Shown: positions 1 to 42,168 of the stretch, piece by piece
Numbering within the stretch: position 1 is the first letter of the stretch
Layout of the letters: each line of letters starts with the position of its first letter
Assembly (NCBI RefSeq): GCF_001870225.1
Contig: NZ_CP017675.1
Span: forward strand, 2,893,305-2,935,472
DNA: 42,168 bases
Direction of reading: 5' to 3'
Origin: Gloeomargarita lithophora Alchichica-D10
GTDB lineage: Bacteria; Cyanobacteriota; Cyanobacteriia; Gloeomargaritales; Gloeomargaritaceae
Made by a program: the position numbers and the translations under genes
Notes under the pieces: model-generated
What the model was told of the DNA's origin: nothing
What the model saw: the letters and a program-made list of their open reading frames with translations, nothing else
Databases searched by the model: none

Positions 1-382
1 TCTACTAAAAAAACGCTGTAATAGATTGTTTAGGAATTATCCGAAATATATCCTTAAAATCTCAGTTTGGCAATGTAACTTAAAAAACCTGCATTACAAA
101 AAAGCATAATCTGCGTTCGAGAAATGTATTGCTATAGCAATCCTAATTGGGTATGGCTACGCCACGCTAATGCCTACGGCACGCTATCGCTAACGCTATG
201 AGAACAGCGGTCGCAGGGGGGCACCCCCCGCACTTGGTTCTTCTGAACATCTGTTCGCCAAATGGCTACGCCACGCAGGCTATCGGGTGGGATTGCTATA
301 CCGCCTCCATATCTGAGAACGGCAGGAGCTAGGGATTGCCTGATGGTTGCCGGGGGGAATATGCTATTCTAAAAATTCACTT
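1..382. other. non-coding region upstream of tRNA-Leu
   Basis: No open frame of gene length is visible on either strand. The first ~120 bases are AT-rich and featureless. Bases 133-300 form a MITE-like element with inverted ends, listed separately. The segment around 300-382 leads into the tRNA gene and probably holds its promoter, but I see no convincing -35/-10 pair. Confidence 0.6.
133..300. repeat. MITE-like element with 11-bp inverted ends
   Basis: The left end tatagcaatcc (133-143) is exactly inverted at the right end ggattgctata (290-300). The interior carries two copies of ggctacgccacgc (about 154 and 263) and a GC-rich unit containing gcggtcgcaggggggcacc (about 207-225). The same TIR core (tatagcaat/attgctata) and the same GC-rich unit, inverted, recur at 25713-25813. 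No transposase is present, so this would be a non-autonomous element or a dispersed palindromic repeat of the kind common in cyanobacteria. Confidence 0.6.
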
Positions 383-709
383 GGGGGCGTGGCGGAATGG
401 TAGACGCTACGGACTTAAGCTATTGAGCCTTGCGGGAGAAATCCCACAAGTGAATGCTCTCAAATTCAGGGAAACCTAATTCTACTGCGGTAGATATGGC
501 AATCCTGAGCCAAGCCGAACGGCAATCTCCTTTCGGAAGGTGCAGAGACTCGACGGGAGCTACCCTAGCGAAGGCGGTGCATCCAAGCCGCTTCGTGGGT
601 AAAGGGAGAGTCCGATTCTCCAGGGGCACAGACCCCCCGGCGAAAGTCGGCGGAGGATGAAAATCCGTTGACCCTAAAGGTCGTGAGGGTTCAAGTCCCT
701 CCGCCCCCA
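383..709 (+). tRNA. trnL-UAA: tRNA-Leu(UAA), split by a group I intron
   Basis: The 5' exon is 383-416 and the 3' exon 660-709. The acceptor stem pairs gggggcg (383-389) with cgccccc (702-708), with discriminator A709. The anticodon arm is acgga / loop CUUAAAA / tccgt once the intron is removed, giving anticodon UAA. A long variable arm (gacc...ggtc) marks a class II leucine tRNA, and the T arm is gaggg-ttcaagt-ccctc. CCA is not encoded. The exon break between U34 and A35 is the position known from cyanobacterial and chloroplast trnL. The 3' exon overlaps the end of a convergent membrane-protein gene. Confidence 0.96.
417..659 (+). other. group I intron in tRNA-Leu(UAA)
   Basis: The 243-nt insert lies between U34 and A35 of the anticodon. 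It follows the exon U at 416 and ends with the G at 659 expected as the terminal guanosine of group I introns. Its length is close to the ~250 nt usual for cyanobacterial trnL introns. The interior has conserved-core-like sequence (aatcctgagccaagccg and gcagagactcgacggga). There is no endonuclease gene inside; the open frames crossing it are chance. Self-splicing is inferred from the family. Confidence 0.93.
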
Positions 710-1558
710 TCCTACCCAAGTTCCCACCCCGGCGGCGGCCACTTCCGCCAAAATACTCACCAAGCGGTACCCGACGGCGGCGGCCAATAGCACCCCGGTC
801 GGCACGATCCCGGCTAAACTCGCCGTCAATGTGGCCTCAAATACGCCCAACCCCCCCGGTGCCAAGGGCACAATAAATCCCATCAACCAGGCCAACCCAA
901 ACCCCCCCAGCAGATGGGGCAATGCGCCCCCGGTGAGGGGTATCCACGCCCCCAACACGCATAAAAATCCCAGTCCCCGCAGTCCCATGAACCCCAGGGC
1001 ACCGAGCAATAAAGCCAGCGGATAGGTGCGAATGGGGGGTAAAACAGTTTCCTGACCCTTACGCCGTCCCGCCCAGGCCAACACCCGATTTAAAATGTAA
1101 GGATGAATGCCCAGCAATACCACCAGCAGAGCCAACAACGGCCAGAGCCACTGCTCCCACCGGGTTACCCCCAGGATCAAAGCCGTAGCCGCCAGGAGTA
1201 ATGCCTCTAACAAAATACTAACAATTACAATCCGGGCGGGGATATCACACGTTTGGGCGGCCTGGATGCGGCCATAGAAATGCCAGACATTGCCGGGGAT
1301 ATATTTTGCTAAATTGGTGCGGACGTAGAGCGGCATCGCCCAATGGCCGGGAACCGGATAACCCAAAAAACCCAAGCTCCGCCCCCACAACCACCCCGCC
1401 CACAGGTGCGCCCCGGTGGTGACCAAGCCCGCCCCCAACCACCAGGCCAGGATATGTTTTTGCCAGGGCAGGTGTTGGACTTCCCCCCAGGATTGCCCCA
1501 GTTTTTGCCCCAAAAATGCCAAAACGCCTAGCCACACCAGCCAACGCCAGGGTTTCAC
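674..1558 (-). CDS. UPF0104 / lysylphosphatidylglycerol-synthase-like membrane protein
   Basis: A 294-residue integral membrane protein with about seven hydrophobic segments. It carries motifs of the UPF0104/LPG synthase transmembrane family: NLAKYIPGNVWHFYGR near residue 85 and the APGGLGVFEA block near 235. Members are flippase-like or lipid-associated membrane proteins; the exact substrate is not known here. The GTG start at 1558 overlaps the rdgB stop (GTGA), so it is probably translated after rdgB in an ssb-rdgB-UPF0104 operon. The last ~12 codons (GRRDLNPHDL) are the antisense of the tRNA-Leu 3' exon, and the stop lies inside the tRNA variable arm. The natural C-terminus may therefore have been extended into the tRNA gene. 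Confidence 0.82.
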   Translation of the reverse strand: MKPWRWLVWLGVLAFLGQKLGQSWGEVQHLPWQKHILAWWLGAGLVTTGAHLWAGWLWGRSLGFLGYPVPGHWAMPLYVRTNLAKYIPGNVWHFYGRIQAAQTCDIPARIVIVSILLEALLLAATALILGVTRWEQWLWPLLALLVVLLGIHPYILNRVLAWAGRRKGQETVLPPIRTYPLALLLGALGFMGLRGLGFLCVLGAWIPLTGGALPHLLGGFGLAWLMGFIVPLAPGGLGVFEATLTASLAGIVPTGVLLAAAVGYRLVSILAEVAAAGVGTWVGWGRRDLNPHDL

Positions 1559-2145
1559 CGCCGATGCTGGAGTTGCAGTACCAGAGCTTGCAGGGCTTGC
1601 CCCCGGTGGCTGACCTGCTGTTTCTGCGCCGGGGTCATCTGGGCAAAGGTCAACCCCTGCGCCGGGACATAAAAAATCGGGTCATAGCCAAATCCGCCCG
1701 TGCCCCTGGGTGCCAGCAGAATTTCGCCCCCACAGACCCCCTCCGCCTGGGCGACAATTTCCCCCTGGGGATTCGCCACCGCCACCACACAAATAAACCG
1801 AGCCGAGCGTTCCCGCTCATCCCCCAATTCAAACAACAACCGCTCGATCCGTTCCCCATCCGTGTGGCCATAGCGGGCGGAAAACACCCCCGGTGCCCCG
1901 TCCAAACTCTCCACCGCCAACCCGGAATCATCCGCAATCGCCCAAGTTTCCAGAGCTAAAGCCGCTTGGGTAGCCTTCATACGGGCATTTTCCGCAAAGG
2001 TGTCCCCGGTTTCCTCCAAAACCAAGTCCGCAGGCGGAATCAAGCAATTGTAGTCGGGTAAATAAGCCCGAATTTCCCGCACCTTACCAGGATTGGTGGT
2101 CGCCACCAGCAGGTCAAAAGGGGGTGGAATCGGCACCGGGTTCAT
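1555..2145 (-). CDS. rdgB: XTP/dITP pyrophosphatase (non-canonical purine NTP)
   Basis: RdgB/HAM1 enzymes hydrolyse dITP, ITP and XTP to monophosphates plus pyrophosphate and so keep deaminated purines out of DNA and RNA. The 196-residue product shows the family blocks in order: ATTNPGKVREI near residue 15, DTFAENA near 48, ADDSGL near 71, GAPGVFSARY near 82, GGFGYDPIF near 147 and SHRGQAL near 179. I chose the ATG at 2145 because the frame only opens further to a TTG at 2181 with a proline-rich, non-conserved extension. The start lies inside the end of ssb (overlap 2114-2145) and the stop overlaps the next gene. Confidence 0.93.
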   Translation of the reverse strand: MNPVPIPPPFDLLVATTNPGKVREIRAYLPDYNCLIPPADLVLEETGDTFAENARMKATQAALALETWAIADDSGLAVESLDGAPGVFSARYGHTDGERIERLLFELGDERERSARFICVVAVANPQGEIVAQAEGVCGGEILLAPRGTGGFGYDPIFYVPAQGLTFAQMTPAQKQQVSHRGQALQALVLQLQHRR

Positions 2146-2527
2146 CGGTAACGGGGGTGGGGCTGGGTGCAGATGTAGCAACCGGAGCGGCGGGTGGGAC
2201 GGCTTCTCCTCCCACGGATTCCCCCACCTGTACCGGGAAAATCCGCGCCGCAGTTAGCTCCGCCCGGGTGGTGCGACTACCGCCGGGTAAATCCACTTTC
2301 ACCATACCCAGGCGACCTTCGATCAGCACCTGATCCCCAGTTTTGAATTGTTTAACCGACTGCTCGGCCAAGCCACCCCAGGCCACCACCTTCAGCCGCC
2401 CCTGGGGGTCATCGGGACGCAGACCCGGAAACTGCACCAACATATCCGTCACCGCCAGTTGATTGTCCGGGGTGTAGCGCAGTTGGGGTTCCTGCATGAT
2501 TTCCGCTTGGAGGATGCACAGATTCAT
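2114..2527 (-). CDS. ssb: single-stranded DNA-binding protein
   Basis: The 137-residue protein has an OB fold typical of the cyanobacterial SSB branch, with LRYTPDNQLAVTDMLVQFPG near residue 16, LKVVAWGGLAEQ near 45 and GDQVLIEGRLGM near 64. A Pro/Ala/Ser-rich flexible tail follows and ends in an acidic-then-PF tip (DEPGADSTPF), like the C-terminal peptide other SSBs use to recruit repair proteins. Overlap with rdgB suggests one transcript. It is the divergent SSB-like paralogue known from cyanobacteria, so whether it is the replicative SSB or a second copy cannot be told from this window. Confidence 0.9.
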   Translation of the reverse strand: MNLCILQAEIMQEPQLRYTPDNQLAVTDMLVQFPGLRPDDPQGRLKVVAWGGLAEQSVKQFKTGDQVLIEGRLGMVKVDLPGGSRTTRAELTAARIFPVQVGESVGGEAVPPAAPVATSAPSPTPVTDEPGADSTPF

Positions 2528-2590
2528 CGCCTTAGTCCGAAAATTAAAAAATTTATTCCCAGTATAACGGTAAAGGAAAACTCCGACTGG

Positions 2591-3148
2591 TCAGGGCGTT
2601 GCAACTTCTCCGCTGGCCAAGCCGGTCAAATGCGCCATAGCCTCCTCACACCACTCGATCCACATGGTTTCGTAGCGGATGCCGCACCGCAAAGTGAGAT
2701 AAATATGCCGTTGACGAGGAGAAAGATTCGCTAAATCCCCAAACTCCGGTTCCAGAGAGCGATAGTAGGCCAATTTTTGCTGATGGTATCCCTGGCGCCG
2801 CTCGATCTCTTTGAGAAGCAAAGCGGGGGGCACCATAAATCCCCCCCGCACTTTGACCAGCAATTCCTCGCGGATGGCGGTGGGATGCGAGGGTTCGGCG
2901 ATCCAACGGCGCAATTCCTGTTGCCCCAGTTCCGTGAGCGTATAGAGCTTTTTGTCCGGGCGACCGCTCTGGGGAATAACCGTCACCGCTACCCAACCCT
3001 GTTCCTGCATCCGAGCCAGTTCCCGATATATCTGCTGGGAGGTCGCCTGCCAATAACAACTCACCTTTTCGTCAAATTCCTTGCTCAGGTCGTAGCCCGT
3101 CTGGGGCGACTGGAGCAAAATGGTGGCCATCGCATGGGCTAGGGACAT
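2591..3148 (-). CDS. PadR-family transcriptional regulator
   Basis: The 185-residue protein starts with a PadR winged-helix domain: AMATILLQSPQTGYDLSKEF at residues 6-25, then the recognition and wing segment TSQQIYRELARMQEQGWV and RPDKKLYTLTELGQQELRRW. A helical C-terminal dimerisation region follows (residues 95-175). The ribosome site aaggagg lies 4-5 bases before the ATG. It is divergently transcribed from an RND efflux adaptor and pump across a 133-bp spacer with two palindromes. Local repression of both directions, relieved by a pump substrate, is the usual PadR arrangement and is inferred here. Confidence 0.92.
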   Translation of the reverse strand: MSLAHAMATILLQSPQTGYDLSKEFDEKVSCYWQATSQQIYRELARMQEQGWVAVTVIPQSGRPDKKLYTLTELGQQELRRWIAEPSHPTAIREELLVKVRGGFMVPPALLLKEIERRQGYHQQKLAYYRSLEPEFGDLANLSPRQRHIYLTLRCGIRYETMWIEWCEEAMAHLTGLASGEVATP

Positions 3149-3185
3149 GATGCCTCCTTAAATTTCCCCCTTGAACCAATCCCAC

Positions 3186-3213
3186 TTGACATATACAACT
3201 GGTTTTGTATAAG
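3186..3213 (+). promoter_or_regulatory. predicted promoter of the RND efflux operon
   Basis: TTGACA (3186-3191) and TATAAG (3208-3213) are 16 bp apart and precede the adaptor ATG by about 70 bases. The interval between them is itself a palindrome, so a bound regulator would block the promoter. A ribosome site aggagg lies at 3273-3278. Confidence 0.62.
3192..3211. promoter_or_regulatory. palindromic operator 1, probable PadR site
   Basis: A 20-bp inverted repeat with arms tataca/tgtata around a caactggttt core. It sits between the -35 and -10 boxes of the efflux promoter. The centre caactggtt is shared with operator 2. PadR binding is inferred from position and symmetry. Confidence 0.6.
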
Positions 3214-3247
3214 ATTGCTTTTATTCAACTGGTTGTATAAAAGCAAT
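3214..3247. promoter_or_regulatory. 34-bp palindrome, operator 2
   Basis: The arms attgctttta and taaaagcaat are fully complementary and flank the caactggttg core, so the whole 34 bp is nearly a perfect palindrome. It covers the predicted start of the efflux transcript and lies upstream of padR on the other strand. It could also fold as a hairpin in the leader RNA. Confidence 0.62.
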
Positions 3248-3281
3248 TGACTATTAGCAGTTTAGCAGAAATAGGAGGCCG

Positions 3282-4547
3282 ATGATGCCGGGGTGGGATT
3301 GGCGGGTTTGGCTGGGGAACAAAATAGCCCTTGTGACCCTATTGCTGGCGGGGGTGGGATTAGGGCTAATCATCCTGAACGCAGGGCGGCGGTCACCGGA
3401 GCGGGTGGCTTCCCCCTTGCCGGTGCAGGTGACTCGCCTTGAGCCGGTGGCCTCCTATCTGGTGACCCGATTTTACACCGGGGAGGTGGTGGCGACCCGG
3501 CGCAGTGAACTGGGGTTTGAGCGGGGGGGGATGGTGGTGGCGATTGCCTACGACCGGGGGCAGAGGGTACTGGCGGGAGCGGTGGTTGCCCGGTTGGATA
3601 CCCAAAATTTGCAGGCGGAGTTGGCGCAGTTGCAGGCCGAACGCTTGAGAGCCATCGCCCAGTTACAGGAATTGCAAACCGGACCCCGCCGGGAGGTGAT
3701 GGCCGCCGCCCGCTCGGAGGTGGCCAATTTGGAAAATCAACTGCGCTTAGAAAATTTGCGTCGGGAGCGGCGCCGTTCGCTCTACGAAGAGGGGGCAATC
3801 TCCCGGGAGCAACTAGATGAGGTGTCTTTCAATCGGGATGCCTTGGCGGAGCGTCTGGCCGCCGCCCGCAGTCGGTGGGAAGAATTAGCCAACGGGACTC
3901 GCCCGGAGGTGATTGCCGCCCAAAAAGCCACCGTGGCGCAAATTGAGGCCAGTATTAACAATGTGCAAATCACTATTGCCAAGAGTCTCCTGCGGGCACC
4001 CTTTGCGGGGGTGGTGGGGGAACGCCGGGTGGATGAAGGGACGGTGGTGCAGGCGGGGCAGGGGATTCTCCGGCTGGTGGAGCAGACCCAACCGGAGGTG
4101 GAAATTGGGGTGCCGCCCCAGGTGGCCGCCCGCTTGACCCTGGGCAGTTCCCAAACCGTGCAGGTCGGCCAGCGCACCTACGCCGCGCGCCTGATCGCCC
4201 TTCAGCCGGAAACCGAACCCCAAACCCGCACCCGGACTGTGGTTTTACAACTCCAGGGTACTGAACTAGGGCTTCCGGCTCCCGGCGAAATCGCCCGGTT
4301 ATCCGTCACCCAAACCGTGGCCATGAGCGGCTATTGGTTGCCGGTAATGGCCTTAGCCAAGGGGGAGCGGGGGCTGTGGTCGGTGCTGGTTCTGGGGGAA
4401 AACAACCGGGTGCAGCGGCGGGACGTGGAAGTGTTACACACGGACGGGGAGCGGGTGTTGGTGCGGGGCACCGTCAGCCCTGGGGAATCGGTGGTCAGCC
4501 AGGGGATGCACCGACTGGTGGGGGGTCAAGTGGTGCAACCAAAATAA
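3282..4547 (+). CDS. RND efflux periplasmic adaptor subunit (HlyD/AcrA-type)
   Basis: This membrane-fusion protein would bridge the RND pump to an outer-membrane channel. The 421-residue product has an N-terminal membrane anchor (about residues 14-33), a barrel-sandwich half-motif (VVATRRSELGFERGGMV), and a long alpha-hairpin coiled coil (about 105-220, rich in L, Q, A, E, R). The second lipoyl half follows (LLRAPFAGVVGERRVDEGTVV), then a beta-barrel and a C-terminal membrane-proximal domain. Two ATGs (3282 and 3285) follow the ribosome site; the second is better spaced. The pump gene starts 17 bases downstream. Confidence 0.93.
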   Translation: MMPGWDWRVWLGNKIALVTLLLAGVGLGLIILNAGRRSPERVASPLPVQVTRLEPVASYLVTRFYTGEVVATRRSELGFERGGMVVAIAYDRGQRVLAGAVVARLDTQNLQAELAQLQAERLRAIAQLQELQTGPRREVMAAARSEVANLENQLRLENLRRERRRSLYEEGAISREQLDEVSFNRDALAERLAAARSRWEELANGTRPEVIAAQKATVAQIEASINNVQITIAKSLLRAPFAGVVGERRVDEGTVVQAGQGILRLVEQTQPEVEIGVPPQVAARLTLGSSQTVQVGQRTYAARLIALQPETEPQTRTRTVVLQLQGTELGLPAPGEIARLSVTQTVAMSGYWLPVMALAKGERGLWSVLVLGENNRVQRRDVEVLHTDGERVLVRGTVSPGESVVSQGMHRLVGGQVVQPK

Positions 4548-4564
4548 TTCCGCAGGAGTTCACA

Positions 4565-7500
4565 ATGGCACGGTTATTGTTCCGCAACCTAAGACTGTTG
4601 ATCCTGGTGATTTTGCTGATCCTGACCTGGAGCCTGGTGACCTACGCCGCTTTGCCCCGGTTGGAAGACCCGGAACTCACCTCCCGGTTTGCTTTGATTA
4701 CCACCCTCTTGCCGGGGGGCACCCCGGAGCGCACGGAAGCCCTGGTGACGGAGCCGATTGAGGCGCGCATTGCCGAAATTCCCGAAGTTGAACGTTACGA
4801 GTCCACCACCAGGGCGGGGGTTTCCACCATTTCCGTAGAACTGCTGGAGCGGGTGGGTCGCTCCCAAGTCCCCTTGGTATGGTCACGGGTGCGGGATAAA
4901 CTCCGGGATGTGCAGGCGGAACTCCCCTCGGAGGCAGAGGAACCGGAACTGGACGAGGGGGAAGTGCGTGCCCATGCCCTGCTGGTGGCCTTGGCCTGGG
5001 CATTGGATAATCCCCCTAACTATGGGATTTTGCGGCGGCGGGCAGAAATTCTGGAAGATGCCCTGCGGAACCTGCCGGGTACCGATGAGGTGGCTCTGTT
5101 TGCTGCCCCCCAGGAGGAAATTAACGTGACTGTGGACACGCAGACCCTGGCGGGGTTGGGGATCACCGCTTCGGAATTGGCGCAACAAATTCAACAGAGC
5201 GATGCTAAAACGGCGGCGGGACAGTACCGGGGGGAAAGTAATCTGCTCTACGAGGTGCAGGGGGAGTTGGATAGCCTGTCTCGTTTGCAACAACTGCCAA
5301 TTCGCTGTGACCGGTGTGGCTCGAATCGGGAATTTCGGCTCTTGGGCGATCTGGCCACCATCCACAAGGGCATCCGGTTACCACCGATGGCATTGGCATT
5401 TACGGAAGGAAAGGCGGCGGTCGTGGTGGGTGCCTATGTGCAGTCGGGGATTCGCCTGGATCGTTGGGCAGGGAGTGCTTACCAAGTTCTGGATCATTTT
5501 CAAGCGGACTTACCCCAGGGGATCGAATTGCAGATTTTATTTGACCAAAATCCTTACGTCACTGCCCGATTAAATAACCTGACTGCCAATTTGTTTTCGG
5601 GAGCCTTGATCCTATTTGGGATTTGCGTTGTGATGATGGGCTGGCAACAGGCGTTGGCGGTGCAGATCGCCTTGCCTCTCTCGGTCGCCCTAGCTCTGAT
5701 CGTGATGGGGATTTTGGGCATTCCTTTGCATCAAATGTCCGTGACGGGGCTGATTGTGGCGCTGGGGATTCTGATTGACAACGCCATCATTGTGGTGGAT
5801 GAAATGCACCTGCGCTTGCAAACGGGGATGCCCGCTGAGCAAGCCATTCAGGAAACCGTGGGGTATTTGACGGCACCCCTGCTGGGCGGGACATTGACCA
5901 CGGTGTTTGCCTTTGCGCCGATTGCCCTTTTGCCGGGGGCGGTGGGGGAATTTGTGGGCACCATTGGCCTCATGGTGATTTTGACCGTGCTGGCTTCCCT
6001 CGGTGTGGGATTGACCCTGACCCCGGCGATGGCTGCCCGGTTTTATCAATGGAACCTCACCCCGCCGTGGCTCCGGCGCACCCTGGGGCAAAGGCACTGG
6101 TGGCAGAACGGGTTTACCAACGCCGCTTTGAGTGCCGGGTACCGTCGTTCTCTCACCTGGGCACTGCGGTATCCCAAACGCACGATTGCCCTCTGTCTGG
6201 TGCTACCGGTGCTGGGATTGGTTTTGTTGGCGAGCCTGAATGTGCAGTTTTTCCCCCCGGCGGACCGCCAGCAGTTACTTATTGAATTGGAACTCCCCCC
6301 CGCTAGTTCTCTAGCGCAAACCCAGGCCGTGACCCAACGGGTGGAAGCCACGCTCAAAGGCCATCCCCAAGTCCAACGGGTGTTCTGGCTATTGGGTGCC
6401 AGTGCCCCGCGGGTGTACTACAACCAATTGACCGACCGGGAAAATGAAAGCCGTTTTGCCGGAGCCATTGTGCAAATGGATGGCATTGCCCCGGATGCGC
6501 TGATACAGGAATTACAGACCGAATTGAACCAGACCGATCCCACCGCCCGGATTTTAGTCCGCCCCTTTGAGCAGGGACCGCCCTTTGAAGCCCCCGTTGA
6601 GTTACGGATTTACGGCTCTGACCTCAGCCGGTTACAGCAGTTGAGTGCACAGGTGGCGAGAATTTTCACAACCATACCTACTATTACCCAGGTGCGTACC
6701 CGTCTGACGGAGGTTTTACCCCAACTTGCCCTCGACATTGATGAACCGGAAGCCCGCTCCCTGGGTCTCAGTCGCCGGGAAATTGCCCAACAACTGGCAA
6801 CCCTAACCGAGGGTATCCGCGGGGGCACGATGGTGGAAGATACGGAGGAGGTGCCCGTCCGGGTGCAATTGGCTAATTCCGACCGAGACGACCTGGCGCA
6901 ACTGCAATCGGTGAATGTATTACCGCCGGATCGTCAGGGTTATCTGCCTTTGGAGGGGATTGGCACGCTGACCCTTACCCCTAGCCCCGCCGCCATCACC
7001 CGGCGCAATGGCCAACGGGTTAGTGTCGTCCAAGGCTACCTGACGGCGGGGACGCTACCGGCAACCGCCCTAGGGGAAATTCGCCAACGCCTGGAGCGGG
7101 AATTTGCCCTGCCCCCCGGTTATCGCTGGGAATTTGGCGGCGAGGAGGAGGAGCGCAACCAGGCCACCAGTGGGTTAGCGGGTTCGGCAATTATCCTGGG
7201 CATGGCGCTGGCGGTGACTTTGGTGCTGGCGATGAATTCTTTTGGGCTGGCGGGCTGGATTGGGATTGTGGCGATTTTATCCGTGGGTTTTGGCGGCCTC
7301 TCCCTGGGGGTATTTGGCTATCCCTTTGGGTTTAACCCGATCATCGGCACGGTCGGTTTAATTGGGGTGGCGGTCAACGACTCGATCACAGTACTCACCG
7401 CCCTGGATCGCCAGACCCAGGCGCAACGGGGGGACATAGATGCCATGGTGGATACGGTGATCCACACCACGCGCCATGTCCTCACAACGACTTTGACCAC

Positions 7501-7651
7501 TATGGCGGGATTCCTGCCTTTAATCCTGGGCGGGGGTGGGTTTTGGCCGCCCATGGCAGTCGTAATCGCCGGGGGGGTGGGGGGAGCAACGGTGCTGGCG
7601 CTTTATTTCATCCCCTGTGGGTACCGGTTGGGACAGTCCCGCCGCCCCTAA
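4565..7651 (+). CDS. RND efflux transporter permease
   Basis: A 1028-residue inner-membrane proton-driven exporter of the AcrB/CusA superfamily. It has an N-terminal TM helix (LLILVILLILTWSLVTYAAL), the porter domain PERTEALVTEPIE, the TM4 proton-relay segment GILIDNAIIVVDE (about residue 400) and the second-half equivalent LIGVAVNDSITVL. The ATG at 4565 is preceded by caggagt and starts the RND signature; the frame opens upstream only because of overlap with the adaptor gene. No outer-membrane partner is adjacent. An atypical Cys-x-x-Cys (CDRCG, about residue 248) sits in the porter domain. The stop overlaps the convergent epimerase stop in the tetranucleotide CTAA. Confidence 0.95.
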   Translation: MARLLFRNLRLLILVILLILTWSLVTYAALPRLEDPELTSRFALITTLLPGGTPERTEALVTEPIEARIAEIPEVERYESTTRAGVSTISVELLERVGRSQVPLVWSRVRDKLRDVQAELPSEAEEPELDEGEVRAHALLVALAWALDNPPNYGILRRRAEILEDALRNLPGTDEVALFAAPQEEINVTVDTQTLAGLGITASELAQQIQQSDAKTAAGQYRGESNLLYEVQGELDSLSRLQQLPIRCDRCGSNREFRLLGDLATIHKGIRLPPMALAFTEGKAAVVVGAYVQSGIRLDRWAGSAYQVLDHFQADLPQGIELQILFDQNPYVTARLNNLTANLFSGALILFGICVVMMGWQQALAVQIALPLSVALALIVMGILGIPLHQMSVTGLIVALGILIDNAIIVVDEMHLRLQTGMPAEQAIQETVGYLTAPLLGGTLTTVFAFAPIALLPGAVGEFVGTIGLMVILTVLASLGVGLTLTPAMAARFYQWNLTPPWLRRTLGQRHWWQNGFTNAALSAGYRRSLTWALRYPKRTIALCLVLPVLGLVLLASLNVQFFPPADRQQLLIELELPPASSLAQTQAVTQRVEATLKGHPQVQRVFWLLGASAPRVYYNQLTDRENESRFAGAIVQMDGIAPDALIQELQTELNQTDPTARILVRPFEQGPPFEAPVELRIYGSDLSRLQQLSAQVARIFTTIPTITQVRTRLTEVLPQLALDIDEPEARSLGLSRREIAQQLATLTEGIRGGTMVEDTEEVPVRVQLANSDRDDLAQLQSVNVLPPDRQGYLPLEGIGTLTLTPSPAAITRRNGQRVSVVQGYLTAGTLPATALGEIRQRLEREFALPPGYRWEFGGEEEERNQATSGLAGSAIILGMALAVTLVLAMNSFGLAGWIGIVAILSVGFGGLSLGVFGYPFGFNPIIGTVGLIGVAVNDSITVLTALDRQTQAQRGDIDAMVDTVIHTTRHVLTTTLTTMAGFLPLILGGGGFWPPMAVVIAGGVGGATVLALYFIPCGYRLGQSRRP

Positions 7652-8574
7652 CCCAACACCTGCCGATACCAATCCAAAGTCGCCTGTAACCCTTTCTGCA
7701 AAGGGGTTTGCGCCTGCCAACCCAGAATTTGCCGCACCTGACCCACCTCCAGGGCACTGCGGCTAATTTCCCCCAACCGCTCTGGCAAAAATTGGGGCGT
7801 AATTTTCGTGGAAATTAACTTCTGCATCAGTTCATATAATGTTAAAACCGAAGTCTCTTGACCGGTGCCGATATTAAGCGTCAAGGGTTCTAACCGCCCT
7901 AAAATTTGTAAATTCACCTGCGCCACATCCCCCACATATACATAATCCCGCGTCTGGGTACCCCCCCCATAAATCACCGGAGTTTGTCCCGTTAATAACG
8001 CCGTAATAAATGCCGTAATCACCCCCGCTTCCCCCGTAATGCCCTGCCGGGGACCATACACATTGGCATAGCGCAAAATCCCATAACATAACCCATACAC
8101 CTGATAATAAAAATGCAAATAATGCTCCATCGTCACCTTGGCAATACCGTAGGGAGAAATGGGTTGCAAAGGGTGATTTTCCGGGGCGGGAATCTGTTGC
8201 AATTCCCCATAGCACGCCCCCCCCGAAGAGGCAAAAATAAACTGTTTAACCCCCCCTTTGGCGGCGGCTTCCAACACATTTAATGCCCCCAAGATATTAA
8301 TCTGGGCATCCTCGACCGGTTGGGCGACGGACTGACGCACATCAATCTGGGCGGCATGGTGGCTGACCACCTGGGGTTGCCATTCCTGGAGAATCTGCCC
8401 TACCGCCTGGGATTCCCGTAAATCCGACTGATACACCCGACTTTGGGGATGCACATAGGCCGGGTTCCCGGCGGTGAAATTATCTAAAATCGCCACCTCA
8501 TGACCAGCTTGCACATAAATATCTTGGACAGCGGAGCCAATAAAACCCGCCCCGCCGGTAATCAAAACACGCAT
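7648..8574 (-). CDS. NAD-dependent epimerase/dehydratase (UDP-glucose 4-epimerase-like)
   Basis: An extended SDR enzyme of 308 residues acting on nucleotide sugars. The Rossmann glycine motif GGAGFIG lies at residues 7-13, the NAD-ribose aspartate in ILDNFTAG at 29-36, and the HHAAQIDVR block near 92. The catalytic pair is in SPYGIAK (YxxxK, about 148-154) with the serine of FASSG upstream. RYANVYGPRQG is typical of GalE-type sugar epimerases. Reaction and substrate cannot be fixed beyond UDP-hexose 4-epimerase-like. The gene is convergent with the RND pump, sharing 4 bp, and lies 36 bp after the tubulin-like gene on the same strand. Confidence 0.9.
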   Translation of the reverse strand: MRVLITGGAGFIGSAVQDIYVQAGHEVAILDNFTAGNPAYVHPQSRVYQSDLRESQAVGQILQEWQPQVVSHHAAQIDVRQSVAQPVEDAQINILGALNVLEAAAKGGVKQFIFASSGGACYGELQQIPAPENHPLQPISPYGIAKVTMEHYLHFYYQVYGLCYGILRYANVYGPRQGITGEAGVITAFITALLTGQTPVIYGGGTQTRDYVYVGDVAQVNLQILGRLEPLTLNIGTGQETSVLTLYELMQKLISTKITPQFLPERLGEISRSALEVGQVRQILGWQAQTPLQKGLQATLDWYRQVLG

Positions 8575-8610
8575 GGAACCAGGAGATACCGTGTTTTGTA
8601 GCCTACCACA

Positions 8611-11600
8611 TTAACTGCGACCCAATTCATCCCGGATATTGGCTTCAATGGTGGCCACCTGCCCATCACTCAACCCCAATTCCTCCTGCAATTCTAATAA
8701 TTGCGCCTGTTCATCGAGGCCAATTTCCCCATCATTTTCCAAGCAGGCCCGAAACATTAACCCGTATTCATAACCCGCCAGTTCCGGGTCATGGGTTTGG
8801 GGTTGAAAACGGGCAATAATTTCCTGGGCTATTTCCGGGGTCACGCCGTATTTCTCTCGCAATTTATCGAGCATCGTTAATTCCTTCTCAGAAGGTGTTT
8901 TGCCCCCCCGATAACAGGCTTCTACTAATTTGGTGAATTTATCCACCGCACTGTCTAAAACCTGGGAAACCGGCGCAGTTACTTTAGGAGCCACAGCGGG
9001 TTTAACCGTGGCATTGGGGGTGGGAGTCGCCCCCGGTTCAAACAAACGCTGATTGCGTACACAATTACTAATGGCATTTTCCACCATTTGATATTCCGGA
9101 TTGTCCCGTCCCCCCGGTGTGGTCTGTTCAAATTGTTGTAAATAGCCCATCAACTGCTCGTACAATGCCCGTTTGGTTTCCCGATTATTAGCCTGTTTCA
9201 GGATTTTTTGAATCCCATCGTTGAGCAATTCCCGCGCCCGCCGGTTTTGGTCAGCCAGGAGATAATCTTCCGCTTCTTTCCAGGTATTCCCCAGGTTCAA
9301 ATTCCGTTCTAAACCGGTGGCACTATCCTGGTAACCCAGTTTAATTTCCACGTAACCGGTAATTTGATTTTCTGAGGCAGTCAAAAGCTGAAATACCCGC
9401 CCTAGAACTAGATTTTCCCGTACCTGTATCTCTTCCGAAGAAGCGGGCATAATATCCCCAAACTGTTGACTGTCTTGATGGGTATGCAGGGGATTGCGAT
9501 CCATTTGGGAAACCGTGCGATATATGGTACGCATCCGTTCCATCCCCTCTAGCAACCGCAAAGGAAATGCCCCAATTTCCCGCACAAAATACACATGATG
9601 GGGATCATTGTAGGGACGAATATCCTTATCAGTTAATGTGGTACTTTTCCGCAGTAGGGGTAGGAGGGCAGATACCGCTGGGTCGGTCGGTTTATTCCCC
9701 CCCTGAATGCCCACCAAAGTCTGCCGTTTTTCCGGGCGGTCATCCCAACCCAAACGGGATTGTTCTTGGCTAAAACGCAAGAACGCTTCGCTCTTTTCAA
9801 ACGTGGTTTTTAACTGGGATTCCTGTTGCTCCAGGGTGGGATATTGGGTGATAAATTTTTGGGCGACGGATACTTTCAATTGTTCGCTAGTGCTAAATTC
9901 ATCAATGGCGCGGTTGAGAATGCGCTGGTACAAATCCTGCTGGCGTAAATACTCAAAAGTATGCAGATCAAACAAGCGGCAGGTCATGCCATTCAATACA
10001 TCCTGGGTCAGGCTTTGATACACCGTTTCAGTACGGTTGGTCAGGGTTTTTTGATAGACCTGTTCAATATCCTGAGGGTCATAAAGTAAAATCCCATTCA
10101 CCGTCAAGGTACTGGTTTCACGGGTATAAACCTGTTCCCGCTCGGCCAAATTGCGCCGCAGGGTTTCTAGGTTTTTATCAAAGTTATTCAGGTCATTGAT
10201 TAACCGTTGGGTTTCCTCTTTCAAGGCATCCAAAAGCGGTGCGGCCAAGGTGCGAGCTTTGACCTCGACTTTGGAGACATAAATAGATTCCAGAGCTTGC
10301 ATGATGGCATTGAAATCATCATCAATCACTTTTTTGCGATTGAGGAGCATCATTTGTTTGGCGTGATTGTCAATCTGTTTGAGTAAAATTTGCAGGGCTT
10401 GACTCGCCGAACGCTCCCGCGCCAACCAATCTTTCTGCCGGGACTGGTCAAAAGTGGTGCGAAATTCTAGCAAAACCTCCAACAATACTTCTAAAAATTG
10501 CCGTGTCCATTTCGGTCCCCGGAACCGGTCTTCCACCATTTGCGCTACCAAATCCCGCAATTCTTTCGTTTTTTGGGGGATCAAACGGTTCAGGTTATCC
10601 CACATTTTTTGGAAGTAATCGCTCCAGCGCCGGGGGTCGGTGTCCGCATCGCTAAAGTGGATACGATATTTTTCTTCTTCCAGGGAAATAAACCGCAGTA
10701 AATTTTCAAAAGGGACATTCAAATCGTTGCGCCGTTTGCGTAAAACCGCCACCCAATCGGCAACTTCTTTGCTGTAGGGTTTCATGTTGTCCCCCACGCT
10801 CAAATTATCCAAAAGTTGATGGTCGTTTTCCGATTCTGCCAAGCCCAAATTGGGTAAAATTTCGGTCTTGATCACATCCCGCATCGCCGTGGGTGCCGGG
10901 GTCGGGTTGCTCCACCAATCGGCCAGAGCTACCGCCAACCGGGAAGCACAGGCATTTAACACCCGTTGCACCGGAAATTGGATACTGGCTAAACCAAAGG
11001 TAATGTAATTTTGGGGATAACCCAAGGGGTCAGGACTCGCCCAATGTTTGCGAATATTATCCCGTACCAATTTTTTATACTGGCTAAACCCGGAGGAAAA
11101 ATCTAAAAATACATTCTGCGCCACCATTTCTAATACGGATTCCAGGTTGGGCAGGGTAACTTTATCATTGCTATTGCCCACCAAATAACAAAACCCAAAG
11201 GGGGTGTCTTGGGCGTTTTGGCTACTAATCCGGTCGGTGATATTATTGCTATATTGACTCTCAAAACGGGTGGTGGGACGGGAATAATGATTCAGTTCAC
11301 TCAGGGCGGCGTAGGCATTGGCAATCACCCGGTCGCCCAGGCCAGAAAATGCCCCCGGCAAGACTAAAAAAGCACAGGTTTGCGGTAAATCGGAGGGCGG
11401 CACCCAATCTCGGACATTATATGCTAAATCTAAAACCATTCCAGAACCGGTGCCCCCACTCAGGGAACAAACGACAAATACATTCACCCCTTTATCCAAG
11501 GACACCCCCCAGCGATCCAGCATGAATTTCTCCTGGCCGACAATGCGGGAACGGGCATTGGCAAAGGCTTGTTTAATGGTTTGGTAATTCACCGTAAAAG

Positions 11601-11967
11601 CGAATTTTCCCAGGGCGCGAATTTGTCCCGCCCCCGCCAAAATCGAATCCGTACCGGCCAGTTCCGGGGGAAACCAATCGGTGAGATATTCGTAGTCGGC
11701 AATGCGGTTCAAAATGGCTTTGGCATTGTCAACTTTTGCCCAGACTTGCTCCACCGGACGCAGGGAAATATCCTGTTTTAAGACCGTTTGGGGTTCGGAA
11801 ACTTTGGCATTTTGCTCCGTATCCAAATGCAGGAAGGAAACAATGGGTAACGCATCCAAACTACCGTAGGTTTCCACAATCATGCGCCGGATTTTCACCA
11901 TGACTTCTTTGCCCGTACCGCCCAGACCGACGATGATGGTGGGGGTCATGCCGATGTAATCTGCCAT
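8611..11967 (-). CDS. large tubulin-like GTPase (Tubulin_2 / FtsZ-like family)
   Basis: The 1118-residue product begins with a tubulin/FtsZ-type nucleotide-binding domain: PTIIVGLGGTGKEVM (9-23), a GAGQIRALGK segment (112-121) and the tubulin signature SLSGGTGSG (168-176). This fits the bacterial tubulin-like family (Pfam Tubulin_2) proposed to remodel membranes. The long middle is helical with a coiled coil around EETQRLINDLNNFDKNLE. After an Ala/Pro/Thr linker, the C-terminus holds two similar helical units (LTMLDKLREKYGVTPE... and AQLLELQEELGLSDGQ...), TerB-like in appearance. I chose the ATG at 11967 because aggaa precedes it and conservation starts there; the frame opens to 12039. Cellular role unknown. 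Confidence 0.85.
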   Translation of the reverse strand: MADYIGMTPTIIVGLGGTGKEVMVKIRRMIVETYGSLDALPIVSFLHLDTEQNAKVSEPQTVLKQDISLRPVEQVWAKVDNAKAILNRIADYEYLTDWFPPELAGTDSILAGAGQIRALGKFAFTVNYQTIKQAFANARSRIVGQEKFMLDRWGVSLDKGVNVFVVCSLSGGTGSGMVLDLAYNVRDWVPPSDLPQTCAFLVLPGAFSGLGDRVIANAYAALSELNHYSRPTTRFESQYSNNITDRISSQNAQDTPFGFCYLVGNSNDKVTLPNLESVLEMVAQNVFLDFSSGFSQYKKLVRDNIRKHWASPDPLGYPQNYITFGLASIQFPVQRVLNACASRLAVALADWWSNPTPAPTAMRDVIKTEILPNLGLAESENDHQLLDNLSVGDNMKPYSKEVADWVAVLRKRRNDLNVPFENLLRFISLEEEKYRIHFSDADTDPRRWSDYFQKMWDNLNRLIPQKTKELRDLVAQMVEDRFRGPKWTRQFLEVLLEVLLEFRTTFDQSRQKDWLARERSASQALQILLKQIDNHAKQMMLLNRKKVIDDDFNAIMQALESIYVSKVEVKARTLAAPLLDALKEETQRLINDLNNFDKNLETLRRNLAEREQVYTRETSTLTVNGILLYDPQDIEQVYQKTLTNRTETVYQSLTQDVLNGMTCRLFDLHTFEYLRQQDLYQRILNRAIDEFSTSEQLKVSVAQKFITQYPTLEQQESQLKTTFEKSEAFLRFSQEQSRLGWDDRPEKRQTLVGIQGGNKPTDPAVSALLPLLRKSTTLTDKDIRPYNDPHHVYFVREIGAFPLRLLEGMERMRTIYRTVSQMDRNPLHTHQDSQQFGDIMPASSEEIQVRENLVLGRVFQLLTASENQITGYVEIKLGYQDSATGLERNLNLGNTWKEAEDYLLADQNRRARELLNDGIQKILKQANNRETKRALYEQLMGYLQQFEQTTPGGRDNPEYQMVENAISNCVRNQRLFEPGATPTPNATVKPAVAPKVTAPVSQVLDSAVDKFTKLVEACYRGGKTPSEKELTMLDKLREKYGVTPEIAQEIIARFQPQTHDPELAGYEYGLMFRACLENDGEIGLDEQAQLLELQEELGLSDGQVATIEANIRDELGRS

Positions 11968-12041
11968 AATTCTGGTTCCTGTAGGGGGCGTTTGGCTGTA
12001 TTGTAAGGGATTCCTTTTCGCTTTGTCTTTGAACGGCAAAA

Positions 12042-12257
12042 TTAGGCGGCGACCTCGATATAGGCGGAGGAAGTGGTGGGCGGTGGAATTTCTAAACCTG
12101 CCAACTTCAACCCATCCAGATGGAACGCTACCGCTTCACGCATATTTTGTTCAATTTCTGCACGGGTCGCTCCAGTCGAGACACATCCTGGTAGGTCTGG
12201 AGAATAGGCGGAATATCCGGTTTCTGTCTGCTCAATTAGGATAAGATACTGCATCAT
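12042..12257 (-). CDS. hicB: HicB-type antitoxin
   Basis: The 71-residue product has the compact HicB fold: QYLILIEQTETGYSAYSPDLPGC at 3-25 (the degenerate RNase H-like strand pattern ending DLPGC), then the helix ATRAEIEQNMREAVAFHLDGL and a short tail. HicB normally neutralises the mRNA-cleaving toxin HicA encoded just upstream. Here only the 3' part of hicA remains, so this is an orphan antitoxin. No separate DNA-binding domain is present. Two adjacent ATGs (12257 and 12254) could start it. Confidence 0.9.
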   Translation of the reverse strand: MMQYLILIEQTETGYSAYSPDLPGCVSTGATRAEIEQNMREAVAFHLDGLKLAGLEIPPPTTSSAYIEVAA

Positions 12258-12258
12258 T

Positions 12259-12361
12259 TCAGACCTGCTTGTTTCAAGACGCTATCCAACGTTCCTGGAG
12301 CCAGATCATCGCCCGGTTTTCCAGGTACGGTGACTAAACCCCGCTTGATGGAATGTTTCTG
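12259..12361 (-). pseudogene. hicA: truncated hicA toxin remnant
   Basis: Read on the minus strand, the frame gives KHSIKRGLVTVPGKPGDD then LAPGTLDSVLKQAGLK and a stop. This matches the second half of HicA, including the VTVPGKP strand and the GTL..ILKQAGLK helix. The first ~26 residues, with the conserved glycine and the catalytic histidine region of the dsRBD-like fold, are missing. Upstream, the same frame meets the stop codon of an unrelated gene at 12362-12364. The remnant ends 1 base before hicB. Loss of function is inferred from the missing N-terminus. Confidence 0.82.
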
Positions 12362-12619
12362 CTAAAAAATTTCTTCAGCGAGAACTTGACCCTGCACCCG
12401 TTCATATTCATCTTCAAGAAGCCATGCTTGGGCAGTGTCATAGTTGGCATGAGTAACGACAAGTTTATAATCAGATGCGGGACTAAAAATACGACAACTG
12501 CCATCTTGATCACCGACTAACAGGAGAATCTTGGGTGGAAAAAGCACTGGATCAACCCAAAGTTCCAGAAACTTCCAGGTTTTAGCTGGTTCTACGAGGG
12601 CTGGTGCGTGGGATTGCAT
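12362..12619 (-). CDS. small conserved-looking protein of unknown function
   Basis: I do not recognise a named family. The 85-residue product is soluble and acidic, with the central strand-rich segment FPPKILLLVGDQDGSCRIFSP and the tail AQAWLLEDEYERVQGQ. I chose the ATG at 12619 because aggtgag lies 4 bases before it; a GTG at 12628 would add three residues. Its stop codon sits exactly where the missing half of hicA would begin, so this gene may have been joined to the remnant by a deletion or insertion. Codon use resembles its neighbours. Confidence 0.6.
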   Translation of the reverse strand: MQSHAPALVEPAKTWKFLELWVDPVLFPPKILLLVGDQDGSCRIFSPASDYKLVVTHANYDTAQAWLLEDEYERVQGQVLAEEIF

Positions 12620-12628
12620 GATACTCAC

Positions 12629-13139
12629 CTGTTGATTTCACAATTTTGATTTCACCGTAGTGAAGAGGGGTTTGGCTCCCATCTGCTCTAATTATGGTGC
12701 CAATCGGTTCAGAGGCGATCAATCAGGCTGGGTCGGGGATCAGGGGTATGATCACGGGCAATCGCATCCTGAAGGGAATCGCTCCAGCCTAAAGGTCAAA
12801 TCATCAAGCCCAAAGGTCAACGCTTATGGCTCAAAGCTCCACAGTTGCAGGTCAAAGCTCAACGTTTGCAGGTTCAAGCTCGGATGACCAAGCTCACAGG
12901 TCAAACCGTCGAGGTCTCAGCTCAAGTTCTCCAGCCCAAACCTCAAATGATGCTGGTCAAAGCTCCAATGATCCTCCCCGGAGGTCAAACGCTCGGGGTT
13001 TCAGCAAAACTAGGGGCGGGGTACCCCCGGCGACCGCTAATTTTCATAGCTTGCGTGGCGTAGCCTATTTACAGAGGTGCCCAGTCGCCTAACTTCTCTT
13101 TAACTTCCCTTTCTCCCAAAGCCTTTACAATGGGTAACG
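12629..13139. other. intergenic region with short GGTCAA repeats
   Basis: About 510 bases with no convincing gene. From about 12790 to 12990, the word ggtcaa (often within ggtcaaagctc) recurs seven times at irregular spacing (12794, 12815, 12850, 12898, 12956, 12983, and a variant at 12880). One frame (12773-13063) stays open and reads as an alternating K/Q/V/A pattern (LQVKAQRLQVQAR), but it lacks a good start and ribosome site and the repeat spacing is not a multiple of three. It could be a decayed gene or a repeat array. The last part (13021-13082) is a dispersed repeat copy. Confidence 0.5.
13021..13082. repeat. dispersed repeat fragment (family of 25824-25944)
   Basis: The segment contains cgaccgctaattttcat and ends in acagaggtgccc, matching the right half of the element at 25824-25944 (cgaccgctaattttcaa...tagaggtgccc). 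Between these parts it carries gcttgcgtggcgtagcc, the reverse complement of a unit seen in the 5' MITE and at 25876. It reaches almost to the start of the MerR-pentapeptide gene and may contain part of its promoter. Confidence 0.5.
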
Positions 13140-14156
13140 ATGGCGGTGGGAACCAATATGGAACGGGGCTGGCTGATTGGTGAACTGAGTACCCAGGCGG
13201 GGGTCTCGCCCCAGGCGATTCGTTTCTATGAACGGGAGGGACTCCTGGCACCCCCCCAGCGCAACAAAAGTGGCTACCGGCTGTACCCGACCGAATCGTT
13301 GACCCAATTGTTATTTATCCAACACAGCAAGCAGTTTGGCCTCACCCTGGAGGATATTAAGCATCTGGTGCATTTGCGGGGGCAAGGGGTGAATCCCTGT
13401 GGCAGTTTCCGGCGTTTGGTGCAGGAGCGGCTGCACACCCTGGCGCAACAGGCAAAACAACTCCACGCCACCCACCAGGCGATTGCCCAACGGTTTGAAC
13501 GCTTGGCGACCGAATTGCCGCAAACAGACCACAACCCAGACCATGACCGCGCCTTGGCGGACTGGTTGAGCGAGGCGGCCAATCCCACCTATGTCCCCGC
13601 TCCCACCGGTGGCTTAGACCGGGATCAGTTGATCCAACGCTACATGGCGGGGGAACGGGATTTTCAAGGGTTGGATTTGATCCAAGCGAATTTGTCTGGG
13701 GTAAATCTAAGCGGGGCGGATTTGAGTCGGGCGCAGTTGATGCTGGCGAATTTGGGCGAGGTGGTGTTGGAGGATAGTCGGTTGATGGGGGCGAATCTCA
13801 CCGGGGCGGATGCGATGGGGGGCTATTTTCGCCATAGTCAAATGATTGGGGCGATTCTCATCGGCACGGATTTGAGCGAGGCTGATTTGATGGGAGCGAA
13901 TTTGGTGGGGGCAAACCTGGGGGGGGCAAACCTGGGGGGGGCGAATTTACAAAATGCCAACCTGACTGAGGCGGTATTGATCGGGGCAAACTTACGCGAC
14001 AGTAACCTGGAGGGAGCATCCCTGTGGGGAGCCAATTTGAGCGGGGCGGATTTGACCCAAGCCCGTCTGCATCCCGATAGCCTCGCCACCGCCAACCTTT
14101 GGGGCACGACCCTGCCGGACGGCCAAGTTTATGCCCCCCACCTGGGTTCCGCATGA
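13140..14156 (+). CDS. MerR-type regulator fused to pentapeptide repeats
   Basis: The N-terminus is a MerR winged helix: WLIGELSTQAGVSPQAIRFYEREGLL (about residues 11-36), then the wing RNKSGYRLYP and the helical segment LEDIKHLV. A dimer helix (about 90-120) follows and has a single cysteine in VNPCGSF. After a linker, residues about 173-318 are tandem pentapeptide repeats of A(N/D)LxG type, around 29 units, predicted to form a right-handed quadrilateral beta-helix. MerR proteins usually end in an effector-binding domain; here the repeats take its place. ATGs at 13140 and 13158 are both possible; the second begins just before the helix-turn-helix. The stop overlaps the next ATG (ATGA). Confidence 0.88.
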   Translation: MAVGTNMERGWLIGELSTQAGVSPQAIRFYEREGLLAPPQRNKSGYRLYPTESLTQLLFIQHSKQFGLTLEDIKHLVHLRGQGVNPCGSFRRLVQERLHTLAQQAKQLHATHQAIAQRFERLATELPQTDHNPDHDRALADWLSEAANPTYVPAPTGGLDRDQLIQRYMAGERDFQGLDLIQANLSGVNLSGADLSRAQLMLANLGEVVLEDSRLMGANLTGADAMGGYFRHSQMIGAILIGTDLSEADLMGANLVGANLGGANLGGANLQNANLTEAVLIGANLRDSNLEGASLWGANLSGADLTQARLHPDSLATANLWGTTLPDGQVYAPHLGSA

Positions 14157-16294
14157 ATGGCGAAATCTGGTTAGCTAACGAAGATTATCCGGGGTTAATC
14201 GCCCAGGCGGAAACGGTTTTAACGGCCAATCCTGAAGACATCACCGCCTGGGGCTATGGGGGATTGGCCTATATCCTGCAAGGGGATACGGCGGCGGCGC
14301 CGGTTTTTTGGTTTCAGGCATTGACGGCTTTAGATGGGAACCAAATTGAAGTATTAGGGCAATGGATGTGGGAGCGGGGGAATAGCTATCGGGAAACCCA
14401 ACCCCAAGTAAGTTTAGAACTCTACCGGGCGGCGCAGGAATTAGCCCCCAGCCTGGAACGGTTATTGCATCTAACCCAGTTCATTGTGGCTAAAGGTGAA
14501 TTAACGACCGAGGAATTAGAGCGTTTAATTCAGACCCTAGAAATCAGCACAGCCATTCCCATTAAACCCCTGTATAAAACTCTTTTGGATGTGGTTTCTC
14601 TGGTGCCATTTAACCCCCAAATTGAGCAATTTATATTAACTTGTCGTCCCCATTTGCCCGCCCATATTTATGCCAAAGCCCTATCCCTTAGTAGCAGTGC
14701 CCTGCAATGGCAAAATGCCCTAGCCATTCGGGAAAAACTCCTCAATATGGCTTTAGCCTCTGACCCAGAAAACCTAGAAATCATGGGGTCTTTAGCCAAT
14801 ATCTATGGGGAAACCCACCAGCACGATCAGGCGTTAGCATTATGTGACCGACAAATGGCGGTGGCGCAAACCCGGTCTTTGTCTGCCCAAGGCTATGCCC
14901 TGCATTGTCGGTTCCGAGAATTGCTGAATGCGGGGGGAGATTATTGGCGGCAAGCTATTGCTGAGACAGAAGCCTATGGGCAACTGTTACAAAAATTGGC
15001 TAATACTGAAGCCGATCAAACCCCTACCATCAAAACCCTGGGGGCGACCCTTTTTCACCTACCCTTTTTTTTGCCCTACCTGCGGGATGAACCGGCGGCA
15101 GACCGGCCACTGCTGAACCGGATTAGCTCGCAAATTGGTCGGGCACTGGTAAAATCCCCACCGCATCGGCAAGAAGTTCCTGTGCCAACGGCTCGTTTGC
15201 GGGTGGGTTTTTTATCTCTCACCCTGCGCCGTCATTCCGTGGGTTGGTTGGCGCGGACATTTTTTAAACACTATGACCGACAGCAATTTGAGTTTTTTTT
15301 ATACTATATCAGCAACCCCCCAGATGCTTTGGGACAATCCTGGTTTGTGGAAAAATGTGACCATTATTTTTATCACGATTATCCCGAACCTTTGGCGGCC
15401 AAAATTGCTGAAGATCAAGTGCAAATTTTAGTTGATCTAGATAGCTTGACCTTAACCGGTTCCTGTGTGGTTTTGGCACAGAAACCCGCCCCGATTCAAG
15501 TTACCTGGTTGGGTTGGGATGCCAGTGGAATGGACACCATTGATTATTTCATGGCTGATCCCTGGGTATTACCCGCCAATGCCCAGGATTATTACCAAGA
15601 AAAAATTTGGCGGCTCCCGGAAACCTATATTGCGGTGGATGGCTTTGAAATTGGGGTGCCGGATGTGCGCCGGGAAGACTTGGGAATTGACCCAACAGCG
15701 GTTATTTTTTACACGGCGCAAAGTGGCTATAAACGCCATCCCGAAATTGTGGATTTACAACTGCAAATTTTGCAACAGGTGCCTAATAGTTACTTATGCG
15801 TTAAATACATCTACGATGGGGATGGTTTGTCTCAACAATTCCACACCCAAGCGGAACGATGGGGCATTGACCCCCAACGCCTGCGCTTTTTGCCCCCAGT
15901 CAATAGCGAATATGTGCATCGAGCCAATTTACAATGTCTGGCGGATGTGATTTTAGATACCTATCCCTACAACGGTGCCACCACCACGTTAGAAGCCCTG
16001 TGGCTGGGGATTCCCCTGGTGACCCGGGTGGGACAACAATTCGCCGCCCGCAATAGTTATGCGTTTTTGACCCAATGCGGCATCAGCGAGGGGATTGCCC
16101 ATAGTGCTGAAGAATATGTGGCCTGGGGCGTGCGGTTGGGGACAGACAGCGAATTGCGCCAGGAGATTCGCCAACGGTTACTCGCTAGCCGTCGCACTTC
16201 CCCCCTGTGGGACGGAGAGCGGTTTGCCCAGCAGTTTGGTTGCGCCTTGCAGGAAATGTGGCGCACCTACCAGCAAAGCCAAGTTTCCCCCTAG
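14153..16294 (+). CDS. TPR protein with O-GlcNAc-transferase-like (SPINDLY/GT41) domain
   Basis: The 713-residue protein has TPR-like helical repeats in the first half (e.g. PEDITAWGYGGLAYILQGD near 27 and DPENLEIMGSLANIYGETHQHDQAL near 203). The second half is a GT41 glycosyltransferase domain: LRVGFLSLTLRRHSVGWL, VDLDSLTLTG, PAPIQVTWLGWDASGM and the nucleotide-sugar-binding end DTYPYNGATTTLEALWLGIPLVT. Cyanobacterial members of this family are predicted to glycosylate proteins or surface glycans; the acceptor is unknown. The ATG at 14153 overlaps the stop of the MerR-pentapeptide gene, indicating translational coupling. The stop is shared with the convergent protease in CTAG (16291-16294). 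Confidence 0.92.
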   Translation: MNGEIWLANEDYPGLIAQAETVLTANPEDITAWGYGGLAYILQGDTAAAPVFWFQALTALDGNQIEVLGQWMWERGNSYRETQPQVSLELYRAAQELAPSLERLLHLTQFIVAKGELTTEELERLIQTLEISTAIPIKPLYKTLLDVVSLVPFNPQIEQFILTCRPHLPAHIYAKALSLSSSALQWQNALAIREKLLNMALASDPENLEIMGSLANIYGETHQHDQALALCDRQMAVAQTRSLSAQGYALHCRFRELLNAGGDYWRQAIAETEAYGQLLQKLANTEADQTPTIKTLGATLFHLPFFLPYLRDEPAADRPLLNRISSQIGRALVKSPPHRQEVPVPTARLRVGFLSLTLRRHSVGWLARTFFKHYDRQQFEFFLYYISNPPDALGQSWFVEKCDHYFYHDYPEPLAAKIAEDQVQILVDLDSLTLTGSCVVLAQKPAPIQVTWLGWDASGMDTIDYFMADPWVLPANAQDYYQEKIWRLPETYIAVDGFEIGVPDVRREDLGIDPTAVIFYTAQSGYKRHPEIVDLQLQILQQVPNSYLCVKYIYDGDGLSQQFHTQAERWGIDPQRLRFLPPVNSEYVHRANLQCLADVILDTYPYNGATTTLEALWLGIPLVTRVGQQFAARNSYAFLTQCGISEGIAHSAEEYVAWGVRLGTDSELRQEIRQRLLASRRTSPLWDGERFAQQFGCALQEMWRTYQQSQVSP

Positions 16295-17496
16295 TTTTGG
16301 GGATTTTGTCCCATCACCTGTTTGCGGTCGCCGGTGCGGACATTCAAAGCTAGGGTTTGATCCCCCCGCCGTACCCGCATTTGCAGTCTTTGCCCCACTT
16401 GACTTTTCTCCACCACCCGTTGCAATTGGTCAGCGGTGGCCACTTTTTGCCCCTCCATCTCGGTAATCACATCCCCCCGGCGCAAACCCGCCTCCGCCGC
16501 CGGACTGTTGGGCATCACCTGGCGGATAATCACCCCGTTGGTTTCCGGGACTTGGATGGTGCTATTCGGGTCGCTGTTGATTTGTTTCGCCAGTTCCGGG
16601 GTCAAGGTACTCATCACCACGCCGATGTAGGGATGGGGCACGGTTTTGCCCGCTGCCAAAATCGGGGCAATCGTCTTCGCCAAATCCACCGGAATCGCAA
16701 AGCCAATCCCTTCCGCCCCGGCGCGAATCGCCGTATTGATGCCAATCACCTCCCCATTGCCGTTGAGCAAAGGCCCACCAGAATTACCCGGATTGATGGC
16801 CGCATCGGTTTGGATAAAATTCAAGCGTTTATCGGGAATCCCCACCTCGGAACTGCTCCGACGCAGATTGCTGACAATCCCCAGGGTGACCGTATTATCC
16901 AAACCCAGGGGATTGCCCATGGCGATCGCCCAGTCACCGACCTGCACATTACTCGAATCCCCCAAGGCCGCCACCGGCAAGTTCCCCGGCGGATTTTCCA
17001 GTTTCAGCACCGCCAAATCCGTCACCTCATCCGTGCCCCGCACCTGCGCCGACAACTGCCGCCCATCGGTCAGCGTCACCGTAACTTTTTGCGCCCCCTC
17101 TACCACGTGAGCGTTGGTAATAATCGTGCCATTTTTGTCCACAATAAACCCGGAACCCTGCCCCCGCTCCGTCCGCTCCCGCGGTACATTCAGGCCATTA
17201 TCGCCAAAAAACCGGCGGAAAAACGGGTCTTCCAAAAAGGGGTCAATCCCCATCGCCACCGTGCGTTCCGTATCAATCCGCACCACCGCCGGCCCCACCT
17301 TTTGCACAGCGGTCACCACAAAACTGGTCGTCGGTTTGCTGTTGGCACTGGTCAAGGCCAGGGGAGAACTGGCGACCACCTGGTCCAACGGGTCCGCCTG
17401 GGAGGGCAGGGCATGGAACCCCACCACCGTGACAATTACCCCGGCCAATAATGCCAACGCATGGGTCAATAATTGAAACCAGGTTTTCGTTTGCAT
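16291..17496 (-). CDS. HtrA/Deg-family serine protease with PDZ domain
   Basis: A periplasmic or lumenal quality-control protease of 401 residues. The N-terminus has a signal/anchor (LLTHALALLAGVIVTVVG, about 9-26). The chymotrypsin-like catalytic triad is intact: H130 in TNAHVV, D160 in TDLAVL and S239 in GNSGGP. One PDZ domain follows (about 300-390: VIIRQVMPNSPAAEAGLRRGDVI). The length fits the cyanobacterial HhoA/HhoB/HtrA group; which paralogue it is cannot be told. I chose the ATG at 17496, which has ggggaag upstream; the frame extends to 17529. Convergent with the glycosyltransferase. Confidence 0.92.
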   Translation of the reverse strand: MQTKTWFQLLTHALALLAGVIVTVVGFHALPSQADPLDQVVASSPLALTSANSKPTTSFVVTAVQKVGPAVVRIDTERTVAMGIDPFLEDPFFRRFFGDNGLNVPRERTERGQGSGFIVDKNGTIITNAHVVEGAQKVTVTLTDGRQLSAQVRGTDEVTDLAVLKLENPPGNLPVAALGDSSNVQVGDWAIAMGNPLGLDNTVTLGIVSNLRRSSSEVGIPDKRLNFIQTDAAINPGNSGGPLLNGNGEVIGINTAIRAGAEGIGFAIPVDLAKTIAPILAAGKTVPHPYIGVVMSTLTPELAKQINSDPNSTIQVPETNGVIIRQVMPNSPAAEAGLRRGDVITEMEGQKVATADQLQRVVEKSQVGQRLQMRVRRGDQTLALNVRTGDRKQVMGQNPQN

Positions 17497-17540
17497 CACG
17501 CTTCCCCAAGTCCGCCGGTACATTCTCATTTTGACTGTTT

Positions 17541-18149
17541 CTATTCTAGGAGCTTAGGTATGGACTCGCTACGGGGGTGGGTGTTCCCCACAATGCCCCG
17601 CACAATCGCCTTGGTCACTCCGCCCACGGTCATCCCCGGCGTAATCGTCACCCGCACATCCGCCTGGGCATAGCACTGCCGCCGTTGGGCGTATAGTTCC
17701 TGCAAACGTTGGCGCAGTTGTTCCGGGTCGTGACTCTCCTGGGCGACCAAAGGCCGGTCTTGCCGCTGGCTGAGCCGGGTCACCAACACCTCCAAAGGCG
17801 CATCCAACCAGACCACCACCCCATGATGCAAATAACTCCAATTCAACGGCTGGGTGACCACCCCCCCCCCGGTCGCCACCACCAGGCGGGTATGGCTCGC
17901 CACCTGCGCCAACACCTGGGATTCCAAGCGGCGAAACCCCGCCTCCCCCTCCTGGGCAAACAATTCGGCAATCCCTAACCCAGTAACTTGGGCAATCAAC
18001 TGATCCGTATCGCAAAAATGGTAACTTAACCGGCTGGCCAAGCGTTTACCTGTAGTACTTTTGCCACAGCCCATCATCCCCACCAAAAACACCGTTACCC
18101 CGCCCAGGTGGGTTTGCACTTGCGTTAGGAGTTGGGGGTCAATTACCAT
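17541..18149 (-). CDS. aroK: shikimate kinase
   Basis: Phosphorylates shikimate at O3 with ATP, step five of chorismate synthesis. The 202-residue protein has the P-loop GMMGCGKS (24-31), the shikimate-binding DTD (47-49), the FRRLES region (72-77), the GGG motif (94-96, in VATGGGVV) and the lid arginines in RQDRPL. The GGG motif is encoded by a run of ten G (C10 on the plus strand at 17861-17870). It is followed downstream, on the same strand, by the protease gene 44 bp away. An ion-channel gene ends 16 bp upstream, so co-transcription with it is likely. Confidence 0.94.
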   Translation of the reverse strand: MVIDPQLLTQVQTHLGGVTVFLVGMMGCGKSTTGKRLASRLSYHFCDTDQLIAQVTGLGIAELFAQEGEAGFRRLESQVLAQVASHTRLVVATGGGVVTQPLNWSYLHHGVVVWLDAPLEVLVTRLSQRQDRPLVAQESHDPEQLRQRLQELYAQRRQCYAQADVRVTITPGMTVGGVTKAIVRGIVGNTHPRSESIPKLLE

Positions 18150-18165
18150 CAGGCAAGCTCAATGA

Positions 18166-19224
18166 TTAACCTAATCGCTCAACCACTTGAAAGGCCATGA
18201 TAATCAGGGTATCATCCGGGGCTAATCGCTGAAATTGGCTCCGCTTGGGGTTGAGTAAAATATCCCCATTCCCCCGGCGAATGCCCACTAAAATTAAGGG
18301 CTGTTCCGGTTGGCCAAAACGGGCGACATTTTGGGTTAATTCGGCAAACGATAGCCCCTGCCAACTCACCGGATAATTTCCCGGTTCCATAAAATAAAAT
18401 TCATTGGTATCGTCCGTATAAGTGAGTAGTTGTTGATAGACCACGGACATATTTTTGAACAAAGCACTTTGGGCAATAATGCCCGAACTATAATCCCGGA
18501 CTGACACCATCTCATCTACCCCCGCCTCTTTCAAATGACGATAGCGCTCAAAATTCACCAATTCGGCGACCACATGGATATTTTTACAGATATTTGAGTC
18601 CTGTTCCAAATGCTTAATGGCTAAGGCAATCAGAGCATTTTTTTCATCCGGCCCCTGGGTTTCTTCATCCGCTAATAGGATAACCGCCTTGGCTTGGGAA
18701 GCAGAGAACTTCTGCAAGGTGGCATGGTGGGTCGGGTCGGCCTGGACAAAATGCACGTGCATCTGGGATGCAAATTCAGCTTTTTGGGGAATTTCCGATG
18801 CCGAAATCACCACAATATGCCGGGGGTGCTGTTGATTACCCTGCAACAGTTGGTGAATCACCGTAGGAGCTTTTTCATTCCAATTACAGACAATAATATG
18901 ATCATTAAATACCTGCATATTTTCCTCCTGTAAAAGGGCTTGGGTGACAAAAAAAGAAGAAAATTTACCTACAATTGCCCCAAAAATAAAGGTACCAAAA
19001 AGTAGGAGCAATAGCTGAAAAATTTGCCCCAGAATGGTCTTTGGTTTATCGGGATACTCCCCCACCAGGGTGATCAAGATATTGGTAAAAACCTCCCAGG
19101 CGGTGGCGGGGTCAGCAAAGCCCCCCTCGCTCCACAGCAAAATGACCACTACCACCCCGACCATACCCAGCCCGATGAGCCACAGGGATTCGAGTTTGAA
19201 CCCAGACCGAGCCATGCTTACCAC
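18166..19224 (-). CDS. two-TM ion channel with RCK/TrkA-N domain, atypical filter
   Basis: The 352-residue protein has TM1 (about 13-30), a pore loop and TM2 (about 65-87). A tandem RCK cytoplasmic region follows, with the Rossmann strand HIIVCNWNEKAPTVIHQLL, VQADPTHHATLQ, AKAVILLADEE and a TrkA-C-like end (NPKRSQFQRLAPDDTLIIMA). The arrangement is that of prokaryotic MthK-type channels. The expected K+ filter TVGYGD is replaced by TLVGEYPDKP (52-61), so K+ selectivity should not be assumed. It is divergent from rpoZ and lies upstream of aroK. Confidence 0.82.
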   Translation of the reverse strand: MVSMARSGFKLESLWLIGLGMVGVVVVILLWSEGGFADPATAWEVFTNILITLVGEYPDKPKTILGQIFQLLLLLFGTFIFGAIVGKFSSFFVTQALLQEENMQVFNDHIIVCNWNEKAPTVIHQLLQGNQQHPRHIVVISASEIPQKAEFASQMHVHFVQADPTHHATLQKFSASQAKAVILLADEETQGPDEKNALIALAIKHLEQDSNICKNIHVVAELVNFERYRHLKEAGVDEMVSVRDYSSGIIAQSALFKNMSVVYQQLLTYTDDTNEFYFMEPGNYPVSWQGLSFAELTQNVARFGQPEQPLILVGIRRGNGDILLNPKRSQFQRLAPDDTLIIMAFQVVERLG

Positions 19225-19319
19225 CCACCTTCGCCATGCTGTCGTGAACGCCTGGAAATGCCAACCTTGCCCCCCAAACGGGATGCTATCATAGTTAGAC
19301 TAGACACCCCTTGACCACC

Positions 19320-19565
19320 ATGATGCAACGTCGCAGTCGCCTTGACCCCAGCCACATTTTGTTTCGCACGGAAGAACTATTGCGGGATGCCCGTAACCGC
19401 TACGAAATCACCCACCAGGTTTCCCTGTGTGCCAAACGCTGTCGTTATGAAGATATTGATGCCCTCGATGACCCTTTCAACAAGCCGGTCATTCGTGCCG
19501 TTGTTGAGATGGCGGAAAAACTCAAACCCGAATTGGTCGGCGATGGCTTGAGCGAAACCCCCTAA
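19320..19565 (+). CDS. rpoZ: RNA polymerase omega subunit
   Basis: The 81-residue protein matches the short cyanobacterial omega: RTEELLRDARNRYEITHQVS near residue 15, AKRCRYEDIDALDDPFNKPV and then IRAVVEMAEKLKPEL. Omega assists assembly of beta-prime and, in cyanobacteria, primary sigma association. Two consecutive ATGs (19320 and 19323) fit the family start; a TTG at 19311 is in frame but unlikely. It faces the ion-channel gene, so the 95-bp spacer 19225-19319 should hold two promoters; tatcat and tagact there are candidate -10 boxes. Confidence 0.92.
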   Translation: MMQRRSRLDPSHILFRTEELLRDARNRYEITHQVSLCAKRCRYEDIDALDDPFNKPVIRAVVEMAEKLKPELVGDGLSETP

Positions 19566-19582
19566 TCCCGGCGTTGCATTGT

Positions 19583-19686
19583 GGACACCTCTATTTATTT
19601 GTACCAGCAGAAAGTCATCTCGCTGGAATGCCGGTATTACCGAGGGACGGGGGCGGTGTTTCTGTGACCTATTTTTAGAGATGTCC
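19583..19686. repeat. 104-bp dispersed element with imperfect inverted ends
   Basis: The ends ggacacctct and agagatgtcc are inverted repeats with one mismatch. The inside contains ccagcagaaagtcatctcgctgg, a small hairpin, and cgg-tattac. A closely similar copy lies at 25941-26053 and a diverged one at 25824-25944. It sits between the convergent ends of rpoZ and the nuclease gene and could double as a terminator structure. Confidence 0.65.
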
Positions 19687-19715
19687 TATTGTATATTTAT
19701 CAAACAGGCTGTGAT

Positions 19716-20663
19716 TTACAACCGATTGATATAGTTTTTCTGTGCCTGGAATATATCTTTGGGTAGGTATTGTTTGAGGTAACGGTAACGGGTGCGTTGC
19801 CCAATAAATTGATTCGCTTTGGCTTCATTCCATTGAGGATCAGGTTCAAGGTCACGAATAGACTTCCATACTTGTCCCAAGGGGGTTTGTTGGACTTGGG
19901 CAATCGTTTCGGCGATATATTTACAACAGGATTTGGGTTGGGTCACCACTTGATATTCACTAAATCGTACCACCACCCATCCGGCGGCCAGGAAAAATTC
20001 GTTGCGTTTTTCGTCTTTGATATGATGAGGTTTTAAGCGATTATCACTATAAAAATAAGGCTCATCAATTTCAATATCCAGGTAGAGATTCAAGGTTTTA
20101 TTAATGTAGGTAAAATCGGGATAATAGGGTCGTTTTTGGGTTTTAATGGGGTCACCAAGAGCTAAATTGCTATGGATCATTCCGGGAAAGTATTGAATTA
20201 AAAATGAATGTAAATAAACTTCGCTTACCCCTGACTGGGGTGGTTGTCTTGCCGGTTCGGGATAGGCCATGACTTTTTGCAAAGCCTGTTGGATTTTGGG
20301 CTGACGTAGGTGCTGAACTTCTTGTTCATGTTCCCCTAACCATTGCTCAAAAACTCGTTTTTGTTGGTGATAAATCGCCTGCCGGTCTTGATAATGTTGG
20401 CACTGAAGCCAATACTGCCGGGATTCCCAAACATAACCGCCCCCCACCAACCCCAAACCTACCCCAAGCACCAACAGCCCCGGAATACCACCCAGGATGA
20501 CCCCAGTGGCGACCACCCCCCCCAAACTGACCGCCCAAGGCCAGCGGGGACGGCGACTGGGGGCAATAACCGGGATGGGACGGGGGGGCGCACCAGGGGG
20601 TAATAACTCCAGCGCCTGTTGTAACCGGCGCGGCCAAAGAAGCACCGGATAGGTACCCGCCAC
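19716..20663 (-). CDS. membrane-anchored DUF559/Vsr-like nuclease-fold protein
   Basis: The 315-residue protein has two adjacent hydrophobic segments (about 43-77), then a basic helical linker (about 80-135). The C-terminal region reads like the DUF559/very-short-patch-repair nuclease fold: SEVYLHSFL (E148), PDFTYINKTLNLYLDIEIDEPY (D183, E198, D200), a conserved KDEKRNEFFLAAGWVVVRFSE and a short C-terminal tail. The PD-(D/E)xK lysine is replaced in the E-x-D version, as is normal in DUF559. The GTG start at 20663 is one base after the MFS stop, last in the rne-recO-MFS operon. Nuclease activity is inferred. Confidence 0.72.
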   Translation of the reverse strand: MAGTYPVLLWPRRLQQALELLPPGAPPRPIPVIAPSRRPRWPWAVSLGGVVATGVILGGIPGLLVLGVGLGLVGGGYVWESRQYWLQCQHYQDRQAIYHQQKRVFEQWLGEHEQEVQHLRQPKIQQALQKVMAYPEPARQPPQSGVSEVYLHSFLIQYFPGMIHSNLALGDPIKTQKRPYYPDFTYINKTLNLYLDIEIDEPYFYSDNRLKPHHIKDEKRNEFFLAAGWVVVRFSEYQVVTQPKSCCKYIAETIAQVQQTPLGQVWKSIRDLEPDPQWNEAKANQFIGQRTRYRYLKQYLPKDIFQAQKNYINRL

Positions 20664-20664
20664 C

Positions 20665-21909
20665 CTAACGCCCCCGCCAAATTGCCATCAGGATCACCAG
20701 CCCGGCCAAGCCCAAAAATGTCTCCGCCAGTCCCACCCGGGTAGCGATCAACCCCGTGACCGCCAAGGGCAAACTCAGGGCGATATTCACCGCATTATTT
20801 TGTAAACCAAACACCTTGCCCCGCACCTCTTCCGGGGTTTCCGTTTGTAGGAGCGTTTGCAAAGGAATAGCCACCAAGGCCGCTCCCATTCCCAGGGCAA
20901 GGTTCCCAATCAACGCCCAGGGGAGACTGTGGGTCGCCGCCGCCAACCCCGCCAAGGCTCCACCCATCACGAGGGAACCCACCGCACTCAAACGCCGGTA
21001 AGACCAGGCTCGTAGGACATTGAGCAGGAGGGCACCCACCGCCACCCCCGCCCCGGCAGCGGCCAACAAAAAGCCAAATTGGGAGGGGCGCAAAAGTTGC
21101 TCCGCCAGTTGAATCGTCAGCACCGTTAAGGCGGCAAATACCGTGTACAAAACGATTAAATGCGCCACCGCCCCCCCCAACTGGGGTTTGGCCCGCAGTG
21201 CCGACCAACCTTCGCGTAAATCCCGCCCCACCTGCGCCAAGGTGTGTACTCCGGTGGCAGTTCCCTGCTCCTGGGGGTGCAACCGCACCAGCAGTAAGGC
21301 CGCCAGCAAATAGGCTCCCGCCACCACCAATTCCCGCCCCTGGGGCAAAACCTGCGCCGCCATGCTCAGCAGGGGGTCGCCCAGGGCAAAACCCAAAATC
21401 AGGGAACCCATCATGGTCGTGGTGTAAAGGGAATTGGCCGATAGCAATTGCTCCTGGGGCACAATCAGGGGCATCACCGCCTGCTCCGCCGGGGCAAAAA
21501 ACTGGGTCAAAGTTGACACAAAAAAGGTAATCCCCAGCAGAAAAACCCAATTCACCAGGGGTTGCCACTGGAACCAAAAACCAGGAATAATCAGCAGGAC
21601 TAATATCCCCCGCAGCAGGTTGGTGGTGAGCAAAACCCGTTGTTTGCGCCACCGATCCACAAATACCCCCGCCAAAGAACCAAACAACACCGCCGGGATG
21701 GTAAAGGCTACCATGATGCCGCTGACCAAAGGGGTAATGCTTTCCTGGGCGGCAAACTGCTGATCCAACAGGGCGATCATCAGAACGAGATACACCTTGT
21801 CCCCAATTTGGGAAAAGACCTGCGCCAACCACAGTGCCAGGAAATTGCCATTGCGCCACAGACTGACCAAGCCCGTCACCGGTTTGGGTTGGGTTACCTT
21901 CATGGACAT
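20665..21909 (-). CDS. MFS transporter (MFS_3 / EntS-like)
   Basis: The 414-residue protein has about 11-12 hydrophobic segments. It carries the family start FLALWLAQVFSQIGDKVYLV and the loop 2-3 signature GVFVDRWRKQRVLL (about 83-96), as in the drug/siderophore exporter branch (EntS-like). The substrate is unknown. The ATG at 21909 lies inside the end of recO (10-bp overlap); a second ATG at 21903 is possible. Translational coupling to recO is likely. The next gene starts one base after its stop. Confidence 0.88.
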   Translation of the reverse strand: MSMKVTQPKPVTGLVSLWRNGNFLALWLAQVFSQIGDKVYLVLMIALLDQQFAAQESITPLVSGIMVAFTIPAVLFGSLAGVFVDRWRKQRVLLTTNLLRGILVLLIIPGFWFQWQPLVNWVFLLGITFFVSTLTQFFAPAEQAVMPLIVPQEQLLSANSLYTTTMMGSLILGFALGDPLLSMAAQVLPQGRELVVAGAYLLAALLLVRLHPQEQGTATGVHTLAQVGRDLREGWSALRAKPQLGGAVAHLIVLYTVFAALTVLTIQLAEQLLRPSQFGFLLAAAGAGVAVGALLLNVLRAWSYRRLSAVGSLVMGGALAGLAAATHSLPWALIGNLALGMGAALVAIPLQTLLQTETPEEVRGKVFGLQNNAVNIALSLPLAVTGLIATRVGLAETFLGLAGLVILMAIWRGR

Positions 21910-22667
21910 GGTAGGGATTCTGGGGTGATCGTACTATACAGCAGGGGCGCCGAACGGATCGCCCGCTCCAGGTGATATTCCGCATAACCCCGCAGGAGGG
22001 GTTCCAGACTGCGCCAGGGGGCAAGGGTGGGTACGGGTTGCAAGGGGGGTACGTTCAATGCCTGCAATAATTGCACCTGCCCAGCGTGCAAAACCCGGCA
22101 GGGGGGCGTATCCGGCGGCAAGGGCAAACGCACCAGCCCGCCCAAGGGAATACTAAATCCCAGCCGTTCCTGGGGAGAAACCGGTTGCCCCCTGAGACAA
22201 CACAGCCGCACCTGGGGTTGTAACCCCGCCAAGGTCAACAACCGCATTACCCCCCGTACCACCATTTCCCACGGTTCACAGGCCGGGAGATGGGCAAGGT
22301 CTGCCAACAATTCCCCAAAGGTATGGTACAGTTCTCCCTGCGCTAAGTTCGCCAGGGCTTGCCCCAGCACCAACTCGGTAAAGTACTGCGCCGTTACCCA
22401 GCGGCTGTACTCCTGCGCCAGGTAGTGATGCGTTTGTACCAGGGTCGCCTGGGTAATCCGATCCAGGGAACGCCCCACCCGCAGTTCTAACTGATTCACC
22501 ACCAATAGGCCGGTGCGTGCCGCTAGGGGGGATTGGGGTTTGCGGGCACCGGGAGCGACCACCCGTTGTACCCCCCGTTCCGGGCTGAGAATGGTGATTA
22601 ACCGGTCGGCTTCCCCCAAGCTCTGGAGTTGCAGGTTGATGGCGGTGATCTGATAGGTGCCCCCCAT
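21900..22667 (-). CDS. recO: DNA repair protein RecO
   Basis: RecO works with RecF and RecR to load RecA on SSB-coated gaps. The 255-residue protein has the N-terminal OB fold TYQITAINLQLQSLGEADRLITILSPERG (4-32), followed by ARKPQSPLAARTGLL and the helical YFTELVLGQ region. The C-terminal part has two cysteines (VRLCCLRG, about residue 158) where many RecO proteins bind zinc, but the later pair is missing (CRVLHAG only), so the zinc site looks incomplete. The ATG follows the rne stop by one base. Confidence 0.92.
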   Translation of the reverse strand: MGGTYQITAINLQLQSLGEADRLITILSPERGVQRVVAPGARKPQSPLAARTGLLVVNQLELRVGRSLDRITQATLVQTHHYLAQEYSRWVTAQYFTELVLGQALANLAQGELYHTFGELLADLAHLPACEPWEMVVRGVMRLLTLAGLQPQVRLCCLRGQPVSPQERLGFSIPLGGLVRLPLPPDTPPCRVLHAGQVQLLQALNVPPLQPVPTLAPWRSLEPLLRGYAEYHLERAIRSAPLLYSTITPESLPCP

Positions 22668-22668
22668 A

Positions 22669-24663
22669 CTACTCGGTGATGGGTTCCGGGGTGGATGCGG
22701 GGCTAGAACGACGACGACGACGACGGGTATCCGGGGCGGTGGATTCCACGGGTTCCGGGGCGACCGCTATAGCCGGAGCAACCGCTGGGGTGGGTGGTGC
22801 CGCTACTGGCAGTATGTCTGTTATTGGGAGTACGTCTATCATTGGCGGCGTTTCTATCATTGGCGGTGCTTCGGCGGCGAAGGTCATGGGCAGTTCCGTT
22901 TGGGTGGAAACGGGAACTTCCTCCGGTAAACACACCGCCACCATCACATCCTGAAGATGGTTCTGACCCGTCAATAACAAAGGGGAAAGCCCCATTTCCG
23001 CATACACCGTTTGTTCGGCGGGGGTCATTCCCACCATGACCACCTGGGCGGGGGTAGGTGCCGGTTTCACCGGACGACGGCGCAGGGTCTGCTGGTCGGG
23101 GGCTTCCTCCCGCCCGCTGTTACTTCCATTACTGTCATTACTGTTATTATCGCCATTGCTCCCGTTACTCACCGGACTGGGCATGGGGGGGGTGGCGAAG
23201 GGGGGCAGTTCCTGTTCGCTCCGGGGGGTGGGTTTTTCGTAACGGCGATGACGACGACGGTTGGGACTATTGCGTTCATTTCCCCCCAAGGGTGTCATCG
23301 GATACAAGGGGGTGGCAAAGCCCAAATCCGGGTTGGGGCTGGCCGCAAAGCCCAAATCCTCAAGGTTTTCCGAGCGTTCCCCGATCACCATCCGGGCGGG
23401 CGCCGGGACAGTATTCTCGCCACCAATTTGACCGGGTAACCGCGCCAAATGCCCCAGGCCATTGCAGGTGGGGCAGGTCTGGCCGAAGAGTTCGTAGATA
23501 TTTTGCCCCTGGCGTTTGCGGGTCAGTTCGATCAACCCCAAATCGGAAAGATGGATAATCTGGGGGCGGGCTTTGTCGGTTTTTAGGGCTTTACTGAAAT
23601 GCTCCAGCAGTTGCAGTTGATCCCGCCGGTCTTCCATATCAATGAAGTCCACGATGATCACCCCGCCGATATTGCGTAATCGCAATTGCCGAGCAATCTC
23701 CGTCGCCGCTTCGTAATTGGTCCACAACACCGTTTCCCTCGCCGTTGCTGAGCGGGTAAAGGAACCCGAGTTGACATCAATCACCGTCAGGGCTTCCGTG
23801 GGTTCGATGACGATATAGCCCCCCTTGGGCAAATCCACCCGGGGTTTGAGGGCTTCCCGAATGGCCGCATTTACCCGAAAATACTCCAAAATCGGAGTCG
23901 GTTCCCGATGGTGATCCACGAGTAACCCCACCGGCGGTTTGCCCCCACCCCAATTGCTGAGTTGTTGCTTAACCCGTTTGAGGCCATCGGCGGTATCGGT
24001 GACGATGCGATTCACCTGGGCACTGTAAAAATCCCGCAGTACCCTCTGCACAAAATCATCATCCCGATTCAGCAAACCTGGCGAACGCACCACCGCCCCA
24101 TCCCGTTGTACCTTTTCCCACTGGCGTTTCAGGTTTTCCAAATCCTCCATCACCGCCTCTTCACTCACCCCTTCCGCCTCGGTCCGCACCAGCAGCCCCA
24201 TCTGGGAGGGTTTAATTAGCACGGCCAACGCCCGCAACCGGTGGCGTTCATTTTCATTGCGAATCCGCTGGGAGAGAAACACCCCCCGACCGTAGGGCAT
24301 CAAAACCAGATACCGCCCCGGCAGGGTAATGTTGCCGGTCAAGCGGGGGCCTTTATTCCCCGTTGGCTCCTTCATCACCTGCACCACCACCTTTTGCTGG
24401 GGCATGAGCAATTCCGTAATTGCCCCGGCGGTGCGCTTCAACCGCAAAGGCCCCAGGTCCGACACATGGATAAACCCATTGCGTTCCGGGTCGCCAATAT
24501 TGACAAAGGCGGCATCAATCCCCGGCAGTACATTTTCCACCACCCCCAAAAACACATCCCCCACCTGCAAATTGCCGGTAGCCACCACCAGTTCTTGAAT
24601 CTGGTCATCGGCAAACACGGCGGCGATGCGATGTTGCTCTGCCAAAATAATTTGTTTAGACAT
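22669..24663 (-). CDS. rne: ribonuclease E/G
   Basis: An endoribonuclease that starts mRNA decay and trims rRNA and tRNA precursors. The 664-residue protein has the S1/5'-sensor N-terminus (GDVFLGVVENVLPGIDAAFVNIG), catalytic DNase I-like aspartates in TVIDVNSG and IVDFIDMEDRRD, and the Zn-link CPTCNGLGHL (about residue 405). The second half is a disordered Pro/Asn/Ser-rich region with an SNGSNGDNNSNDSNGSN tract. The C-terminus has a run of six arginines followed by SSPAS, matching the cyanobacterial PNPase-binding nonapeptide. It starts a four-gene operon and has a ~210-bp leader. Confidence 0.95.
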   Translation of the reverse strand: MSKQIILAEQHRIAAVFADDQIQELVVATGNLQVGDVFLGVVENVLPGIDAAFVNIGDPERNGFIHVSDLGPLRLKRTAGAITELLMPQQKVVVQVMKEPTGNKGPRLTGNITLPGRYLVLMPYGRGVFLSQRIRNENERHRLRALAVLIKPSQMGLLVRTEAEGVSEEAVMEDLENLKRQWEKVQRDGAVVRSPGLLNRDDDFVQRVLRDFYSAQVNRIVTDTADGLKRVKQQLSNWGGGKPPVGLLVDHHREPTPILEYFRVNAAIREALKPRVDLPKGGYIVIEPTEALTVIDVNSGSFTRSATARETVLWTNYEAATEIARQLRLRNIGGVIIVDFIDMEDRRDQLQLLEHFSKALKTDKARPQIIHLSDLGLIELTRKRQGQNIYELFGQTCPTCNGLGHLARLPGQIGGENTVPAPARMVIGERSENLEDLGFAASPNPDLGFATPLYPMTPLGGNERNSPNRRRHRRYEKPTPRSEQELPPFATPPMPSPVSNGSNGDNNSNDSNGSNSGREEAPDQQTLRRRPVKPAPTPAQVVMVGMTPAEQTVYAEMGLSPLLLTGQNHLQDVMVAVCLPEEVPVSTQTELPMTFAAEAPPMIETPPMIDVLPITDILPVAAPPTPAVAPAIAVAPEPVESTAPDTRRRRRRSSPASTPEPITE

Positions 24664-24877
24664 TCATACTCCTTGGATGAACCCGTCCCCCGGCTTGCCC
24701 TGGTACGTCCGGCTCAACCTGCACCCTCAAGTGACCCACAAAAACCCATGAGTACTGAATAACTGCTGATTGGAACCGTAAAAACCTATCGCCCCAAACA
24801 TGGTCAACAACCGACCCACACGCACCAGGAATCATTCCAGGATTAGGGCATATTATAGCGTTTCAAGTCCCCCATTG
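24664..24877. other. rne leader / DUF427 3' spacer
   Basis: A 214-bp gap upstream of rne. On the minus strand, TATAAT (24852-24857 as attata) could be the -10 box of rne, implying a 5' leader of nearly 190 nt. Long autoregulatory leaders are known for RNase E genes, so this is plausible but unproven. No good -35 box is visible at the usual distance, and no gene is seen. Confidence 0.35.
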
Positions 24878-25357
24878 TTACCAACCCCAGGAACCCGGCT
24901 GTCCCTTAAACGGCCCAACCAAATTGGCCGTAATCCAACCCCCATAAAATTCCCCCGGTTGGGGCGTGACCACTTCCCCGGCCACCAGACACCGCTCGAA
25001 TTTTTGGGCATAAAAAGCTAAATAATCCTGCAACACCCGAAACGCCGCCGTCGGTTGGGCATAACCCCAGGCCACCTCCCGGATCACCTGCGAGCCGAGG
25101 TGCAAATCGTAGTAATGGGCTTGCCCCTTCCATTCACAAAAACTGTGGCGGGGATTTTGGCACAAATACTGCATTTGTATATCCTGCGGCGGCAAATAAT
25201 ACACCGGCGGATGGCTGGTTTCCAGCACCCGATAGGCTCCCTGGGTACGGGCGATACACCTATCCTGCGTATGAATTTCAATTAAGTGCGCTACCGGTTC
25301 CACCCGGGGTGGCCGGGGGTAATCCCACACGGATTCGGGGGGTAAGGGGCTGGTCAT
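24878..25357 (-). CDS. DUF427 domain protein
   Basis: The 159-residue soluble protein has the DUF427 beta-barrel pattern: RVLETSHPPVYYLPPQDI (about 43-60), SFCEWKGQAHYYDL (about 71-84), WGYAQPTAAF and YLAFYAQKFERCLVAGE. A C-terminal FYGGWITANLVGPFKG is typical of cyanobacterial members. Function is not established for the family. The last codons run close to the rne leader on the same strand, so it could be transcribed with rne. Confidence 0.9.
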   Translation of the reverse strand: MTSPLPPESVWDYPRPPRVEPVAHLIEIHTQDRCIARTQGAYRVLETSHPPVYYLPPQDIQMQYLCQNPRHSFCEWKGQAHYYDLHLGSQVIREVAWGYAQPTAAFRVLQDYLAFYAQKFERCLVAGEVVTPQPGEFYGGWITANLVGPFKGQPGSWGW

Positions 25358-25380
25358 GGGCTAATGATGCTGTTCGCCAT

Positions 25381-25641
25381 TCAAGTATCCTCCTGTTCCG
25401 GGTCAATGTTAATTTTGCTCAATTGGATAATGCAAGACTGGGCTGCCCCCAGGGCAAACCCCAAGCCTGCACCAATTACCACAAAGTACCGCCGATGTAA
25501 TTTTTGATAAAATTCACCCTCAAACCGGAGCCGGTTAAAATCCTTTTGACCCATGTGGGAAGCGGCCAGGGCAAACATTCCCCCCAATACCCCTGCCAAT
25601 ACCCCGGAAGCGATAATGGTTTGAATTCTGACCTTTTTCAT
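25381..25641 (-). CDS. small membrane protein of unknown function
   Basis: The 86-residue product has two hydrophobic segments: about 9-28 (IIASGVLAGVLGGMFALAAS) and about 53-72 (YFVVIGAGLGFALGAAQSCI). A basic loop between them (FNRLRFEGEFYQKLHRRYF) suggests the loop faces the cytoplasm. The second segment has small-residue (G/A) packing motifs. I do not recognise a named family. It is followed by DUF427 on the same strand 23 bp away. Confidence 0.65.
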   Translation of the reverse strand: MKKVRIQTIIASGVLAGVLGGMFALAASHMGQKDFNRLRFEGEFYQKLHRRYFVVIGAGLGFALGAAQSCIIQLSKINIDPEQEDT

Positions 25642-25712
25642 AGCAGTTTTAACCCAATACTATATCTACTTATTTTCCCTAATTGTTACCCCAAAAATAC
25701 TAAAAGTTACGA

Positions 25713-25813
25713 TATAGCAATATGACACGAGTTACGAACGGAAATTCCGCAGAACCAAGGGCGGGGGATGCCCCCCTGCGACCGCTGTTCTAAATTCAAA
25801 TAAGATTGCTATA
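25713..25813. repeat. MITE-like element, second copy of the tatagcaat family
   Basis: Ends tatagcaat (25713-25721) and attgctata (25805-25813) are exact inverted repeats. The interior has gggggatgcccccctgcgac, the inverse of the GC-rich unit in the element at 133-300. It is 101 bp against 168 bp for the first copy, which carries two extra ggctacgccacgc units. Confidence 0.6.
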
Positions 25814-25823
25814 TTTTTCATTT

Positions 25824-25944
25824 TACTGGTAGAAAGTTATCTCGCTGGAATGCAGAGATTCTGGAAAACTAAGAATGGCTATGCCACGCAAGCTATCGGG
25901 GGGTGCCCCCCTGCGACCGCTAATTTTCAACTTATAGAGGTGCC
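25824..25944. repeat. dispersed element, diverged copy
   Basis: It starts with actggtagaaagttatctcg, similar to the left part of the 19583 element. It contains ggctatgccacgcaagctat and a ggggggtgcccccctgcgac unit, and ends in tatagaggtgcc, similar to the right end at 13082. It abuts the next copy, so the two form a tandem. Confidence 0.55.
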
Positions 25945-26053
25945 CTTTATTTGAACCAGCAGAAAGTTATTTTGCTGGAATACCGGTATTACTGAGAATC
26001 AGGTGCTTCTGATCCGGGGTCGGTGCCCCGGCGACCTATTTTTAGAGATGTCC
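25941..26053. repeat. dispersed element, close copy of 19583-19686
   Basis: Shared blocks with 19583-19686 include tttatttg-accagcagaaagt, gctggaat-ccggtatta and gacctatttttagagatgtcc at the right end. A GC-rich hairpin (gatccggggtcggtgccccgg) replaces the short middle of the other copy. It lies about 40 bases upstream of the MAPEG gene. Confidence 0.62.
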
Positions 26054-26094
26054 TTAGTGTAAAATTGTAAACTAAGTGACTTTGTGTATTCATC

Positions 26095-26517
26095 ATGTCC
26101 CTACCGATTCCGCCCCAACAGGCTTTATATTGGGCAATTGCCGTTGCCGCTGGCCTGATTTACGTCCCCTACCTGTTGGTGGCCTACGGGCGATTGAAGT
26201 GTGGGTATGACCCCAATGCACCCCGGGCGATTTTTGATAAACTGCCCCCCTTTGCCCAACGGGCGGCCTGGGCGCATCAAAACGCTTTTGAGAGTTTTAC
26301 CCTGTTTGCCCCGGCGGTGCTTTTGGTGGTACTCGCCCAAGCCGCATCCCCCTATACCAATGCGGTGCTGGTTACTTATTTGGCCATGCGTTTGGGGCAC
26401 AGTTTGTTTTACATTGCCAATATAGCTGCATTACGGGGCTTGGCTTGGGTTGTGAGTATGGGTTGCATTGCCAGCCTCTACGGTACGGCGATTAGCAAAA
26501 TCAACCTCCTGCCGTGA
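26095..26517 (+). CDS. MAPEG-family membrane protein
   Basis: The 140-residue protein has four hydrophobic helices (about 11-30, 60-82, 85-107, 115-135). The MAPEG signature appears in the first loop and helix 2: RAIFDKLPPFAQRAAWAHQNAFESFTLFAPAV, with the conserved asparagine and glutamate of HQNAFESF. A second arginine-containing stretch, MRLGHSLFYIANI, fits the family. Members include glutathione-dependent transferases and peroxidases of membrane lipids; the bacterial substrate is unknown. The start ATG follows catc. Confidence 0.88.
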   Translation: MSLPIPPQQALYWAIAVAAGLIYVPYLLVAYGRLKCGYDPNAPRAIFDKLPPFAQRAAWAHQNAFESFTLFAPAVLLVVLAQAASPYTNAVLVTYLAMRLGHSLFYIANIAALRGLAWVVSMGCIASLYGTAISKINLLP

Positions 26518-26523
26518 GGGGCA

Positions 26524-27363
26524 TTAGTCGGCTAAAATCCCCTGGATAAATTGCCCAATTCCCGCTTGATAGGTGGGTAAAGCATCCAAAAAACCTTCGT
26601 TGTGGTTGCCGTGAATTTCCAAGAAAAACTTGGGTTCGTTGGCCGCTTCGTAAAGTTTTTGGCCGTGGTGAAAAGGAATAATTTCATCCTGGGGACTGTG
26701 GATAATTAACACAGGGGATTGAATCTGCGCTAAACGCCCTAAATTGTGGTACTGAAATTGGGCGATCAGGTCAATGGGCATCAGGGGAAATAGTTCTTTT
26801 GCCCGGTCGGGAATGCTGGTAAACGTTGAACCTAAAATCAAGCCCGCCGGTTGATATTTAGCGGCCAAATAGGTGGCAATGCCCCCCCCTAAGGATTCCC
26901 CGTAGATAATAATTCGCTGGGGGGTGATTTTGCGGTTCTGGGTGAGATAATTCCAGCTTGCTTCCCCATCTAAATAGGTGCCCTGTTCGCTGGGTTGGCC
27001 TTCGCTTTCCCCATAGCCCCGGTAGTCAAAAAAGAGGCTGGCAAACCCCATTTGGTGAAAAATACGGATATAGGGCAGGCGATAGCTGATATTACCCCCG
27101 TTGCCGTGGGCGAATAAAATCACCGGAGCCTGGGGATTTGCCACCGGCATCCACCAAGCGGAAATGCTCACCCCATCGCTGGTGGTGAGGCGGAGATTTT
27201 CATAGTCCAACCCCGTATCTTGAGGGGTATTTATAATTTGGCGACTGGGGAAATACATCAGCCGGGATTGACCTAAAATAAGTAACAGTAATAACCCGCC
27301 ATAAACCCCCACCACCAGGCGCAAACCCTTCCCCAGAAATTGGTACCAAGAATTTGCGTTCAT
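26524..27363 (-). CDS. alpha/beta hydrolase, membrane-anchored (BEM46/ABHD13-like)
   Basis: The 279-residue protein has an N-terminal TM anchor (about 13-31) and a serine hydrolase domain. The oxyanion loop is LFAHGNGGN (83-91), the nucleophile is S157 in GESLGG, the acid is D226 in SPQDEI and the base is H254 in GNHNEG. These fit the BEM46/ABHD13/ABHD17 group, which includes depalmitoylases. The native substrate is unknown. It starts 4 bases after the gap1 stop, so it is the last gene of the glycogen/glycolysis operon. Confidence 0.88.
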   Translation of the reverse strand: MNANSWYQFLGKGLRLVVGVYGGLLLLLILGQSRLMYFPSRQIINTPQDTGLDYENLRLTTSDGVSISAWWMPVANPQAPVILFAHGNGGNISYRLPYIRIFHQMGFASLFFDYRGYGESEGQPSEQGTYLDGEASWNYLTQNRKITPQRIIIYGESLGGGIATYLAAKYQPAGLILGSTFTSIPDRAKELFPLMPIDLIAQFQYHNLGRLAQIQSPVLIIHSPQDEIIPFHHGQKLYEAANEPKFFLEIHGNHNEGFLDALPTYQAGIGQFIQGILAD

Positions 27364-27367
27364 GGGG

Positions 27368-28429
<1,062 letters not shown>

Positions 28430-29068
28430 CTAGGTTCCCGCCAATGCCCGCAATTCGGGGTTGAGATGGCTCCGGTCGCCCATCAATTCCAACCGGGGGC
28501 CGTACTGGGTAAACCGCACCAGGCTGACCGAGGCCACCAGGATACTGATCCGGTCTCGGAACCGCCCCAGGTCAATCCCCAGCAGACTACACAAAATAAT
28601 CCGCAGGGTGGCCTTGTGGGACACCACCAGCACATTGCCCTCGGTATAGTTGGCCTCGATTTCGGCAATCACGGCCATGGCACGGTTGGCAATTTGTACC
28701 GCCGTTTCGCCGCCGGTGGGGGCATTCCAGGCCGGTTCGGTCATCCAGTGGATGTAGTCCTCCAGATGATTTTGCTTGACCCAGGCGGGGGTTTGCCCTT
28801 CCCAGACCCCGTAGTGGATTTCTTTTAACCCGTCCCGCAACTGCAATTCTAACCCCACCGCCTGCGCCAGGGGGGTGGCCGTGGCCATGGTGCGCCGCAT
28901 GGGACTACAAAAAACCGCCGTCCAGGGGAGAGCTTGGTAGGCTTGGGCAAAGTCTGCGGCCATTTGTTGCCCCTGAGCGGTCAACTCCGGGTCAAGACTG
29001 CCGGAATAATTGCCGCTTTTACTAAAAACCGTCTCCCCGTGCCGCAGGAAATAGAGATGGAGTCCCAT
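28430..29068 (-). CDS. histidine phosphatase (phosphoglycerate-mutase-like)
   Basis: The 212-residue protein has the RHGE signature LYFLRHGETVFSKSG (about 4-18), SPMRRTMATA with the second conserved arginine, and the C-terminal histidine in VVSHKATLRII. It is a cofactor-dependent PGAM/phosphatase branch member; the substrate is not certain. I chose the ATG at 29068 because the family motif starts three residues later; the longer frame (to 29233) would run into the glgP gene. It starts 11 bases after glgP, so sugar-phosphate chemistry in that pathway is plausible. Confidence 0.88.
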   Translation of the reverse strand: MGLHLYFLRHGETVFSKSGNYSGSLDPELTAQGQQMAADFAQAYQALPWTAVFCSPMRRTMATATPLAQAVGLELQLRDGLKEIHYGVWEGQTPAWVKQNHLEDYIHWMTEPAWNAPTGGETAVQIANRAMAVIAEIEANYTEGNVLVVSHKATLRIILCSLLGIDLGRFRDRISILVASVSLVRFTQYGPRLELMGDRSHLNPELRALAGT

Positions 29069-29079
29069 GGGTGACCTTC

Positions 29080-31599
29080 CTAAAGATGTTGGCTGGCTTG
29101 GTTGTGGTCGTAGGGTTTGACCTCGATGGGTACGGCGGAGACGTGCCAAATGTCTTGGCAGTACTGTTGCATACTCCGGTCGGAGGAGAAAAACCCGGTA
29201 CGAGCCGTATTGAGGATGGACATGCGTGTCCACTGCTCCGTATTTTGATAGGCTTGGCTGACCCGCTCCTGGGTATCAATAAAAGATTGAAAGTCCGCCA
29301 TCAGGAAATACGGGTCGTGGTTGAGCAGGGAGTCCACAATCGGGCGAAACAGGGACGTATCCCCCCGCGAGAACATCCCCCCGGCGATCTGGTCAATCAC
29401 CTCTTTCAGCACCGGGTTGCTGTTGTAATACTCCCAAGGCCGGTAGCCGTGCGCCCGCAGTGCCATGACTTCCTGGGCGTTTAAGCCAAAGAGGAAGAAA
29501 TTATCCGCCCCGACTTTTTCCCGAATCTCCACGTTTGCCCCGTCCAGGGTGCCAATGGTCAACGCCCCGTTCATGGCAAATTTCATATTCCCCGTGCCGG
29601 AGGCTTCCTTCCCGGCGGTGGAAATTTGTTCCGACAGGTCGGCGGCGGGAAACACCCGTTGGGAGAATTTGACGTTGTAATCCGGCAGGAATACTACCTT
29701 GATTTTCCCCTGGATGTCCGGGTCGGGGTTGACTACCTCACCGATGGCATTGATGAGTTTAATAATCAGCTTGGCCATGAAATACCCCGGTGCCGCTTTC
29801 CCCCCGAAAATAAAGGTGCGGGCGGGGATATTCAGGTTGGGATCCCGCTTGAGGCGGTTGTACAGGGAAATAATGTGCAGGGCTTGCAAATGTTGCCGTT
29901 TGTACTCGTGGATGCGTTTGATCAACACATCAAAAATCGAATCCGGGCTGACCACAATGCCGGTGCGCTCCTGAATGTAACCCACCAGGTCGGTTTTGAT
30001 CGCCCGCTTGATCCCCCGCCATTCCTGCCGAAATTCCGGGTCGTCCTGGAGTTTTTCCAACTGTTGCAATTCGTCGTAGTTGGTGACCCAGGTTTTGCCA
30101 ATCCGGCTGGCAATCAGCTTGCTCAGGCGCAAATTGCTCAACAACATCCAGCGCCGGGGCGTAACCCCATTGGTTTTGTTGTTGAATTTTGCCGGCCACA
30201 GGGCATAAAAGTCGTTCAGCACCGTTTGTTTGAGCAAATCCGTGTGCAAGGCCGCCACCCCATTCACCGCCATACTGCCCACGGTGGCTAAATTCGCCAT
30301 GCGGACGTAGCGTTCGCCGCTTTCATCAATCAAGGACATCCGCTGGATTTTGCCCGCATCCCCCGGAAACCGCTGGCGCACCAAATCCAAAAACCGCTGG
30401 TTGATTTCAAAAATAATTTCCAAATGCCGGGGCAACAGCGAACCAAATAAGCTCAAAGGCCACCGCTCCAAGGCTTCGGGTAATAAGGTGTGGTTGGTGT
30501 AGGCACAACTGCGGCTGGTAATCTCCCAGGCCGTATCCCAATTCACCCCGTATTCATCCAGCAGTAAGCGCATCAGTTCCGCCACCGCCACCGCCGGGTG
30601 GGTGTCATTGAGTTGGACGGTGAATTTTTCGTGGAAGCGGGTGACGGGCAAGCCCTGCCCCTGGAGAATGCGGAACATATCCTGCAAGGAGCAAGAGACA
30701 AAGAAAATCTGTTGCACCAGGCGCAGGCGTTTCCCTTGGATGGGTTCATCGTTGGGGTAAAGCACCTTGGTCACATTTTCCGAAATGATTTTCTCATCCA
30801 CCGCCCCGTAGTAGTCCCCCCGGTTAAAAGCGGTAAAATCAAAGGATTCGGGAGCTTCCGCCTTCCACAACCGCAGGGTATTGGCCGTATTCACCAAATA
30901 ACCCAAAATCGGCGTATCGTAGGGAATCCCTTTGACCACCTGGTAGGGATGCCAGCGTACCCGGTACTGCCCCTGTTCATCGGTGTAGGCTTCCGTATGG
31001 CCGCCCAATTTCACCTCCACGGACCACTCCGGGCGGGGAATTTCCCAGGGATTGCCATGGCGCAACCATTTATCGGTGATTTCCACCTGCCAACCATCCC
31101 GGATTTCCTGGTCAAAAATGCCAAACTCGTAGCGAATCCCATAGCCAATGGCCGGGATTTGCAGGGTCGCCAGGGAGTCCAAAAAGCAAGCGGCCAAGCG
31201 CCCCAAGCCCCCATTCCCCAGCCCCGGTTCCTCCTCCTGGTAGAGCAGGGCTTGAAAATCCAAACCCAATTCCGTCACCGCCTGCTGCACCTGGTCATAA
31301 ATTCCCAGATTGATCAGATTATTGCCCAGGTGCGGTCCCATGAGAAATTCCGCCGATAGATAACACACCGTACGCGAGCCTTGGCTGGTGTAGGTTTGCG
31401 CCGTGCTGATCCACCGTTGCAACATCCGATCCCGCACCGTGTAGGCCAACGCCATATAGTAGTCATTCTGGGAAGCAATCTGGGGAAACTTGCCCTGGAT
31501 GTAGAACAAGTTGTCCATAAAAGCTCGCTTCAGCGTCTCCACGCTCAACCCAGTCCGGTCATCCTCATACTGGGGAGCTACGGGCATCGCAGTCGTCAT
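29080..31599 (-). CDS. glgP: glycogen/alpha-glucan phosphorylase
   Basis: Releases glucose-1-phosphate from glycogen. The 839-residue enzyme shows the family blocks AYFLG-like YLSAEFLMGPHLGNNL (about 75-90), EEEPGLGNGGLGRLAACFLDS, VQLNDTHPA, TNGVTPRRW and the PLP site EASGTGNMKFAMNGALTIGTLDGANVEI with its lysine. I chose the ATG at 31599; an in-frame start at 31632 would add 11 unremarkable residues. It starts an operon with the phosphatase, gap1 and hydrolase. ruvC ends 90 bp upstream. Confidence 0.96.
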   Translation of the reverse strand: MTTAMPVAPQYEDDRTGLSVETLKRAFMDNLFYIQGKFPQIASQNDYYMALAYTVRDRMLQRWISTAQTYTSQGSRTVCYLSAEFLMGPHLGNNLINLGIYDQVQQAVTELGLDFQALLYQEEEPGLGNGGLGRLAACFLDSLATLQIPAIGYGIRYEFGIFDQEIRDGWQVEITDKWLRHGNPWEIPRPEWSVEVKLGGHTEAYTDEQGQYRVRWHPYQVVKGIPYDTPILGYLVNTANTLRLWKAEAPESFDFTAFNRGDYYGAVDEKIISENVTKVLYPNDEPIQGKRLRLVQQIFFVSCSLQDMFRILQGQGLPVTRFHEKFTVQLNDTHPAVAVAELMRLLLDEYGVNWDTAWEITSRSCAYTNHTLLPEALERWPLSLFGSLLPRHLEIIFEINQRFLDLVRQRFPGDAGKIQRMSLIDESGERYVRMANLATVGSMAVNGVAALHTDLLKQTVLNDFYALWPAKFNNKTNGVTPRRWMLLSNLRLSKLIASRIGKTWVTNYDELQQLEKLQDDPEFRQEWRGIKRAIKTDLVGYIQERTGIVVSPDSIFDVLIKRIHEYKRQHLQALHIISLYNRLKRDPNLNIPARTFIFGGKAAPGYFMAKLIIKLINAIGEVVNPDPDIQGKIKVVFLPDYNVKFSQRVFPAADLSEQISTAGKEASGTGNMKFAMNGALTIGTLDGANVEIREKVGADNFFLFGLNAQEVMALRAHGYRPWEYYNSNPVLKEVIDQIAGGMFSRGDTSLFRPIVDSLLNHDPYFLMADFQSFIDTQERVSQAYQNTEQWTRMSILNTARTGFFSSDRSMQQYCQDIWHVSAVPIEVKPYDHNQASQHL

Positions 31600-31688
31600 A
31601 AAAGCACCTGGAAAATCAGTATCAGCAGACACTCCAATTATGGGTGGGGTTACTCCCAGGGGGGCATTTCTTCAGCTTTTGTTCAAGA

Positions 31689-32165
31689 CTAGGCCAAAGC
31701 CATCTGCACCCAAGCGGTCAAGGCCACCGCCAGGGCATCGGCGGCATCATCGGGGCGGGGAATGGAAGCTAAGGCCAATTCCTGAGCCACCGCCTGCTGT
31801 ACCGCCTGTTTGTCCGCCTTGCCATAACCGGTTAAGGTTTGTTTCACCACCGGCGGGGCAAACTCCACCAGGGGCAGTCCCTTTTGCGCCAACACCAGCA
31901 ACAACACCCCCCGCGCCTGCGCCACCGTGATCGTATTCGCCATCCGGTAAAAAAATAGCTTTTCCGCCGCCACCTGTTGGGGTTGCCATTGTTCTAGTAA
32001 TGTATGCACATCTTGGTAAATCGTACACAGCCGTTCCCCCAGGGGTTGGTGGGCGGGGGTCTGGATCACGCCAAAATCCCGCATGATGGGTCGTTTTCCT
32101 TCAATATCAATCACCCCATAGCCCAGGGTCGCCAAACCAGGGTCAAAGCCAAGGATGCGGGTCAT
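31689..32165 (-). CDS. ruvC: Holliday junction endodeoxyribonuclease RuvC
   Basis: RuvC resolves Holliday junctions left by RuvAB branch migration. The 158-residue protein has the RNase H-fold acidic residues D8 (LGFDPGL), E68 (AAEKLFF), D140 and D143 ([12 protein letters not shown]), and the DNA-contacting [10 protein letters not shown] segment. The length is usual for the family. Its ATG overlaps the thiS stop by 4 bases, so the two are translationally coupled. Confidence 0.95.
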
Positions 32166-32374
32166 CCACCGCCCACAATGGTCACCACCTCGATTTTATC
32201 CCCCGCTTGAATCGGGGTACTCACCCACCAGGGGCGGTGCAAAACTTCCCCGTTGTATTCGATCACCACGGGCTTTTCCTGCCAGCCCAATTCCCCCAGC
32301 AGCACCGCCACCGATAAACCCGGTCGGCAGGCATGAGCCGTGCCATTGAGCCAGAAGGCAGTCGCTGGGGTCAT
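32162..32374 (-). CDS. thiS: sulfur carrier protein ThiS
   Basis: A ubiquitin-fold carrier of 70 residues that delivers sulfur for the thiazole ring of thiamine. The core is [23 protein letters not shown] followed by [14 protein letters not shown] and then [16 protein letters not shown], ending in the diglycine used for adenylation and thiocarboxylation. The rest of thiazole synthesis (thiG, thiF) is not in the window. It lies 9 bases after the DUF1400 hydrolase. Confidence 0.93.
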
Positions 32375-32383
32375 GACTAGAGG

Positions 32384-33982
32384 CTACTCCGCTAGAGCCT
32401 GTTTGATCGGGTTCAAAGGCGGGTCGTTGAGTACCTGTAATGGCAGGGGGGCACGGCTCAACTGGCGAGCATAGGCCGCTGTCAAAAACGGCGCAAATTG
32501 CGGCTGATTGGCCAAATGCACCTGGGCAAATGCTAACGTTAGTACCTTCATATACATTTGTGCCACCTCTGGAGCCGGTCCGACCAAATCCACGGGCAGG
32601 GGTAAGCCCGCCGCCCCGGCACCCAGAATCGAGAAATGGCTCGCCCCCTCCAGGATGGCCAGATACCGCCGGGGACTTCCCAACCAGGTGAAGGGAATAA
32701 TTTGTTCATACAATGACGGGGCGGCAATATCCTGGGTGGCCGTGACCAAAAACGTGGGGATTTTCACCTGCGCCAAACCCGTTTCGCCAAATAGGGCACT
32801 CCCGACCGGGTTGACCGCCATCAGAGCCGCAACTCGCTCATCCCGAAATTGCGCCGGGGGATTTTGGAGGCTTCTGCCGGGACATTGTAATAATAACGAC
32901 AGGTTGATGCCCACCCCCTGTTCCACTTCGGTGCAGACTTGGTTCAAATTTGCCAAATTCAACCGGGCACCCCCCACCGCCAGTGCCGTATAGCCCCCGT
33001 AGGAATGCCCGACCACGGCGACCTGCTTGAGGTTCAGGGCTGGGGTTAAACCGGGCTGGGCGGCCAAGGCATTCAGCACAAAGGTAATATCCAGGGGGCG
33101 ATCTACCAATTCGGCGGGAATAATATATTCGGTTGCTTTCCCCTCCAACACCTGTTGCAATTTTTGGGCATCACTACCCGGATGTTCGGGTAAAATCACC
33201 CCGAACCCGTGGGAGGCCAGGTGCTGGGCTAGGTAGGCAAAACTCTGGCGGCTATCCCCCAACCCGTGGGAAATTACCACCGTGGGGGCATTGTCCCGGC
33301 TAGGTAAATAAACCGTCACCGGCAGGGTGCGTTGGCGTTTGGGGTCGGCTAGGCTTAATTGTTGCACCTGCCATTTGAACGTCCCGGGCTGGGTGAGATT
33401 GGGCAGGTTGGGGGGCAGAGGTTGGCGAGCCTGTTGCTGAAATTCGTTATTTAAGACCGTAAATACCCCATTCACCTGAGCGATATAACGATTCACCTGG
33501 TTCATGATCGCCAACCCCCGCACCAGATTCAAGCGCATGGTGGGACTGGGAAATTCCCGCAGGACACTCAAAAAGGTCACTCCCCCCGGTTGTTTAGCCG
33601 CTTGTAAAAGAGCCGTCTTGACCGCATTGGCACCGTTTTCCCCCCGGTCGGTCTGCACCACCAGCCCCAGGCGCGACAGGAGAACTTGGCCGGTGGAAGT
33701 GCCAAACACCCGGGCGACCGTATCAGTGGTGACGGGAATCGGTTGCTTGAGGGTGGCAATCATCCGTGCCAAATCCTGGGGGGGCACCTGGTTAATGAAG
33801 GGCTGAAATTTGCTGGGCACCTGCCCGGTTTTGATATAGGTTTCTAGCTCCGCCACCGCCACTGGAAATTCCAACGCCCCAAAACTGAGGATAATCGTGT
33901 CCGCCGCCTGTACCTTGAGATTGGGGAACGCCAACACCATTGCCCCCACCAAAGACCAGCCGCACCGTTGCATCATGGACAT
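32384..33982 (-). CDS. secreted DUF1400 / alpha-beta hydrolase
   Basis: A 532-residue exported protein. The N-terminus has a signal peptide (WSLVGAMVLAFPNLKVQA, cut near residue 26), followed by a DUF1400 region (about 27-210). The alpha/beta hydrolase domain has the oxyanion ISHGLGDSRQSFAYLAQHLASHG, nucleophile GHSYGGYTAL and, toward the end, EGASHFSILG containing the histidine. This architecture is a cyanobacterial type resembling platelet-activating-factor acetylhydrolase-like esterases; the substrate is unknown. It heads the thiS-ruvC operon. Confidence 0.9.
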   Translation of the reverse strand: MSMMQRCGWSLVGAMVLAFPNLKVQAADTIILSFGALEFPVAVAELETYIKTGQVPSKFQPFINQVPPQDLARMIATLKQPIPVTTDTVARVFGTSTGQVLLSRLGLVVQTDRGENGANAVKTALLQAAKQPGGVTFLSVLREFPSPTMRLNLVRGLAIMNQVNRYIAQVNGVFTVLNNEFQQQARQPLPPNLPNLTQPGTFKWQVQQLSLADPKRQRTLPVTVYLPSRDNAPTVVISHGLGDSRQSFAYLAQHLASHGFGVILPEHPGSDAQKLQQVLEGKATEYIIPAELVDRPLDITFVLNALAAQPGLTPALNLKQVAVVGHSYGGYTALAVGGARLNLANLNQVCTEVEQGVGINLSLLLQCPGRSLQNPPAQFRDERVAALMAVNPVGSALFGETGLAQVKIPTFLVTATQDIAAPSLYEQIIPFTWLGSPRRYLAILEGASHFSILGAGAAGLPLPVDLVGPAPEVAQMYMKVLTLAFAQVHLANQPQFAPFLTAAYARQLSRAPLPLQVLNDPPLNPIKQALAE

Positions 33983-34054
33983 AATTATCCTAAAAAACTA
34001 CTGAGATTTCACCCGCTTTAACAGGATACTCTTTTTCACCCGCAGGTTCCCCGA

Positions 34055-35488
34055 ATGCCGCCTTTAATTGCCCAACTGCAAAAACTTGCCCAGGGCTACC
34101 AGGGCTTTCACACGCCGGGACACCAGCGGGGGCGGGGGGCACCAGCTTTACTGCGACAATGGTGGGGCGAGACGGTGTTTACGGCGGATTTGGCGGAAAT
34201 TCCCGGCCTGGATAATCTTTTACAACCGGAGGGAATTTTGCGGCAGGCGCAAGACCGGGTCGCCGGGATTTTTGGAGCCGAACACACCTGGTTTTTGGTG
34301 AATGGGGCAACGGCGGGGGTTTTAGCCAGTTTGCTCGCCGTCCAGCGGGAGCAAGGGACTGTAATTCTCCCCCGACAGGTGCATCAATCGGTGATTCATG
34401 GGTTGATTTTAACCGGGGCAAAACCCATTTTTATCACGCCGGAATGGGATGAATCCCAACAGGTCTGGGGAGGAATTGACCCCCAAAAATTGAGGATAAT
34501 ACTTCAGGAAAAAATTAACCACAAAATCACCGCCCTGGTCTTAAATTCACCCTCCTACAAAGGGGTATGTGGTAATGTTAAAGAATGTATTGAAATTGCC
34601 CATAAATTTCAGGTTCCCGTGATCGTAGATGAAGCCCAAGGTGCCCATTTTCCGTTTCATGCCCAGTTACCCGATTCGGCGTTAAATTGGGGGGCAGATG
34701 TGGTGATTCATTCCACGCACAAAGTATTAACATCCCTCACCCAATCGGCTTTGTTGCATCAGCAGGGGAACCGCATTGCTTCCGAACGTTTGAGCCAATG
34801 TTTGCGCCTGGTACAATCCAGTAGCCCCAGTTATCTTTTACTGGCTTCGTTGGTCGCAACCGCCGAGCAGATGGCGCACCAGGGGGAAGCATTATTCACC
34901 CAGCTATTAACTAATGCGGCTCGTTTAACTACGGCCATTAACCAACTGCCGGGGTGCCGTACCTTAAAAATTAACACTTCCCAACCAGGATTTAGCACCC
35001 AAGACCCCACCCGTTTGGTGATCCAAACCCAGGGGTTAGGAATGACGGGATTTTGGTTAGATGAATTATTGCATCAACGGTATCAAATTACGGCGGAATT
35101 TCCCGATTATGGGGATTTGACTTTCATTTTATCCCCCGGTCATACCTGGGCAGAAATGCAGATTTTATTAGATGCTTTGCAGGTAATTAGCCAAAATAGG
35201 CAGTCGCAACAATTATCACTCCTACCATCGTTACCGCCGGTTACCGAGGGGTTTTTGTCCCCCAGGGACGCATTCTTTGCCCCCCAAGTCGCTCTGCCCT
35301 GGCCGGAGGCGGCGGGTCGGATTAGTGCGGGTACCCTAAGCCCTTATCCACCGGGGATTCCCGTTCTTATCCCCGGAGAACTGATCACCCCAGCGGTGGT
35401 GGCTTATTTAACGTGTATTGACCAGATGGGGGGGCAGATCGTGGGGTGTGATGGGGAGCAAAAAATTCCGGTGGTTAGTAACTGGTGA
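34055..35488 (+). CDS. PLP-dependent Orn/Lys/Arg decarboxylase-type enzyme
   Basis: A fold-type I PLP enzyme of 477 residues from the bacterial Orn/Lys/Arg decarboxylase family (Lys/Arg decarboxylase of the short cyanobacterial/Gram-positive type). It has GFHTPGHQRGRG (17-28), FLVNGATAGVLAS, the PLP aspartate D192 in VIVDEAQGAHF, and the Schiff-base K223 in IHSTHKVL. The C-terminal decarboxylase domain is at about 390-470. The amino acid used cannot be told from sequence here; arginine decarboxylation for polyamines is one option. The last 14 bases overlap a convergent small gene. Confidence 0.9.
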   Translation: MPPLIAQLQKLAQGYQGFHTPGHQRGRGAPALLRQWWGETVFTADLAEIPGLDNLLQPEGILRQAQDRVAGIFGAEHTWFLVNGATAGVLASLLAVQREQGTVILPRQVHQSVIHGLILTGAKPIFITPEWDESQQVWGGIDPQKLRIILQEKINHKITALVLNSPSYKGVCGNVKECIEIAHKFQVPVIVDEAQGAHFPFHAQLPDSALNWGADVVIHSTHKVLTSLTQSALLHQQGNRIASERLSQCLRLVQSSSPSYLLLASLVATAEQMAHQGEALFTQLLTNAARLTTAINQLPGCRTLKINTSQPGFSTQDPTRLVIQTQGLGMTGFWLDELLHQRYQITAEFPDYGDLTFILSPGHTWAEMQILLDALQVISQNRQSQQLSLLPSLPPVTEGFLSPRDAFFAPQVALPWPEAAGRISAGTLSPYPPGIPVLIPGELITPAVVAYLTCIDQMGGQIVGCDGEQKIPVVSNW

Positions 35489-35678
35489 ACATCCGAATCA
35501 AGTACCCCAAAGCAATCCCCACAAACATCGCCACCATCTGTCCCGAACTGACAAAGTTATTCCAGGAGTTGCTAAAATCCGCTAAAATATCGGGGCTGGA
35601 CTGCTGGGCAAAAACGACCATTACTGCTAACCCAAATACCCCAGGGTAAATAATGCTTTTCGGGGTTATGTGTTTCAT
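35475..35678 (-). CDS. small two-TM membrane protein of unknown function
   Basis: The 67-residue product has two hydrophobic segments (about 8-25 and 47-64) separated by a polar loop (SSPDILADFSNSWNNFVSSG). The second, MVAMFVGIALGYLIRMF, has a positive charge just after it. I recognise no family. It has an aggtgta-like ribosome site upstream of the ATG and a 14-bp tail-to-tail overlap with the decarboxylase gene. Confidence 0.6.
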   Translation of the reverse strand: MKHITPKSIIYPGVFGLAVMVVFAQQSSPDILADFSNSWNNFVSSGQMVAMFVGIALGYLIRMFTSY

Positions 35679-35777
35679 CGTTACACCTCACATGGATGAT
35701 TCCCTACGATTTCTAGGATACGCATAAGATTTGGGTTTCGTAAATTGGGGCATGGTTTAATTTAGTTTTTAGTTGAC

Positions 35778-35783
35778 TATAAT
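35778..35783 (+). promoter_or_regulatory. predicted -10 box of the YbjN operon
   Basis: TATAAT about 22 bases upstream of the first YbjN ATG. The -35 region (gtttaa around 35755) is weak. A cagga ribosome site lies just before the start. It would drive the four-gene operon to 39457. Confidence 0.4.
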
Positions 35784-35804
35784 TTTCTGATTTCCAGGAC
35801 TGTC

Positions 35805-36350
35805 ATGCCAGATGTGGGGCAGAATTTTTTGCAGTGGGTGTTGACCCAAACCACCCAGGTGGCCTCTGAGATACCTGCTGACCCGGTGTTTGCTTGCTTT
35901 CAGGCGTTGGGGTGGCGGGTGGAGCGGTTGCCCCAGGGGGTGCGCTGGCGGTATCGGGGTCAGCATGGCAGTTGGTGGTGTTTGGCTCTACTGCGGGGGG
36001 AATGTTTCACCTGCTATTCCCGTTATCCCCAGGCGGCTCGCCCGGAGCAGTTGGTACCCTTGGGTGAATTAATCGCCCGGATGAACTATGGGTTGCTGTT
36101 GGGCAATTGGGAATTGGACTGGCGGGACGGGGACATCCGTTATAAAACGAGTCTGGACTTGCAGGGAATGAGCTTGGAGAGCCGGTGGTTAAAGCGGTTT
36201 TTGGCCAGTCATTTGGGGACGTTTGACCATTATTGGCCAGCGGTAAACGCCCTGTTGACCCAGGGGGTATCGCCCGTGGTTGCCCTAGAAGCGGTGGCGC
36301 AGTTGCCGAAGGAGCGGGATTTAGGTCACCCTAAAGGCAAACCCCTTTAA
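35805..36350 (+). CDS. YbjN-domain protein 1
   Basis: The 181-residue protein has the YbjN fold, which resembles type III secretion chaperones: FACFQALGWRVERLPQGVRWRYRG, then WWCLALLRGECFTCYSRYP, LIARMNYGLLLGNWELDWRDGDIRYKTSLDL and a helical C-terminus. Family members in other bacteria influence stress response and motility, but a molecular function is not established. It is followed 9 bases later by a second YbjN gene of about the same length, clearly a tandem paralogue (both have the NYGL(L/F)(L/I)GN(W/F)E(L/M)D(W/F)RDG block). Confidence 0.88.
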   Translation: MPDVGQNFLQWVLTQTTQVASEIPADPVFACFQALGWRVERLPQGVRWRYRGQHGSWWCLALLRGECFTCYSRYPQAARPEQLVPLGELIARMNYGLLLGNWELDWRDGDIRYKTSLDLQGMSLESRWLKRFLASHLGTFDHYWPAVNALLTQGVSPVVALEAVAQLPKERDLGHPKGKPL

Positions 36351-36359
36351 CCCAAGGCC

Positions 36360-36875
36360 ATGTTAAACCCTCCGATGCAACCCGTGCCCATGCTACAAAC
36401 CGTGATGGATTTTTTGGTAAAAGATGACTGGAATTTTGAACTGGTCAAACCGGAGCGGGTGGAATCGCCGGTGCAGGGGGAAAGTGGGATGTGGCTGTGC
36501 GGGGTAGAAATCGCCCGGGAACGGTTCTGCGTGGTGTATTCCTACTGTCCGTTGGCGATTCCCATTGCCCACCGCCCCAGTATGGCGGAGTTTATTACCC
36601 TGGCGAATTATGGTTTGTTTATTGGTAATTTTGAAATGGATTTTCGGGATGGGGAATTGCGTTTCAAAACCAGTTTGGATGTGGGGGAAAGTGATTTAAC
36701 TGTCCCATTGGTGCAACCATTGATTTACCATAACGTGGCCACGATGGATGAATACCTGCCGGGGATCATGGCGGTGGTGCATGGGGGGGTATCGCCCCGG
36801 ATTGCGGTGGCTCAAATTGAAAGGACTGGGGATGGGTTAGCCGAATCCAATGAATTTGATGGCAGGGTATCTTAA
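36360..36875 (+). CDS. YbjN-domain protein 2
   Basis: The 171-residue paralogue of the preceding gene shares NYGLFIGNFEMDFRDGELRFKTSLDV and a similar helical C-terminus (DEYLPGIMAVVHGGVSPRIAVAQIE). Overall similarity is moderate, so the duplication is not recent. The N-terminus (residues 1-45) differs. The next gene starts 3 bases after its stop, with a putative shared transcript. Function unknown; chaperone-like binding of a partner such as the following membrane protein is a guess. Confidence 0.87.
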   Translation: MLNPPMQPVPMLQTVMDFLVKDDWNFELVKPERVESPVQGESGMWLCGVEIARERFCVVYSYCPLAIPIAHRPSMAEFITLANYGLFIGNFEMDFRDGELRFKTSLDVGESDLTVPLVQPLIYHNVATMDEYLPGIMAVVHGGVSPRIAVAQIERTGDGLAESNEFDGRVS

Positions 36876-36878
36876 CCA

Positions 36879-39218
36879 ATGGTGAAAGCCCCCCGCCGGG
36901 ATTTAGTCCGGGAACTGGTCAAACGGGAGCAGGAGCAGGTCACCAGCCGGATCAGTTTTTGGCGTTCCCAGGCATTTTACCAGGTTTATCGTTTGGTGCC
37001 CGCCCGGTTCCAGTGGTTACTGCCCGGTTTGCAGGAGTGGGCACAGGATTTATTCCGCCGTCAGGAAGCGGAGGAGCAGGAACAGGCGGCGGCGGCGTTA
37101 TCGGCAGTAGAGGCGGCGGGGGCGATTGTACCCCCGGCGGATTTACGGGTGCCACTGATCCCGGAAATGACCTTGATTCAGGGAAATCGGGGGCGGTATC
37201 AGGTGCAGGAGTTTGTGGGGATGCGGGGGCAGGGACGGCTGTACCGGGGGGTGCAGGTGAATAGTCGGCAGGTGATTACCCTGCGGGAGTATGTGTTGCC
37301 AACGGAGCAGTTTCCCACCCAGGAAATCCGTTATCGTCAGCAATTATTTAGCCAAACGGGTGGCGTGACCCTGGCCGATAGTCGCAGGCAAAATTTACGG
37401 TTGGTGGAACCCTGGGAGGCGATCAGCGACCAACGGGAAGCCCGCTGCTACCTGGTTTCCCAGGGGGATTTGGATCGGGGCATGACCCTGGCGCAACGGT
37501 TACAGCAGGGGGCGTTTTCTCCGGCGCAGGTGCGGCAGGTACTGCATCAGGTTTTGCAGACCTTGGAAGCATTACACACGCAAAAATTTCGCCTGCCGGG
37601 GGGGCAGATTCGCTCCGGGTTGGCGCATGGGCAGTTGGGCTTAGAGCATTTGCTCTGGGTGCCGGTCAAAAGCGGCGGGACACCGGCGGAATTGCGGTTT
37701 TTGGTGTATGTCACGGATTTGGGGTTGTGGGAGTTTTTGTTTATTCCCAGCGGGACAGAACGCCCCATATCCCATCCCCGCCGGGACTTGGTGGCCTTGG
37801 GGTATGCCGGGTTGCAACTGTTGCATGGGGCGGCCAGTTTACATACTTACCTAGACCCCAAGGAGGAACGGCATTGGCCGGTGGGGGTGCCTTCCGGGTT
37901 GAAGGAGGTGATTTTGCGCCTGCTGGAACTGGGTTCTCCATTTGCCGATGCCGCAGAAGCCCGGCGGGTGGTGGGGCAGGTGCATTTGGGCAATCCCGGC
38001 GAGGGTCGGGCGGCTTTAACGGCTGACCCGGAAGCCCCTTTACCCCCATTCCGCTGGTGGCGGTGGTGGCCTTTACCCCTGCTGTTGTTGGTGGTGGGGG
38101 TGGCCTGGTGGGGGTGGTTGCGCTTATTTCCGGCGCAACGCTCTCTATTTACCACGCCCAACCGGGAACCCCTGTTGTGTTGCATGGCGGAAGTCGCCAA
38201 TGTACCAAAGGGACAATTTAAGTACAGCGGCGAGCGGGGGGGCACCTGGGCGTATGTACTCCAGCAGGTGAATTTAGTGCAAATTGGGCAGAGTTTAACC
38301 GCTGAAATTCAACGGCTATTTCCCCGACTTGACCTCACCTTTATTCCGGCGGACAGCAATCAGGCGGCCTTAAACGCTTTGAATCAGGGGCAGGTGGATT
38401 TTGCCGTCACGCCCTTGGTGGATCAGACCACAACGGAGGGGCTGGGTCGGGATGTCGCCTGGGCGGTGGAAAATGTGGCCTACGATGGCTTGGCGGTGGT
38501 GGTGGTATTTAGCTACGCCCAGCGGCGGGATAGTCTGCCCCGTTATCTCAATGGTCAAATTACCCTGGCGCAACTGCGGCAACTCTACACCGGGCAAATC
38601 ACCAACTGGCAAAGCCTGGGCGGGCCGAATCTACCCGTGCGGCTCTATATTCCCACGGATACGGAAGCGGTCGCCCTGTTTGAACAACGGGTTTTGCAAG
38701 ATGAGGGGTCAATTCGCAGTTTTCGGCGGCTGGTTTCTTTAATTCCGATTAGCCGTCGTGCCCAGCAGGTGGTGACTATTACCCCCCTCACGTCCCAGGA
38801 ATTATTGCGGCAAATCATCCAAGATTTCGAGCGGGAGCAGGTGGGCGGCATTGGGTTTAGTACCTTTAGCCGCGTCTTTGGTCAATGTGCCGGGTATCCG
38901 CTGGCCATTAGCGAGCCGGGACAACCCGCCGTGCAAGCCCTGATTCAGGATAATGGCCGCCCCATTGACCCCACCACCAACCTCTGTGATAAAAAAGGGG
39001 GATACCGCCTCAAACCAGCCACCTTCGCCAGTGGTCGTTACCCCTTGGCCTACCCGTTGAGCGTTGTCTATGCGCGGGACAATAGCCGTCCCCCCGTGGG
39101 GGCTTGGTTTACCGAACTCCTGCGAACAACCGAAGCCCAGCGTTTGCTCCAAAAAGCCGGTTTAGTCCCCTTGCAGGAACTTGACGTTTTGAACCCAGTG
39201 AATTTACCATCCCCCTAA
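36879..39218 (+). CDS. pseudokinase-TM-phosphate-binding-like fusion protein
   Basis: The 779-residue protein has three parts. Residues about 105-375 look like a Ser/Thr kinase fold with degraded catalytic sites: glycine loop VGMRGQGRLYRG (113-124), VITLREY where VAIK is expected, AHGQLGLEHLL (249-259) in place of HRDLKxxN, and DLG (280-282) for DFG. A single strong TM helix spans about 397-417 and follows a Trp-rich stretch. Residues about 438-770 match the PstS-like periplasmic binding fold (NVPKGQFKYSGERGGTW, GQVDFAVTPL, GQITLAQLRQLYTGQITNW). Cytoplasmic kinase-like and periplasmic binding orientation fits a transmembrane receptor. The start follows the YbjN 2 stop by 3 bases. Confidence 0.8.
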   Translation: MVKAPRRDLVRELVKREQEQVTSRISFWRSQAFYQVYRLVPARFQWLLPGLQEWAQDLFRRQEAEEQEQAAAALSAVEAAGAIVPPADLRVPLIPEMTLIQGNRGRYQVQEFVGMRGQGRLYRGVQVNSRQVITLREYVLPTEQFPTQEIRYRQQLFSQTGGVTLADSRRQNLRLVEPWEAISDQREARCYLVSQGDLDRGMTLAQRLQQGAFSPAQVRQVLHQVLQTLEALHTQKFRLPGGQIRSGLAHGQLGLEHLLWVPVKSGGTPAELRFLVYVTDLGLWEFLFIPSGTERPISHPRRDLVALGYAGLQLLHGAASLHTYLDPKEERHWPVGVPSGLKEVILRLLELGSPFADAAEARRVVGQVHLGNPGEGRAALTADPEAPLPPFRWWRWWPLPLLLLVVGVAWWGWLRLFPAQRSLFTTPNREPLLCCMAEVANVPKGQFKYSGERGGTWAYVLQQVNLVQIGQSLTAEIQRLFPRLDLTFIPADSNQAALNALNQGQVDFAVTPLVDQTTTEGLGRDVAWAVENVAYDGLAVVVVFSYAQRRDSLPRYLNGQITLAQLRQLYTGQITNWQSLGGPNLPVRLYIPTDTEAVALFEQRVLQDEGSIRSFRRLVSLIPISRRAQQVVTITPLTSQELLRQIIQDFEREQVGGIGFSTFSRVFGQCAGYPLAISEPGQPAVQALIQDNGRPIDPTTNLCDKKGGYRLKPATFASGRYPLAYPLSVVYARDNSRPPVGAWFTELLRTTEAQRLLQKAGLVPLQELDVLNPVNLPSP

Positions 39219-39457
39219 TGCACCCTCCTGACCCCGGCATTGACCTAGCCGTAACCCATCCGCCCACCAGTTTTGCGGCACCTATAGGCATCCAGGTCGC
39301 TGAGCCAGAACTGCGGCGGCGGCTGGCAAAAACCGCCTACCGGCTTGCCCACGATAGTTTATTGCTCGAACGGCTGAACCAACGGGTGTACGAATTACTC
39401 ATCACCGACCGGCGGCAGAGGCGAGAACGGAGCGGGCAGTCCGAACATTGGCTCTAA
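39218..39457 (+). CDS. small basic protein of unknown function
   Basis: The 79-residue product has a Pro-rich N-terminus and a single strong amphipathic helical region, ELRRRLAKTAYRLAHDSLLL then ERLNQRVYELLITDRRQRRE. I recognise no family. The ATG overlaps the previous stop by one base (TAATG), so it is translationally coupled to the receptor-like gene and is probably the last gene of the operon. The helix could bind the receptor or nucleic acid; this is a guess. Confidence 0.62.
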   Translation: MHPPDPGIDLAVTHPPTSFAAPIGIQVAEPELRRRLAKTAYRLAHDSLLLERLNQRVYELLITDRRQRRERSGQSEHWL

Positions 39458-39526
39458 TTTTCGGGTAAATTCCGCATTTCCAGTACAGTAGTAGTAAGGT
39501 AATTATTTCAATAAGAGGTTTCGGCC

Positions 39527-40060
39527 ATGAATGGCAACCAAATCAGCAACCAAGTTTTGAATTATGTGGCCGCCAATCTCTTTTATGTGGAATTAGAAAG
39601 TAGTTTAACCGCCTGTTTTACCCAGTGTTCCGGTTTAGGTTTTACGGTCAGCCCGAAACGATTTTATGAAGGTGGTGTCAACGACCAAGAACGCTTATTG
39701 ATTCAACCGCCCAAATATACTGCGGTGAAATTAACCCGGGGCATTACCAACAGCAACATTTTTTTAGAATGGGTGTCTCAATCCTATGGCACTGGCAAAC
39801 AAAAACGCCGAAATGTGAACATTTTATTATTCAATCAAGCAGGAGAAACCATGCAATGTTGGACACTTATTGGGGCATTTCCTAGTGGTTGGAAGGGACC
39901 AACCTTAAAAGCGAAAGCCAATGCCCTAGCCATTGAAGAACTAAGTCTTTTGTATGAGGGACTTCAGTTCAGTCGCAATTCGGGTAGTGGTGTCACCATG
40001 TTAAATGGCCGAGACAGTTCTGGGTTTTATGGTAGTGGTTTAGCCTATCCATCCAAATAG
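39527..40060 (+). CDS. contractile injection system / phage-like tail tube protein
   Basis: The 177-residue protein matches the T4 gp19-like tail-tube family found in R-type tailocins and extracellular contractile injection systems (eCIS). It has FYVELESSLTACFTQCSGLGF near residue 19, the diagnostic LTRGITNSNIFLEWV (about 71-85), MQCWTLIGAFPSGWKGP and a conserved AIEELSLLYEGLQFS. A Ser/Gly-rich ~25-residue C-terminal tail is longer than usual. The other eCIS genes are not in the window, but such systems are encoded as clusters. Codon use and base content are more AT-rich than the upstream DNA. A ribosome site aagagg precedes the ATG. Confidence 0.88.
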   Translation: MNGNQISNQVLNYVAANLFYVELESSLTACFTQCSGLGFTVSPKRFYEGGVNDQERLLIQPPKYTAVKLTRGITNSNIFLEWVSQSYGTGKQKRRNVNILLFNQAGETMQCWTLIGAFPSGWKGPTLKAKANALAIEELSLLYEGLQFSRNSGSGVTMLNGRDSSGFYGSGLAYPSK

Positions 40061-40068
40061 TGTGAAAT

Positions 40069-42168
40069 ATGACCCCAGAAATTGAGTCTCCTGCACCTTT
40101 AGGTGTGCAATCTTCTTTATTAACTATTCAGCCCTTAGGTCAAGCTAATTTTTTGGCTCCATTAGGGTCAAGAAACCTAACCGTATTACAACCAATTAGT
40201 TCAGGAAATTGGTTAGGTGATGGAGATGATTTCTCAGAGGATTCACCAGTCATATCTGATGAACAACCATCGAATAATTCTATATCATCATCTTATCCTC
40301 CCAATGTCAATACACAACTCCGCACAAAAAATACAATTCAAAGATCACCAGATACAGAGTTGAATACTTCCAAAATGAATAATTACATTGATAATAACCA
40401 TACTATTCAAATTCCTACTCAAAAAATTGCCACCCCAAGCATGACAGAATCAACAGTGCAAAAGGTGAATGACCCCAGTGCTGATATTCCAACTATTCAA
40501 CCATCTGTAAATGAAATAACTCCTACCCCAGAAATTACACCGCCATCTACGACAGAATCAGTTGTTCAGAAAGCAAGCGAATCTAATGTTAATGTTCCAG
40601 TTATTCAACCCTGTGTAAGTGAAATAACTCCTACTCCAGAAATTACAACACCAACTACGATAGAATCAACTATTCAGAAAGCAAGCGAATCTAATGTTAA
40701 TGTTCCAGTTATTCAACCCTGTGTAAGTGAAATAACTCCTACTCCAGAAATTACAACACCAACTACGATAGAATCAACTATTCAGAAAGTAAGTGAATCT
40801 AATGTTAATGCTTCTACAATTCAGCCATCTGTAAGTGAAATAACTCCTACTCCAGAAATTACAACACCGACTACGATAGAATCAACTATTCAAAAAGCAA
40901 GTGAACCCAGTGCTGATATTCCAACTATTCAACCATCTGTAAATGAAATAACTCCTACTCAAGAAATTACAACACCGACTACGACTGAATCAACCGTTCA
41001 GAAAACCAGTGAATCTAATGTTAATGTTCCAGTTAATCAGCCATCTGTAAGTGAAACAACTCCTACCCCAGAAATTACACCGCCATCTACGACAGAATCA
41101 GTTGTTCAGAAAGCAAGCGAATCTAATGTTAATGTTCCAGTTATTCAACCCTGTGTAAGTGAAATAACTCCTACTCCAGAAATTACAACACCAACTACGA
41201 TAGAATCAACTATTCAGAAAGTAAGTGAATCTAATGTTAATGCTTCTACAATTCAGCCATCTGTAAGTGAAATAACTCCTACTCAAGAAATTTCTACACC
41301 AATTACAACAGGATCAACTACTCAAAAAGCAAGTGAACCCAGTGCTGATATTCCCACAATTCAACCATCTGTAAACGAAATAATGCCTATTCAAGAAATT
41401 ACAACACCAACTACGATAGAATCAACTATTCAGAAAGTAAGTGAATCTAATGTTAATGTTCCAGTTATTCAACCATCTGTAAGTGAAATAACTCCTACTC
41501 AAGAAATTACAACACCGACTACGATAGAATCAACTATTCAGAAAGTAAGTGAATCTAGTACTGATATTTCAACAATTCAACCCTCTGTAAATGAAGCAAC
41601 TCCTACTCAAGAAATTTCTACACCAATTACAACAGGATCAACTACTCAAAAAGCAAGTGAACCCAGTGCTGATATTCCCACAATTCAACCATCTGTAAAC
41701 GAAATAATGCCTATTCAAGAAATTACAACACCAACTACGATAGAATCAACTATTCAAAAAGTAAGTGAACCCAGTACGGATATTCCTACTATTCAACCAT
41801 CTGTAAACGAAATAACGCCTACTCCAGAAATTGCTACACCAACCACAACAGAATCAACAGTGCAAAAAGTAAGTGAACCCAGTACGGATATTCCTACAAT
41901 TCAACCAACTGTAAACGAAATAACGCCTACTCCAGAAATTGCTACACCAATTACAACAGAATCAACTATTCAAAAAGTAAGTGAACCCAGTGCTGATATT
42001 CCCACAATTCAACCATTTGTAAATGAAATAACTCCTACTCCAGAAATTACTACGCCAGCTACAACAGAATCAACAGTGCAAAAAGTAAGTGAACCCAGTG
42101 CTGATATTTCAACAATTCAACCCTCTGTAAATGAAATAACTCCTACTCAAGAAATCACAACACCGACT
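40069..42168 (+). CDS. partial: very long 36-residue repeat protein, open at window end
   Basis: The frame from the ATG at 40069 stays open for 700 codons to the window end and has no stop. The first ~126 residues are low-complexity (Asn/Ser/Pro), including TIQRSPDTEL. From 40447, a strictly phased repeat begins: QKVSEPSADIPTIQPSVNEI followed by TPTPEITTPTT(T/I)EST(V/I). It is 36 residues (108 bp), about 16 copies, with no insertion or deletion. There are no aromatic residues in the repeat. The sequence looks disordered and extracellular or fibrous. It starts 8 bases after the tail-tube gene. Gene product and function unknown. No signal peptide is visible. Confidence 0.85.
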   Translation, partial: MTPEIESPAPLGVQSSLLTIQPLGQANFLAPLGSRNLTVLQPISSGNWLGDGDDFSEDSPVISDEQPSNNSISSSYPPNVNTQLRTKNTIQRSPDTELNTSKMNNYIDNNHTIQIPTQKIATPSMTESTVQKVNDPSADIPTIQPSVNEITPTPEITPPSTTESVVQKASESNVNVPVIQPCVSEITPTPEITTPTTIESTIQKASESNVNVPVIQPCVSEITPTPEITTPTTIESTIQKVSESNVNASTIQPSVSEITPTPEITTPTTIESTIQKASEPSADIPTIQPSVNEITPTQEITTPTTTESTVQKTSESNVNVPVNQPSVSETTPTPEITPPSTTESVVQKASESNVNVPVIQPCVSEITPTPEITTPTTIESTIQKVSESNVNASTIQPSVSEITPTQEISTPITTGSTTQKASEPSADIPTIQPSVNEIMPIQEITTPTTIESTIQKVSESNVNVPVIQPSVSEITPTQEITTPTTIESTIQKVSESSTDISTIQPSVNEATPTQEISTPITTGSTTQKASEPSADIPTIQPSVNEIMPIQEITTPTTIESTIQKVSEPSTDIPTIQPSVNEITPTPEIATPTTTESTVQKVSEPSTDIPTIQPTVNEITPTPEIATPITTESTIQKVSEPSADIPTIQPFVNEITPTPEITTPATTESTVQKVSEPSADISTIQPSVNEITPTQEITTPT
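40447..42168 (+). repeat. 108-bp tandem repeat array, about 16 units
   Basis: Units begin at steps of exactly 108 bp; the word gaaataactcct or a close variant recurs at 40513, 40621, 40729, 40837, 40945 and on to 42133. Units differ by several substitutions but keep length and frame. Some blocks are duplicated at longer range: 40561-40680 equals 41101-41220 (offset 540 = 5 units) and 41281 onward resembles 41605 onward (offset 324 = 3 units). It is base-poor in GC compared with the rest of the window. The array continues beyond the end. Confidence 0.95.

Follow-up and report, generated by a model that had tools for sequence, protein, structure and literature searches.

A membrane pseudokinase with a PstS-like outer domain as a probable component of cytoplasmic-type contractile injection systems in cyanobacteria

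A membrane protein in which a degenerate kinase fold is joined through one transmembrane (TM) helix to a PstS-like periplasmic-binding-protein (PBP) domain accompanies one type of contractile injection system (CIS), a phage-tail-like machine, wherever it is found, and is therefore probably the part that lets the envelope hold or fire the machine. The protein, named C1 here, is the product of the ORF at 36879-39218 (+) of the window, i.e., the whole stretch of 42,168 nucleotides that was analysed, which comes from a genome of the cyanobacterial phylum represented by one contig of 3,049,282 bases. Taken together, the observations below make it probable that C1 is a dedicated membrane component, an adaptor or trigger, of the cytoplasmic-type CISs of cyanobacteria. 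The best reading of its layout is that it acts in the manner of the Streptomyces protein CisA, with different domains as its building blocks. A preliminary description, which had examined the single protein, rightly saw in it a dead kinase fold joined to a PstS-like domain; its suggestion of phosphate as the ligand found no support, and the CIS cassette and the co-occurrence with the sheath had escaped it.

Domain architecture of C1

An AlphaFold2 model of C1 made with 24 orthologues has a mean pLDDT of 81.5, with values near 90 for the greater part of residues 96-370 and largely between 65 and 96 for residues 445-768, and Foldseek recovers both folds from it (PBP 4jwo at E 2.9e-13; kinases at about 1e-8, including the pseudokinase domain of Mycobacterium tuberculosis Rv3910). 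Structure prediction, which the preliminary description had proposed as a check, thus models both the kinase fold (about 96-370) and the PBP fold (445-768), and these results, along with Pfam and hydropathy, bear out its reading of a degenerate kinase fold, one TM helix and a PstS-like domain. Hydropathy and charge bias, the N side of the TM helix being the more positive in 42 of 51 orthologues, predict a bitopic protein with the N-terminus inside and a single TM helix, placed at about residues 399-419. The set of 51 orthologues spans pairwise identities of 31-94 %; in the divergent orthologue from genome G066, the outer domain was modelled and the kinase part came out at low confidence. NCBIfam offers no name for C1 and a weak PstS match alone, while some records of the family carry the label serine/threonine protein kinase. 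An assignment to defence was considered and dropped, the PADLOC matches being to a generic kinase (PD-T4-6) only. No relative of C1 was found in phage and viral collections, which speaks against a prophage gene.

The kinase-like half of the window protein, taken alone, matches Pkinase at E 0.092, below the Pfam cut-off; the profile of 24 orthologues picks up Ser/Thr kinases of solved structure (S. aureus PknB at E 4.6e-5), and model, Foldseek and profile agree on a protein-kinase fold. In the window protein, the VAIK lysine is replaced by R136, the HRD motif reads H250-G251-Q252 and the catalytic asparagine is H257, with the DLG aspartate kept as D280, just as the preliminary description had it. 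Alignment of the 51 orthologues sets these changes apart: the HRD position reads HGN in 50 of them and HGQ in the window protein only, so that the aspartate is lost in 51/51; the catalytic asparagine is replaced by Ser or Thr in 49 and by His in the window protein, with one member keeping Asn; and the VAIK position retains Lys in 45/51, with Arg in four including the window. The DFG aspartate is invariant, the glycine loop (G114, G117, G119) is kept in 43-48 of the 51, and E149, taken as the helix-C Glu, is mostly conserved. Judged from this alignment, loss of the HRD aspartate is universal in the family, and that of the VAIK lysine is peculiar to the window protein and a few other members. 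Having neither the HRD aspartate nor the catalytic-loop asparagine of active Hanks-type Ser/Thr kinases, C1 proteins appear, as a family, to carry an inactive kinase. As parts that serve nucleotide binding are kept and the catalytic base is lost, the fold suggests a switch or scaffold, perhaps one that binds ATP, rather than an enzyme.

The outer half matches Pfam PBP_like_2 above the cut-off (E 3.5e-11) and, among PDB sequences, Sll0540 (E 2e-8); solved PstS proteins are also reached by the orthologue profile, and the closest PBP folds are those of phosphate-binding proteins. The fold is present, but the phosphate Arg, SGT and SSR loops of PstS are not: the R-P-S-E-S-G-T loop of Sll0540, which holds the phosphate Arg and SGT, aligns to I-P-T-D-T-E-A in C1, and the SSR loop is absent from the alignment. 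Since E596 in the altered loop is conserved in 49/51 orthologues, the change is family-wide, and with the phosphate-binding residues gone, the phosphate receptor proposed in the preliminary description is left unsupported. C670 and C703 are invariant (51/51 orthologues), which is consistent with a disulfide in an oxidizing compartment.

Elsewhere in cyanobacteria, the C1-type PBP domain is joined to an intact Ser/Thr kinase, a caspase (C14) or a CHAT domain (loci L201 2404-4359, L207 983-3049 and L204 1890-4025), and can thus be seen as an outer module that moves between proteins. A second PBP protein of the window's genome (L152 1644-2828; G000 at about 624 kb) carries a zinc-ribbon-like CxxC...CxxC N-terminus and a hydrophobic segment ahead of its PBP domain.

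Genomic context and alternative roles

Table 1. Features of the C1 cassette in the window and kinase-like TM proteins of Deinococcus CIS clusters
Feature	Coordinates	Strand	Evidence and remarks
YbjN-like ORF 1	35805..36350	+	PF10722 E 3.5e-5, above cut-off; 9 bp before ORF 2; probable first gene of the C1 operon
YbjN-like ORF 2	36360..36875	+	PF10722 E 0.01, below cut-off; clusters with ORF 1; ends 3 bp before C1
C1, membrane pseudokinase-PBP protein	36879..39218	+	ATG start, 779 aa; ORF, Pfam, structure, orthologue family
C1 kinase-like domain, residues 99-370 (fold about 96-370)	37173..37988	+	Model, Foldseek, profile
C1 single TM helix, about residues 395-419	38061..38135	+	Hydropathy, charge bias, helix in model
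C1 extracytoplasmic PstS-like PBP domain, about residues 440-768	38196..39182	+	Pfam, Sll0540 alignment, model, Foldseek
c3, 79-aa ORF	39218..39457	+	Conserved between C1 and tube gene
gp19-fold tail-tube protein, Cis5/Afp5-like tube adaptor	39527..40060	+	PF06841 E 1.1e-31; TIGR02241 above cut-off
Start of 914-aa repetitive ORF, extends past window	40069..42168	+	L112 5374-8118
Deinococcus kinase-like TM proteins	L215 10529-15352; L217 10433-15274; L218 6662-11470; L219 11631-16409; L220 10070-14860		

The short gap upstream of C1 and the TAATG at 39216-39220, in which the start of c3 overlaps the C1 stop, place the gene inside a tight same-strand run (Table 1). No counterpart of the tandem YbjN-like ORFs (35805-36875) clustered in the other loci compared, c3 has no Pfam or NCBIfam match, and a promoter/terminator scan gave results near chance. 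The tube adaptor also matches Pvc5/Afp5 and, below the cut-off, NF053770 CIS5_fam (E 5e-20). Beyond the window, Afp7-like (PF19266 CIS_tube) and VgrG-like genes follow (L112 9060-11693), the former being the only PF19266 gene found in this genome; a distant locus at 442-449 kb holds the sheath gene together with three gp19-type genes and an AAA ATPase. The 914-aa repetitive ORF, parts of which the record masks with N, sits between the tube and Afp7-like genes, and in some orthologous loci its position holds a large protein without Pfam matches. At 8611-12039 (-), the window also encodes a bacterial tubulin-like protein of 1142 aa (Tubulin_2, PF13809 E 2.7e-93).

Profile searches over 24 loci show C1, c3 and the tube gene in this order and on the same strand in 18; in three others C1 has a sheath, Afp7/VgrG or eCIS_core gene as its neighbour, and the same cassette order surrounds the divergent C1-like ORF of G066, counted beyond the 18. 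In 5/24 loci, a histidine kinase, a NarL-type response regulator, C1 and an FHA gene lie side by side in a block that abuts sheath/Pvc16/tube genes. The same four genes are adjacent on a Brasilonema plasmid, and in Nostoc/Calothrix-type loci C1 stands between the histidine kinase/response regulator pair and the FHA gene. These arrangements raise the alternative that C1 regulates the expression or assembly of the CIS as an input to a two-component/FHA pathway, with no contact with the particle: the placement in the Nostoc/Calothrix-type loci fits a purely regulatory role as well, and GerE regulators, sometimes with a histidine kinase, have been reported beside eCIS loci (PMC8213781). We consider this unlikely, because most loci lack those regulators and yet have C1 next to the tube gene, the window's own cassette, with no histidine kinase, response regulator or FHA gene, among them.

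The presence of eCIS_core genes near C1 in several loci, together with its predicted membrane location, might also be read as pointing to a cargo, chaperone or immunity protein that shields the membrane of the producer from its own CIS or effectors. This is very improbable, as C1 is conserved whatever effector adjoins it, its orthologues being mostly 35-47 % identical to the window protein, and persists in loci whose surroundings yielded no eCIS_core gene.

Co-occurrence with one sheath lineage

Within a family represented by 218 genomes, C1 and the sheath lineage of the window's genome are each present in 119, with an overlap of 117, so that C1 occurs in 117/119 sheath-positive against 2/99 sheath-negative genomes. 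Phylum-wide (n=386), where C1 was counted as full-length matches (21) and the sheath lineage likewise occurs in 21, the figures are 20/21 and 1/365; the Fisher tests on these counts ignore phylogeny and linkage, and some of the co-occurrence is due to common descent and physical linkage. Of the 37 genomes of the 218-member family with a PF19266 CIS gene and no sheath of this lineage, only one has C1. The exceptions are few: the sheath-positive genome without C1 in the phylum set is G066, with its divergent C1-like ORF; the two sheath-only genomes in the family of 218 are drafts, broken into about 1010 and 1300 contigs; and C1 occurs without the sheath in two genomes, G336 and G464. The two genes lie at most 20 kb apart in 82 of 98 same-contig cases. 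Linkage is thus common but not general, and unlinked pairs persist too: in the window's genome, which has both genes, about 2.5 Mb separates their loci in record coordinates. The three C1-bearing plasmids are the top three plasmids for the sheath. At the thresholds used, C1 and the sheath are both absent from the other genome of the window's genus. By its conserved cassette and its co-occurrence, C1 is a CIS-associated core gene. That C1 is instead a receptor for phosphate or another solute, its pseudokinase signalling nutrient status and its CIS link incidental, is the least probable of the readings, since the resemblance of its PBP fold to phosphate-binding proteins is set against the loss of the phosphate loops across the family and the near one-to-one co-occurrence with the CIS.

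Comparison with known systems

Among solved sheaths, that of the window's genome is nearest to the S. coelicolor CIS (E 3.4e-114, against 2e-54 for Anabaena All3325) and does not fall in the All3325 lineage that marks the Anabaena-type tCIS. Firing of the S. coelicolor cytoplasmic CIS, the sheath of which is solved (8BKY/9GTP; PMC10066040, PMC12237407), needs CisA, a bitopic membrane protein (PMC12237407). CisA homologues are present in 79 % of CIS-positive Streptomyces and in none that are CIS-negative (PMC12237407, PMC10066040), and Roseiflexus CISs are reported to be without close cisA homologues (PMC12998442). As is predicted for C1, CisA (SCO4242) is bitopic with a cytoplasmic N-terminus and one TM helix, and its outer domain has been described as resembling periplasmic substrate-binding domains (PMC12237407, PMC10066040). 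It is also tied to the solved sheath lineage nearest to that of C1, but the N-terminal part, a kinase fold in C1, is largely unstructured in CisA. At the position of CisA, Streptomyces plasmids encode proteins that combine zinc ribbons, a TM helix and an F5/8C-type domain and that, from position and layout, are putative CisA homologues; between the outer domain of C1 and one such positional CisA-like protein (not SCO4242), no sequence similarity was found. The thylakoid-anchored CIS (tCIS) of Anabaena PCC 7120 is, like the CIS of C1, cyanobacterial; it is held at a membrane, to which it is anchored via Cis12/Cis13 extensions (PMC8894136). Its sheath, All3325, is related more distantly to the C1-associated sheath, and the word kinase is absent from the main text of the paper that describes it (PMC8894136).

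Five Deinococcus plasmid CIS clusters each encode a kinase-like/TM protein of 1592-1613 aa that adjoins Afp7-like/VgrG genes (Table 1). All five have VALR or SALR, with Arg for the VAIK Lys, and read HGN (four) or HGD (one) at the HRD position; an FHA domain is confirmed by profile in one and annotated in two more, and the annotation of some is FHA domain-containing serine/threonine-protein kinase. They share with C1 a CIS cluster of related sheath lineage, the kinase fold, one TM helix and a long outer part, but differ in keeping the catalytic Asn and DFG, in having the FHA domain fused and in an outer part that is not a PBP domain. No experimental work on these proteins was found, and the Haloferax CIS cluster has no gene annotated as a kinase.

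Two further parallels may be drawn. Rv3910 (MviN) of M. tuberculosis, whose pseudokinase domain is a fold match to C1, is likewise a membrane protein with that domain in the cytoplasm and acts with the FHA protein FhaA, but its membrane part is unrelated, as is the process (cell wall). In the T6SS, the transmembrane kinase PpkA and the FHA protein Fha control a contractile machine post-translationally; PpkA is an active kinase, whereas C1 is without the catalytic base.

Proposed role of C1

The predicted CisA-like topology, the similar genomic role and the Deinococcus counterparts together lead us to propose that C1 is a membrane adaptor or trigger. Its TM helix would fix the protein in the cytoplasmic or thylakoid membrane, with the PstS-like outer domain reading the state of the envelope or binding some ligand, while the cytoplasmic pseudokinase would serve as a docking site or switch that works without catalysis and touches the CIS particle. 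The contact may lie on the tube adaptor/baseplate side, either direct or via an FHA-domain partner where one is encoded, and C1 would thereby tether the particle to the membrane or permit it to fire, as CisA does in Streptomyces. More tentatively, and with less than even confidence, membrane pseudokinases might be a recurrent trigger part of cytoplasmic-type CISs in cyanobacteria and Deinococcus, in which a non-catalytic fold couples an envelope sensor to firing.

Implications

In the literature, we found no described system of the shape of C1, in line with the preliminary description, no pseudokinase linked with contractile injection and no account of a kinase/FHA/CIS combination; this holds for a search that covered few subscription papers, so that an earlier mention is possible. 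For the way in which cytoplasmic CIS particles find the membrane and receive the signal to fire, CisA is the described membrane factor that was found. C1 is a candidate for the corresponding factor of cyanobacterial CISs; it occurs in over 100 of the species genomes that were searched, and a counterpart is named in Deinococcus. The work thus suggests a defined job for a conserved family of bacterial pseudokinases, and in cyanobacteria C1 may link the sensing of the envelope to CIS-mediated lysis.
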